From a virus, in the IMG/VR virus record IMGVR_UViG_3300005536_000009, positions 1 to 39,977 of that record: a DNA stretch of 39,977 nucleotides. One strand, 5' to 3'. Below are positions 1 through 39,977 of this stretch, in pieces. Both the position numbers and the translations under genes were made by a program. Positions within the stretch are counted from its first letter, which is position 1. The number at the start of each line of letters is the position of its first letter. Below the pieces are notes generated by a model. The model was not told the origin of the DNA, did no database searches, and saw only the letters and a program-made list of their open reading frames with translations.

Positions 1-1
1 G

Positions 2-136
2 AGGGACATCCGGGCGGCGGAGCGTGGCGGGATCGGAGCTCGGTGGGAGTTTGGGCGGGACGTGCTGGCGTTTTACGATCTGCGCGGGGCTGTGCCGCCG
101 AAAACCTTGCGTGAGTCTTTGGGCGTTTCGGTTTAG
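2..136 (+). CDS. C-terminal end of a gene cut by the window edge
   Basis: An open frame enters from the left edge and ends at TAG 134-136, giving about 44 residues. The visible tail has a charged helix followed by ARWEFGRDVL and FYDLRG. This resembles C-terminal parts of phage ParB-like or DNA-modifying proteins, but the piece is too short for a firm call. It lies 5 bases upstream of the replication-type gene and probably shares its transcript. Function unknown. Confidence 0.5.
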   Translation, partial: RDIRAAERGGIGARWEFGRDVLAFYDLRGAVPPKTLRESLGVSV

Positions 137-141
137 GGCCT

Positions 142-975
142 ATGTACGCGAAGATTTATGCGTCTTTGTGGGACGGGACATTGTCGGGGACTGGCGTTGT
201 CTGGGCGGTGTTCGTGTTTTTGCTGGCTAAGGCAGACCGCGAAGGCTTCGTGGACGTACACCCGAGCGTGATCTCGAAGCTCACGGGATTCAGCGAGGAG
301 GAGGTGACAGCGTCATTGCTGCGTTTGCGATCTCCTGATCCGAACAGCCGCAGCCAAGCGCAAGAGGGTGCGAGACTTGAGTTGATTGACGAGCATCGGG
401 ACTGGGGCTGGCAGATCGTAAACTACGAGCGGTACAGGACGATGGTGGACTCGGACATGGTGCGGGCTCAGACGCGGGAGCGGGTCCGAAAGCACCGCGA
501 GTCCCGGAAGCCTGTAACGGAGACGGTAACGGACGGTAACGCACCGAAACGGCATGTAGAAGTAGAGGCAGAAGTAGATATAGAACCAACCCCCCCTACC
601 CCCCCGTCGCCTAACGGCTCCGGAGAGAGTGAGTTTGCATTATCAGCTTTCCCTAAACGAGAACCTCCAGCGAAGAAAGTCAGGTCTCGCCCTCCGCGTG
701 GGCTCGATATGCCGCGCACGGACAAAGACTGGGCCGACGCCTTCACGGCACATTTTTGGCCGGTCTACTCGGAGTTCAAGCCGGGTTGCTCCCGGGCCGC
801 CGCCTGGAAGGCTTGGTGCGCCATACCCCACCCCGAGGGCGAAGCGGACTTCACGGCACTGTTCTTGGCCCTGGAGGCCTACCAGGAAAAAGCCCCCTCG
901 GAGCCCCGATTTCGCAAGGACGCCTCGACTTGGCTCAACGATTACCACCGTAACCTGCTCTTGGAGGCCGGATGA
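142..975 (+). CDS. Phage replication-initiation-like protein with N-terminal winged-helix domain
   Basis: 277 residues. Residues 1-95 match the pattern common to phage replication or DnaT-like proteins: a short lead (KIYASLWDGTL), a helix-turn-helix with ISKLTGFSEEEV, a segment rich in PDPNSRS, and DEHRDWGWQIVNYERYR. A linker rich in Pro, Glu and Ser follows at about 120-190. The C-terminal domain at about 195-277 (TDKDWADAFTAHFWPVY...RKDASTWLNDY) looks like the globular domain that closes many phage replication proteins, where it contacts helicase or DNA. The ATG has only a weak TAGGG upstream. The family role, recognising an origin or loading helicase, is inferred. It overlaps the next gene by ATGA. 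Confidence 0.72.
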   Translation: MYAKIYASLWDGTLSGTGVVWAVFVFLLAKADREGFVDVHPSVISKLTGFSEEEVTASLLRLRSPDPNSRSQAQEGARLELIDEHRDWGWQIVNYERYRTMVDSDMVRAQTRERVRKHRESRKPVTETVTDGNAPKRHVEVEAEVDIEPTPPTPPSPNGSGESEFALSAFPKREPPAKKVRSRPPRGLDMPRTDKDWADAFTAHFWPVYSEFKPGCSRAAAWKAWCAIPHPEGEADFTALFLALEAYQEKAPSEPRFRKDASTWLNDYHRNLLLEAG

Positions 976-1238
976 AACTCGTCGCCTTCGCCGTCGATCA
1001 GGGCCGCGCCTATGTCCTGTTCTCCGATGGCTCGGTCTGGATGTCCACCCCCGCTGCCGGATCTTGGGTCGGCGCCGGTTTTCCTCGCTGCCCGTGGCTC
1101 GATGACCAAAAACCCGAAACAGGAGGTCCCCGTGGACTGGAAACGCCCCGGCAAGAAGCACAGCGCAGAGCCGCCGCCTCCGGAGTTCTTCGGGTTCCGC
1201 GAGGACGGAAGCAGTTATCGGTCCGCAAGTCCGGTTGA
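972..1238 (+). CDS. Small protein of unknown function
   Basis: 88 residues starting at an ATG that overlaps the previous stop (ATGA), with GGAGG just upstream at 964-968, so the start is well supported. The first 25 residues (MKLVAFAVDQGRAYVLFSDGSVW) read as a genuine beta-strand start; the rest is rich in Arg, Gly and Pro and overlaps the next gene by 107 bases. The 3' half could therefore be extended by a lost stop or an indel. No function can be given. Confidence 0.55.
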   Translation: MKLVAFAVDQGRAYVLFSDGSVWMSTPAAGSWVGAGFPRCPWLDDQKPETGGPRGLETPRQEAQRRAAASGVLRVPRGRKQLSVRKSG

Positions 1239-1755
1239 CTCCGTCTGCACCCGCGCTGTCTGGCGCCTCTGCCGCCTGCTCCAGCAAAGAAACCTGCGCC
1301 CCTGCGAACTGGTCCTCGAAATAGCCCACGAGCCCGAACTCGTCCGCCACATGTTCGGCCTCACCGAACTCGTCCAGTGGTCCACACTCGATCGCTACTG
1401 GCAGTGGCGCCTCGCCTGGACCAACAGCGCCGCCATGAGCACGCTCAAGTACCGGGGCGCCGGTGTGCCCTTGGCCTTCGACGACGAACAGCCCTGGCGT
1501 GGGCGTGTCCGCCTCGCAGAACGTATTCACGGCGAACCCGAGTACGGCACCTACCTGCGGATTGGCGACCAAGACTACCCGCTGCCCGAAGCCATGAACG
1601 TCACCGCGCTGCTCTCCGACCTGCTGCACATGCCGCCGGCTCCGAAGAAAGCCGATGAGGTCTGGGAACCGCTCGTCACCATGACCGATGACGAACTCAC
1701 CGCTGAGAAAGCACGCCAGTTAGACGCCTTCGCTGCCTACCAAGATCGCCCTTGA
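1132..1755 (+). CDS. Hypothetical protein
   Basis: 207 residues from GTG 1132, chosen because AGGAGG lies at 1121-1126, 5 bases upstream; ATG 1102 and an earlier start at 1012 are in frame but lack such a site. The N-terminus is basic and Pro-rich. The middle is helical with many Trp and Leu residues (CTRAVWRLCRLLQQ; LVQWSTLDRYWQWRLAW), and the end is charged. It has no transmembrane segment and no catalytic motif I recognise. Function unknown. Confidence 0.7.
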   Translation: MDWKRPGKKHSAEPPPPEFFGFREDGSSYRSASPVDSVCTRAVWRLCRLLQQRNLRPCELVLEIAHEPELVRHMFGLTELVQWSTLDRYWQWRLAWTNSAAMSTLKYRGAGVPLAFDDEQPWRGRVRLAERIHGEPEYGTYLRIGDQDYPLPEAMNVTALLSDLLHMPPAPKKADEVWEPLVTMTDDELTAEKARQLDAFAAYQDRP

Positions 1756-1865
1756 CGCACCACGCGACGCCGAGGCACCATGCCTCCCGTCGCGACTCCC
1801 GGACGCGGCGCGCGCGACAGCACGACAGGATCGCGCCGCGTCACCCCTAACAGCGCGGGGACCCG

Positions 1866-2180
1866 ATGCCGAGACCGTCTCCAGCAGCCAAGTTCTCCAC
1901 GAGAGCCGCCGGTGTCGCTAAGCGGCTGAGCGATACCACGGCAAAGGTTGCCGGGTCTTACGGAGTTAGCGACTCGACGAAGGTCGTGAAGGCGAGCGTC
2001 GCGAAACCCAAACTCGACCCAGAGACCTATTCGGAGTCCGCTCGCGGTATCAAAATCACCGCCGAACGTGCGATCCGCGAGGTCCAGAAGCATCACGGAG
2101 ACGTGGAGGCTTTCCTGAAAGAAACCGGTAACAAGTCGCACTACATGGCGAACAAGGTTTTGGAGTGGTTGGGCTACTGA
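1866..2180 (+). CDS. Small basic hypothetical protein
   Basis: 104 residues. The N-terminal half is basic, with Ser, Thr and Ala (KFSTRAAGVAKRL). The C-terminal half is a likely helix pair with ITAERAIREVQKHHGDVEAFLKE and a closing NKVLEWLGY. A GGGGAC site precedes the ATG. A 110-base GC-rich gap lies upstream, in which I see only a poor short frame starting near 1780. The composition would suit a small nucleic-acid-binding or virion protein, but nothing proves it. Confidence 0.6.
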   Translation: MPRPSPAAKFSTRAAGVAKRLSDTTAKVAGSYGVSDSTKVVKASVAKPKLDPETYSESARGIKITAERAIREVQKHHGDVEAFLKETGNKSHYMANKVLEWLGY

Positions 2181-2213
2181 GATCACCCTTTCACGGATCG
2201 AGCGAGGCACGCG

Positions 2214-2312
2214 ATGGACCGCCCGGAAGTCTGCGCGAAGGCCGTAGGCAGGATGCCACTCACCCTAGCCGCCCTGAGCCCGGTTGAGAGCGGCCTTCGT
2301 TTTCCGGTCTGA
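2214..2312 (+). CDS. Possible 32-residue micro-ORF
   Basis: This ATG frame follows a GAGCGAGG site by a few bases and stops two bases before the ATG of the next small gene, the spacing seen across the operon. The product would be 32 residues with a hydrophobic middle (MPLTLAALSPV). It could equally be untranslated spacer. No function is proposed. Confidence 0.3.
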   Translation: MDRPEVCAKAVGRMPLTLAALSPVESGLRFPV

Positions 2313-2314
2313 CG

Positions 2315-2494
2315 ATGCCAAGCGCCTTGGTCCCCAAGAAGTTCAAGGCCGGCAAGCTCCACAGCGGCTCCAAGCACGGCCCCATCGTTACGGACCCCAA
2401 GCAGATGGTCGCCATCCTGCTCGGCGAGCGGCGCAACGAGCACGAAACCGGCTCCGCTGATCGACACAAGAAACCCACCCGTAGACGGGCGTGA
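2315..2494 (+). CDS. Small basic protein, DUF6496-like
   Basis: 59 residues. The pattern FKAGKLHSGSKHGPIV followed by PKQMVAILLGE matches a small family, DUF6496 as I recall it, seen often in phages and bacteria, whose members carry KxGKLxSGSKxGPxVxxxKQAxAIAL. The role of the family is unknown. The tail is strongly basic (KKPTRRRA). It precedes the first zinc-ribbon gene by four bases and likely shares its transcript. Confidence 0.75.
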   Translation: MPSALVPKKFKAGKLHSGSKHGPIVTDPKQMVAILLGERRNEHETGSADRHKKPTRRRA

Positions 2495-2498
2495 TCGT

Positions 2499-3431
2499 GT
2501 GTCCGGTCTCCAACTCGCCTGCCCCCACTGCGACGCCCCCGTCCCCAACCCCACGGCGCAACTGCGCGAGCTCACCTATCCCTGCCCCGATTGCGGCGAG
2601 TGGTGCCTGCGCGAAGAACTCAAGTGCAACCCCCAGCTCGCGATCTGGATGGCGGGTGGCGGAGCCCCGGATTTGAACATCGCCGAAGTGAATGCCCTGA
2701 TCGACGCGCGCCTCTACGACACAGCGTTCTATCACCGCAAGTTCCGGTATGACCTGCAAGTCCCCGCTGGTTCCACGATCCCGGGATTTCGCTCGGCAAG
2801 CTACATCGACAAGGCGCTTGGGATCGTCCGTTATGTCGATCTCCCCGCCGGAACCAATAAGATTTTCGAGATTTGCGAGAAACTGCTCGTGGACCCATTC
2901 AACGTCTGGGCGCTGCCGTTCAGCTACAAGATGCTCCAAAATCAGGGTAACAACGTTGGTACCCAGGCCGGTGAATCGTTGCAGGGAATCCAATGGGGGT
3001 CCTTCAGCCAAAACCCACCGTGGCAGACCAACTATGCCTCGGCAAGCACCGGATCGGTGATCCAATTGCGTTTCAATTCCACCAGCCAGAAGTGGGAAGT
3101 GCTGGTGTGGGATACGGATACCGGAACCCCACCGGATGTCGTCGAATGCACGCTACAGCCGTCATTCCAGGTGGACTACCACCTCGTTGAACTGCGCATG
3201 GACTACACCCCGGTAGTCGGCGGAGGTTCAACGCTCAAGGCCTACCTGAATGGTCAACTCGCCCACACCTACAGCGGAACTCGGCTGGACAATGTCCTGC
3301 TTGCGGGTAACAACGACGGGTTTGCGGCAGGATACTTCGTCACGCAAGGTACCTCGGGTGCTCGCAGTGAAGCGGGGTTCTACGACAACGCCATCTATCA
3401 GCCGCTCCCCGCGATGGTGAACTCGTTCTGA
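2499..3431 (+). CDS. Zinc-ribbon protein 1 with lectin-like C-terminal body (putative virion surface protein)
   Basis: 310 residues from GTG. An N-terminal zinc ribbon has Cys at 8, 11, 29 and 32, then WCLREELK. A beta-rich body follows, with alternating strands, aromatic residues and a closing segment (STLKAYLNGQLAHTYSG, later GFYDNAIYQPL) typical of concanavalin-like or LamG-type jelly-roll folds that bind sugars or form phage decoration and fibre parts. The same ribbon spacing recurs in the next two genes. I infer that the ribbon is a common attachment or folding module and the body is the variable, exposed part. The fold was read from the sequence only. No enzyme motif is visible. Confidence 0.65.
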   Translation: MSGLQLACPHCDAPVPNPTAQLRELTYPCPDCGEWCLREELKCNPQLAIWMAGGGAPDLNIAEVNALIDARLYDTAFYHRKFRYDLQVPAGSTIPGFRSASYIDKALGIVRYVDLPAGTNKIFEICEKLLVDPFNVWALPFSYKMLQNQGNNVGTQAGESLQGIQWGSFSQNPPWQTNYASASTGSVIQLRFNSTSQKWEVLVWDTDTGTPPDVVECTLQPSFQVDYHLVELRMDYTPVVGGGSTLKAYLNGQLAHTYSGTRLDNVLLAGNNDGFAAGYFVTQGTSGARSEAGFYDNAIYQPLPAMVNSF

Positions 3432-3432
3432 C

Positions 3433-4284
3433 ATGGGACGCCTCGAACTGCTGTGCCCGAACTGCGAGACCCCGGCGAGGCCGTCTCTCATGCAACCCCC
3501 GCCGGAGATGTTCACCTGCGAGACCTGTCACGAGACCACGCTGCGCAAGAACCTGAAGCAGCAGCGTTACGAAAGCCTCGTCGTCGCAGGCACTGGCCCG
3601 ATCTACGGCGGTGCTGGGGCAACCAACCTGGCGACGGGGTCGATGATCGACGCGGCTCAGCTCACCACGACCCTGACTTCCGGTACGTTCACCTCGCGCG
3701 TTGGAGACATCTACGTCGTCAGCGTCGCCAGTTCTCTGAACAGTGCCGACCCGACCAGCGTCAAGTCTGGAGCCGGAGCCAACACGCTCATCAAGGCGGC
3801 ATCGGCGAACTCCGCCGGAGCTATTTGGGTGAGCATCTGGTACTCCAACGCAGCCGACATCGGCACCGCAGGAGCCGGAGACACGATGGTCGCGACCTGG
3901 GGCGGAACATTGCCCGCTGCCGCGGTCATGTCAGTCTCCAGGCTGACGCGCTCGGCGACGGTCTCTGTGCTCGACAAGACCAAGACCGCATCAGGTACCG
4001 GACCATCGTTCAACAGCGGGCTGACGACCGCACTCACCAGTATCAACGAATACGCGGCTGCCGCGCTCGCCGTGTTCGAAGACCTGTCAGCTGGAGCCCC
4101 GTCATGGACCAACCCGTTCGGTGGTGCTCTTGCCGTGCACTGTGCTTCGATTCCGGGCGGCGATGTCAGTCTGTACGAAGGCCGGGCGCAACTCCTCTCC
4201 GCCGCTGCTACGCGCGCAGGCGGTACGATCCCCAGTGGAGAGATCGACTGGGTGATCGCGCTCGCGACGTTCAAGCCCGCATGA
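3433..4284 (+). CDS. Zinc-ribbon protein 2 with Ala/Ser/Thr-rich beta body (putative virion surface protein)
   Basis: 283 residues. Cys lie at 8, 11, 29 and 32, as in the genes on either side, with a shared PSLMQPPPEMF between the two pairs and TTLRKNLK after them. From about residue 50 the protein is rich in Ala, Gly, Ser and Thr with regularly spaced hydrophobics, ending DWVIALATFKP. This layout is common in phage tail-fibre and decoration proteins built of beta-sandwich modules. The start is two bases after the previous stop. Surface display is inferred from context and composition. Confidence 0.65.
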   Translation: MGRLELLCPNCETPARPSLMQPPPEMFTCETCHETTLRKNLKQQRYESLVVAGTGPIYGGAGATNLATGSMIDAAQLTTTLTSGTFTSRVGDIYVVSVASSLNSADPTSVKSGAGANTLIKAASANSAGAIWVSIWYSNAADIGTAGAGDTMVATWGGTLPAAAVMSVSRLTRSATVSVLDKTKTASGTGPSFNSGLTTALTSINEYAAAALAVFEDLSAGAPSWTNPFGGALAVHCASIPGGDVSLYEGRAQLLSAAATRAGGTIPSGEIDWVIALATFKPA

Positions 4285-4300
4285 GAGAGGACCGCTGAGT

Positions 4301-4921
4301 GTGGCCCGCACGACGCTCTACTGCCCAGCCTGCGAGAACGCGGTCATGCCCGCGATGGTCCAGCCGCCGCCGCCGATCTACGAATGTGACGTGTGCTGGG
4401 AACGCACTCCGCGCGCCGAGCTCAAGAGCTTCCGCGACCTTACGGTCCTGCGCGGCGATGCGTACCCGCCCGTGAGTCCCTCCATCAACTCGGTCAACTT
4501 GACCGCCGACCAAACGTTCACGTCCTCCTCCGTCGTGAACGTCACGGGCCTCGCCTTCCCGCTCGTCGGCGGTCTTTATGTTCACTTCCGGTTCTTCCTC
4601 CTGGTCCGGAACAGCGTCATCAACGAAGGCGCCAAGTTTACCCTCACCTTCCCGACCTCGACGCGGTTCGATTGCGTCGCGAAAGCCTGCCTCGGCGGCG
4701 ACGGAGCGGTGACGACGTGGGAGGACACGATCCTGTCCAGCGGGGACGCCGTGACGACGGTCAACTTCCCGGTCGCGAACACGGACTACCCGATCACGAT
4801 TGAGGGCGTCATTGTCCCCTCGGCGGTGGGGTCCGTGCAGTTGCAGGCCGGGAACGAATCGAGCGGCGGCACAGTCACGGTTCGGCAGGGCTCTCTCTGT
4901 CTCATCACGAGGCTGCCGTAA
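4301..4921 (+). CDS. Zinc-ribbon protein 3 with short beta body (putative virion surface protein)
   Basis: 206 residues from GTG 4301, with GAGAGG at 4284-4290. The N-terminus has Cys at 8, 11, 29 and 32 and PAMVQPPPPIY between the pairs, very close to protein 2. The C-terminal 150 residues form a compact beta-rich domain (TFTSSSVVNVTGLAFPLVGG; later YPITIEGVIVPSAVGSVQLQAG) that looks like a jelly-roll of trimeric or decoration type. It ends in TAATG, sharing one base with the beta-helix gene, so translation is probably coupled. Confidence 0.65.
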   Translation: MARTTLYCPACENAVMPAMVQPPPPIYECDVCWERTPRAELKSFRDLTVLRGDAYPPVSPSINSVNLTADQTFTSSSVVNVTGLAFPLVGGLYVHFRFFLLVRNSVINEGAKFTLTFPTSTRFDCVAKACLGGDGAVTTWEDTILSSGDAVTTVNFPVANTDYPITIEGVIVPSAVGSVQLQAGNESSGGTVTVRQGSLCLITRLP

Positions 4922-5868
4922 TGGGGGCCAACGTCATCTATGTGGACAAGGCTGCTTCGGGAGTCGTCAACTCTGCCATTGCTAGCCTGACGAGCGGTGG
5001 TGTGATCGAGCTAGGCCCGGGCACCTTCGCCGGGGATATCACCTGGACCCAGCCGAACGTCGAGCTACGCGGGGCTGGGGTGGACTCCACGATCTTGTCG
5101 GGTTCGGTTGCGATCCAGACGGGCAGTGTGCAAATGCACGACATGACCGTGCGGGCGACTGGCAAGACCTTTGGCATCAAGTTGTTCAAGTCTGGCGGTG
5201 ATACGCCGCGTTGTCGCTTCTCGAAGGTTGTAATCGGGGCAAGCAGCAGCGGAGCCGGAGACGGACCGGAGCGGGGTATCTGGATGGACGGAGCCATCCT
5301 GTGTGCATTCGATCAGTGCGTGTGTCAGTTCTGTACCAAGTCGGGACTGTATGTGAACACGACGCAGGGGGCCTATTCGACCAACGTCAATACCTTCCGG
5401 GATTGCACATTCAACTCCAACGGGACGGGTGGAACGGGATACGGAGTTGAACTGCTTGAGGGTGGCGACGGGGTTGCCGGGATCATGCTTCCTAGATTTC
5501 TTGGCGGGAACATCGAGAACAATGCAACGGGCGAGTTCTATGCCGACAACTGCACGCTGATTAAGGTTGTCGGCGTTGATTTCGAATCCTCGCAGACCTA
5601 CGACAAGTTCATCGACATCCGGTCCTCGTCTGATGTGACCATTGCCGATTGCAACTTTGTTACCAATGGCAACGCGAACCGGGCCTTTGTGCTCGCTGGC
5701 TGCGAAGCAGGCGTGGTGCGAGATTGTCGTTGGTCAGGGTTCCCGGTGGGCTCCGTGGGTATCTTCACCGACACCTGTGTTCAGTGTGCTGCCTACGACA
5801 ACAACCTCGGTGACGAAACACGAGAGCGTGTCATCAACAATCGTGGCTCCATGCGAGGCAGCAAGTGA
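4921..5868 (+). CDS. Right-handed parallel beta-helix protein (tailspike or pectate-lyase-like fold)
   Basis: 315 residues. The start resembles pectate-lyase-fold phage proteins (YVDKAASG...ASLTSGGVIELGPGTFAGDITWTQPNVELRGAG), and stacked rungs follow, each with small hydrophobics and Asn/Asp/Cys turns (FRDCTFNSNG, VVGVDFESS, VTIADCNFVTN, GVVRDCRWSG). Such beta-helices usually form host-binding or polysaccharide-cutting spikes. No catalytic acidic pair can be picked out, so binding rather than cleavage is possible. The position among surface-type proteins supports a virion role. It is Cys-rich for a spike. Confidence 0.75.
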   Translation: MGANVIYVDKAASGVVNSAIASLTSGGVIELGPGTFAGDITWTQPNVELRGAGVDSTILSGSVAIQTGSVQMHDMTVRATGKTFGIKLFKSGGDTPRCRFSKVVIGASSSGAGDGPERGIWMDGAILCAFDQCVCQFCTKSGLYVNTTQGAYSTNVNTFRDCTFNSNGTGGTGYGVELLEGGDGVAGIMLPRFLGGNIENNATGEFYADNCTLIKVVGVDFESSQTYDKFIDIRSSSDVTIADCNFVTNGNANRAFVLAGCEAGVVRDCRWSGFPVGSVGIFTDTCVQCAAYDNNLGDETRERVINNRGSMRGSK

Positions 5869-6647
5869 CCCGACCGGCGAGTCACTGGCAGCGTGGGCTT
5901 CAGCACTTCAATGGCGTGTTGTTCCTGCCTAGTTCGGGAACGGACGGGGCCGGTAAAGGGCTTGGTACGGCTTGGACCACGGACACCGCAGCGGTGGGTA
6001 TCACCATCGCCCATGCGACTCCGGGGACAGCCATTGACACGCAGATGAAACGGACCACCTACACCAACGTCGCAGGGACTGCGGACCAGGAGTTAGGGCC
6101 ACGACTCTCAGCGGCCACGGACAAGCAGTTCTGGTTTGGCAATGCGGCGGGGCTCGGCGGGTTCTACTTCTCAGCCATCTTCCGAGTCGAAACATGGAAC
6201 AGCGATGGAGGGCGCTTGTTTGTGGGGTTGAGCAATAGTGCCAACCCCGTCTGCATCTCGGACACCGTGCCGAACCACACCATCGGGCTCTGGCATGACA
6301 GCACGGACGGGGCCAATGTCCTGTCCATCGTGACAAAGGCTGCGACCGGAACGACGAAGGATGCCATCACGGGCGCTACGCTGGCAGCGGGGCAAGCGTT
6401 CTTGTGGGAGATGTGGGCATTCCCGTTCGGTATCAGCGTCATCAACACGCAATGCCGGCTCACCAGCATCAACACGGGGCAGAAGATTCAGTTCAACTCG
6501 ATCGGTGGCGGTCCCACAACAGCCACCATGCTTGCGCCTCAATGCCAGATGAGCAACGGTGCTGACACCACCGTCTCGCACTACTCGATCAGCGTGGCAA
6601 ACATCTACTGCGCCCCCTATTCGCAAACGCTGGACGGTACCGGATGA
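5865..6647 (+). CDS. Putative tail-fibre or receptor-binding type protein
   Basis: 260 residues from GTG 5865, overlapping the previous stop by GTGA. It opens with WQRGLQHFNGVLFLPSSGTDG and continues with beta-rich segments such as FYFSAIFRVETWNSDGGRLFVGLSN and HTIGLWHDSTDGANVLSIV, typical of jelly-roll or concanavalin-like modules at the tips of phage fibres. The closing part is Gly, Ala and Thr rich. It sits between the beta-helix gene and the terminase, and is the last of the surface-type block. The receptor is unknown. Confidence 0.6.
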   Translation: MTRPASHWQRGLQHFNGVLFLPSSGTDGAGKGLGTAWTTDTAAVGITIAHATPGTAIDTQMKRTTYTNVAGTADQELGPRLSAATDKQFWFGNAAGLGGFYFSAIFRVETWNSDGGRLFVGLSNSANPVCISDTVPNHTIGLWHDSTDGANVLSIVTKAATGTTKDAITGATLAAGQAFLWEMWAFPFGISVINTQCRLTSINTGQKIQFNSIGGGPTTATMLAPQCQMSNGADTTVSHYSISVANIYCAPYSQTLDGTG

Positions 6648-7186
6648 GCTACGAGAAGCCCGACAAGCCCAAGCCCGCCACCCTCTCGTTCAACGAGGTG
6701 ATGGAGCACATCAGTGAAATCGCCCGTTACGGCGACGGGGCTGACAAGTTCCGTGCATTGAAGTTCATCGCGGCCCAGAACTCCGAAACCGCTGTCCTGC
6801 CGGAGCCGCTGACCGCCGCAGAAGTTCAAGAACGCCTTGCTCGCATGATGCACCCGGCAGGCGTCGCCAACACTCAGATCGCCTACCGCAAGGCGTTCCC
6901 CAAGACGCAGAAGCCGTTGGGATCCGAGTTCCCGAAGATCGAGATTAGCGACCTCGATCCGTTCACCAAGTCGGACCTGCCGAAGACCCTGAAAGCGCTC
7001 TACAAGCAGTTCCCGCACATCAAGCGCGGCGGTTTCCCGAAGGGATTCCCAAGGAACGAGGGCCTGGAGGTCCAAGCGATCTGGTGCCAGAAGAAGGCCC
7101 TCGAAATGCTGCGCGACCGCGAGCAAGCGCGGCTCGAAGCACTGTCTCCAATCGCAGCTGCCCCGGAGCAGAAGCCCGATGCCTAG
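6644..7186 (+). CDS. Putative terminase small subunit
   Basis: 180 residues. The gene overlaps both the previous stop (ATGA) and the start of the large terminase, the usual place for the DNA-recognition subunit. The N-terminal half has helices suited to oligomers and DNA contact (FNEVMEHISEIARYGDGADKFRALKFIAAQ; LTAAEVQERLARMM). The C-terminal part is basic and helical, with a last Ala/Pro segment that could contact the large subunit. Recognition rests mainly on context and size; no family signature is certain. Confidence 0.6.
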   Translation: MSYEKPDKPKPATLSFNEVMEHISEIARYGDGADKFRALKFIAAQNSETAVLPEPLTAAEVQERLARMMHPAGVANTQIAYRKAFPKTQKPLGSEFPKIEISDLDPFTKSDLPKTLKALYKQFPHIKRGGFPKGFPRNEGLEVQAIWCQKKALEMLRDREQARLEALSPIAAAPEQKPDA

Positions 7187-8915
7187 AGCCAAGAACGTCA
7201 GCCGCGAGTTCTCGTGGGACGGAGCCGCCGAGATGGACCTGCTCCGGCACTTCTGCCGCGTCAACTTCTGGACCTTCTTCCTCATCGCGTTCGGCGCAGG
7301 ATCGAACCCGAAGGGCCGGCGCTGGATCGACCCCGATGTCCACAAACCCCTCGCAGACTGGTACGAGAAGCACATCCGGGAGTGGATCGAGTGGCGCCGG
7401 CTAGGCATCGCCCGCCAGAAGCATCTGGCCGTCATCGTTCACCGCGAGATCGGCAAGACCACGCTCATCACGCGCGCGGGCCAGCTTTGGCTGCACCTGC
7501 TGGACCCCGAGATTGCCACGGCCACCGGCTCCGAGAAGGTCGAACTCGCCTCAAAAATGCTCGAAGCCATGAAGGCGGTTCTCGATGGTTCCGACTCGCA
7601 CGCCATGTGGACCCTGCTGTACGGCGACTGGAGCGCCAACGCTCGCAGGTGGACGGGTCGCGAGATCGTGCATTCCGGTCGCCGCAATACTTCTCGCCAA
7701 GACCCGTCGTTTGTCACCTTCGGCGTGGAGACTTCCATCACCGGCTCTCACCCCGACGCCATCTTCTACGACGACCCAATCAGCTACGAACGCCTGACTA
7801 CGGACACGAACTGGCTCGCCACCGTCAACTCTCAAGTGTCCTCGCTGGTCCCGGTCATTCAGGGCGATGGACTGGTGGTGTGGGTGGGGACCAGGTACGA
7901 CGACGGGGATCACTTCGGGGAGGCGTTCCGGACCCAGGGTGTGTGCTCACTGAGTGGCATGAAGACCGGCAGCATTCCGGTGGACCCGACTGGCAACATC
8001 CACGTCTACTTCCTCTCGGGCCGGGACCCGGCTCAGGTCTCCGAGGAGTGCCCGGAGGGCAAGCCCACGACGCCGCTGGTCTGGAGCCACGACCGCATGA
8101 AGCGCTACCAGCGTACCGACGCGCTGCGCTACGCTGCCCAGGTGATGAACGACCCGAGCATTTCCGAACTGAACCCGATCACGCGCGAGCAGATCGAGCA
8201 ATGCGGCATCTCTCCCAAGGAGGTTCCGTGGTCCGCGCTGCGTTTTTCGCTCCAGTGCGACACCGCTTTCTCAGACGGAAGCAGAATCGCGGGCAAAGAC
8301 GAGACCGTGCTGCTCGTTCACGGCTACCCCCGCAACGGCTCCGGTGATGTCTACGTCATCGAGGGATACGGTAACGCCACCATGCGCGCCGAGGATTTTG
8401 GCAAACTGATCGTGGTGACGGTCCAGCGCTACCGCCGCAAGGGGTTCAAGATCATCGCCATCACCGACGAGAAGACGCGCGCGGGCAAGAAGGGTTCGTG
8501 GGAGATGAACCTCCGCAACATGTTCGCGGACGTGAACGAGCCTATGCCCACCTTCATAGAGTACGAGCGCGGCAACACGAAGAAGTACGAGCGCCTGCAC
8601 GCCGCGACGACGTTCTGGGTGGACGGGCACGTCCGCTGGGTCAAGGGTGCTCCCGGCATGGACCGGCTCACGGAGCAGATCGCGCGCATCGGCCAGTATG
8701 CCGTGAACCCCCGAACCAAGATCGACTGGGCCGACGCTCACGCGGACGCCTTCAGCCCGCCGATGTACGTCCCAATGCGGCGGGTCGGGCCGAACAGTTC
8801 ACCGTGGGATCGCGGAGCGCAGCCGATTGCGATGGAGGGAATGGACATGCGGCAGTTCGAGGACGACGAAGATCGCAGCTGGAGAGAACAGGTGCCGAGA
8901 GAACCGATCCGATGA
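7179..8915 (+). CDS. Terminase large subunit (packaging ATPase and nuclease)
   Basis: 578 residues, full family length. ATPase half: Walker-A-like HREIGKTT at 88-95, a variant of GxxGxGKT as in many podovirus terminases, and Walker B with AIFYDDP (Asp198, Asp199). Nuclease half (RNase H-like): Asp361 in CDTAFSD, Asp430 in ITDEKTR and Asp523 in ADAHADAF are the candidate metal-binding acids. The protein cuts concatemeric DNA and pumps it into the prohead through the portal encoded at 12203. The four-gene sugar-modification insert lies between this gene and the portal, where phages usually have them adjacent. Confidence 0.93.
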   Translation: MPRAKNVSREFSWDGAAEMDLLRHFCRVNFWTFFLIAFGAGSNPKGRRWIDPDVHKPLADWYEKHIREWIEWRRLGIARQKHLAVIVHREIGKTTLITRAGQLWLHLLDPEIATATGSEKVELASKMLEAMKAVLDGSDSHAMWTLLYGDWSANARRWTGREIVHSGRRNTSRQDPSFVTFGVETSITGSHPDAIFYDDPISYERLTTDTNWLATVNSQVSSLVPVIQGDGLVVWVGTRYDDGDHFGEAFRTQGVCSLSGMKTGSIPVDPTGNIHVYFLSGRDPAQVSEECPEGKPTTPLVWSHDRMKRYQRTDALRYAAQVMNDPSISELNPITREQIEQCGISPKEVPWSALRFSLQCDTAFSDGSRIAGKDETVLLVHGYPRNGSGDVYVIEGYGNATMRAEDFGKLIVVTVQRYRRKGFKIIAITDEKTRAGKKGSWEMNLRNMFADVNEPMPTFIEYERGNTKKYERLHAATTFWVDGHVRWVKGAPGMDRLTEQIARIGQYAVNPRTKIDWADAHADAFSPPMYVPMRRVGPNSSPWDRGAQPIAMEGMDMRQFEDDEDRSWREQVPREPIR

Positions 8916-10180
8916 ACCGGACCAAGCTCAAGGCCACCGCCAACAAGGACGGAACGATGACTCTCACGGATGTCTCCACGAGCCCGGTCTCGAAGTTGCG
9001 GACCACCTGCCGCGCCTGCCACGAGCGGAGCCTGACGCCGGTCCTCTCCCTCGGCGAGCAATACCTCGTCAACTTCGTGCCCGCGCCGGACCTGAACCTG
9101 CCGCGCAGTCCTCTGAACCTGGTGCGCTGCGACGGCTGCGGGCTGCTCCAGTTGGACCACACGGTCAACCCCGACCTGCTCTACCGCGAGTTCTGGTACC
9201 GCTCCAGCGTCAACGAGACCATGCGGAGCGCGCTCAAGAACGTGATCCAGGCGGGGTTGAACCACCAAGCAGGCGGGGTCTGGCTGGACATTGGTGCCAA
9301 CGATGGATACCTGCTCTCCGAACTGCCTCCGGGGTTCCTGCGGATTGCGTGCGAGCCAGCGCTCAACTTCACCGAGGACTTGCACAAGATCGCAGACCAC
9401 GTCATCGCAGACTACTTCTCGGCGAACCACGACTGCCTTTACGGCAACACCAAGCAGGGTCGGTGCGATGTCATCACCAGCATCGCCATGTTCTATGACC
9501 TGGACGAGCCGGACGCCTTCGTGCGCGACATCGCCAAGGTGCTGTCACCGCATGGCGTCTGGATCAACCAGTTGAATGACTCGCCGACGATGGTCCGCGC
9601 CAATGCGTTCGACGCGATCTGCCATGAGCACCTGTGCTACTACGACGTGCGGTCGCTGAACGCGCTCTACGAGCGGAACGGGCTCTCGATCTACGACATC
9701 ACCTACAACGACGTGAACGGTGGCAGTATCCGGGTGGTCGCGGGCAGGTCGAAAGAGCGGGGCACGGGCTCGCTGATCTCGGAGCACCGGACCGTCTCAG
9801 CGCTGGACGCCGAGAACTTCTCCGCGCGAGTGCAGAAGTGGCGGGACCGGATGCGCGAGCAGTTGGAGGGACCGCTGACGTTGGGCGGGTCACTCTGGTG
9901 CTACGGGGCGAGCACCAAGGGCTGTGTACTGCTCCAGTACCTCGACATGCCCGGCACGTTCAAGGCCATCGCGGACCGCAACCCGATCAAGTTCGGGACC
10001 TATATGACGGGGACCTGGCTGCCGGTCACGAACGAACAGGACATGCGCGACGAGCACCCGCGCAACGTGCTCGTACTGCCGTGGAGTTTCAAGAAGGAGT
10101 TTGTAGAGCGCGAACGAAAGCTGATGGACGAAGGGACGACGCTGGTGTTCCCGCTCCCCAGCATCGAGCAGGTGTTCTGA
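8912..10180 (+). CDS. Sugar C-methyltransferase-like SAM-dependent methyltransferase
   Basis: 422 residues from ATG 8912 (ATGA overlap). The architecture is that of NDP-hexose C-methyltransferases: an N-terminal zinc site (Cys33, Cys36, Cys73, Cys76), a class I SAM-binding domain with WLDIGANDGYLL at about 114-125, the stretch HEHLCYYDVRSLNALYERNGL, NGGSIRV, and a C-terminal domain with YGASTKGCVLLQYL. Known family members add a methyl group to carbon 3 or 5 of deoxysugar nucleotides in antibiotic and surface-glycan pathways. The substrate here is unknown. It is the first gene of the insert between terminase and portal. Confidence 0.85.
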   Translation: MNRTKLKATANKDGTMTLTDVSTSPVSKLRTTCRACHERSLTPVLSLGEQYLVNFVPAPDLNLPRSPLNLVRCDGCGLLQLDHTVNPDLLYREFWYRSSVNETMRSALKNVIQAGLNHQAGGVWLDIGANDGYLLSELPPGFLRIACEPALNFTEDLHKIADHVIADYFSANHDCLYGNTKQGRCDVITSIAMFYDLDEPDAFVRDIAKVLSPHGVWINQLNDSPTMVRANAFDAICHEHLCYYDVRSLNALYERNGLSIYDITYNDVNGGSIRVVAGRSKERGTGSLISEHRTVSALDAENFSARVQKWRDRMREQLEGPLTLGGSLWCYGASTKGCVLLQYLDMPGTFKAIADRNPIKFGTYMTGTWLPVTNEQDMRDEHPRNVLVLPWSFKKEFVERERKLMDEGTTLVFPLPSIEQVF

Positions 10181-10239
10181 TGACGGTGCAAGCGAACGGG
10201 TATCGTTGGACGGCGACGGTTGCGGGGAGAGTGCGGTGA
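10180..10239 (+). CDS. 19-residue linking micro-ORF
   Basis: An ATG overlaps the last base of the methyltransferase stop, and the frame ends in TGA that overlaps the GTG of the next gene. The product would be 19 residues (TVQANGYRWTATVAGRVR after Met). It may exist only to carry ribosomes from one gene to the next. No function is proposed. Confidence 0.35.
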   Translation: MTVQANGYRWTATVAGRVR

Positions 10240-10895
10240 AAGACGTTATTGGTCACTCACCGGCCATCACCCACGAAGGCAAGATGCAGCACACGTTCTA
10301 CCCTCCCAACGGGACGGTATCCACCTGGATCGCCGACCAGTTCCCGCCGGGGTATGTCGGCTACTGCATCGACGTTGGTGCCAGCGACGGCATGTCCATC
10401 AACTCGACCTACCTACTGGAGAAGCAGCACCGCTGGACCGTGCTGTCGGTCGAGGCGAACCCGTACTACAAGCACCTGCTGAACGAGTGCCGGGCGTTCG
10501 TGAAGATATGCGCGGTCGCGGAGTCCCCCTCGGACGGCGCGGACTTCCACATCAACCTCGACAACCTCGAAGCCTTCTCGTCACTGAAACCAAGACCACA
10601 CCCCAAGTTTATGATCCAGGCGGGGGACCGCTGGGCGACGACAAAGGTTCCAGTGCGGACTCTGGAGCAACTTCTCGAAGAACACGAGTTCCCGAGACTG
10701 GACGCGCTGTGCATTGACACCGAAGGCACCGAGCCGGACGTGCTGCGCGGCATCGACCTCGACAAGTGGAAGCCACACGTCATCGTGGTGGAGTGCTGGG
10801 ACCAAGGCTCACTCGATGACCAGCTAGCCCTATCCGGTTACGAACGCGTGTGGCGTTCGGCCGACAACGATGCGTTCGTGAGGAGACCCGGATGA
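10236..10895 (+). CDS. FkbM-type methyltransferase
   Basis: 219 residues from GTG 10236, chosen because GGGGAGA precedes it and it overlaps the micro-ORF stop by GTGA; TTG 10206 and ATG 10284 are alternatives. A class I SAM motif lies at IDVGASDG (about 45-52) and an acidic end of strand 2 at SVEANP. Further on, VRTLEQLLEEHEFPRLDALCIDTEGTEPDVLRGID is the signature of the FkbM family, which methylates hydroxyls of sugars and polyketides. It likely acts with the neighbouring sugar enzymes. The substrate is unknown. Confidence 0.85.
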   Translation: MKDVIGHSPAITHEGKMQHTFYPPNGTVSTWIADQFPPGYVGYCIDVGASDGMSINSTYLLEKQHRWTVLSVEANPYYKHLLNECRAFVKICAVAESPSDGADFHINLDNLEAFSSLKPRPHPKFMIQAGDRWATTKVPVRTLEQLLEEHEFPRLDALCIDTEGTEPDVLRGIDLDKWKPHVIVVECWDQGSLDDQLALSGYERVWRSADNDAFVRRPG

Positions 10896-11320
10896 GAGAG
10901 AAACGGGTCGTCCGAGAAACCGATCACGGGGACAGGAAGTACCGAGTTATCTTGTCTCCCGGACATCCGTATGCCGACAAAGACGGATTCGTCTACGAGC
11001 ACAGGCTCGTTGTTGAAAGGGCTATCGGGAAACCATTAGCTCCCAGACACCACGTTCATCATGTGGATGGCGACGGTCTTAACAACGCCCCCAACAACCT
11101 CGTGATTTGCGAGAGCATCGGGTACCACAACTCGCTTCACAGAAGGGAGCGCGCCCTAGTGGCTTGCGGGCACGCTGGGTGGTTCTCGTGCCCGTTTTGC
11201 AAGGAATACGATGATCCAAAAAACATGAAGCGGCGGTTCACCAACCGACAGGAGCAATACATGCATGTCAGGTGTTTCAATGCTTGGAGAAGGCACCGGT
11301 ACAAGGAGAAGCCCCGATGA
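10892..11320 (+). CDS. HNH homing endonuclease-like protein
   Basis: 142 residues from ATG 10892. HNH core: EHRLVVERAIGKPL, then HHVHHVDGDGLNNAPNNLVIC with His56/His57, Asn65 and Asn68/69, and His79. A second part has paired Cys (CGH...CPFC) that may bind zinc. The architecture matches free-standing phage homing endonucleases, which cut an allele lacking them and copy themselves in. It is joined seamlessly by ATGA overlaps on both sides, between the FkbM and GT9-like genes, so it does not break the operon. It is not inside a visible intron. Confidence 0.88.
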   Translation: MREKRVVRETDHGDRKYRVILSPGHPYADKDGFVYEHRLVVERAIGKPLAPRHHVHHVDGDGLNNAPNNLVICESIGYHNSLHRRERALVACGHAGWFSCPFCKEYDDPKNMKRRFTNRQEQYMHVRCFNAWRRHRYKEKPR

Positions 11321-12177
11321 GCGAAGTCGTTTTCACCTTCCCGGGGAAACTTGGCGATGCCCTACATCAGTTTCCGGTCGCGTATCACTGGGCCAAACAA
11401 CAAAGTAAGAAGGCCGATCTGTGGCTGGATAAGAAAACCTGTGGCCCGTTGGTGCCCTTGTTTGCGTCCCAACCCTGGGTGGGAGAAGTCAAACTGATGG
11501 AAGGGGTTGAGTCGTATAACTGCGGCGGCCAGCCCTTCCACATGAATCTTCCGACCTCAGCGTTCGAAGGGCACAAGGTCTACCACCTGGGTCTGCGAGC
11601 GTTCCCGGCGCGGCAGTTGACGCTTGAATGCCTGCAAGTCTCGAAGGTCCCGGTCAAGGTCAGCGTCGAAGACCTCGCCAACGAGCCGAGCCTCGTGGTT
11701 CCGGTGCCCGCCAAGTACAACCGGCTCATGCTCCACGGGCAGGCGTGCTACGCGCACACCAAGAACAGCCCGACGTTCTGGAAGTTCCTCGCTGGCATCC
11801 GGGGCGAGTTGGAGCGCATGTTCGACGAGATCGTGTTCGTGGGTGTGGATCGGGACCGCGAAGTGGGGTTGCGGACCTATCCCAACTGGCACGCCTACGA
11901 CGACATTGGGGACTTTGCCAAGCTGGCGGGCTACATCGCGGCCTCGCGCGCCATGATTGCGTGCGGATCGGCACCCGTCGTGCTCGCTGGCCTATTGAAA
12001 GTCCCATCGATCCGGGTCCACGACAAGATCGCCAACGACGCCCCCAAGGTGATTTGGAACAATCTTTCGCCGAGCAGCATCAACGACACGGAAATCGAGC
12101 TCCGCAAGTCCTGGCCGACGTTCCGGGACAAGTGGCTGGTTCAGAAGTCTGTAGACGCCGAGCCCGCAACGACGTAG
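11317..12177 (+). CDS. Glycosyltransferase family 9-like (heptosyltransferase-like) protein
   Basis: 286 residues from ATG 11317. The opening TFPGKLGDALHQFPVAYHWAKQ corresponds to the GDLLLATPVLRAL start of ADP-heptose:LPS heptosyltransferases (GT9, GT-B fold). A C-terminal nucleotide-sugar domain is suggested by FVGVDRDREVGLRTYPNWHAYDDIGDFAKLAGYIAASRAMIACGSAPVVLAGLLKVPSIRV, the conserved layout of GT9. Donor and acceptor are unknown. Its place between packaging and portal genes suggests it glycosylates a virion protein or alters the host surface during infection; both are inference. Confidence 0.7.
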   Translation: MSEVVFTFPGKLGDALHQFPVAYHWAKQQSKKADLWLDKKTCGPLVPLFASQPWVGEVKLMEGVESYNCGGQPFHMNLPTSAFEGHKVYHLGLRAFPARQLTLECLQVSKVPVKVSVEDLANEPSLVVPVPAKYNRLMLHGQACYAHTKNSPTFWKFLAGIRGELERMFDEIVFVGVDRDREVGLRTYPNWHAYDDIGDFAKLAGYIAASRAMIACGSAPVVLAGLLKVPSIRVHDKIANDAPKVIWNNLSPSSINDTEIELRKSWPTFRDKWLVQKSVDAEPATT

Positions 12178-12202
12178 CTTACGCGTTCGGAGGCTTCCAA
12201 GG

Positions 12203-14146
12203 ATGGCCGTAGCGACCACTTCGAACCCCTCGGTAGGGAGACCAGGCGCCAGCGACCGGGCGCCCGCCACAGGCGTTTCTGAGGCCCGTATCATCGACCT
12301 GGTGGATGCCCGCCGCCAAGCCTCCCTGCGCCACAACAGCGTCGTGTTCGGCAAACTCCAGCGCTGGTACGACGCCTACCGTGGGGTCTGGACCGGCCGG
12401 TTGGCCCAGTTCCGCAACAACGTGACTATCCCGTTCACGTTCGCCATGATCCAGTCCGATGTGGCCCGTAAGGTGCAAACCTCCTTCGGCTCGTGGCCCA
12501 TTGTCAGCTTCGAGGGGTATGCCCCCGAGGACGCTCCCCGCGCCAAGAAGAACGAAGTCCTGATTTCGGCGCAAATGAAAGACTGCGACTCGGTTATGCG
12601 GGCGGTGGACTTCTTCCTGCAAGCCGACATCTGCGGCACCGGGGTCGCCCGCTACGGCTGGAAGAACATCACCCGCCGGAACCGAATGCGGAAAATGGAG
12701 CAGATCGCCCCCGGCTACTCGGTCCCGGTTGTCCACGAGTACGACGCGACCATGTTCGATGGCCCGGTGTGGGAGCCGGTGGACCGGCTCGATTTCTGGC
12801 AGCAGCCGGCCCGCAACCGCATTCAGGACATGGCATGGTGTATCCACCGCTACTACGCCGACTTGGACGATCTCCTGGAGGATTCGGTCGGCCCGAGGCC
12901 CTATTTCGACCGCGAGGCCGTGTTGCGGCTCCGGCATAACCCGATGAGTGGCAACATGTCACAGGAGTTCTCGCAGCGGCAGGTGCGGTTCCGGAACGAG
13001 TACGACTACCAAGCCCGCGCCAATGAGCGCTTTGCTAAACCTGTGGAAATATGGGAGATGCACGGCCTTGTGCCGCGCGAGTTCGCGTCTGACGGCATCC
13101 GGTTCCGGTGCATCGCGATTGGCAACGGCAGGGTCGTCTTGAAGAACCGCGAGGGCGCAATGGGGACCAACGAACTCCCGTTCGTGTCCTACTCCCCGAT
13201 GCCGGACCCCTACAGCTTCGATGGGGTCGCCAAGACGGAAATCGCCTACGGACCGCAGCAGACCGCTAACAGGTTGGTAAATCAGCGCCTAGACGCACTG
13301 GACCATCTGATTGACCCGATGTACGTCGCCAACTCCGGGGCGAACCTGAACACGCAGCACTTGTTCACCCGGGCAGGGCGGATCATCCTCGTGGACGGCG
13401 CAGCGGACGAGTCGAACCTGCGCGCGCTGGTCCCGAACATGAACGGCGTGAACTTGGTCCCCGGCGAGATTGGGGCTCAGTTCGGGTTCATGCAGCTCGG
13501 CACAGGCGAGACGGAGTCCCTCCTGGGCCTATCGGGTGGGGGTGGCGGAGGCAACCGCGAAACGGCTCGTGGGTTCCTCGGCCGGCAGGAAAATGCCCTC
13601 ACCCGCTTGGCGATGGAGTCCCGGCTCGCCGAGGAGGGGTTCATCGAGCCGCTGGCGAACGCCTTCCGGCGCATGGACCGGATGTGGCTGCAAATGCCGC
13701 ATGAGGTGAAAATCCTCGGCAGCCTCGCCACCACCGACCCGGTCACGGGGATGCCTTACGCGCCCGAGACATCGACCGTGGACTACGACGACTTGGCACC
13801 GGACTACCGGGCTCGCGCGGTCGGAGCTTCGCAGATGATGGGCCGCAGCGTGCGCCAGCAGAACCTGGTCGCCCTGCTCCAGATGATGTCCGCCAATCCG
13901 GCGCTGTTGCAACTAGTGAACTGGGGCAACTTCGCGCGGCAGGCGTTCGAACTGTTCGACTTCAAGAACGTGAACGATCTGCTCGTCCAGCAGGTGCCGG
14001 GGGTGAACGCGATGGCGGCCGGGGCGGGGATCACTCCCGAGATGGCGGCCGGCGCCGTATCCACTCCGCTGGAGCAACTGAGCCCTGAGATTTTGGGACA
14101 ACTGATGCAAAGCGGGAACGCGGGCAGTCTCGCCGCGCTCCAGTAG
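12203..14146 (+). CDS. Portal protein
   Basis: 647 residues, in the range of podovirus portals. A GGAGG site lies near 12189. The helical N-terminal region (HNSVVFGKLQRWYDAYRGVWTGRLAQFRNNVTIPFTFAMIQSDVARKVQ) is typical of P22-like portals, and the clip and wing region includes ELPFVSYSPMPDPYSFDGVAKTEIAYGPQQTANRLVNQRLDAL. A Gly-rich loop (GGGGGGN) lies near 450. The C-terminus is long and helical, rich in Met, Ala and Gln, like a barrel. It would form the dodecameric DNA channel at one capsid vertex and dock the terminase. Confidence 0.88.
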   Translation: MAVATTSNPSVGRPGASDRAPATGVSEARIIDLVDARRQASLRHNSVVFGKLQRWYDAYRGVWTGRLAQFRNNVTIPFTFAMIQSDVARKVQTSFGSWPIVSFEGYAPEDAPRAKKNEVLISAQMKDCDSVMRAVDFFLQADICGTGVARYGWKNITRRNRMRKMEQIAPGYSVPVVHEYDATMFDGPVWEPVDRLDFWQQPARNRIQDMAWCIHRYYADLDDLLEDSVGPRPYFDREAVLRLRHNPMSGNMSQEFSQRQVRFRNEYDYQARANERFAKPVEIWEMHGLVPREFASDGIRFRCIAIGNGRVVLKNREGAMGTNELPFVSYSPMPDPYSFDGVAKTEIAYGPQQTANRLVNQRLDALDHLIDPMYVANSGANLNTQHLFTRAGRIILVDGAADESNLRALVPNMNGVNLVPGEIGAQFGFMQLGTGETESLLGLSGGGGGGNRETARGFLGRQENALTRLAMESRLAEEGFIEPLANAFRRMDRMWLQMPHEVKILGSLATTDPVTGMPYAPETSTVDYDDLAPDYRARAVGASQMMGRSVRQQNLVALLQMMSANPALLQLVNWGNFARQAFELFDFKNVNDLLVQQVPGVNAMAAGAGITPEMAAGAVSTPLEQLSPEILGQLMQSGNAGSLAALQ

Positions 14147-14152
14147 GCCACC

Positions 14153-14470
14153 ATGCTCAACGACGAGGAAGTGCAACAGGTTAAGCTTGTACTCTCGTTG
14201 GGTGGATGGAACAATGTGATGCGACCCCGGATCGAGAACCGATCCCGGCAGGCAACAAAAGCCCTGGTACTGAGCCGGGCCGAACGCACGAGCCAGTTCG
14301 CAGGGCAGGACTTCGACACCGACGACGACGTGTTGCGAGCGATCATCCGAGACTGTGAGTGGATGATCTACTCGTGGTTGAACGAAGTTGCGGTGGCGGA
14401 TCAAAACAGACGGCGCGACGAACTCGACCGTCAGGACTCGAACGGAACAACCGCTGGCGCGAACCGCTAG
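14153..14470 (+). CDS. Hypothetical protein between portal and scaffold
   Basis: 105 residues, helical and charged (NDEEVQQVKLVLSLGGWNNVMRPRIENRSRQATKALVLSRAERTSQFAG), with a C-terminal tail rich in Arg, Asp and Asn. It starts 6 bases after the portal stop. Position and size would suit a small head-assembly protein. No family is recognised. Confidence 0.65.
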   Translation: MLNDEEVQQVKLVLSLGGWNNVMRPRIENRSRQATKALVLSRAERTSQFAGQDFDTDDDVLRAIIRDCEWMIYSWLNEVAVADQNRRRDELDRQDSNGTTAGANR

Positions 14471-14488
14471 CCGGAAAGGAATCCCGCA

Positions 14489-15220
14489 ATGCCCGACAAC
14501 GATCCAACCCAAACGCAGCAGGCTCCACTCAATCCCGACCTCGCCGGATACCCTTCGGTGGAAGCTCTGGTACAGGGCTACCGATCCAGCGGTGAGGAGG
14601 CGAAGCGCCTCCGCGAGCAGGTCGGGAAGTACGAGTCTGTGCTGGCTCAGGTGGTCCAGAACGGAGGCGTCCCGAACGGTCGCCAAAACGTGCCAGACCG
14701 CCGAGCTACCAGCCCGCAGGACCGGCTCACCGACTTCGGTATCCCGGTCGATGCCCTCGAAGAGATCGTCGAACAGCGCTTGCAGAAGGCGCTGGAGCCG
14801 CTTTCGAGGGGCATTCAAGCGCGTGGCAAGATGGTGTCGGAGCACCCGGACTACGTTCAGTTCGAGAACGACGTGGCGCAGTTCATCAACACCGACCCGG
14901 CTCTCTCACAGAGCTACCCCGTGATGTTCGCGGCGGACCCGGTTGGGGCGATGGAGTACGCGTTTCTCAAGTTCGGTGACTCGCGCCGCCGCACCGCTGG
15001 CCCGCCTGAGGGCAAGACTCGCAATGGAGCGGTGGACGCACAGATTCCCGGTAGCCGTACTGGTGACGGCCGCAGGGCTCCGACTGGTGACGCCCAAATC
15101 CAAGAGGCGTTCGAGCGCTTCAACAAGACGGGCTCCAGTCGGGACGCAGCGGCCTATGCCAAGGCACGGCTCGGACCTCTACTCAAGGACCAGTTCCGAG
15201 CGATGGGGCAAGAGCTTTAG
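14489..15220 (+). CDS. Putative capsid scaffolding protein
   Basis: 243 residues preceded by AAAGGAA. It is acidic and Gln-rich at the start, with GEEAKRLREQVGKYESVLAQVVQ (coiled-coil type), a middle helix VDALEEIVEQRLQKALEPL, and a C-terminal helical segment IQEAFERFNKTGSSRDAAAYAKARLGPLLKDQF. Low complexity with charged helices, and a place directly before the capsid gene, are the usual marks of a scaffold that directs prohead assembly and then leaves. The call depends on context and composition. Confidence 0.72.
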   Translation: MPDNDPTQTQQAPLNPDLAGYPSVEALVQGYRSSGEEAKRLREQVGKYESVLAQVVQNGGVPNGRQNVPDRRATSPQDRLTDFGIPVDALEEIVEQRLQKALEPLSRGIQARGKMVSEHPDYVQFENDVAQFINTDPALSQSYPVMFAADPVGAMEYAFLKFGDSRRRTAGPPEGKTRNGAVDAQIPGSRTGDGRRAPTGDAQIQEAFERFNKTGSSRDAAAYAKARLGPLLKDQFRAMGQEL

Positions 15221-15245
15221 GGACTGATCCAGGAGGCATACGGAA

Positions 15246-16217
15246 ATGCCAGGTACCCAAGGCACACTGGCTGGCGTCTTCTCGGCCTTTGACGCTGGCT
15301 TCAATTCAAATGCCAGTGCGGCTGGCGTGCACCACGAGGATTTGGTTGACATTGTGACCATCCTCGATTCTTTCCAGACGCCGATGTTCAGTTCGGCTCC
15401 GAAGATGCGTGCCAAGGACGTAGTTCATTCATGGACCGTGGACACGCTCGCGGCGACCGCTACGGCTGGCGTCATCGAAGCCGTGGATTTCTCGGGAGAT
15501 ACGCTCACGGGACCCACCCGGCTCGTGAACGGGACGCAGATTTTCTCGCGTCACGTTGCCGTGTCGGATCGCGAGCGCGCGTCGAACTCGGCGGGCATCT
15601 CGGACATGTACGAGCACCAGGTGATGAAGGAGTTCAAGGTCATCGCCCGCAACTGCGAGGCTCGCCTGTGGGCGATCTCGTCCACGGGTTCGGCGACCGG
15701 CGCCGAGGCAGCCACGAACGCTCCGCTCATGGCGGGGTTCCGTGGCTTCGGCATCACGACTTCGTCCTCGGCCTCGGGCGGAGTCACGACGGCGGATATT
15801 GTCACGCTGTCGCAGACCTTGTTCGAGAACGGCGCGGAGCCCGACTCGATCTGGTTCGCACCGGCATCGAAGCGGCAGTTCGTGAACGCCACCGTCTCGT
15901 CTGGCTCGGGCAACGTGCGCAACATCGCGGCGACCGACCAGCGTCTCGTGGCGAACATCGACGTGTTCGAGACGCCGTTCAACCAGCTGTACGCGGTCAT
16001 CACGGATCGGTTCATCCCGATCAGCACGAACTCGGCCTCCGGTGCCTACTACATCGGCGACCGCAGCATGGCGAAGATCGCGTTCTTCCGGCCGCCCCAG
16101 CACAAGGCGATGGGTAAGGGCGGCGATCACACGCGCGGCATCGTACTCATGGAGTGCACGCTGCAATTGGACCACCCATCGTCTTGGGGCGCAATTACTG
16201 GCGTCACAAACGGTTAA
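15246..16217 (+). CDS. Major capsid protein, SU10-like (DUF5309) HK97 fold
   Basis: 323 residues with a strong AGGAGG site at 15231-15236. The sequence HHEDLVDIVTILDSFQTPMFSSAPKMRAKDVVHSWTVDTLAA is the hallmark of the SU10-type capsid family, where an N-terminal arm leads into HxWxxDxL. Further matches are NGTQIFSRHVAVSDRERA, an E-loop-like region and the late SIWFAPASKRQFVNA and YIGDRSMAKIAFFRPP. It forms the icosahedral shell. An inverted-repeat intergenic region follows. Confidence 0.9.
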   Translation: MPGTQGTLAGVFSAFDAGFNSNASAAGVHHEDLVDIVTILDSFQTPMFSSAPKMRAKDVVHSWTVDTLAATATAGVIEAVDFSGDTLTGPTRLVNGTQIFSRHVAVSDRERASNSAGISDMYEHQVMKEFKVIARNCEARLWAISSTGSATGAEAATNAPLMAGFRGFGITTSSSASGGVTTADIVTLSQTLFENGAEPDSIWFAPASKRQFVNATVSSGSGNVRNIAATDQRLVANIDVFETPFNQLYAVITDRFIPISTNSASGAYYIGDRSMAKIAFFRPPQHKAMGKGGDHTRGIVLMECTLQLDHPSSWGAITGVTNG

Positions 16218-16225
16218 GGTCTTTT

Positions 16226-16294
16226 TGTTGGTAGGATAATCTTGTTGCGAGGCGGGATTGTCAGGATTATACTAGGCCATCCCGCCAACCAACA
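16226..16294 (+). other. Nested inverted repeats between capsid and endonuclease genes
   Basis: An outer 7-base repeat pairs TGTTGGT (16226-16232) with ACCAACA (16288-16294). An inner 8-base perfect repeat pairs GGCGGGAT (16251-16258) with ATCCCGCC (16279-16286). The right outer arm touches the AGGAGG site of the next gene. In RNA this could fold into one long hairpin that lowers capsid-gene read-through or hides the Shine-Dalgarno site. The -10 sequence TATACT lies in the inner loop, so a DNA operator is an alternative. Confidence 0.55.
16245..16273 (+). promoter_or_regulatory. Candidate sigma-70-type promoter before the endonuclease VII-like gene
   Basis: TTGCGA (16245-16250), a 17-base spacer and TATACT (16268-16273) give a fair match to a bacterial vegetative promoter, reading into the endonuclease gene. 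The two arms of a perfect inverted repeat flank the -10 element. No transcript data are available. Confidence 0.45.
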
Positions 16295-16304
16295 GGAGGG
16301 TCCG

Positions 16305-16757
16305 ATGCCGTACAGCAGTAAAGAGAAGCAGACCGAGTATCACCGCAAGTACTACGCGAAGAACAGAGAACGTCTCAAAGAGTACAAACGGAAGTGGCAG
16401 CAAGAGAATCCGGAGAAGAGAGTGGAGTACTCGCGCAGGCAGCATGCTCGATACGAAGCCGATCCGGAGAAGTACCGAGCCTACTTCCGCAACCGCAGGA
16501 TCAAGAGAGAGTACGATCTCACCGAAGCTGAGTACGCTGCCTGGGTCGTAAAGCAGGGCGGTAGGTGCGGTATCTGTGGCAAGGAACCGAGCGGCCAGTG
16601 GCACGGAGACAGGATGCTCAACGTGGACCACGATCACGAAACGGGAGCAGTTCGTGGACTGTTGTGCAATCGTTGTAACCGGGCATTGGGGCTCGTTGGA
16701 GATACCGAGGAAGCAGTCCAAAAACTCATGGACTACTTGATCGGAGCGAAGCGGTAA
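16305..16757 (+). CDS. Endonuclease VII-like (His-Me finger) nuclease
   Basis: 150 residues from ATG 16305, with AGGAGGG at 16294-16300. The first 70 residues are strongly charged and rich in Tyr, Arg and Lys (YHRKYYAKNRERLKEYKRKW), which suits DNA wrapping. The nuclease core has zinc Cys88, Cys91, Cys121 and Cys124 and NVDHDHETGAVRGLLCNRCNRALG, the signature of recombination endonuclease VII, a resolvase of DNA junctions in phage T4. In many phages this family acts as a free-standing homing endonuclease. The insertion between capsid and small head genes, its own promoter, and structured flanks suggest mobility. Confidence 0.87.
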   Translation: MPYSSKEKQTEYHRKYYAKNRERLKEYKRKWQQENPEKRVEYSRRQHARYEADPEKYRAYFRNRRIKREYDLTEAEYAAWVVKQGGRCGICGKEPSGQWHGDRMLNVDHDHETGAVRGLLCNRCNRALGLVGDTEEAVQKLMDYLIGAKR

Positions 16758-16829
16758 TCTTGGGGAGGGTGCTGGGCCGGGGTCACGGTCTTCGTGGGGA
16801 ACCCTGGAGTCAACGGCACCCTCTCAAGA
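16758..16829 (+). other. Long inverted repeat after the endonuclease gene
   Basis: TCTTGGGGAGGGTGC (16758-16772) pairs with GCACCCTCTCAAGA (16816-16829) over 14 pairs with one bulged G and one G-T pair. The left arm starts directly after the TAA of the endonuclease gene, and AAAGGAG of the next gene begins at the end of the right arm. It may end the endonuclease transcript, protect RNA, or control access to the next gene. There is no U-run, so it is not a classic terminator. Confidence 0.5.
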
Positions 16830-16841
16830 AAGGAGTTTCAA

Positions 16842-17132
16842 ATGGCAGGTAATCAGAGCCGTGGGTTGATCGCGGCCTCGAAAACTCGCGGGTGGGACCC
16901 GACCGTGATTCAGGGTACGGGCGAGAGCATCGCCAACTTCGACAAGGACCAAGGAAACTTGCCGGGGCGTCCTGTCGGCACGCTTCCGGACGGCACTCCC
17001 GATTCGTGGCCCGACGAGCGCGGGATCCCCTCGCTGGAGGTTGGCACGGCCGCATTCAGTCACCCTGACACCGATCGCGAGAACACAGCGCGGCGCACGC
17101 GCAATGCCGATCCCTTCGCAGGCATGTCATGA
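16842..17132 (+). CDS. Small hypothetical head-region protein
   Basis: 96 residues from ATG 16842 with AAAGGAG at 16829-16835. It is rich in Gly, Pro, Asp and Arg and looks largely disordered (KTRGWDPTVIQGTGESIANFDKDQ; RPVGTLPDGTPDSWPDE). It follows the endonuclease insertion and starts a run of four small genes joined by short overlaps. A minor head role is likely from position only. Confidence 0.62.
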   Translation: MAGNQSRGLIAASKTRGWDPTVIQGTGESIANFDKDQGNLPGRPVGTLPDGTPDSWPDERGIPSLEVGTAAFSHPDTDRENTARRTRNADPFAGMS

Positions 17133-17413
17133 GCCCGAACCCAAACCCGAAGGGCACTGGAACAACCGTCTACTCACCCGAGGCCATTTTGTCGAAGGGC
17201 GCGGGCACGGTGTTTCGGGGGGCTCCGGACCTCGGCATCATCGCCGGTCCGGAGTACTCTCCACAGCTTCCGGGAACGCTGAGTCATGCTGGAGAGAGCT
17301 ACGATGGTCCGTGTGGGTCCGGGCCTATCCGTGACAGCGGCGGAGCAGGGTCCGACATCTCGGGAGATTCCCCGGGACTGGATTCCGGGGCGGGTACACC
17401 ACCGCAGGAATAG
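17129..17413 (+). CDS. Small Gly/Pro/Ser-rich hypothetical protein
   Basis: 94 residues starting in an ATGA overlap. The sequence is dominated by Gly, Pro and Ser, with little hydrophobic core, and ends DSGAGTPPQE. It may be a flexible minor virion component. No family is recognised. Confidence 0.55.
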   Translation: MSPNPNPKGTGTTVYSPEAILSKGAGTVFRGAPDLGIIAGPEYSPQLPGTLSHAGESYDGPCGSGPIRDSGGAGSDISGDSPGLDSGAGTPPQE

Positions 17414-17423
17414 GGGGCACGAT

Positions 17424-17720
17424 ATGGTTGTGGTCTTCAAGGGCGGTACCAGTGGCAATCGGCAGGACGCGCTGCCTCCGACTCCGTCATCGGGCAATGC
17501 TCAGCCGGTACTCCGGACTGAGACTTCGGGGGCAGTTCCGAGCACGATCCATCTGCAAGCCGAGAACTTCGAGCAGTCGCACTACCAGCAGGCGACGCCG
17601 GACTTCATGCCTACGGGCGGCACGATTCCGGAGGGCTCCAGCGATATCTGTCAGCAGGACATCGAGAACATCAGCCCGCAGCGGGGTGCGAAGTTCTTCG
17701 GCGAGAACATCGAGACATGA
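17424..17720 (+). CDS. Small hypothetical head-region protein
   Basis: 98 residues from ATG 17424, preceded by AGGGGGC. After a short hydrophobic start (VVVFKGG) it is polar and Pro/Ser/Thr-rich, ending SPQRGAKFFGENIET. Like its two upstream neighbours it looks loosely folded. It overlaps the next gene by ATGA. Function unknown. Confidence 0.58.
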   Translation: MVVVFKGGTSGNRQDALPPTPSSGNAQPVLRTETSGAVPSTIHLQAENFEQSHYQQATPDFMPTGGTIPEGSSDICQQDIENISPQRGAKFFGENIET

Positions 17721-18085
17721 GCGAGCCGAACGGCAGTTTCTTCATCTCGAAGCCGGAGACGGCGGTGGACGAAGTGCTGAACCCGGACATGCTCTTGAAG
17801 GCGGCCCCGGAGTACTACGGCCCACGCTTCGACGCCATCGCTGACCTGCGTGCCCAAGACGACGGCTCGCTGCATCGCGGGCAGGGGTTCCGGCGCGTGG
17901 CGTCACTCGTCAATGTCCCGTTGTTCGCAGCGGTTCGCACGGTGCTGGACCACGAGTTCATGCAGGACCGCAAAAAGTTTTATGCGTGGTTACGGAGAAA
18001 TCGCCGGTACTGTACTTACGACATCAGGTCGCACACGGTTCGCCCCAAGGGAACCATCACCTATGTAGACGGCAAGGCGGTGTAA
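17717..18085 (+). CDS. Hypothetical protein, possible head-tail joining component
   Basis: 122 residues from ATGA overlap. It has a folded look: GFRRVASLVNVPLFAAVRTVLDHEFMQDRKKFYAWLRRNRRYCTYDI, closing with a beta pair (TVRPKGTITYVDG). It precedes the LAGLIDADG gene and, beyond the inserted GT4-like gene, the tail adaptor. A head-completion role is a guess from order. Confidence 0.6.
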   Translation: MSEPNGSFFISKPETAVDEVLNPDMLLKAAPEYYGPRFDAIADLRAQDDGSLHRGQGFRRVASLVNVPLFAAVRTVLDHEFMQDRKKFYAWLRRNRRYCTYDIRSHTVRPKGTITYVDGKAV

Positions 18086-18086
18086 C

Positions 18087-18587
18087 GTGGCGCGCGGCAC
18101 TGACGGCCCACCAGTAAAAAAGCTGAGTGAACCCCATGCGGCTTACATTGCGGGGCTCATTGATGGGGAGGGATGTATTCGTGCGGGATTTGTTAGTACG
18201 GGGATCGTTTCTGCCAGTTTGACTGTCTCGATGACGGATGCCCCGACAATGCGCTGGTTACACGATACGGTTGGTGCGGGGTGCCTACGGACGTATGCGC
18301 CCAAGAAGCACTATCGAAGAGCCTGGCGATTCATTCTTGGGGCGCATCGGGCGGCCGATCTCTTGCGCCAGATTACCCCGCACATGATTACCAAGCGAAG
18401 AGAGGCCGAGTTGTTCGTTGAACTTATGGACCTGCGAGCGACCCTTAATCACGGCAGCAGATCACGCGGGCAAATCCGGGGGACATCCGGACGGCCAAGC
18501 AAGTTTTCCATGGCACCCGATCAACACCTGAGGCTCATTTCGGGGCTTGCACAAGAAAAACGCCGCGATTATGGGAAGGCTGTGTGA
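18087..18587 (+). CDS. LAGLIDADG homing endonuclease, single motif
   Basis: 166 residues from GTG 18087, with AAGGCGG upstream. The motif IAGLIDGEGCI lies at 21-31, with the acidic catalytic position at Glu28. After it come a beta-rich DNA-contact part (SLTVSMTDAPTMRWLHDTVGAGCLR...WRFILGAHRAADLLRQITPHMITKRREAELFVELM) and a basic tail. One motif means it should act as a homodimer on a palindrome-like site. It is free-standing, not in an intron, and overlaps the start of the GT4-like gene by GTGA, so it may have moved with that gene. Confidence 0.9.
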   Translation: MARGTDGPPVKKLSEPHAAYIAGLIDGEGCIRAGFVSTGIVSASLTVSMTDAPTMRWLHDTVGAGCLRTYAPKKHYRRAWRFILGAHRAADLLRQITPHMITKRREAELFVELMDLRATLNHGSRSRGQIRGTSGRPSKFSMAPDQHLRLISGLAQEKRRDYGKAV

Positions 18588-19948
18588 AGCCACTTCGGGT
18601 CTATACCCTAATCCCGTACAGCCACACGGCCTCGCAGTACTACCGTGCCGAGGTGGTGCTGGAGACTGCCGCAACGCTCGGGCTGCCGATCCAATCCGTC
18701 ATCGACCGCCACGACGCCGGCACCAGTGCCGAGGAGCGTGTGTCGCAGTTCTGCGAGTCGGACATCATCCTGCTCTACCAGCCGCTCGGAGACACCGCCA
18801 TCAACAACGTGCGCGGCGTGCAGGGCTTCCTGCCATCCAAGCGGGACGGAGACTGGAAGTGGGCGCCGAGCTTCGTGATCGAGACGGACGACAACCTGTT
18901 CAATGTCTCCCCGCTGAACCAGGCGTTCAAGAGTCTCGGCGTGCGGGACATGAACGGCACCACGATTCCGCTCGGGCATGAGATCGGCGTGGTCCAGGAC
19001 GGCGAACGCAAGGTGCTGTGGTACGACACCTCGTTGATGAACGGCAGCCGCCCCGAGCGTCGCGACACTGCACGGCCGATCAATCTCGCCAAGAACCGCC
19101 AGTCCATCGCCAGTTACCGCACGCTCTTGGAGATGGCGGACCAGGTCCAGTGTTCCACGCCAGCCGTCGAAGCAGCCGTTCGCAAGGAGGTCACGCCCCG
19201 CAGAACGCGGGTGTTCCCGAACCTCGTGCGTTTCGACCATTACCCGCAGGTCCATCTCGCGGAGAACCCCGATCAGATCAAGATTCTCTGGCAGGGTGGT
19301 ATTGCCCACTACGAGGACTGGTATCCACTGCGCGAGCAGTTGGGCCGCATCACGAGCAAGTACCCGCAGGTTCACTGGGTCATCTGGGGGGCACAGTTCC
19401 CGTGGGTCAACGAGTTGATCCCGCCGCACCGCTATACGTTCCAGGACTGGTGCCCGTACCAGGAGTACAAGCTGCGCCTGTGCATGATCGGGCACGACAT
19501 CTCGCTCGCACCGCTGTCGGACAACGTGTTCAACTGCTGCCGGAGCGCGATCAAGTTCTACGAGTCCTCGGTGCTTCACAAGCCCGCTGCAACGTTGGCG
19601 CAGAACACCGCTGCCTACCGGGCGGAGATCGTGGACGGAGAGACCGCCCTGTTGTTCAACAATCCCGACGAGTTCGAGGAGAAACTGTCCCGGCTGATCG
19701 AGGATGTGACCTACCGCAAGCAACTGGCAGCGAACGCGAAGGACTGGGTGTCGGAGAACCGGGACGCGATGAAGGTGGTGCCGAGCATCATCGAGTCATG
19801 GGAGCGCTTGCGCGAGGAGCGGACTATCGAGCAGCCGCACGTCGGCGAGTCCGAATGGTTGGAAATCGAGCAAGCCGACCGAGCCGAGCAGGAAGCGGAG
19901 AACGGAGTCACGGATGAGCCTGTTCCAGCCCTCGACGAAAGCGGTTAG
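18584..19948 (+). CDS. Glycosyltransferase family 4-like (GT-B) protein
   Basis: 454 residues from GTG 18584. The N-terminal half is alpha/beta with TLIPYSHTASQYYRAEVVLETAATLGLPIQ. The C-terminal half has IKILWQGGIAHYEDWYPLREQLGRITSKYPQVHWVIWG, then CMIGHDISLAPLSDNVFNCCRSAIKFYESSVLHKPAATLAQNTAAYRAEIVDGETALLFNNPDEFEEKLSRLI, the GT4 layout with the glutamates that contact the donor sugar in KFYE. It transfers a sugar from a nucleotide donor; the target is unknown. It is inserted between head genes and the tail adaptor, beside a homing endonuclease. A charged C-terminal tail overlaps the next gene by 35 bases. Confidence 0.87.
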   Translation: MKPLRVYTLIPYSHTASQYYRAEVVLETAATLGLPIQSVIDRHDAGTSAEERVSQFCESDIILLYQPLGDTAINNVRGVQGFLPSKRDGDWKWAPSFVIETDDNLFNVSPLNQAFKSLGVRDMNGTTIPLGHEIGVVQDGERKVLWYDTSLMNGSRPERRDTARPINLAKNRQSIASYRTLLEMADQVQCSTPAVEAAVRKEVTPRRTRVFPNLVRFDHYPQVHLAENPDQIKILWQGGIAHYEDWYPLREQLGRITSKYPQVHWVIWGAQFPWVNELIPPHRYTFQDWCPYQEYKLRLCMIGHDISLAPLSDNVFNCCRSAIKFYESSVLHKPAATLAQNTAAYRAEIVDGETALLFNNPDEFEEKLSRLIEDVTYRKQLAANAKDWVSENRDAMKVVPSIIESWERLREERTIEQPHVGESEWLEIEQADRAEQEAENGVTDEPVPALDESG

Positions 19949-20840
19949 CGCCGCCTGCCAAGAGATCGCAGACACGGTCGGCGCGTCCGGCGATGCGGAG
20001 ATGACGACCCGCGCCGGACGTTCGCTGTTTGCCGGACTCCAGCACTTCAACAACCGCGCGAACTGGAACTTCGCCCTGACTGAAGCCGCGCCGATCACCG
20101 TGTTTGCCCCGTTCAACGTGAGTTTGACGGCCTCGGCAGGGCAAGCTTCGGCGGCCGCTCCGGCTGGACACGGAGTCAAGCCCTACGACTTCATCATCGC
20201 GTCAGGGTTTGCTGCCGGGGTCCGCGTCTCCGCTACTGCTGCTTCGGGGGTCGGGTTCTACGGCACCGTGACGGGGTTCTCGGCAGGCGCGACAGTCATC
20301 ACGGGCAACTTCACGCGCGACATGTACGACCTGCCGACCGATTGGAAACAGCCCTACAGCCTACGACTCTTGGCCTCGCAGAAAGTGGTGCGCCCGATCG
20401 GTCGGCGGCTCTACGACCGCTCCATCACCAGTGAGCAGCAGTCGAGCTCGGTCGAGTGGTACGACGTGTTCATGGTCGGCAGCACCGGGCGGATTCGCCT
20501 GCTGCCGCCGCCCCCGAGCGCGGACATCCTGCAAATCCGCTACTACCGCCGCATGACCATCCCGACCACGAGCGCCACGGCTGACGTTGTGGACATCCCG
20601 CAGGACTTCGAGCCCTACCTCGTGGCGTGGTCCAAGTGGCATTTCCTGGTGGACAAGGGAGAGGGTCGGGGCGACCAGATGAAGACCTGGTTCGTGATGG
20701 CAGACGAGGGCCTGAAGACCATGCTGCGGGAGCAGACGCGGCAGCCCGACGAAGACCTCGCGTTCATTCCGGGCCAGTATCAGTACGGCAATCGTGGCGA
20801 CAACGTCACCCGGTTCCTCGACTGGAACTATTCGGACTGA
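19914..20840 (+). CDS. Putative head-tail adaptor or tail tube protein
   Basis: 308 residues. It begins AACQEIADTVGASGDAEMTTRAGRSLFAGLQHFNNRANWNFAL, a pattern seen in podovirus adaptor proteins (gp4- or tail-tubular-A-like). Mid-protein beta segments and TDWKQPYSLRLLASQKVVRPIGRRLYDR, later ADILQIRYYRRM and LVAWSKWHFLVDKGEGR, fit the same type. It probably docks below the portal and carries the nozzle. It is followed directly by the large nozzle-type gene, as in other short-tailed phages. Confidence 0.62.
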   Translation: MSLFQPSTKAVSAACQEIADTVGASGDAEMTTRAGRSLFAGLQHFNNRANWNFALTEAAPITVFAPFNVSLTASAGQASAAAPAGHGVKPYDFIIASGFAAGVRVSATAASGVGFYGTVTGFSAGATVITGNFTRDMYDLPTDWKQPYSLRLLASQKVVRPIGRRLYDRSITSEQQSSSVEWYDVFMVGSTGRIRLLPPPPSADILQIRYYRRMTIPTTSATADVVDIPQDFEPYLVAWSKWHFLVDKGEGRGDQMKTWFVMADEGLKTMLREQTRQPDEDLAFIPGQYQYGNRGDNVTRFLDWNYSD

Positions 20841-20841
20841 C

Positions 20842-23385
20842 ATGGGACGCAAGACCGAACCCCTCACGGGCGGCTTGGTCACGGACCGAGACCCCGCGCT
20901 CCTGAAGCCCGGCCAGCTCTCCGACATGCGGAACATGGTGTACCGGAACGGCGCTGCCGCCTTGGAGCGCGCTGCCGGCCGGACCGCGTTCGTGACCGTG
21001 TCCTCGGTCGCCACGTCGGTGAACGGGCTGCGCGACATTAGCTTCGACAACGGGGACCGCTACCTGGTTTCGATGGCGGGCACGAAGTACCGCTACTCGA
21101 CCCTGTCCGCTGCCCCCACCGCCACCGATCTCGCGACCATCGCCTCGGGCACTTCGCTGGAGGTGGTGCAGTACCGCAATCGGTTCTTCCTGATGAACGG
21201 AGCCCGGGCCGACTCCTCGGCCATCGGCACCAACGTGGTCGCCTACCTGAGTGCCACGGCCAACAACACGGTGCCGACGACCCGCCAGCACGGCATGTTG
21301 CAGGTCAACGCGGCCCCTAGTGTGAGCACCGCCGCCGGGGCGTTCTCGCAGACCGTGACGGGCTACTACGAGTACTGGACCACCGAGATCGCGAGGCTCA
21401 CGCAGGACGGGGCGCAGGTCACGCTGGAGTCGGCGTTCTCGTCGGACAACGGTCCTTCGACGGTGCTGGTCTCCGCGACCGGCGTGGTGCCGGTGATCCA
21501 GTTGCCGACGATCCGCAACTCGATCACGACCGGCTGGCGCATCTACCGGGGCACTGTCAAGACCGTCGCCTCGGACAAGTCCTTCCCCACCGGCTTTATG
21601 ATTGCGGAGCTCACGACTGCCGCCTCGGCCCATGCGGATAGCACGGCCGTGGCCTCAGCGTCATCGTTCCCGGCATCGGTCAATAGCGGCGGCAACTTCT
21701 ACGTCGGGTTCGCCAGCGCCTCGTCGATGTTCTCGGACAATGGCGTCTATGCCTCCGGGAGCGTCGGAGCCATCTCCACCGAGGTCCAGCAGGGCGTCTA
21801 CAACTTCTCGCTGGGTAGTTTCTCTGGGGTCGTGAAGGGCATTGCCGTCGAAGTCCAGGGGTATGTGAGCACGGGCACGGCCCCGGCTCCCATCACGGTC
21901 TCCATCGGGCAGCGGCGGTTCGACGGGCATTTCGTTCAGCGGTTTGGTTTGCAGGACTTCTCGGCCTCGAAGTCGGGGCTCTTGACGAGCACGAACTCGG
22001 CGGCTCCGACCACGATCACGCTCGGGTCCTCGACGGACCGCTGGTTCCCGACCGACTCCCCGGGCCTCGCCGACACCGACTTCGATGCGAACTTCCTCGT
22101 CGTCATCGCGACTTCGAAGCCCAACACGGCGGTGGGCATCGACTACGTCAAGGTGTTTGTCTACTACGGTGCCAGCGTGGACTCGACGGTTCAGTTCCCA
22201 GCGGTGGTCTACACGTTCGGGGACATCACGAGCCAGGTGGCGAAGAACTTCCCGCCGCCCTCCGCCAACACCGGGGACGTGTTCCAGGATTCTCTCGTCA
22301 CGAACGACGTGCTGAACCGCTCGCTGGTGCGCTACAGCTTCCCGGGGGAGCCGGAGTACTTCCCCCCGACCTACTTCATCGACTTCGAGACGCGCGAGAA
22401 CGACTACGTTCGCGCCATTCGCACGGTGAACAACCGGCTCATGGTCGGGCTCGACAGTTCGCTCTGGCGCATCAACTACCTGCCATCCGAGCGCGACTCC
22501 AGCTTTGATCGCGGTAAGGCCATTGACGTGGTGTCGCGCTCCTATGGCATCGTGAACCCGATGTGTTGCTGCAACTTCACCGTCGATGGCGAGTCGGAGC
22601 AGTTGGCGTTCATCTCCAACAAGGGGTTGCACACCACGGACGGGTTCAACTTCCTGACGCGGTCGCGCAACCAGAACTGGCGCAACTTCATTTCGCTGCT
22701 CGGCACCAGCACACCGATCGCGCTCATCAACGACCAGGAGAAGCGCGAACTGCTGTTCTACTACCGGAACGACACCGACGCCAACGGTGAGTACTACATG
22801 TGCCTGCACGCCTCCTACGACAAGAGCGACATCGACGGCGAGGGGAACTTCAAGTTCTCGGGGCCGGTCCACATGCAGAACTACGAGGCGGCTGGGGGGA
22901 CTGTCGCGAGTCTGGAGTCCGCGTGGACGGTGAACCGGACGACGGGCAACACGACCGTGTTCTTGGGCTACGGCAACAACAGCACCGTGGCGGCGAACTC
23001 GACCACGGCGGGAGCCGGCAAGGTTTACCAGGAGAGCGGCACCACGATCCCGGCGGCGGACTCGACCTGTCAGTACACGACCCGGCGTATCTACGCGGCC
23101 GGGCTGTCCGGTGAATGGATGCTGGACGACCTGTACGGCTACTGCGGCAGTTACGCGGGCTCGCCGATCATCACCTACACGTTCAAGGGCACGAAGACCA
23201 ATGACGCCGGGGAGACGACGCGGGGCACCAAGAACATCACGCTCGCCGGGGGGGTGTTGCACCACGTCTCGCCCAAGGTTCAGGTCGAGGGGTTGCGGAT
23301 CACGATGCAGGCGACGGCGACCACGTTCGAAGAGGAAATGCTCGTGCTCGGCAGCACGACGTTCGGACTGGAGGACGCCCGATAG
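20842..23385 (+). CDS. Putative tail nozzle (tail tubular protein B-like) protein
   Basis: 847 residues from ATG 20842. The opening LTGGLVTDRDPALLKPGQLSDMRNMVYRNGAAALERAAGRT is characteristic of podovirus nozzle or tail tubular B-type proteins. The length, repeating beta-blades, and segments such as NDYVRAIRTVNNRLMVGLDSSLWRI and QLAFISNKGLHTTDGFNFLTRSRNQNW fit a beta-propeller-containing nozzle. It would seal the tail channel and carry fibres. The ORF on the opposite strand here is long but unlikely to be real. Confidence 0.72.
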   Translation: MGRKTEPLTGGLVTDRDPALLKPGQLSDMRNMVYRNGAAALERAAGRTAFVTVSSVATSVNGLRDISFDNGDRYLVSMAGTKYRYSTLSAAPTATDLATIASGTSLEVVQYRNRFFLMNGARADSSAIGTNVVAYLSATANNTVPTTRQHGMLQVNAAPSVSTAAGAFSQTVTGYYEYWTTEIARLTQDGAQVTLESAFSSDNGPSTVLVSATGVVPVIQLPTIRNSITTGWRIYRGTVKTVASDKSFPTGFMIAELTTAASAHADSTAVASASSFPASVNSGGNFYVGFASASSMFSDNGVYASGSVGAISTEVQQGVYNFSLGSFSGVVKGIAVEVQGYVSTGTAPAPITVSIGQRRFDGHFVQRFGLQDFSASKSGLLTSTNSAAPTTITLGSSTDRWFPTDSPGLADTDFDANFLVVIATSKPNTAVGIDYVKVFVYYGASVDSTVQFPAVVYTFGDITSQVAKNFPPPSANTGDVFQDSLVTNDVLNRSLVRYSFPGEPEYFPPTYFIDFETRENDYVRAIRTVNNRLMVGLDSSLWRINYLPSERDSSFDRGKAIDVVSRSYGIVNPMCCCNFTVDGESEQLAFISNKGLHTTDGFNFLTRSRNQNWRNFISLLGTSTPIALINDQEKRELLFYYRNDTDANGEYYMCLHASYDKSDIDGEGNFKFSGPVHMQNYEAAGGTVASLESAWTVNRTTGNTTVFLGYGNNSTVAANSTTAGAGKVYQESGTTIPAADSTCQYTTRRIYAAGLSGEWMLDDLYGYCGSYAGSPIITYTFKGTKTNDAGETTRGTKNITLAGGVLHHVSPKVQVEGLRITMQATATTFEEEMLVLGSTTFGLEDAR

Positions 23386-23417
23386 GACGCGACTTCAGCG
23401 GTATCCCCTACGCCAGC

Positions 23418-24248
23418 TTGCCTGAGCCCACGGCACCCGACTTCACTCCGAGACTGCGGAACATGCTCTCGGCGATCGACGTGTGGGCGCGGGACGCCTC
23501 GCAGGGATTGGCGCGAGTCACCGCCGGGCAGGTGCCGAACTCCTCCGGGACCACCATCGTCACCGCCGTAACTCCAAGCGGGAATGTGGCGTTCTGGGAC
23601 CAAGCTCAGACCTGGACGGGAGCCCAGCAGTTCAACGCACAGATCATTTTCGTGGGCGGGCTGCTGACGAACGACATCACGATCGCCTCGGCTTGGACCA
23701 TTGACGGTCACGGCATCCATGATGCGATCAACCTGTTCGACAGCGGCACGTTCAACGAGGCGATCCTGTCGTTCGCAGATGTTCCTTCGGGCAAGACCTA
23801 CTCGTTCGCTCCCAGTGCCGGGGTTCTGGTGCCGGTGGGAACTGGAGCAGCGGCAGCCGGAGCCCTCGGCGCCATCTCACTGACGGGCCAGACCGGCAGC
23901 CTCGCCGCCCAGACCTTGCTGACTGGAACAGCGACCTCGGCGGGACTCTACCGGGTGTCGTTCTACTTGAAGACCACGACGGCCGGGGACCCGGCGGACA
24001 ACGTCACGGCCACGCTGGCTTGGAATGACGGCACCGCTCAGACCTTGGCGATTGCCTTCCTTGGGACCACCAGCGCCACGGTCCACTACACGGCCCACGA
24101 TCTTGCGACGCTCAACGCTTACAGCATGGCGACGGTGGTAGTGAAAGCCGCCGCGAGCCAGAATGTCACGTTCACGACCACACTCACGTCGCCGGGGGCC
24201 GGCACTCCGGCCTACTTACTGGATGCGCGCATTGAAGCGCTGGGGTAG
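23418..24248 (+). CDS. Putative tail-associated or fibre-type protein
   Basis: 276 residues if read from TTG 23418. No good ribosome site precedes it, and in-frame sequence upstream back to 23382 (ending SGIPYAS) looks coding, so the true start is uncertain; ATG 23463 is another choice. The sequence has VWARDASQGLARVTAGQVPNSSGT, then FWDQAQTWTGAQQFNAQIIFVGGLL (typical of tail-fibre repeat modules), and a beta-sandwich-like end with RVSFYLKTTTAGDPADNVTATLAWNDGT. It probably attaches near the nozzle. Confidence 0.6.
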   Translation: MPEPTAPDFTPRLRNMLSAIDVWARDASQGLARVTAGQVPNSSGTTIVTAVTPSGNVAFWDQAQTWTGAQQFNAQIIFVGGLLTNDITIASAWTIDGHGIHDAINLFDSGTFNEAILSFADVPSGKTYSFAPSAGVLVPVGTGAAAAGALGAISLTGQTGSLAAQTLLTGTATSAGLYRVSFYLKTTTAGDPADNVTATLAWNDGTAQTLAIAFLGTTSATVHYTAHDLATLNAYSMATVVVKAAASQNVTFTTTLTSPGAGTPAYLLDARIEALG

Positions 24249-24272
24249 CATGGCGCTCAGGGAGGGACCCCG

Positions 24273-24812
24273 ATGAACCCGCTGCTGTTGTCGGCCCTGT
24301 TGTCGTTCGGCCCGAGCATTGTGTCGAAGCTGTTCGGCGGGCAGGACCCCAAGGAAAAGCTGCGCGAAGAGATCATGCGGCTGCTGGACCCGAAGAACCA
24401 AGCCGCGCTCACCGGGCAGTTCTACCAGGGCAACATCGGCAGTCCGGGGTACTCACAGGCGTTGGGAACCATCGCGGCAGGGGCGAATCAGACTTCCAAT
24501 CGGGTCGCCTCGTCGCTAGCGGAGCGGGGGATCGGAACCACCGGGACGGGGGCAGTTCTCTCTGGGCTGACCCCCTCTCTGGTGGGGAGCCAGACGGCCG
24601 CGCTCCGGACCAGCGCCCACGACGCCGCCCTGAAGCAGACCGAGGACTTCCTGCGGCAGCGCATAGCGGCTCTGACCGGGACGCAGGGACCGAGCCAGAC
24701 GCAGCAGTTGTTCGGAGCCGGTCTTGAGGCGTTCGGGCCGTATCTGCAGGCGTATCTCAAGAGCCGGTTCCCGAGTTTGCAGTTCCCGACCGCCGCGACG
24801 GTAGCGCGCTAA
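24273..24812 (+). CDS. Putative internal virion (ejection) protein 1
   Basis: 179 residues after AGGGAGGG. The start is hydrophobic (NPLLLSALLSFGPSIVSKLFGG), followed by helices rich in Gln, Ala, Gly and Ser (LTGQFYQGNIGSPGYSQALGTIAAGANQTSNRVASSLAERG). Such Gly/Ala/Gln-rich helical proteins after tail genes and before lysis genes are usually ejected with the DNA to build a channel across the cell envelope. Family not proved. It ends in TAATG with the next gene. Confidence 0.58.
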   Translation: MNPLLLSALLSFGPSIVSKLFGGQDPKEKLREEIMRLLDPKNQAALTGQFYQGNIGSPGYSQALGTIAAGANQTSNRVASSLAERGIGTTGTGAVLSGLTPSLVGSQTAALRTSAHDAALKQTEDFLRQRIAALTGTQGPSQTQQLFGAGLEAFGPYLQAYLKSRFPSLQFPTAATVAR

Positions 24813-26011
24813 TGGCCGATTTTTCTGGCATGACGCTGGACCCTGCGGTCCTCGCGAGTCTGCAAAACACCCTGACGCCTGCTGGGGTGTTGTCGGCATT
24901 TCAGGCGGAGCAGGAGCGGCAGGCGAGGCTGGCAGCGCAACGGACGAGCCAAGCGACGGAAGCAGCTGCGTCAGCAGGCCAGCAGTACCAGACGGCTGCT
25001 GCGGCACCGCCGCCACAACTCGACCCGCTCTCGGCTTCGCTGCCTCTCCTGTTGGGCAACATCTCCAGCATCATCGGTGGGGACCAGAGAGCCCCGGAGC
25101 GTGCCCAAATGGGCATCGCGGAGCAGCGCCGCAGTCTCATGCAGGCACGCACCGACAACCTGATCGCGCTCAAAGACAACTTCGACAAGAAGGCCCGGGC
25201 AGCGGAGTCCGCTGGGGACATGGAGGCGGCGATCCAAGCACGGAGCAAGGTCGAGACACTGGCGAAGACGCTGGACGTGCTCCAACAGCAGGAGCAGCAC
25301 AAGCAGGCAACGGAGCTCGAAGGGAAACGCCAGCAGGGAGCCCAAGACCTCGAAAAGCTACGCCAGAAGGGCGACATCGAACTCGAACAACTCCGTGGCA
25401 GGAATGCTCTCAGCGCACAAAACGCGAAGCTTGGGGGCGGGCTTCCCGGTGGCGGTGTTGCTGGAGTGGAGGCATGGACCGATCTAGTCGAGAAGGGCGG
25501 TGTGCAAATCTACAACGTGCCACGAGAGATCAGGACTCCGGTCGCCGTGTCGCTTGCCGCGAAGGGTGCTGCTGTGGTTCCCCCGAAGGTCCGCGAGACC
25601 ATCAACACGCTCTCAGCGGCGCGGGGCATTCTTGTGGAGATCGGGAATCTTTCGAAAGCGGTGAACACGGCAGAGACAGGCAAAGCGAGACTCAAGACCG
25701 GAGTGAAAAGTCTCGTTAAGGGGTGGCTCCAGTCAGATGCGGACGCCGCGCTCTATGACAAGACCAGGGATGGGTTCCTCGCGACCGTTTCCCGAGCCAC
25801 GGGGGAGCGCGGCGTACTGACCGATCGTGATGTCACCCGTGCCCGGTTGCTGCTGCCCAACAGGTTCGATACCCGGCAGATCGCCGAACGCAAACTCAAG
25901 CAACTGAACGCGTTCCTTGACGGGATTCAGGATCGTGCCGTGCGTATCTACACCACCCCGCTCGCGGAGCCCGAGGCAAAGGCTGGTGGCGATCCGCTGA
26001 GGATTCGCTGA
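24812..26011 (+). CDS. Putative internal virion (ejection) protein 2, coiled-coil
   Basis: 399 residues. A long helical, charged region runs from about 90 to 205 (RAQMGIAEQRRSLMQARTDNLIALKDNFDKKARAAESAGDMEAAIQARSKVETL; QQEQHKQATELEGKRQQGAQDLEKLRQKGD) and is a clear coiled coil. A second, more compact helical domain follows (PPKVRETINTLSAARGILVEIGNLSKAVNTAETGKA...). The makeup, with Ala/Gln-rich N-terminus and no signal peptide, fits an ejection protein stored in the capsid. TAATG and TGATG junctions on both sides link its translation to its neighbours. Confidence 0.6.
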   Translation: MADFSGMTLDPAVLASLQNTLTPAGVLSAFQAEQERQARLAAQRTSQATEAAASAGQQYQTAAAAPPPQLDPLSASLPLLLGNISSIIGGDQRAPERAQMGIAEQRRSLMQARTDNLIALKDNFDKKARAAESAGDMEAAIQARSKVETLAKTLDVLQQQEQHKQATELEGKRQQGAQDLEKLRQKGDIELEQLRGRNALSAQNAKLGGGLPGGGVAGVEAWTDLVEKGGVQIYNVPREIRTPVAVSLAAKGAAVVPPKVRETINTLSAARGILVEIGNLSKAVNTAETGKARLKTGVKSLVKGWLQSDADAALYDKTRDGFLATVSRATGERGVLTDRDVTRARLLLPNRFDTRQIAERKLKQLNAFLDGIQDRAVRIYTTPLAEPEAKAGGDPLRIR

Positions 26012-27423
26012 TGCCTACCCTCAACGAGCTCGGCAAGAAGGTCAAAGCCAAGTATGCGGGCCAGTACGACGACCTGACGGACCTCGAACTCGGACGCCGG
26101 GTTCGGGCAAAGTACCCCAACGACTACGCCGACTTCTCGGGCGCTGACTCAACTCGTGTCACCGTGCGGCCCCATGAGCGGGCGTTCCCCAAGCGGTCTG
26201 CTGGTGGCGGGGCCAGTTTCGCGCCCGAGCGCCCCAAGACAGGCTACGAACGCGCCACGGACCTGATCCCCTTGGTAACGGGAGGGATCGGTGGTGCCGT
26301 GGGTGGCGGTGTCGGAGCGACCTTGGGCATCCCGGGCGGTCCGGCTGGCATCCAGGCCGGACGTGCTGCTGGTAGCGCCGCCGGGGCCGATGTGTTGGGG
26401 GCTGGGGGAGAGGCTCTCCGGCAACTGGTGACGGAGGTCCCGGCTCTGGTGACGGGCGGGGTGCCGGCCTACGAGGCCGCTGGAGGGCCACAGAACCCCG
26501 CAGAGGCGTTCCAGCGCATCGCCGATGTTGGAAGCGAACAGGCTCAGCTGGACCTCGCTGGGCAAGCCCTGAGCGGCGTGGCGAAGGGTGCCGGATGGGT
26601 CACGATGATGGCGGCGCTCCGGGCGAACCCCGAACTGGCAAAGACCGCCATCGACTTTGGCATCAAGTTCAACAAGTACGGTAAGGACAAGCTGCTGACC
26701 CTTCTTGGCAGGACGGGGGACAGCCTGCGCCAAGTGGTAGCGCAGGCCGATGCCCGGGGTGGCGGGCTCCACTCCAACTTGCTCGCAGACAGGATTGAGC
26801 AGCAGGTAAATGCCACGCTCGCCAAGAATAGCACGGAGGCTTCAGACCCGGTCACCAAGGCAGCGGTGGAAAGGCTGAAGGAACGGTTCCTGCAAAGCTC
26901 CGGGCCACTTCTTCCGCTGACGAAGGCACAGATTTTCAAGAAATCCGCCGGGGACGAAGCCAAGGGCATTTTTGCGCGTGCGGAGAAGGGTGCCAAGGTG
27001 GAGATCGCAAACGATCCGGTGAGGCAGATTTGGAAGCATGCCGAGAACCAGGTCCTGTCCGACGCGCTCGAAACCGCCATCGGACCGGCTTACAGCACCA
27101 TCAACGCGATTGAGTCCAAGCTCATCCGGCTCAAGAACCTCATCGCCCCCGACGCCGAGAAGCAGGCGGGTGTGACCGCCGTTGGTGCGCTGCGGGGGGC
27201 TGGTGCGGTCGGTACGACGCTGGGGGGGGCTATCGGCGGCGAAGAACTCGGCCGGCGGCACGTCACTCCGGGCGGGCCTCTGATGGGTGCGCTGGGAGGT
27301 GCTCTGGCGGGCAGCCCTCAGGGGTTGTCCATGCTGGCATTGTTGCTGTCCAGCCCAGCGGTGGCGAGCTTGCTCAAGAACACTCCCCGAGGCATTGCCG
27401 GCGTAATGCAGGGCACCGAGTGA
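26011..27423 (+). CDS. Putative internal virion (ejection) protein 3 with glycine-rich membrane-active segments
   Basis: 470 residues. A small N-terminal domain (LNELGKKVKAKYAGQYDDLTDLELGRRVRAKYP) is a type found at the start of phage ejection and lytic proteins. Glycine-rich hydrophobic stretches lie at about 86-135 (LIPLVTGGIGGAVGGGVGATLGI; AAGSAAGADVLGAGGEA) and again near the C-terminus (GALRGAGAVGTTLGGAIGGEE; GALGGALAGS), with a helical middle. Such segments can insert into membranes. It is the last and largest of three such proteins. No peptidoglycan hydrolase motif is visible. Confidence 0.6.
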   Translation: MPTLNELGKKVKAKYAGQYDDLTDLELGRRVRAKYPNDYADFSGADSTRVTVRPHERAFPKRSAGGGASFAPERPKTGYERATDLIPLVTGGIGGAVGGGVGATLGIPGGPAGIQAGRAAGSAAGADVLGAGGEALRQLVTEVPALVTGGVPAYEAAGGPQNPAEAFQRIADVGSEQAQLDLAGQALSGVAKGAGWVTMMAALRANPELAKTAIDFGIKFNKYGKDKLLTLLGRTGDSLRQVVAQADARGGGLHSNLLADRIEQQVNATLAKNSTEASDPVTKAAVERLKERFLQSSGPLLPLTKAQIFKKSAGDEAKGIFARAEKGAKVEIANDPVRQIWKHAENQVLSDALETAIGPAYSTINAIESKLIRLKNLIAPDAEKQAGVTAVGALRGAGAVGTTLGGAIGGEELGRRHVTPGGPLMGALGGALAGSPQGLSMLALLLSSPAVASLLKNTPRGIAGVMQGTE

Positions 27424-27881
27424 GCAGCCTCATCACCGATCTGGAGCCGTGGACCCAAACCAAGTGTCACGAGTTACTGGCGCGCTGGGAAGCCGCCATG
27501 CACCCGCCGTTCCGGGTCACGCACACCCACCGCACGCTCGACGAGCAGTTGCATCTCTGGATGCAGGGCCGCAAGCTGGTCAACGGAGTCTGGGGCGTGA
27601 TTGAGCCACGTCTCGTGGTCACCAAAGCCAAACCAGGAGAGTCGCCCCACAACTACGGGGCCGCGTTTGACATCTGCTTCGTGGGGCCGGACCCCTACCT
27701 CCATGCCTACGAGGTCGAGCACCACAAGCCAGACCCCCTCTGGCAGGTGATTGGCCAACTGGCAACCGACCTGGGACTGAACTGGGGCGGGCCACTCGGA
27801 GACGGGGACCGTTTTACTTGGGACTCGCCGCACTTCGAGAATCCGAACTGGAAAGCGCTAAGGGGGGCGCATGACGTTTGA
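27420..27881 (+). CDS. Endolysin: M15-type (VanY/L-Ala-D-Glu) peptidase
   Basis: 153 residues from GTG 27420 (GTGA overlap). The M15 signature SxHxxGxAxD is complete (Ser75 to Asp84: His77 and Asp84 bind zinc), and the third ligand is His138 in DSPHFE. Upstream Arg38 in THTHRTLDEQ fits the family. These enzymes cut peptide cross-links of peptidoglycan; phage members act as endolysins. There is no signal peptide and no cell-wall-binding domain, as in short endolysins of phages of Gram-negative hosts. The neighbours are a membrane coiled-coil protein and a holin-like protein. Confidence 0.9.
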   Translation: MSSLITDLEPWTQTKCHELLARWEAAMHPPFRVTHTHRTLDEQLHLWMQGRKLVNGVWGVIEPRLVVTKAKPGESPHNYGAAFDICFVGPDPYLHAYEVEHHKPDPLWQVIGQLATDLGLNWGGPLGDGDRFTWDSPHFENPNWKALRGAHDV

Positions 27882-28209
27882 TCTCGGGCAGTTTGCCATT
27901 GCTGCTGGTGCTGGGATTGTGATCTTCGCGGTGACACAGATTGCCGCCAGTCAGCTTGCTGTTCATGGGATGAAGATCCAGCAGAGCGAGCATCACGAGC
28001 AAAACCGAACCGCTATGGGTGTGCTAGCAGCGCAGATTGCCCGCATTGAAAAGGCGATCGGGCTGGATGACCCGGACGAGGCGGCGTTCGTCCGTCAATC
28101 GGAAGCTCGTCGGGCCATAGAAGATAACGAACTGGAGCACAACCGTCTGCACGGCAGGCTGAAGGACCACGAAGGTCGTATCACCGGACTGGAGCGGAAG
28201 TCCCGATAG
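27871..28209 (+). CDS. Membrane-anchored coiled-coil protein of the lysis group (possible spanin-type)
   Basis: 112 residues with an 11-base overlap with the endolysin. One N-terminal transmembrane helix (FAIAAGAGIVIFAVTQIAASQLAV, about 8-31) is followed by a soluble helical part (HHEQNRTAMGVLAAQIARIEKAIGLDDP; RAIEDNELEHNRLHGRLKDHEGRITGLERKSR) with heptad-like spacing. Topology and position recall inner-membrane spanins such as Rz, which disrupt the outer membrane, but no partner lipoprotein lies beside it. Function as a spanin is inferred. Confidence 0.55.
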   Translation: MTFDLGQFAIAAGAGIVIFAVTQIAASQLAVHGMKIQQSEHHEQNRTAMGVLAAQIARIEKAIGLDDPDEAAFVRQSEARRAIEDNELEHNRLHGRLKDHEGRITGLERKSR

Positions 28210-28219
28210 GAGGCCGTAC

Positions 28220-28549
28220 ATGGATGCCTTTCTTGCGATTCTGAACAACCCCGCGATCCTGACGATTCTGCCGATTGCGTGGGGACTGGTGTGCAAGTAC
28301 CACCCGGCGTGGAAGAACGTGCCGAACGCGATCATCCCCTACGTCACGGCGGTGGTGGCGTTCATCGTCAAGGTGTTCGCACCCGAGGAGGCGCACGCCG
28401 GAGCGTTGCTGGCGGCGCTACCGCTCTCCGCTGCGGGGGGTATTCTCGGGCACGCTGCCCAGGCGGGCTGGCAGGCGATCTTCAACAGCCTCGTCTACGA
28501 GGTTTTCCTGCGGCACCCGGCCAACGCCGTTCTTGCCAAGCCCCGTTAG
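28220..28549 (+). CDS. Putative holin
   Basis: 109 residues preceded by AGGAGGC. Three hydrophobic helices can be seen: PAILTILPIAWGLVCKY, IIPYVTAVVAFIVKVFA and AGALLAALPLSAAGGILGHAAQ. A short, multi-helix membrane protein next to an endolysin is typical of holins, which open the membrane at lysis. Its last 132 bases overlap the end of the HNH gene on the other strand. Confidence 0.65.
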   Translation: MDAFLAILNNPAILTILPIAWGLVCKYHPAWKNVPNAIIPYVTAVVAFIVKVFAPEEAHAGALLAALPLSAAGGILGHAAQAGWQAIFNSLVYEVFLRHPANAVLAKPR

Positions 28550-28876
28550 GGACTGGAGCGCTGCCTCGCGTTCGGGCCAGCGCTCTGCCCACCACTCCCG
28601 CCATCTACGGCTGGACCCGTGCCAACGCCTGTGATGCGTTGAGCACAGGAGCAGCCCGTTCTCGGGAGCCAGTCTCAGGTCCGGCCACTTGCCTTTCGGG
28701 TAGACGTGATGGAGCTCCAAACGGCATCGCGTTTCCGCGCACCCCGGGAACTGACACCCACTGTCACGTTCTTTGACAGCCCGGACCCAGTCCAGGTGTG
28801 CTTGGATACCCCGCCTGACGCGCGCAGAGACGCGGCGTAGAGCCTTCCCGCGCTGGAGACGCCCCGAACGTCTCAT
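28418..28876 (-). CDS. HNH endonuclease
   Basis: 152 residues read leftward from ATG 28876, which overlaps the previous stop by ATGA. A zinc site is formed by Cys41, Cys46, Cys78 and His81, and the HNH core is LELHHVYPKGKWPDLRLAPENGLLLCSTHHRRWH (His56/57, Asn73, His81/82). It is the last gene of the leftward operon. Its C-terminal 44 codons run antisense into the holin-like gene, so the two transcripts converge. It could be a homing or a packaging-related HNH nuclease; the distance from the terminase genes favours the first. Confidence 0.83.
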   Translation of the reverse strand: MRRSGRLQRGKALRRVSARVRRGIQAHLDWVRAVKERDSGCQFPGCAETRCRLELHHVYPKGKWPDLRLAPENGLLLCSTHHRRWHGSSRRWREWWAERWPEREAALQSLTGLGKNGVGRVPQENLVDEAVEDRLPARLGSVPENTPRSGER

Positions 28877-29196
28877 GCCCGCCTCGGAAGGGCTACACGG
28901 GCACCCACGGCAGCGTAGGCCTCCTCCAGCGATGTGACCGTGACGACCTTGTGCCCCTGCCACATGGCCGCAAACGCCACCTGCCTGGAGCGAGTCGTCG
29001 CCTCGGAGCCGCCGGAGGGTTTCTTCCAGCCGGGGCGTTTGACTTCGAGCATCTGATCGACCCCGCGATACCCAACAAGCAAATCTGGGACTCCTGGACC
29101 GCCGTGAGCGTGGAGCTCCAGCACACTAACCCCGATAGCCCGCAGCCCATCGACGATCTCGGGGTGGCCGGCGTCCTTCTTGGCTAGGTATCTCAC
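28873..29196 (-). CDS. VRR-NUC-type PD-(D/E)xK nuclease
   Basis: 107 residues from GTG 29196, chosen for the GTGA overlap with the upstream gene; an earlier GTG at 29223 would overlap more. The motif GVPDLLVGYRGVDQMLEVK places Asp38 and Glu51-Val-Lys53 as the nuclease centre, and QVAFAAMWQGHKVVTVTSLEEAYAAV completes the VRR-NUC shape. Stand-alone VRR-NUC proteins of phages are thought to resolve branched DNA. It is coupled to an HNH nuclease gene downstream. Confidence 0.82.
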   Translation of the reverse strand: MRYLAKKDAGHPEIVDGLRAIGVSVLELHAHGGPGVPDLLVGYRGVDQMLEVKRPGWKKPSGGSEATTRSRQVAFAAMWQGHKVVTVTSLEEAYAAVGARVALPRRA

Positions 29197-29348
29197 CGGA
29201 TGAGTCTCCAGCCTTGGTGCCACTCCAACAGGATGCTACCGATGAGCGAGGCGACTTCGATCTTGGCTTCGGCGCTGTTGGGCTTCTCCCAGTGGGCGAT
29301 CCGGAACTCCCCGTACTGGGCCATGATGGCACGCCAGCGGTAGGTCAT
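29193..29348 (-). CDS. 51-residue hypothetical protein
   Basis: A frame with ATGA overlap at its start and GTGA overlap at its end, so it is firmly embedded in the operon. It reads MTYRWRAIMAQYGEFRIAHWEK followed by NSAEAKIEVASLIGSILLEW, a short beta part and one amphipathic helix, ending WRLIR. It has no signal or metal motif. Function unknown. Confidence 0.68.
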   Translation of the reverse strand: MTYRWRAIMAQYGEFRIAHWEKPNSAEAKIEVASLIGSILLEWHQGWRLIR

Positions 29349-29443
29349 CGCCGGACCCACCACAGGATGTCGATGCTCGGGACGGGGCTGGACTCGATCT
29401 CGTTACAGATGGCGTGCCACAACAGCGTGACCGGACTCGGCAT
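29345..29443 (-). CDS. 32-residue hypothetical peptide
   Basis: ATG 29443 has GAAAGGAG just upstream. The peptide (starting PSPVTLLWHAICNEIESS after Met) ends in an ATGA overlap with the next gene. It starts inside the 3' end of the 51-residue gene at 29403-29558, in another frame. It is likely translated but of unknown role. Confidence 0.5.
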   Translation of the reverse strand: MPSPVTLLWHAICNEIESSPVPSIDILWWVRR

Positions 29444-29558
29444 GGGCTGGCTCCTTTCGCAAGAGTTCGAGCAGCAGGTCAATCAGTTCGTCCTTCTCGC
29501 GGCTGTACAACTCGCTGTCTGCTCGCCGGATGAGCAGTTCGTTGATGCGCTCGTTCAT
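29403..29558 (-). CDS. 51-residue helical hypothetical protein
   Basis: ATG 29558 with TGGAG upstream. The product is a charged helix (NERINELLIRRADSELYSREKDELIDLLLELLRKE) with leucines spaced like a coiled coil, then a His/Ala-rich end. It overlaps the 32-residue gene by 41 bases. A dimerising small regulator or inhibitor is possible; nothing proves it. Confidence 0.62.
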   Translation of the reverse strand: MNERINELLIRRADSELYSREKDELIDLLLELLRKEPAHAESGHAVVARHL

Positions 29559-29576
29559 GGCGTACTCCAGGTGAGA

Positions 29577-29589
29577 GGGCGGGCCGCCC
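29577..29589 (-). other. GC-rich hairpin before the 29558 gene
   Basis: GGGCGGGCCGCCC is a 13-base dyad that can form a tight stem. It lies in the 102-base gap between the lipoprotein stop (29661) and the next ATG (29558), about 20 bases from that start. No U-run follows, so it is more likely an RNA-stability or attenuation element than a strong terminator. A weaker CTGGCG/CGCCAG repeat lies upstream in the same gap. Confidence 0.4.
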
Positions 29590-29660
29590 CGGAACTGGCG
29601 TTTCGCTTTAGCCCCGACGCGCCAGTCGCCCCGAGATAAGCCCGCCCACGCTCCGCTTCG

Positions 29661-30077
29661 CTAGCGATAGAACGCCTTGATCCCGCCCCACGTCATCGGC
29701 CCCTTCGCCACCACTCCCGTAGGACCGTGCAGCGCGAGGTTGTCGGAGAACATCGTGCAGCCCGGCGTCACAGAGCATAGCGCCGCCATCTGCTCCAGGT
29801 TGAGCCCCTTGAACGGTGTCAGCTTCGTGACGGGCTCGGGCTTGCCCTCGTCGGTGGTCACGATGCCGGGGTCGCGCGGCGGCCCGTAGACGCACGGGTT
29901 CCCGGCGCACACACAGTTGACGTAGCCCTGGTCGCACACGGACACACAGCCCGTTTCCGAAGCCATGCTCACGCACAGCATGGAACCATCCGCGCCCATC
30001 GGCAGGCATGTACCACACGCCGACACTGAGCCCACGAGACACAGCATTGCCAGCAGCACCAGAGCGAGAGCCTTCAT
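29661..30077 (-). CDS. Cysteine-rich lipoprotein
   Basis: 138 residues with an excellent AAGGAGG site. A signal peptide (KALALVLLAMLCLVGSVSAC) ends in a lipobox VSAC with lipid-bearing Cys21. The mature part has many cysteines (CGTC, CVSMAS, CVSVCDQGYVNCVCAGNPC) in its first 50 residues, then a domain with NLEQMAALCSVTPGCTMFSDN reminiscent of PAN/apple-like cores. It should be anchored to the membrane on the outer side. Phage lipoproteins expressed early often block superinfection; that is inference. A 12-base palindrome precedes its ribosome site. Confidence 0.72.
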   Translation of the reverse strand: MKALALVLLAMLCLVGSVSACGTCLPMGADGSMLCVSMASETGCVSVCDQGYVNCVCAGNPCVYGPPRDPGIVTTDEGKPEPVTKLTPFKGLNLEQMAALCSVTPGCTMFSDNLALHGPTGVVAKGPMTWGGIKAFYR

Positions 30078-30092
30078 GTGCGACCTCCTTCT

Positions 30093-30104
30093 GCCCCTAG
30101 GGGC
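30093..30104 (-). other. Perfect 12-base palindrome between hydrolase-like gene and lipoprotein
   Basis: GCCCCTAGGGGC lies 3 bases after the TAA of the upstream gene (30108) and 16 bases before the lipoprotein ATG. It can form a six-pair stem only if the loop opens, or serve as a dimer-binding DNA site. The sequence between it and the ATG is almost the same as that before the membrane gene at 31351. Confidence 0.4.
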
Positions 30105-30107
30105 GGG

Positions 30108-31235
30108 TTAGCGCACGCGCCACAGAAAGCGTGCGTCCTGCGGTGGAACGATTTCTTCGGAGGTCACAAGCGATCCATCGTTCAGCAACGGATTGCGTTC
30201 TCCAGAAATGTGGCAGTAGCGACCAGGGTTGAATCGCATGTTTACCGGTTCTTGTGTTGGATTCACAAGCACCACGCCATCCATAAAATCCCGCCGCCAC
30301 AACCCATTCGGGAACGGTCTTGGCGGTTCCCGGCGTTCTCCGAGCCAACCCGTGTTGCCAGCCACACTCCACTCATCCTGCCACCATTCCGCGTATCGGA
30401 AACTGAGATCATGGTCCGGTCCGAACGACAGTGCTGCCCCGAATAGGCACGCGGTCCCGAGTGCGAACCTCGCCTCGCGCATCCCCTCCGGTGAGTAGGG
30501 GTCCGAGAACCACCCCGCTTGCAGCCAGTCGTGCGGTCGCGCGGATTCCTCGAACGTCTCGCGCGCCTGCTCGAACGTCGTGAACGGCACCGGGAAGCCT
30601 TCGCGCATGAGCCCGTCCACTGGCAGCCGATCGGCCCCGACCCCGTTCGCCAGCACCAGGAACCCCGGGCCGCCCGCGTCCTTCAATCGTCGCACCAGCC
30701 GGGTCATGTTCGCGAGTCGAAGTTTGTCCTTCTCCGGCGTGAAGTCTGGCGTCTGCGCCACCCAGTCCAGCGTTGGCGACATGAAGTCCCCGAAGAACCC
30801 ATCGAACAAGCGAGAACTAGCGACGGCACGCAGTAGGTCCGTGAGCGCACGGGCGGTTTCCCGCTTGCTCCAGTCCACCTCGTAGCCGATGGGTGCGTTC
30901 GGGATAAACCCACCCGTGCCCGTGATGGCCCGTTGCCAATCCGCCGCGAATGTCAGATCGCTCGCGCTCGGGGTCGTTGTCGTTGGCAGGTACCAGTGAG
31001 TGAGTAGCGAATACGCGAGGATGCGAATGCGCGGGTTCAAACGGCGCAGCATGAGTAAAACATCCGTGCGGCTAAATCCGTTAATCGAGAACCACGGTGT
31101 CAGGTTCAGCGTCACCGTATCGAACCGCGCCAACTTTGCAATCAGCGCATAGTCGAGCGAGCCATCCGGCAGGACGTAGGGCGCGCCCGTTCCCCGGTTT
31201 ACCGCGTAGCAGGCGATCCGTGGGAACGCGGTCAC
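30108..31235 (-). CDS. TIM-barrel glycoside hydrolase-like protein
   Basis: 375 residues from GTG 31235 (GTGA overlap). It reads as an alpha/beta barrel: RIACYAVNRGTG at the start, LARFDTVTLNLTPWF, PRIRILAYSLLTHW, then LFDGFFGDFMSP (Asp145 and Asp150), LVLANGVG and later GTACLFGAALSFGPDHDLSFRYAEWW, ending in a beta-sandwich-like tail (DFMDGVVLVNPTQEPVNMRF). The pattern resembles hypothetical glycosyl-hydrolase families (GHL15-type) that lack known substrates. There is no signal peptide. It sits between a membrane peptide and a lipoprotein gene, so it may act on envelope sugars. Confidence 0.55.
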   Translation of the reverse strand: MTAFPRIACYAVNRGTGAPYVLPDGSLDYALIAKLARFDTVTLNLTPWFSINGFSRTDVLLMLRRLNPRIRILAYSLLTHWYLPTTTTPSASDLTFAADWQRAITGTGGFIPNAPIGYEVDWSKRETARALTDLLRAVASSRLFDGFFGDFMSPTLDWVAQTPDFTPEKDKLRLANMTRLVRRLKDAGGPGFLVLANGVGADRLPVDGLMREGFPVPFTTFEQARETFEESARPHDWLQAGWFSDPYSPEGMREARFALGTACLFGAALSFGPDHDLSFRYAEWWQDEWSVAGNTGWLGERREPPRPFPNGLWRRDFMDGVVLVNPTQEPVNMRFNPGRYCHISGERNPLLNDGSLVTSEEIVPPQDARFLWRVR

Positions 31236-31351
31236 TTCCCGTACCCTCTGGCCAACCCGGCAGCGAAGTTCAGCACCGCCTGGCCGAGCACAAACCCGAT
31301 GCCGGCGAAGAACCCGAACAGGACCCACTGTAGCCAGTTTCCGCTGAACAT
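31232..31351 (-). CDS. 39-residue single-span membrane protein
   Basis: ATG 31351 follows AGAAGGGAGGTCGCAC. The product has one transmembrane helix (WLQWVLFGFFAGIGFVLGQAVLNF) and ends LARGYGK. It could also be a small holin-like or accessory peptide. The stop overlaps the start of the hydrolase-like gene by GTGA, so the two are co-translated. Confidence 0.65.
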   Translation of the reverse strand: MFSGNWLQWVLFGFFAGIGFVLGQAVLNFAAGLARGYGK

Positions 31352-31367
31352 GTGCGACCTCCCTTCT

Positions 31368-31379
31368 GGCCCGTGGGCC
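31368..31379 (-). other. Hairpin before the 31351 membrane gene
   Basis: GGCCCGTGGGCC can form a five-pair GC stem with a two-base loop, 16 bases upstream of the ATG. It is the same kind of element, at the same distance, as the palindrome before the lipoprotein gene. The 120 bases further upstream (to 31499) hold no gene that I can support; a CGTATG/CATACG repeat near 31429-31445 is the only other structure noticed. Confidence 0.4.
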
Positions 31380-31499
31380 GGTGTGTCGTCACCTCCATGA
31401 GAGAGCGGGGCGGCCTTGCAAGCGACGTATGTTTGGCATACGCGGGCGTCCCCACTCGGGCCACGCCACCGCCCCACCTTTCCGCCGTCTCCGGCTGGT

Positions 31500-31667
31500 T
31501 CAACGGTAGAGGTATCGGGCGACGAATCTCGCCGACAACTCCTTGTTGTGCTTCTCCAGGAATGTTGCCTGCCGACGAAGCCACGCCGCGATGGACTTGC
31601 GGCCCTTGAGCGTCATCTCGGGCGCGTCGTGGATGGTAAGGATTGCTGCCGACTTCTGCTTGTTCAT
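31500..31667 (-). CDS. 55-residue hypothetical protein
   Basis: ATG 31667 with AAGGAGG 9 bases upstream. The sequence starts NKQKSAAILTIHDAPEMT and has KGRKSIAAWLRRQATFLEKHNKEL followed by ARFVARYLYR. It is a compact basic protein of a type seen in many phages of GC-rich hosts, always without a known role. No Cys or membrane segment. Confidence 0.68.
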   Translation of the reverse strand: MNKQKSAAILTIHDAPEMTLKGRKSIAAWLRRQATFLEKHNKELSARFVARYLYR

Positions 31668-31714
31668 CGCCTGCCTCCTTGCCGTGGTGAGCGGCGGGTG
31701 ACGGGTTACTGCGG

Positions 31715-32074
31715 CTACGGAAGCATTCTTTCAAGTCTGCGGGCGGTGGTTTCGATCGCGGCCGTTACTTCGTCCTCTGTCACATAGCGGGAGCGGGCCA
31801 TCATGACGAGTTCCCCGGTAACTAGGTGGGCGACTTCGTGCCGTGCCGAAGCCCTCATTCGTTCGTCGGTCGGGGTGTCCAATGGTCCCCATTTGGTTGC
31901 AAGCCGAATGATACAGATGCGGGAGATGCCGCGCGGCTCGCAGGTTGCTAACGAGTCGCACTTCTCGTGCGTGACCCGCACCTCCCAATCGACGAGATTC
32001 CAGAGCTTCAACAGTCTCCGAACCTCAGCCTCAAATACGGCGAAGTGGCGCTTGGTGGTCTTGTGCTCGCTCAC
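31715..32074 (-). CDS. Putative zinc metallopeptidase-like protein (HEVAH motif)
   Basis: 119 residues from GTG 32074 (GTGA overlap). The pattern WNLVDWEVRVTHEKC, a middle strand ISRICIIRLATKW, then ARHEVAHLVTGEL with His79-Glu80 and His83 matches short phage proteins related to SprT/WSS-type or Minigluzincin metalloproteases, where HExxH binds zinc. Unlike true proteases, the third ligand is not clear. The role is unknown. Confidence 0.62.
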   Translation of the reverse strand: MSEHKTTKRHFAVFEAEVRRLLKLWNLVDWEVRVTHEKCDSLATCEPRGISRICIIRLATKWGPLDTPTDERMRASARHEVAHLVTGELVMMARSRYVTEDEVTAAIETTARRLERMLP

Positions 32075-32208
32075 GGACGCACCCGGCCGCAGCGAGAGCA
32101 CGCGGTGAAGAAATCCGGGACGAAGATGTCCGGGGTTGAATAGTCTTGGTATTCTTGCCACCGATGCGCCCCAAACAGACAGGCCAGCCAGCCGAGGGCG
32201 CGCTTCAC
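32071..32208 (-). CDS. 45-residue putative zinc-binding protein
   Basis: Reads from GTG 32208, which lies in a GTGA overlap with the repaired frame of the upstream gene. It has KRALGWLACLFGAHRWQEYQ and ends FFTACSRCGRVRP, a layout (LFGHxW ... CxxC) common in tiny phage zinc proteins. In the intact reading it forms the C-terminal end of a 177-residue protein, but the sudden change of composition before it suggests a separate gene. Confidence 0.5.
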   Translation of the reverse strand: MKRALGWLACLFGAHRWQEYQDYSTPDIFVPDFFTACSRCGRVRP

Positions 32209-32604
32209 CGGAGCGGCCCCGGGAATAGGTAATCTCGCACCTGCTCGTCGGTGCCGTACTTGATGATCGCCTTCGCTCATGGCGTGCGCGTCCATCGGCT
32301 CAGTGTGGTACTCAAAGTTGAACGTCCGCCATGCGATCACTTCCGCCCTGAGCAGGTCGCGCTCGCTCTGCAAAGCGGCCATCGCCCGTGCCCATTGCGT
32401 GGCCGTACTTTGTGCTTCGCGCCGCTCGCGCTCGGCGCGGCCCGCGCGGTCCCGCTCGGCAGCCAGGTCGCGTCGCAGGTCAAGCAACATATAACCAATG
32501 GCAAGAGACTTTATTCCGGGAGAGCCATCGAGTGGGCAGGCGCTCTCGAACGCCTCAAGTGCTTGCTCATCCCGGTCCACCGCGCTCCTGTCGTCAGCGG
32601 ACAC
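32205..32604 (-). pseudogene. Coiled-coil protein gene with likely single-base frameshift
   Basis: Reads from GTG 32604. The first 110 residues are a clear acidic/basic coiled coil (MLLDLRRDLAAERDRAGRAERERREAQSTATQ). At about 32270 the undisturbed frame turns to an Arg/His-rich stretch unlike real coding sequence. If one G of the GG at 32270-32271 is skipped, the frame gives SEAIIKYGTDEQVRDYLFPGPLR and ends in a TGA overlapping the next GTG, matching the overlap habit of the operon. Without a shift, the ORF runs to 32071 as one 177-residue protein. The function is unknown. Confidence 0.5.
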
Positions 32605-32869
32605 GGAACACCTCCTCGATGTGCCCGTGCCGGTAGTCCCGCAGCGGGTCGGTGACGTATTGCCCGTCCTTGGTCCTTGCGGACACGGTGTACATAAGCG
32701 TGTCGAAGTCGAACCGCTCGTGGCACTCGTCGATCATCGCCACGAATCGGACCTGCCAGTCCTCGGGCATGGACTGAAGCACCAAACGCGGGATCACCAG
32801 ATAACTCGCATACGACAGCCCGAACGCCTCGTGAATGGTCCGAGGGTCGCTAGCGGATGACGATGACAT
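32594..32869 (-). CDS. 91-residue hypothetical protein
   Basis: ATG 32869 with AAAGGAT upstream. After a Ser-rich lead it is a helical, mixed domain: HEAFGLSYASYLVIPRLVLQSMPEDWQVRFVAMIDECHERFDF, then TLMYTVSARTKDGQYVTDPLRDYRHGH. It overlaps both neighbours. I do not recognise the family; it may be a small soluble regulator. Confidence 0.66.
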   Translation of the reverse strand: MSSSSASDPRTIHEAFGLSYASYLVIPRLVLQSMPEDWQVRFVAMIDECHERFDFDTLMYTVSARTKDGQYVTDPLRDYRHGHIEEVFRVR

Positions 32870-33287
32870 GGCCGATCCTTTCCCCTCTCCACCGCTTCCA
32901 GTACAGCCCCGGCTTGGTGGGAGGAATGATCTTGCGTCCACTGACATCGTAGTAGTCCAGCACACGCGGCCCGCCCGCGCCCACGTCCAGCGTCCCGTTG
33001 ACCGTGACCATGTTCGAGGCGCATGACCACCGTGAGAACGGGCGCTTGCACTGGACGTACGCGGTCGCCACCTGCGTCGTCGGGATGTCCACGGTCATGC
33101 TCTGGCCTTCCATTCCATGCACCGGGCCGGCGAACGCGACCCGCTCGGTCGTGGTTCCCGAGACGACGTAGCACACCTTCACCGAGTCGAGGTCAATCAT
33201 CGTCGGACCTGTGTTGCTGCACGGGGTTCCTGCGATGTTCCAGGGCAGGGTGAAGCTGACGAGGGTTGCGAGAAATGCGGCCAGCAT
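32850..33287 (-). CDS. Putative exported protein
   Basis: 145 residues; GGAAGGAA precedes ATG 33287. The start is hydrophobic (LAAFLATLVSFTLPWNIAG) like a signal peptide though without a basic lead. The rest is beta-rich: MIDLDSVKVCYVVSGTTTERVAFAGP, SMTVDIPTTQVATAYVQCKR, then TVNGTLDVGAGGPRVLDYYDV, resembling an Ig- or fibronectin-like domain. It is perhaps delivered to the periplasm. It overlaps the next gene by 20 bases. Confidence 0.6.
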   Translation of the reverse strand: MLAAFLATLVSFTLPWNIAGTPCSNTGPTMIDLDSVKVCYVVSGTTTERVAFAGPVHGMEGQSMTVDIPTTQVATAYVQCKRPFSRWSCASNMVTVNGTLDVGAGGPRVLDYYDVSGRKIIPPTKPGLYWKRWRGERIGHVIVIR

Positions 33288-33326
33288 GGCGGTTCCTTCC
33301 GCTGACGACAGGCTCCCGGAGCGCTG

Positions 33327-33437
33327 TCACTTGCGCCCCCTGCCAACAACGTAAGCGATGACCGCCACCACCGCGACCACGAACACAATCAGGAAGAACG
33401 TGCCCCAGATGAAGGCGTTGAAAGCCTCACTCGCCAT
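33327..33437 (-). CDS. 36-residue single-span membrane peptide
   Basis: Begins within the end of the upstream gene (11-base overlap) and reads ASEAFNAFIWGTFFLIVFVVAVVAVIAYVVG then RGRK. One strong transmembrane helix and a basic tail predict an N-out or N-in inner-membrane peptide. Its position beside an exported protein suggests envelope action. Confidence 0.6.
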   Translation of the reverse strand: MASEAFNAFIWGTFFLIVFVVAVVAVIAYVVGRGRK

Positions 33438-33810
33438 GACTCTTAACCTCCCTGATCTCGGAGTCGGTCAGTAGGTTGATCTCGCGTTTGATGGCGGCGC
33501 GGCGGTCGTTGGCCTCGGTGATCTGCTTCAAGATCGCGGCTCCGTCCGGGCGGTGGAAGCCCTCTGGCTTGCGGGCGAGTTCTTCCAGGTCCCAGAGCTC
33601 AGCGTTCACCGCCCGCAGTTCTTTCATTGCCGGGAGCACTTTGTTGGAATATTCGTCGCTAAGTTCGCAAGCCCAAAGCGCCAGCAAATCTCCGTATTCG
33701 CGCCGAATGTGTACGAGTTTTTCGGCATCGGTGATGCGTGCCAGTTTGAGTCCCAGGATCGAGATGCGATCCGCGAGGTCGGCCACTGAGCAGGGAGCGA
33801 GCACTCTCAC
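33427..33810 (-). CDS. DUF6165-like helical protein
   Basis: 127 residues from GTG 33810 (GTGA overlap). The start VLAPCSVADLADRISILGLKLARITDAEKLVHIRREYGDL and the later VNAELWDLEELARKPEG fit a helical family, DUF6165 as I recall it, with unknown function, common in proteobacteria and phages and sometimes near sugar-related genes. The C-terminal half is charged and helical, with QITEANDRRAAIKREINLLTDSEIREVK. It is probably all-helical and oligomeric. Confidence 0.66.
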   Translation of the reverse strand: MRVLAPCSVADLADRISILGLKLARITDAEKLVHIRREYGDLLALWACELSDEYSNKVLPAMKELRAVNAELWDLEELARKPEGFHRPDGAAILKQITEANDRRAAIKREINLLTDSEIREVKSHGE

Positions 33811-33986
33811 AGCGCGCCGGCCTTGCGAGCATCCTCGGTACACAGCCGGACATTGGCGCGGTGGGTGACGAGTTCCCGCTTGAGCCGTGCGAGTTCCTTG
33901 GCGTGGTACTGGGCCGAGATTTCAGCGTCGTGTAGGAACCGGAGCGCGGTGGACAGGCCCGCCTTGGCCTTCTGGCGGCGGTTCAC
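33807..33986 (-). CDS. 59-residue basic helical protein
   Basis: GTG 33986 is chosen because it overlaps the upstream stop by GTGA; a longer frame from 34097 would overlap the upstream gene by over 100 bases. The product is a long basic helix: NRRQKAKAGLSTALRFLHDAEISAQYHAKELARLKRELVTHRANV, with a DARKAGAL end. It may bind nucleic acid or form a coiled coil. Function unknown. Confidence 0.62.
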   Translation of the reverse strand: MNRRQKAKAGLSTALRFLHDAEISAQYHAKELARLKRELVTHRANVRLCTEDARKAGAL

Positions 33987-34258
33987 AGCGGCCTCGAATA
34001 ACTCTCTGCCACCGTTTCGTAGAGAGTCTTTTGGGGAGAAACGCGCACGTTGCACTTCGGGCAATAGCTCACCCATGCCGTCGATTCGGCCGTGCAAATC
34101 GCCGTTTCGTCAGTGGTAACTGGCGGAACGGAGCGGAGATATTGGCTCCTGACAGGGCTACCGCAGGTGACATGCTCCGATCCCGCTGTCTCCGTGTCGC
34201 TGTGGACGAACATCCCCGACCAGAATGGTCCGCCGCGCGGCTTTGTAGTGGCGGTCAC
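33983..34258 (-). CDS. 91-residue hypothetical protein with paired cysteines
   Basis: GTG 34258 overlaps the upstream stop by GTGA. The product is Thr/Ser-rich with conserved-looking SGMFVHSDTETAG and CGSPVRSQ, then two Cys pairs separated by spacing suited to zinc (CTAESTAWVSYCPKCNVRVS). It may be a small zinc-stabilised protein. No enzyme motif. Confidence 0.6.
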   Translation of the reverse strand: MTATTKPRGGPFWSGMFVHSDTETAGSEHVTCGSPVRSQYLRSVPPVTTDETAICTAESTAWVSYCPKCNVRVSPQKTLYETVAESYSRPL

Positions 34259-34401
34259 AGCGCACGCTCCATGTCGTCAGCACGGTCGAGAGCACGCTGG
34301 GCGGCCACGCGGTCACACTCGGCGCACGGGCCATCACAGTACAGCCCGTCGTAGGTCACGGTGCACTTCGGCTCGTACTCGTACACCTTCACGTCTTTCA
34401 C
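34255..34401 (-). CDS. 48-residue cysteine-rich protein
   Basis: GTG 34401 follows AAGGGAGGC by 5 bases. The sequence has four Cys in KCTVTYDGLYCDGPCAECDRV, a clear zinc-binding layout, followed by an acidic helix. This is one of several micro-proteins with Cys clusters in this operon. Function unknown. Confidence 0.62.
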   Translation of the reverse strand: MKDVKVYEYEPKCTVTYDGLYCDGPCAECDRVAAQRALDRADDMERAL

Positions 34402-34419
34402 AGGATGCCTCCCTTCGGA

Positions 34420-34968
34420 TTACTGCGAGTTCTTACGCGGCCTCCCGGGCTTGCGCTTCTCGGGCTTCTCCGCCGCCAGCACTCCGGCGTTCGTCACGAT
34501 TGCTGTCACGGGTTTGCGTCGCCTGCGCTTCGTGGTCACGGCTTCCAAGTCCGCCACGAGTTCTCGCTGGATCGCTCCGAGCACGATGGCCCGGACCCGC
34601 TTCTCCTCCTCCTCGGTCAACAACACGTCGCGCCCTTTCCACGACGCCATGCGGTCTGCGACGACGAGCGCGAATACGGGGTTGGCGCTCCGGGCCGGCT
34701 CTGCCACCACGGAAGGACTGGGCATGGCAACAGGGGCCGGCGCCGGAGCGGACTGCGGAATGAGCGGGCTCGGCGGCAGGTTCACGCGCGGGTCGTGCTG
34801 GTCGAGCTCAGGGTCCAGCCACTCGGCGGGCACGTCGGGGTCGTAGGCCGGGAAAGCTGGAGCCGGAGCGGAACCGCGCTCGAACCCCTGGATCACGGTC
34901 GGGTCCGGCAACGGGTCGCGGCCCTGCATCTCGCGGATTTTATCGAGGTCTTGGATCAGGTTGCTCAC
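34420..34968 (-). CDS. AT-hook-tailed hypothetical protein
   Basis: 182 residues from GTG 34968 (GTGA overlap). It has a helical start (NLIQDLDKIREMQGRDPLPDP), a Pro/Ala-rich linker at about 35-90, a helical domain (FALVVADRMASWKGRDVLLTEEEEKRVRAIVLGAIQRELVADLEAV), and a strongly basic tail with KRKPGRPRKN, an AT-hook core (GRP flanked by basic residues) that binds the minor groove of AT-rich DNA. It sits between the RecB-like nuclease and micro-proteins, so it may handle DNA in recombination or replication. Confidence 0.66.
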   Translation of the reverse strand: MSNLIQDLDKIREMQGRDPLPDPTVIQGFERGSAPAPAFPAYDPDVPAEWLDPELDQHDPRVNLPPSPLIPQSAPAPAPVAMPSPSVVAEPARSANPVFALVVADRMASWKGRDVLLTEEEEKRVRAIVLGAIQRELVADLEAVTTKRRRRKPVTAIVTNAGVLAAEKPEKRKPGRPRKNSQ

Positions 34969-35861
34969 GCGGTAGTCCTTTCGGTGATGCTGGTAACGCT
35001 GGAGTGTCTCGGGTCCAAAAACAGGTGCCACAGGGTTAGTGCGGCTTTGAAGCCCATGAGCAGTTCGTCGAGTGACAGCACCCGCCCATCGTACAGGTGC
35101 CCGAGTTCATGCGGCACGACTTCCAGCGATCCGCCGGCGGTCTTCGGGATATGCACCAGCCGGCCCGGGACCACGATTGCCCACCTATTCGCAGCCCGCA
35201 GGTACGCCGCCATCTGCATGTGGTGGGTGTCGTAGATTCCAGTCGAGGACTTCCAGTCGTCCAGCAGGAGCGAGCCAGCGGGGGCGTCGGGGCAGCCGGG
35301 TAGGGCTTCGGAGAGCAGGTCAATCGTGCCGGCGTAGCCCCACTCCGGGTCCCACACGGGCTGCTCGACGCGGACGGGCTTGCGCTTGGCACCGACCCAC
35401 CATGCCCGCCAGGACGAGAAACCAATCGCAGCGGGGGAGGACAGGCTGGGTTCGGGGCCGACCGGCAGCCCAAGTTCGCGGTGCAGGTGCCACTGGATAC
35501 GGCCGTGAATCTCGGAGCCGATGTCTCCGGCCTTGGCAAGTAAGCGCTGGTGAGCGCGGGTTTTTCCAAGCCTGGCTTCGGTGGCAGAAAGGAAATCCCC
35601 CCGATCTGGGCCCATGTCCGGAACGCGGATGGCACGGGAATACCCGTCCCACACATCGCCGGCAGCCTCCAGCACGGCGGCGCGCTCCGAGTTGGCGGAC
35701 CACTTGATGAGTCCTTCGGTGCCGAGCCCGGCGCACTTCAAGGCGGACGTGACGCGGCAGAACTCGCCCTCAGGGGTGTCGTAGAGCTGCACTCCGTCGC
35801 GGTTCCGAATCTTGATGCTGCCGGGCTCGGGCCAGGCGGTGCCGAACAGATCCGCAATCAT
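34965..35861 (-). CDS. PD-(D/E)xK nuclease of RecB/Cas4 type
   Basis: 298 residues from ATG 35861 (ATGA overlap). An opening with RVTSALKCAGLGTEGLIKWSANSERAAVLE is followed by IGSEIHGRIQWHL, then the catalytic set: Asp181 in AGTIDLLSE, Asp201/Asp202-Trp-Lys204 in LLLDDWKSS, and QMAAY at 216-220. These match PDDEXK_1-type exonucleases that act in phage recombination. No Cys cluster like that of Cas4 is seen. With the downstream AT-hook protein and upstream zinc protein it may form a small DNA-handling group. Confidence 0.8.
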   Translation of the reverse strand: MIADLFGTAWPEPGSIKIRNRDGVQLYDTPEGEFCRVTSALKCAGLGTEGLIKWSANSERAAVLEAAGDVWDGYSRAIRVPDMGPDRGDFLSATEARLGKTRAHQRLLAKAGDIGSEIHGRIQWHLHRELGLPVGPEPSLSSPAAIGFSSWRAWWVGAKRKPVRVEQPVWDPEWGYAGTIDLLSEALPGCPDAPAGSLLLDDWKSSTGIYDTHHMQMAAYLRAANRWAIVVPGRLVHIPKTAGGSLEVVPHELGHLYDGRVLSLDELLMGFKAALTLWHLFLDPRHSSVTSITERTTA

Positions 35862-36196
35862 GCGACGTACTCCTTCCACGCCTCGTAGAGTTCCAAAGCG
35901 AGCTGGCGGGAGCCCATCGGGTCCGAGGTCCCCTGAAAAACCCGGCTGGCGAAGTCGAGACAGGCGAGCAACAACAACGTGCGCTCCGATGCGCCAGACG
36001 CCCGTGGCTGGCCTTGCGGGGCCGGGGTAGTGTTCTGAGTCGTTTGGGGCGCGGCGGGCTTGGCGGGCCGTTCACGGCAGCCAGGGAACGAGCACGCCCA
36101 GAACTCCCCATAAGCCTTGCCCGTGGTCTTGGAGACGCCAGCGGGCACAAGTTTCCAAGGTAGGTTGTGGACGGTGCAGACGCCGGGAGCCGTCAT
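35858..36196 (-). CDS. Zinc-ribbon hypothetical protein next to the nuclease
   Basis: 112 residues from ATG 36196. N-terminal metal site: CTVHNLPWK...FWACSFPGC, like the topoisomerase- or DNA-binding-type ribbon. A Pro/Gln-rich linker follows, then a C-terminal helical part (TLLLLACLDFASRVFQGTSDPMGSRQLALELYEAWKEYVA). It overlaps the nuclease start by ATGA, so the two proteins are made together and may interact. Confidence 0.62.
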   Translation of the reverse strand: MTAPGVCTVHNLPWKLVPAGVSKTTGKAYGEFWACSFPGCRERPAKPAAPQTTQNTTPAPQGQPRASGASERTLLLLACLDFASRVFQGTSDPMGSRQLALELYEAWKEYVA

Positions 36197-36411
36197 ATCC
36201 CACCTCGGGGAACGTATCCGTAACTGTTGCACTCCGAGCATCCGAAAGTGCTGGTGCCCATTTCGGAGTACGTCTCGCCTGGAGCACCGATGCCGGTGCC
36301 GTGGCATTTGGGACAGACAACACACCCAGCCGGGATATTCTTAAGGGGCTGCGGATCGGCGGGCACGAACACGTCCCGGTAGAGCTTCTCAGCCCAATCT
36401 TGGCGCTTCAT
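36193..36411 (-). CDS. DnaJ-type zinc-finger micro-protein
   Basis: 72 residues. After a short helical start, CVVCPKCHGTGIG and CSECNSYGYV resemble two CxxCxGxG-like repeats of the DnaJ zinc domain. In phages such proteins are small adaptor-like products without a J-domain. Overlap with both neighbours is by ATGA. Role unknown. Confidence 0.62.
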   Translation of the reverse strand: MKRQDWAEKLYRDVFVPADPQPLKNIPAGCVVCPKCHGTGIGAPGETYSEMGTSTFGCSECNSYGYVPRGGI

Positions 36412-36638
36412 GCTTCACCCCCAAGGTTCGCAGCGATGTCTGCCTCACACTCGGCGCACGTCATCTTGCCGAGCAAGCCGGAGGGCGCGACCCAGCCTGG
36501 AGCCTCGCAGGCGTAGCACACGCCCCACGATTTGCCGGGTACAAGATCATAGTAGGCGCGCAGGGGTTCGTAGTCGCCAGCACGGAACCGAGCCAGCGCA
36601 GCCTCGAAAGCAGGTGAAACAGCCGACAGGTCACTCAT
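36408..36638 (-). CDS. 76-residue zinc-binding hypothetical protein
   Basis: ATG 36638 (ATGA overlap). A helical start (PAFEAALARFRAGDYEPLRAYYDL) is followed by CYACEAPGWVAPSGLLGKMTCAECEADI, two CxxC pairs fit for one zinc. It is likely a small fold, perhaps protein- or nucleic-acid-binding. No known family named. Confidence 0.6.
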   Translation of the reverse strand: MSDLSAVSPAFEAALARFRAGDYEPLRAYYDLVPGKSWGVCYACEAPGWVAPSGLLGKMTCAECEADIAANLGGEA

Positions 36639-36901
36639 GGCGCAATCCTCCGTTCCAGCAACACAACACACTCATGTGCAGCGACTTCGACGACAGCCGG
36701 TTTGACGCGATACGCTTTTGCCATGCGCTCGATGAGGTCCAGGCCGGGCATCACGGCGCCGCGTTCACAGTGGTGCAGGTGCGAGACGGAGCACTCCAGC
36801 GCGATTGCCCGCTCCACCGCTGTCGGCAATCCGGCTTGGATGCCCAACTGAGCGAGTGGGCCAGCGTTGCGGCGGGGTCTCAGTCTGCGCTTGCGAGACA
36901 T
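36635..36901 (-). CDS. XRE-type helix-turn-helix regulator
   Basis: 88 residues from ATG 36901, which has GAGGA upstream; ATG 36919 is in frame but lacks a site. A basic start (SRKRRLRPRRNAG) leads to a helix-turn-helix: LAQLGIQAG...AIALECSVSHLHHCERGAVMPGLDLIERMAKAYRVKPAVV, the XRE/Cro pattern. It is transcribed from the promoter at 36927-36955 and perhaps also by read-through. The shared 8-base site beside the two leftward promoters is a plausible target, so it may control its own operon. Confidence 0.7.
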   Translation of the reverse strand: MSRKRRLRPRRNAGPLAQLGIQAGLPTAVERAIALECSVSHLHHCERGAVMPGLDLIERMAKAYRVKPAVVEVAAHECVVLLERRIAP

Positions 36902-36926
36902 TTTCGTGGCGGTCCTCATGTGCGAG

Positions 36927-36955
36927 ACACTAGGCTATCAGTTTGGCGAAGTCAA
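36927..36955 (-). promoter_or_regulatory. Leftward promoter before the XRE-type gene
   Basis: On the minus strand, TTGACT (36950-36955), 17 bases, then TAGTGT (36927-36932) reads toward the regulator. Two GATAGCC copies lie in direct orientation, 24 bases apart (36933-36939 and 36957-36963). The -35 region shares GCCATTGAC with the main leftward promoter at 39.6 kb. It sits within the 3' end of the preceding gene. Confidence 0.5.
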
Positions 36956-36958
36956 TGG

Positions 36959-37123
36959 CTATCTCAGCGGGAACTGGTCGGCGACATCGGCGTAGAGCTC
37001 GGTCCAGCGAATGAGCGCGCAGTCCAAGTGAGCCTCGCCCGGAGGCAGGCGGAACGGCTCCGCGCTGGTTTCGACGGATAGGTCAGTGATCGGGCGGTCG
37101 CACAGCCAGCAGATGGCTGTCAT
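36959..37123 (-). CDS. 54-residue hypothetical protein with Cys pairs
   Basis: ATG 37123 overlaps the previous stop. The product has [12 protein letters not shown] and, further on, AHLDCALIRW, a CxxC...HxxC arrangement for zinc, with an acidic helix at the end. The stop lies inside the promoter region of the XRE gene. Function unknown. Confidence 0.62.
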   Translation of the reverse strand: MTAICWLCDRPITDLSVETSAEPFRLPPGEAHLDCALIRWTELYADVADQFPLR

Positions 37124-37317
37124 GGTCTCCAGCCCTCCCGGTTGTCTTTCGGCTTGCGATGTTCGTCAATGTATTCTGCGAAGCTGCCAATAGCTAAGAG
37201 CAGCAGCGGTACCACGGCGACCACGACGAAGATTAGGGCGTGGTGCGCATCCATCCATGCTCCGAAGCTCCACAGAGAGCGTTCGAGCCAGGTTTCTAAG
37301 CGATCTGCCCAGTTCAT
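37120..37317 (-). CDS. 65-residue membrane protein
   Basis: ATG 37317 (ATGA overlap). Residues about 26-47 ([20 protein letters not shown]) form one strong transmembrane helix between a Trp-rich amphipathic lead ([20 protein letters not shown]) and a charged tail ([12 protein letters not shown]). It is probably an inner-membrane protein; function unknown. Confidence 0.64.
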
Positions 37318-37526
37318 GGGTTCCAGTCTTCCGGGGCGAGGGTCATCGTCGGCCACCGAAGGCCCTCGTTATTTCTCCGCGCCCACTCCATCTGCCGGAT
37401 GCATTCGTCGGATACCTTGCCCCAATCGGCCCACGAGAATGGAGAAGTTCCGGGCAGACCGGATTGAATGCTCGCAAGCCAGACTTGTTCAAGCCGATGA
37501 GCAAGTTGTTCGCGCAGGTCAGGCAT
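37314..37526 (-). CDS. 70-residue hypothetical protein
   Basis: ATG 37526 inside the end of the upstream gene (8-base overlap). It has [22 protein letters not shown], a Trp-rich middle ([24 protein letters not shown]) and ends LAPEDWNP. This pattern is typical of short phage proteins of unknown role. No metal or membrane motif. Confidence 0.62.
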
Positions 37527-37698
37527 GTGGCACCTTCGTATGCGGCCGTAGGACAGTTTGGACATGGGCGGGCAGGCGCCGGCGGGCACGTTCGGCCCGG
37601 TAGGACCAGCGGGCACGGTAGGGCGAGTCCCAAGCGGCCAGCTCGCGGGAACTGGCGCGGGCGTATTGGAACGCGAGGCTACGCAGGTTGCGGCTCAT
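37519..37698 (-). CDS. 59-residue basic protein, copy A of a duplicated gene
   Basis: ATG 37698 (ATGA overlap with the DUF7666-like gene). It reads [30 protein letters not shown] and then continues [15 protein letters not shown] to a longer end. The first 30 residues recur almost unchanged in the gene at 38330-38455. It is highly basic and aromatic, perhaps DNA- or RNA-binding; the role is unknown. Confidence 0.64.
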
Positions 37699-37700
37699 GG
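37603..37700. repeat. 98-base direct repeat, copy A
   Basis: These 98 bases match 38360-38457 with 5 differences by my count. They cover the 5' coding part of the basic gene and its ATG. The repeat ends at GGACCAGCGGG on the left, beyond which the two copies are unrelated. Confidence 0.85.
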
Positions 37701-38333
37701 TTGGACCTCGCTGGCGTCGAGCAGTTCGGTGAGAAGTCGCTCCAATTCGGCGTCGAACTCATCCCAGGCGGCATCCCTGGCGGCAGCCCAGGTGGCATCC
37801 CTGGCGGCAGCCCAGGCGGCAGCCCAGGCGGCATCCCTGGCGGCAGCCCAGGTGGCAGCCTCGGCGGCAGCCCAGGCGGCAGCCCAGGCGGCATCCAACG
37901 TCGCCTCGTCAATCTCGCCGTTGAGCCATGCTAGCTTTGCGGCGACGGCCGCACGGCTGCGCGGGTCCACGGTGCGGCCCGCAGCGTCCTCGCGATCTAG
38001 CGCCTTCGTAGCGCACCAGCACGCGAACCGATGCAGCGTGTTGGTCGCGTCCACATAGTCCGTGAGCATCAGGCAGTCGGACGCAGCGTGCTTGTCGGTG
38101 TTGTGCGGCACCACGGTACCCGAGAGTTGCCGCCGCGCGACGAACGGACCGGGCGCGTAGCCGAGAGCGTCGCGCAGCCGCACGGAGCCGTGGTAGCCGG
38201 ATTCGCATGGAATGACTTCGCCCGCATGGTGGAGCGCGTCGCCGGCCTTCGGGAGTGGACGGCCGTCGCGGAGTTTGTCGGCCGCGAAGTGCCAGACGGT
38301 GGTCGTGGCGGGTGCGGCCTCGGTCGTGGTCAT
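37695..38333 (-). CDS. DUF7666-like protein with C-terminal Ala/Trp repeats
   Basis: 212 residues from ATG 38333 (ATGA overlap). The N-terminal 110 residues ([64 protein letters not shown]) fit the domain I know as DUF7666, common in phages and of unknown role. The C-terminal part is a run of helical repeats rich in Ala and Trp (AAWAAARDA units) ending in a coiled tail, [16 protein letters not shown]. The last bases belong to the duplicated segment. It may be a scaffold-like or anti-host protein. Confidence 0.68.
37763..37896. repeat. Coding tandem repeats (Ala/Trp repeats)
   Basis: Imperfect units of 12 to 24 bases built from GGCGGCAGCCCAGGC and GGCATCCCT variants, read on the minus strand as Ala-Ala-Trp and Arg-Asp-Ala runs. 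Copy number could change by slippage. They are coding, not CRISPR. Confidence 0.75.
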
Positions 38334-38370
38334 TTCGTGGCGTCCTTTCCAGTCAGGGCGGACCAGCGGG
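38330..38370. repeat. 41-base exact repeat, copy 1
   Basis: Identical to 39072-39112. It encodes, leftward, the C-terminal residues [12 protein letters not shown] of one gene, an AAAGGAC ribosome site and the ATG of the next gene (the DUF7666-like gene here). It acts as a shared joint between different genes. Confidence 0.9.
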
Positions 38371-38455
38371 CACGGTAGGGCGAGTCCCAAGCGGCCAACT
38401 CGCGGGACGACGCGCGGGCGTATTGGAACGCGAGGCTACGCAGGTTGCGGCTCAT
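38330..38455 (-). CDS. 41-residue basic protein, chimeric copy B
   Basis: ATG 38455 (ATGA overlap). The first 31 residues equal those of the gene at 37519-37698 with few silent changes, but after ARW the frame ends [10 protein letters not shown], which is the end of the unrelated gene at 39072-39461. The switch falls inside CCCGCTGGTCC, present in both parents. The gene is intact and still overlaps its downstream neighbour by ATGA. Confidence 0.66.
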
Positions 38456-38457
38456 GG
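38360..38457. repeat. 98-base direct repeat, copy B
   Basis: Second copy of the 37603-37700 repeat, same orientation, offset by 757 bases. It overlaps the 41-base repeat by 11 bases, which is the microhomology where the two parents join. Confidence 0.85.
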
Positions 38458-39075
38458 CTGGACTCCCGGTAGCACTGGCTTGGGGATCGCATAGGCGTCG
38501 AACAGTTCGATAAACCGCGCAGCCTCAAGCCGCCAATGAGCCGGAACCTGTTCCAGTGATTCCGCCCCGAAAGCCGCATGTGTCGGGCAGTTCTCCCATG
38601 AGTGGCAGTCCCAACAGCCGGTCGCGAGCACGTCAGCGAGATTCTTGCCACCGCCCGTGAGGAAAGCCGGGACGACTTCTGCGAGATATTGCTCCCAGGT
38701 GACGGCCCGCGAGAGGTTGGCCCGCGAGAGGTTGGCCCCCGAGAGGTTGGCCACCGAGAGGGTGGCCCGCGAGAGGTTGGCCCACGAGAGGTTGGCCCCC
38801 GAGAGGTCGGCCCGCGAGAGGTCGGCCCCCGAGAGGTTGGCCCCCGAGAGGTTGGCCCCCGAGAGGTTGGCCCCCGAGAGGTTGGCCCCCGAGAGGTTGG
38901 CCCACCAGAGGTTGGCCCCCGAGAGGTTGGCCCACGAGAGGTTGGCCCCCGAGAGGTTGGTCCATGAGAGGTTGGCCCCCGAGAGGTTGGCCCGCGAACC
39001 TTTCTCGTTATCCGCGAACCATTCGGCATGAGCCTTGAGGATGCCGGCGAGTTCGTCAGCGGTATAGGACTTCAT
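38452..39075 (-). CDS. Pentapeptide-repeat protein with C-terminal domain
   Basis: 207 residues from ATG 39075. After a 27-residue lead ([22 protein letters not shown]) come 19 uninterrupted pentapeptides of A(N/D)LSx type (residues 28-122), which build a four-sided helix of the Qnr/MfpA sort. Some known members mimic DNA and protect gyrase, others are membrane- or virulence-linked. The C-terminal 80 residues hold [17 protein letters not shown] and a tail, PGVQP, close to the tail of the DUF7666-like protein. Early expression and the DNA-mimic fold suggest action on a host DNA enzyme; that is inference. Confidence 0.82.
38710..38994. repeat. 15-base tandem repeats encoding pentapeptides
   Basis: Nineteen units of about GAGAGGTTGGCCCCC on the plus strand, with point changes at the twelfth to fourteenth bases. 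Each unit is one pentapeptide of the gene on the minus strand. It is nearly perfect at DNA level, which points to recent expansion. Confidence 0.9.
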
Positions 39076-39112
39076 TTCGTGGCGTCCTTTCCAGTCAGGG
39101 CGGACCAGCGGG
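39072..39112. repeat. 41-base exact repeat, copy 2
   Basis: Same sequence as 38330-38370. Here it ends the 129-residue helical gene and starts the pentapeptide-repeat gene. This copy is likely the parent, because the reading frame before it is continuous with a long gene. Confidence 0.9.
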
Positions 39113-39461
39113 AGAGAGCGGCGCGGCACTCCCGGTATGTGATCGCGTCACTTTGCATGTTCGTCTCGTCGGCTGGGTCCCCGGAGGAGTGCGCCGAGTG
39201 GTACAACTCCTGCGCCGCAGTCTCCAGCGCCTCCGCCATCTCGGCGGCTGCGGAGCGGAGCGCGGCGAGTTCCGCCTTGTGCCAGATCAGCGCGGCCACC
39301 GGGTCCTTGGCCTCGTCCAGCGGCATTTTGACGACCGGGATCACGTTCCGAAGCCGTTCCTGTAGCGCGTCCCATTCGGACCTGAGCACGCTGATCTCAT
39401 AGTCCGCCCGGGACAGGTCGTTGGTGCTCGTTTTGCGTTCGGGATCGTAGGGCAGGCTCAC
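39072..39461 (-). CDS. 129-residue helical hypothetical protein
   Basis: GTG 39461 (GTGA overlap). The protein is mostly helical with a coiled-coil stretch ([49 protein letters not shown]) and ends [18 protein letters not shown]. This is the layout of many phage proteins of unknown role near the start of early operons. Its last codons lie in the repeated joint. Confidence 0.65.
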
Positions 39462-39520
39462 GACAGCACCTCCGGGGCGGTACCGAAGATCGCGTCATAT
39501 GCGTGCTTCGTGTTCGTCAT
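39458..39520 (-). CDS. 20-residue leader peptide
   Basis: ATG 39520 has GGAGGTTCC upstream and lies about 42 bases after the presumed transcription start. The peptide ([19 protein letters not shown] after Met) ends in TGA overlapping the GTG of the next gene. It is the first frame of the leftward operon and may set translation of the operon. Confidence 0.5.
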   Translation of the reverse strand: MTNTKHAYDAIFGTAPEVLS

Positions 39521-39568
39521 CTCAGGAACCTCCGTGCTTACGAGCGGCCCATTCCGCCCGTCACACAC

Positions 39569-39598
39569 ACTATATGGCCGCACCCATAGCCATGTCAA
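39569..39598 (-). promoter_or_regulatory. Strong leftward promoter of the long operon
   Basis: On the minus strand, TTGACA (39593-39598), an 18-base spacer and TATAGT (39569-39574) form a near-consensus sigma-70-type promoter, pointing at the 39520 start. The -35 is overlapped by the inverted repeat GCCAT-GTCA-ATGGC (39589-39602), a good place for a repressor. ATAGCCAT (39586-39593) is shared with the promoter at 36.9 kb. Confidence 0.7.
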
Positions 39599-39602
39599 TG
39601 GC

Positions 39603-39977
39603 CTTTCTTCGAGTGGGTGGTGTTTTCTTCGGCAGGTGTGAGCGGTGGCTTTAGGTCAAACTTGGTACAGCCTGCCCTGCGGGTCACACGAGCACGCCAC
39701 CTCGTGGTCACACGGCGCGCCCACCCAAGCCCTGCCTACGCTACCCAGTACCCTACGCCTACCCGTACCCTGTTCGCCCAGCCACGGCCCTGCCTTGCTC
39801 GCCCAGCACCGTTCCCAAGCGAATACCCCAACGGCCTACCTTTCGCTGTGGTTAGGTAACCAAGCTCGCAGACAGCCAGGTTTACATAATCCAGTTTACA
39901 TAACGTGCAGATCGGCCAGTTTCTGACCAGGCAACTGACCAGGCAAAAGGCAAAGTGGGCCGGGGAGGCCCCCACTC
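39603..39977. other. Non-coding region rich in short repeats (possible control or origin region)
   Basis: No convincing gene is present; the short frames have poor start sites and odd composition. It contains adjacent 17-base near-repeats (39737-39753 and 39754-39770), GGTTAGGTAACC (39850-39861), GTTTACATAA twice (39880-39889 and 39894-39903), CTGACCAGGCAA twice in tandem (39923-39946), and an imperfect hairpin at 39954-39976. The AT-rich patch around 39880-39905 stands out against the GC-rich surroundings. Divergent transcription likely starts just to the right. Confidence 0.55.
39923..39946. repeat. Tandem 12-base repeat
   Basis: CTGACCAGGCAA occurs twice back to back. Together with the two GTTTACATAA copies 20-40 bases to the left it resembles iteron-like binding sites for a replication or control protein. 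Confidence 0.7.

Follow-up and report, generated by a model that had tools for sequence, protein, structure and literature searches.

A promoter-like site in a hairpin predicted to close the ribosome site of an endonuclease VII-family gene inserted behind a phage capsid gene

How is a nuclease gene expressed that lies directly behind the major capsid gene of a phage, and could its leader tell a capsid transcript from a transcript of its own? The stretch of DNA analyzed here (the window) is a virus record of 39,977 bases, assigned to an SU10-type phage by its capsid (PF17236) and portal (PF23899) genes. Between the capsid stop codon (16215–16217) and the ATG of an Endonuclease VII-family gene (16305) lies a leader of 87 bases; the next gene after the nuclease is a small one. 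The original prediction described a promoter-like site within nested inverted repeats in this leader, and proposed that the fold hides the ribosome site on the capsid transcript and leaves it open on a shorter transcript. The features of the region are as follows.

15246–16217, plus strand: major capsid gene (SU10-type; PF17236, 3e-52), the proposed source of a read-through transcript
16218–16750, plus strand: inserted cassette of leader and endonuclease gene, absent from the relative L005 (blastn breaks at 16216 and 16751)
16220–16232, plus strand: outer left arm 1, TCTTTTTGTTGGT, predicted to pair with 16288–16300 including the entire AGGAGG, partly through G.U pairs
16240–16247, plus strand: outer left arm 2, TCTTGTTG, predicted to pair with CAACAGGA at 16290–16297 in competition with arm 1
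16245–16250, plus strand: -35-like TTGCGA, from the promoter scan
16251–16258, plus strand: inner left arm, GGCGGGAT, from direct reading and the repeat scan
16268–16273, plus strand: -10-like TATACT in the hairpin loop, separated from TTGCGA by a 17-base spacer
16279–16286, plus strand: inner right arm, ATCCCGCC, with the expected transcription start on its first bases
16288–16294, plus strand: outer right arm, ACCAACA, from direct reading and the repeat scan
16294–16299, plus strand: Shine-Dalgarno sequence AGGAGG, with a spacer of 5 to the ATG at 16305
16305–16757, plus strand: Endonuclease VII-family gene, 150 aa (PF02945, 1.3e-23; phrog_2914, 1.5e-33)

Direct reading and scans recovered every element of the original prediction, namely the sigma70-like TTGCGA-17-TATACT, the 8-base and 7-base repeats and the AGGAGG; their arrangement needed some correction. 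The promoter had been placed inside the 8-base repeat, which holds for the -10 element and the spacer, whereas the -35 element abuts the left arm from outside. From these elements we infer promoter activity with a start at about 16279–16280, at the beginning of the inner right arm and not, as had been suggested, within the loop. The outer 7-bp repeat (TGTTGGT at 16226–16232, ACCAACA at 16288–16294) does reach AGGAGG; the contact is actually an overlap of one base, and in the fold of a 90-nt leader RNA the pairing continues through AGGAGG. The two left arms that can pair with the ribosome site form a direct repeat with a 17-base spacing. The leader also contains an extra inverted repeat (TAGGATAATCTTG / CAGGATTATACTA, within 16232–16274), overlapped by a minus-strand promoter-like CTGACA-17-GATTAT; this pair of features could reflect an alternative fold, an antisense start or chance.

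The nested pair, with the 8-bp repeat enclosed by the 7-bp one, did not occur in 5000 dinucleotide shuffles of the leader, and an 8-bp repeat alone occurred in 113 of 5000. The 90-nt RNA folds at -36.9 kcal/mol, compared to a shuffle mean of -23.7 (z = -4.09), and none of 200 shuffles was as stable; the leader is mostly paired in this fold, with AGGAGG joined to the stretch from 16220 largely by G.U pairs. The site at 16245–16273 is the sole plus-strand sigma70-like match within 12000–22000, a match that on its own is not significant because 1.5 such sites are expected by chance in that interval on both strands. The strongest sigma70-like site of the window lies elsewhere (TTGACA-18-TATAGT, 39598–39569, minus strand, 11/12), upstream of a leftward reading frame, and a scan of 12 related records for the strict pattern of this type gave no match.

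The nuclease gene has an open frame and matches PF02945 at 83.1 bits (curated cut-off 23.6). Its conserved cysteines (CxxC), DHDH and CxxCN residues, which we take to have catalytic and zinc roles, are all kept, and the profile of the group's nucleases matches T4 endonuclease VII at 7e-8. Relative L005 is collinear with the window up to 16216 (92.8% identity over the 4.7 kb upstream) and resumes at 16751. In this empty site the capsid stop runs almost directly into the sequence that provides the final codon and the stop of the window nuclease (CGG TAA, 16751–16757) and that is thus common to both. A second insertion pair is formed by L012 (filled) and L016 (empty); the L012 nuclease is 43–45% identical to that of the window, and its frame continues for several codons in recipient sequence until it meets a stop (~5230–5255, common to L016). 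Leader and gene are both missing from the empty sites, which shows that they arrived together. A PF02945 gene is present in 7 of the 43 records reached via capsid loci, to which the window is additional, and always directly 3′ of the capsid gene. With empty sites in L005 and L016, the capsid-downstream position displays the presence and precise-absence pattern expected of a homing endonuclease, and the window nuclease gene is probably mobile. Between the window and L002 there are no differences across 16140–16827, while the preceding 76 bases of the capsid gene differ at 18 positions; this block fits a recent transfer including flanks, and is weak evidence for it because the two records share further identical stretches as long as 606 bases.

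The window carries two further nuclease genes. An ORF at 18087–18587 (LAGLIDADG-like, HNH-annotated; phrog_5046, 4e-17) looks like a second precise insertion, missing from L002 and L005 with breaks at 18083 and 18571–18573; its start lies 1 base past the preceding stop, and it lacks a leader. An HNH endonuclease ORF at 10850–11320 (phrog_10730, 1.8e-15) overlaps the ORF upstream of it. A promoter-in-hairpin leader was found at neither gene.

Seven distinct endonuclease insertions directly follow the capsid gene. PF02945 genes are found in the window (identical to L002), L006, L012 (represented also by L015), L033, L039 and L029, and an HNH_3 gene in L035. In six of these a sigma70-like promoter is overlapped by a hairpin, and by sequence position the transcript from this promoter would miss the left arm; the exception is L029, where the capsid gene is followed by an Endonuclease VII gene in whose leader no own promoter was found. 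Since the leaders of L006, L012 and L033 are related, the six cases comprise four leader types, which share the layout and have unrelated arm sequences.

These leaders were compared with capsid-downstream leaders that precede no endonuclease gene. Near-duplicates (L002, L015, L021, L024, L028, L030–L032, L042) were removed beforehand, and L017 and L018 were excluded because their sequence is cut off after the capsid gene. Thirty-eight loci entered the promoter comparison, with no leader found for L004, L026 and L195; for the opening costs L203 was also excluded, and L012 and L013 were given manually chosen starts. Promoter scores, from a matrix of our own that approximates the E. coli sigma70 consensus, were 6.8–11.1 in the six endonuclease leaders, the window having the best match, against a maximum of 4.9 and a median of -0.5 in 28 leaders without endonuclease (p = 1.1e-4 including L029). 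The cost of opening the Shine-Dalgarno sequence was 8.0–13.8 kcal/mol in the six, the top six values among 34 leaders, with all others at or below 7.6 (Mann-Whitney p = 7e-7 with L029 included); this p value and that for the promoter scores are both too small because of partial relatedness among the leaders.

Hairpins as such are common after this capsid gene (fold z mostly -1.6 to -6 in leaders without endonuclease), and the distinguishing mark of the endonuclease leaders is, in the predicted folds, a ribosome site within the stem. That stable hairpins are usual there would suit an explanation in which cleavage of the long stem, by RNase III or some other RNase, separates the capsid and nuclease messages, so that a 5′ end at about 16280 would be a cut and not a start, and the hairpin a processing and stability element. 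The length of the stems, for example 15 + 7 pairs in L033, points the same way. However, the hairpins without endonuclease keep the Shine-Dalgarno sequence more open (median cost 3.4, compared to 8.6 with endonuclease) and have no promoter-like sites, and processing alone leaves the cassette-borne promoter-like site unexplained. We consider this explanation improbable.

In the alignment of L006, L012 and L033, 15 of 20 pairs are invariant among standard pairs, three vary on one side and two on both; one of the pairs counted as invariant arises from a matched insertion confined to L012, and three cells break the pairing. The covariation support that this suggests is modest. It also bears on whether the inverted repeats, which flank the -10 element, might act as a DNA operator at which a protein, perhaps the nuclease itself, represses its own promoter, like I-TevI at its operator. 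Arm sequences vary among the relatives while pairing is kept, and G.U pairs would be needless for a DNA palindrome, both of which speak against an operator. Furthermore, the leader resembles the empty target no better than shuffles do (56% and 82% of 300 scored as high), and a homing-site-like operator was rejected on this ground. Regulation at such an operator thus seems very unlikely to us.

If the stem instead acts in RNA as a translational switch, the two transcripts should differ in their predicted folds, and folding both in silico had been proposed as a check. The long transcript was taken from the capsid stop and the short one from the seventh base past the -10 element, the cost being that of opening the six ribosome-site bases (long, then short).

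Window: 8.0 and 6.2 kcal/mol
L006: 8.2 and 0.6 kcal/mol
L012: 10.9 and 1.3 kcal/mol
L033: 11.2 and 0.9 kcal/mol
L035: 13.0 and 3.4 kcal/mol
L039: 12.3 and 3.3 kcal/mol

The proposal that the long capsid transcript hides the ribosome site is borne out in prediction for the window, and the same layout recurs in the relatives; closure as strong was seen in 5% of shuffles for the window and in 0 of 200 for each of the other five. The cost drops by 7.6–10.3 kcal/mol in L039, L006, L012, L033 and L035 (matched by at most 1 of 200 shuffles), so that the predicted open state of the short transcript is supported in these relatives (0.6–3.4 kcal/mol), where the predicted switch is clear. In the window, by contrast, the short transcript stays partly closed (6.2 kcal/mol), the drop of 1.8 kcal/mol being equalled by 26% of shuffles. 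The opening is small because the own-promoter transcript retains CCCGCC, which pairs with GGAGGG. When the ribosome site through the start codon is considered, the opening cost in the window falls from 14.1 to 8.3. As modeled, the open state is therefore weaker in the window than in any of the other five examples, and the window combines a closed state with a weak predicted open one.

Opening costs of 5.9–7.5 kcal/mol for the short window transcript at every start tested (16274–16282) would be in line with a decayed or incomplete copy, in which both transcripts are closed and the gene is poorly expressed or translationally coupled to the capsid gene; outer left arm 1 starts 3 nt past the capsid stop, where a terminating ribosome could reach it. 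On the other hand, leader and gene recur unchanged in a second metagenome (the block shared with L002), the nuclease is intact in frame and conserved residues, and its promoter match tops the six. We regard decay as doubtful, and retain the switch as the preferred reading.

The predicted switch is sensitive to what is folded. When 60 nt of capsid coding sequence was added to the long transcript, the mean unpaired probability in the window was 0.34 for the long and 0.35 for the short transcript, closure exceeded shuffles in L039 only, the drop reached the 3–4% shuffle level in L039 and L012 only, and the L006 effect had reversed sign. We prefer the setting without capsid coding sequence because this stretch is normally covered by ribosomes; this is a choice, and the outcome depends on it.

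Outside the capsid-downstream site, megablast of the region against named phages gave no match, nor did an Rfam search. A scan of viral contigs with the leader pattern returned only the already known sources L006, L012, L015 and L033, the leader search of genome contigs gave two weak loci, and a scan with the L035 protein had its own contig as sole match. That the layout is general for Endonuclease VII genes was rejected: a strict layout test was passed by 4 of 70 leaders, all from this group and not including that of the window, and by 3 of 245 controls, two of which duplicate the genes of L033 and L039, so that 1 of 243 remains. None of 12 named phages had the layout, seven of them having an intergenic gap of at most 25 bases. 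HNH_3 genes gave 24 matches in 11 of 43 records of related phages, and among the 18 HNH_3 leaders listed, judged by eye and unscored, the layout was present only in the post-capsid one. The group is small in the collections searched. The record of L035 (G028, 43.6 kb) has nine HNH_3 matches and is a heavily invaded genome. Two unrelated phages with Endonuclease VII genes have leaders of some likeness: in L112 (~1310–1368) TTGACA-17-TATATT lies in a hairpin before AAAGGAGAG, with an opening cost going from 4.6 to 1.3, and in L097 (~1300–1392) TATAAATA lies inside a long stem. In the Klebsiella T7-like phages L242 and L246 an Endonuclease VII-like gene that has no leader sits tightly between the genes for two tail (tubular) proteins.

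On balance, the predicted folds lead us to lean towards a T4-like promoter-in-hairpin translational switch with the wiring reversed, in which late read-through from the capsid gene would be closed and a host-type promoter would provide the open form. On the read-through transcript the leader would form a long stem, in which the Shine-Dalgarno sequence is paired to an arm that precedes the transcription start. With its ribosome site so paired, the nuclease would hardly be translated despite heavy capsid transcription, little being made either by initiation or by re-initiation after the capsid stop. The sigma70-type promoter within the stem would yield a short message that lacks the left arms and whose ribosome site would therefore be less closed. 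Because the cassette brings its own switch, it would be insulated from the operon it has invaded. The sigma70-like promoters and the structural gene upstream suggest early or steady low-level production of the nuclease, with its gene closed on late messages; we infer this timing, like the effect on translation and the mobility, from sequence and its predicted folds. More tentatively, and with rather less than even confidence, we propose that a mobile nuclease residing in a late capsid operon, closed to capsid transcripts and expressed solely from a host-type promoter, either early or at a low level, represents a reversal of the T4 timing that evolved or was exchanged repeatedly (four leader types and two nuclease families at one site).

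The parallel with T4 I-TevI that was drawn originally is apt and extends to I-TevII, I-TevIII, segB and mobE (PMC2988022, sections 9 and 12). It holds for the layout; the wiring is opposite, in that the own promoter is late in T4 and sigma70-like here, with read-through coming from the capsid gene. In I-TevII, as in I-TevI and I-TevIII, the own promoter lies within a hairpin and the ribosome site is part of the right arm (PMC2988022), the long transcript being closed and the short one lacking the left arm (PMC2988022, section 12); we confirmed the I-TevII layout directly in its sequence. These three are intron-encoded GIY-YIG or HNH enzymes, and their closed transcripts are early or middle. 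I-TevII uses the T4 late promoter TATAAATA, which is absent from the window leader with its upstream capsid gene, whereas window-type leaders carry sigma70-like hexamers. T4 gene 49 encodes endonuclease VII, of the same domain family, and is named as a hairpin-controlled case in PMC3014915. Its ribosome site is predicted to be closed, with an opening cost by like computation of 10.2 kcal/mol (10.7 for I-TevII), near those of the six leaders; in contrast to them it is a recombination gene with late expression, not a cassette inserted after a capsid gene. The segB gene of T4 and mobE of phage Aeh1 are, like the gene studied here, free-standing nuclease genes that lie within a transcription unit of their host and whose ribosome site is part of a hairpin (PMC2988022), but have late promoters and belong to T4-like phages. 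In seg43(25) of Aeromonas phage 25 the base of a very stable hairpin abuts the ribosome site (PMC2988022, section 12) and leaves it unpaired, whereas the window hairpin is predicted to pair with it. A comparable switch outside T4-like phages was not found in the open-access literature searched. Endonuclease-specific promoters of T4 are middle or late, none early (PMC2988022, sections 9 and 12), and the genes under hairpin control are late ones carried on early or middle messages (PMC2988022; PMC3014915). The reversed case in unrelated phages would, if true, point to selection for insulation from the host operon and not for late expression as such, and the natural variants at one site, together with the empty sites, form a comparison set for testing this idea.
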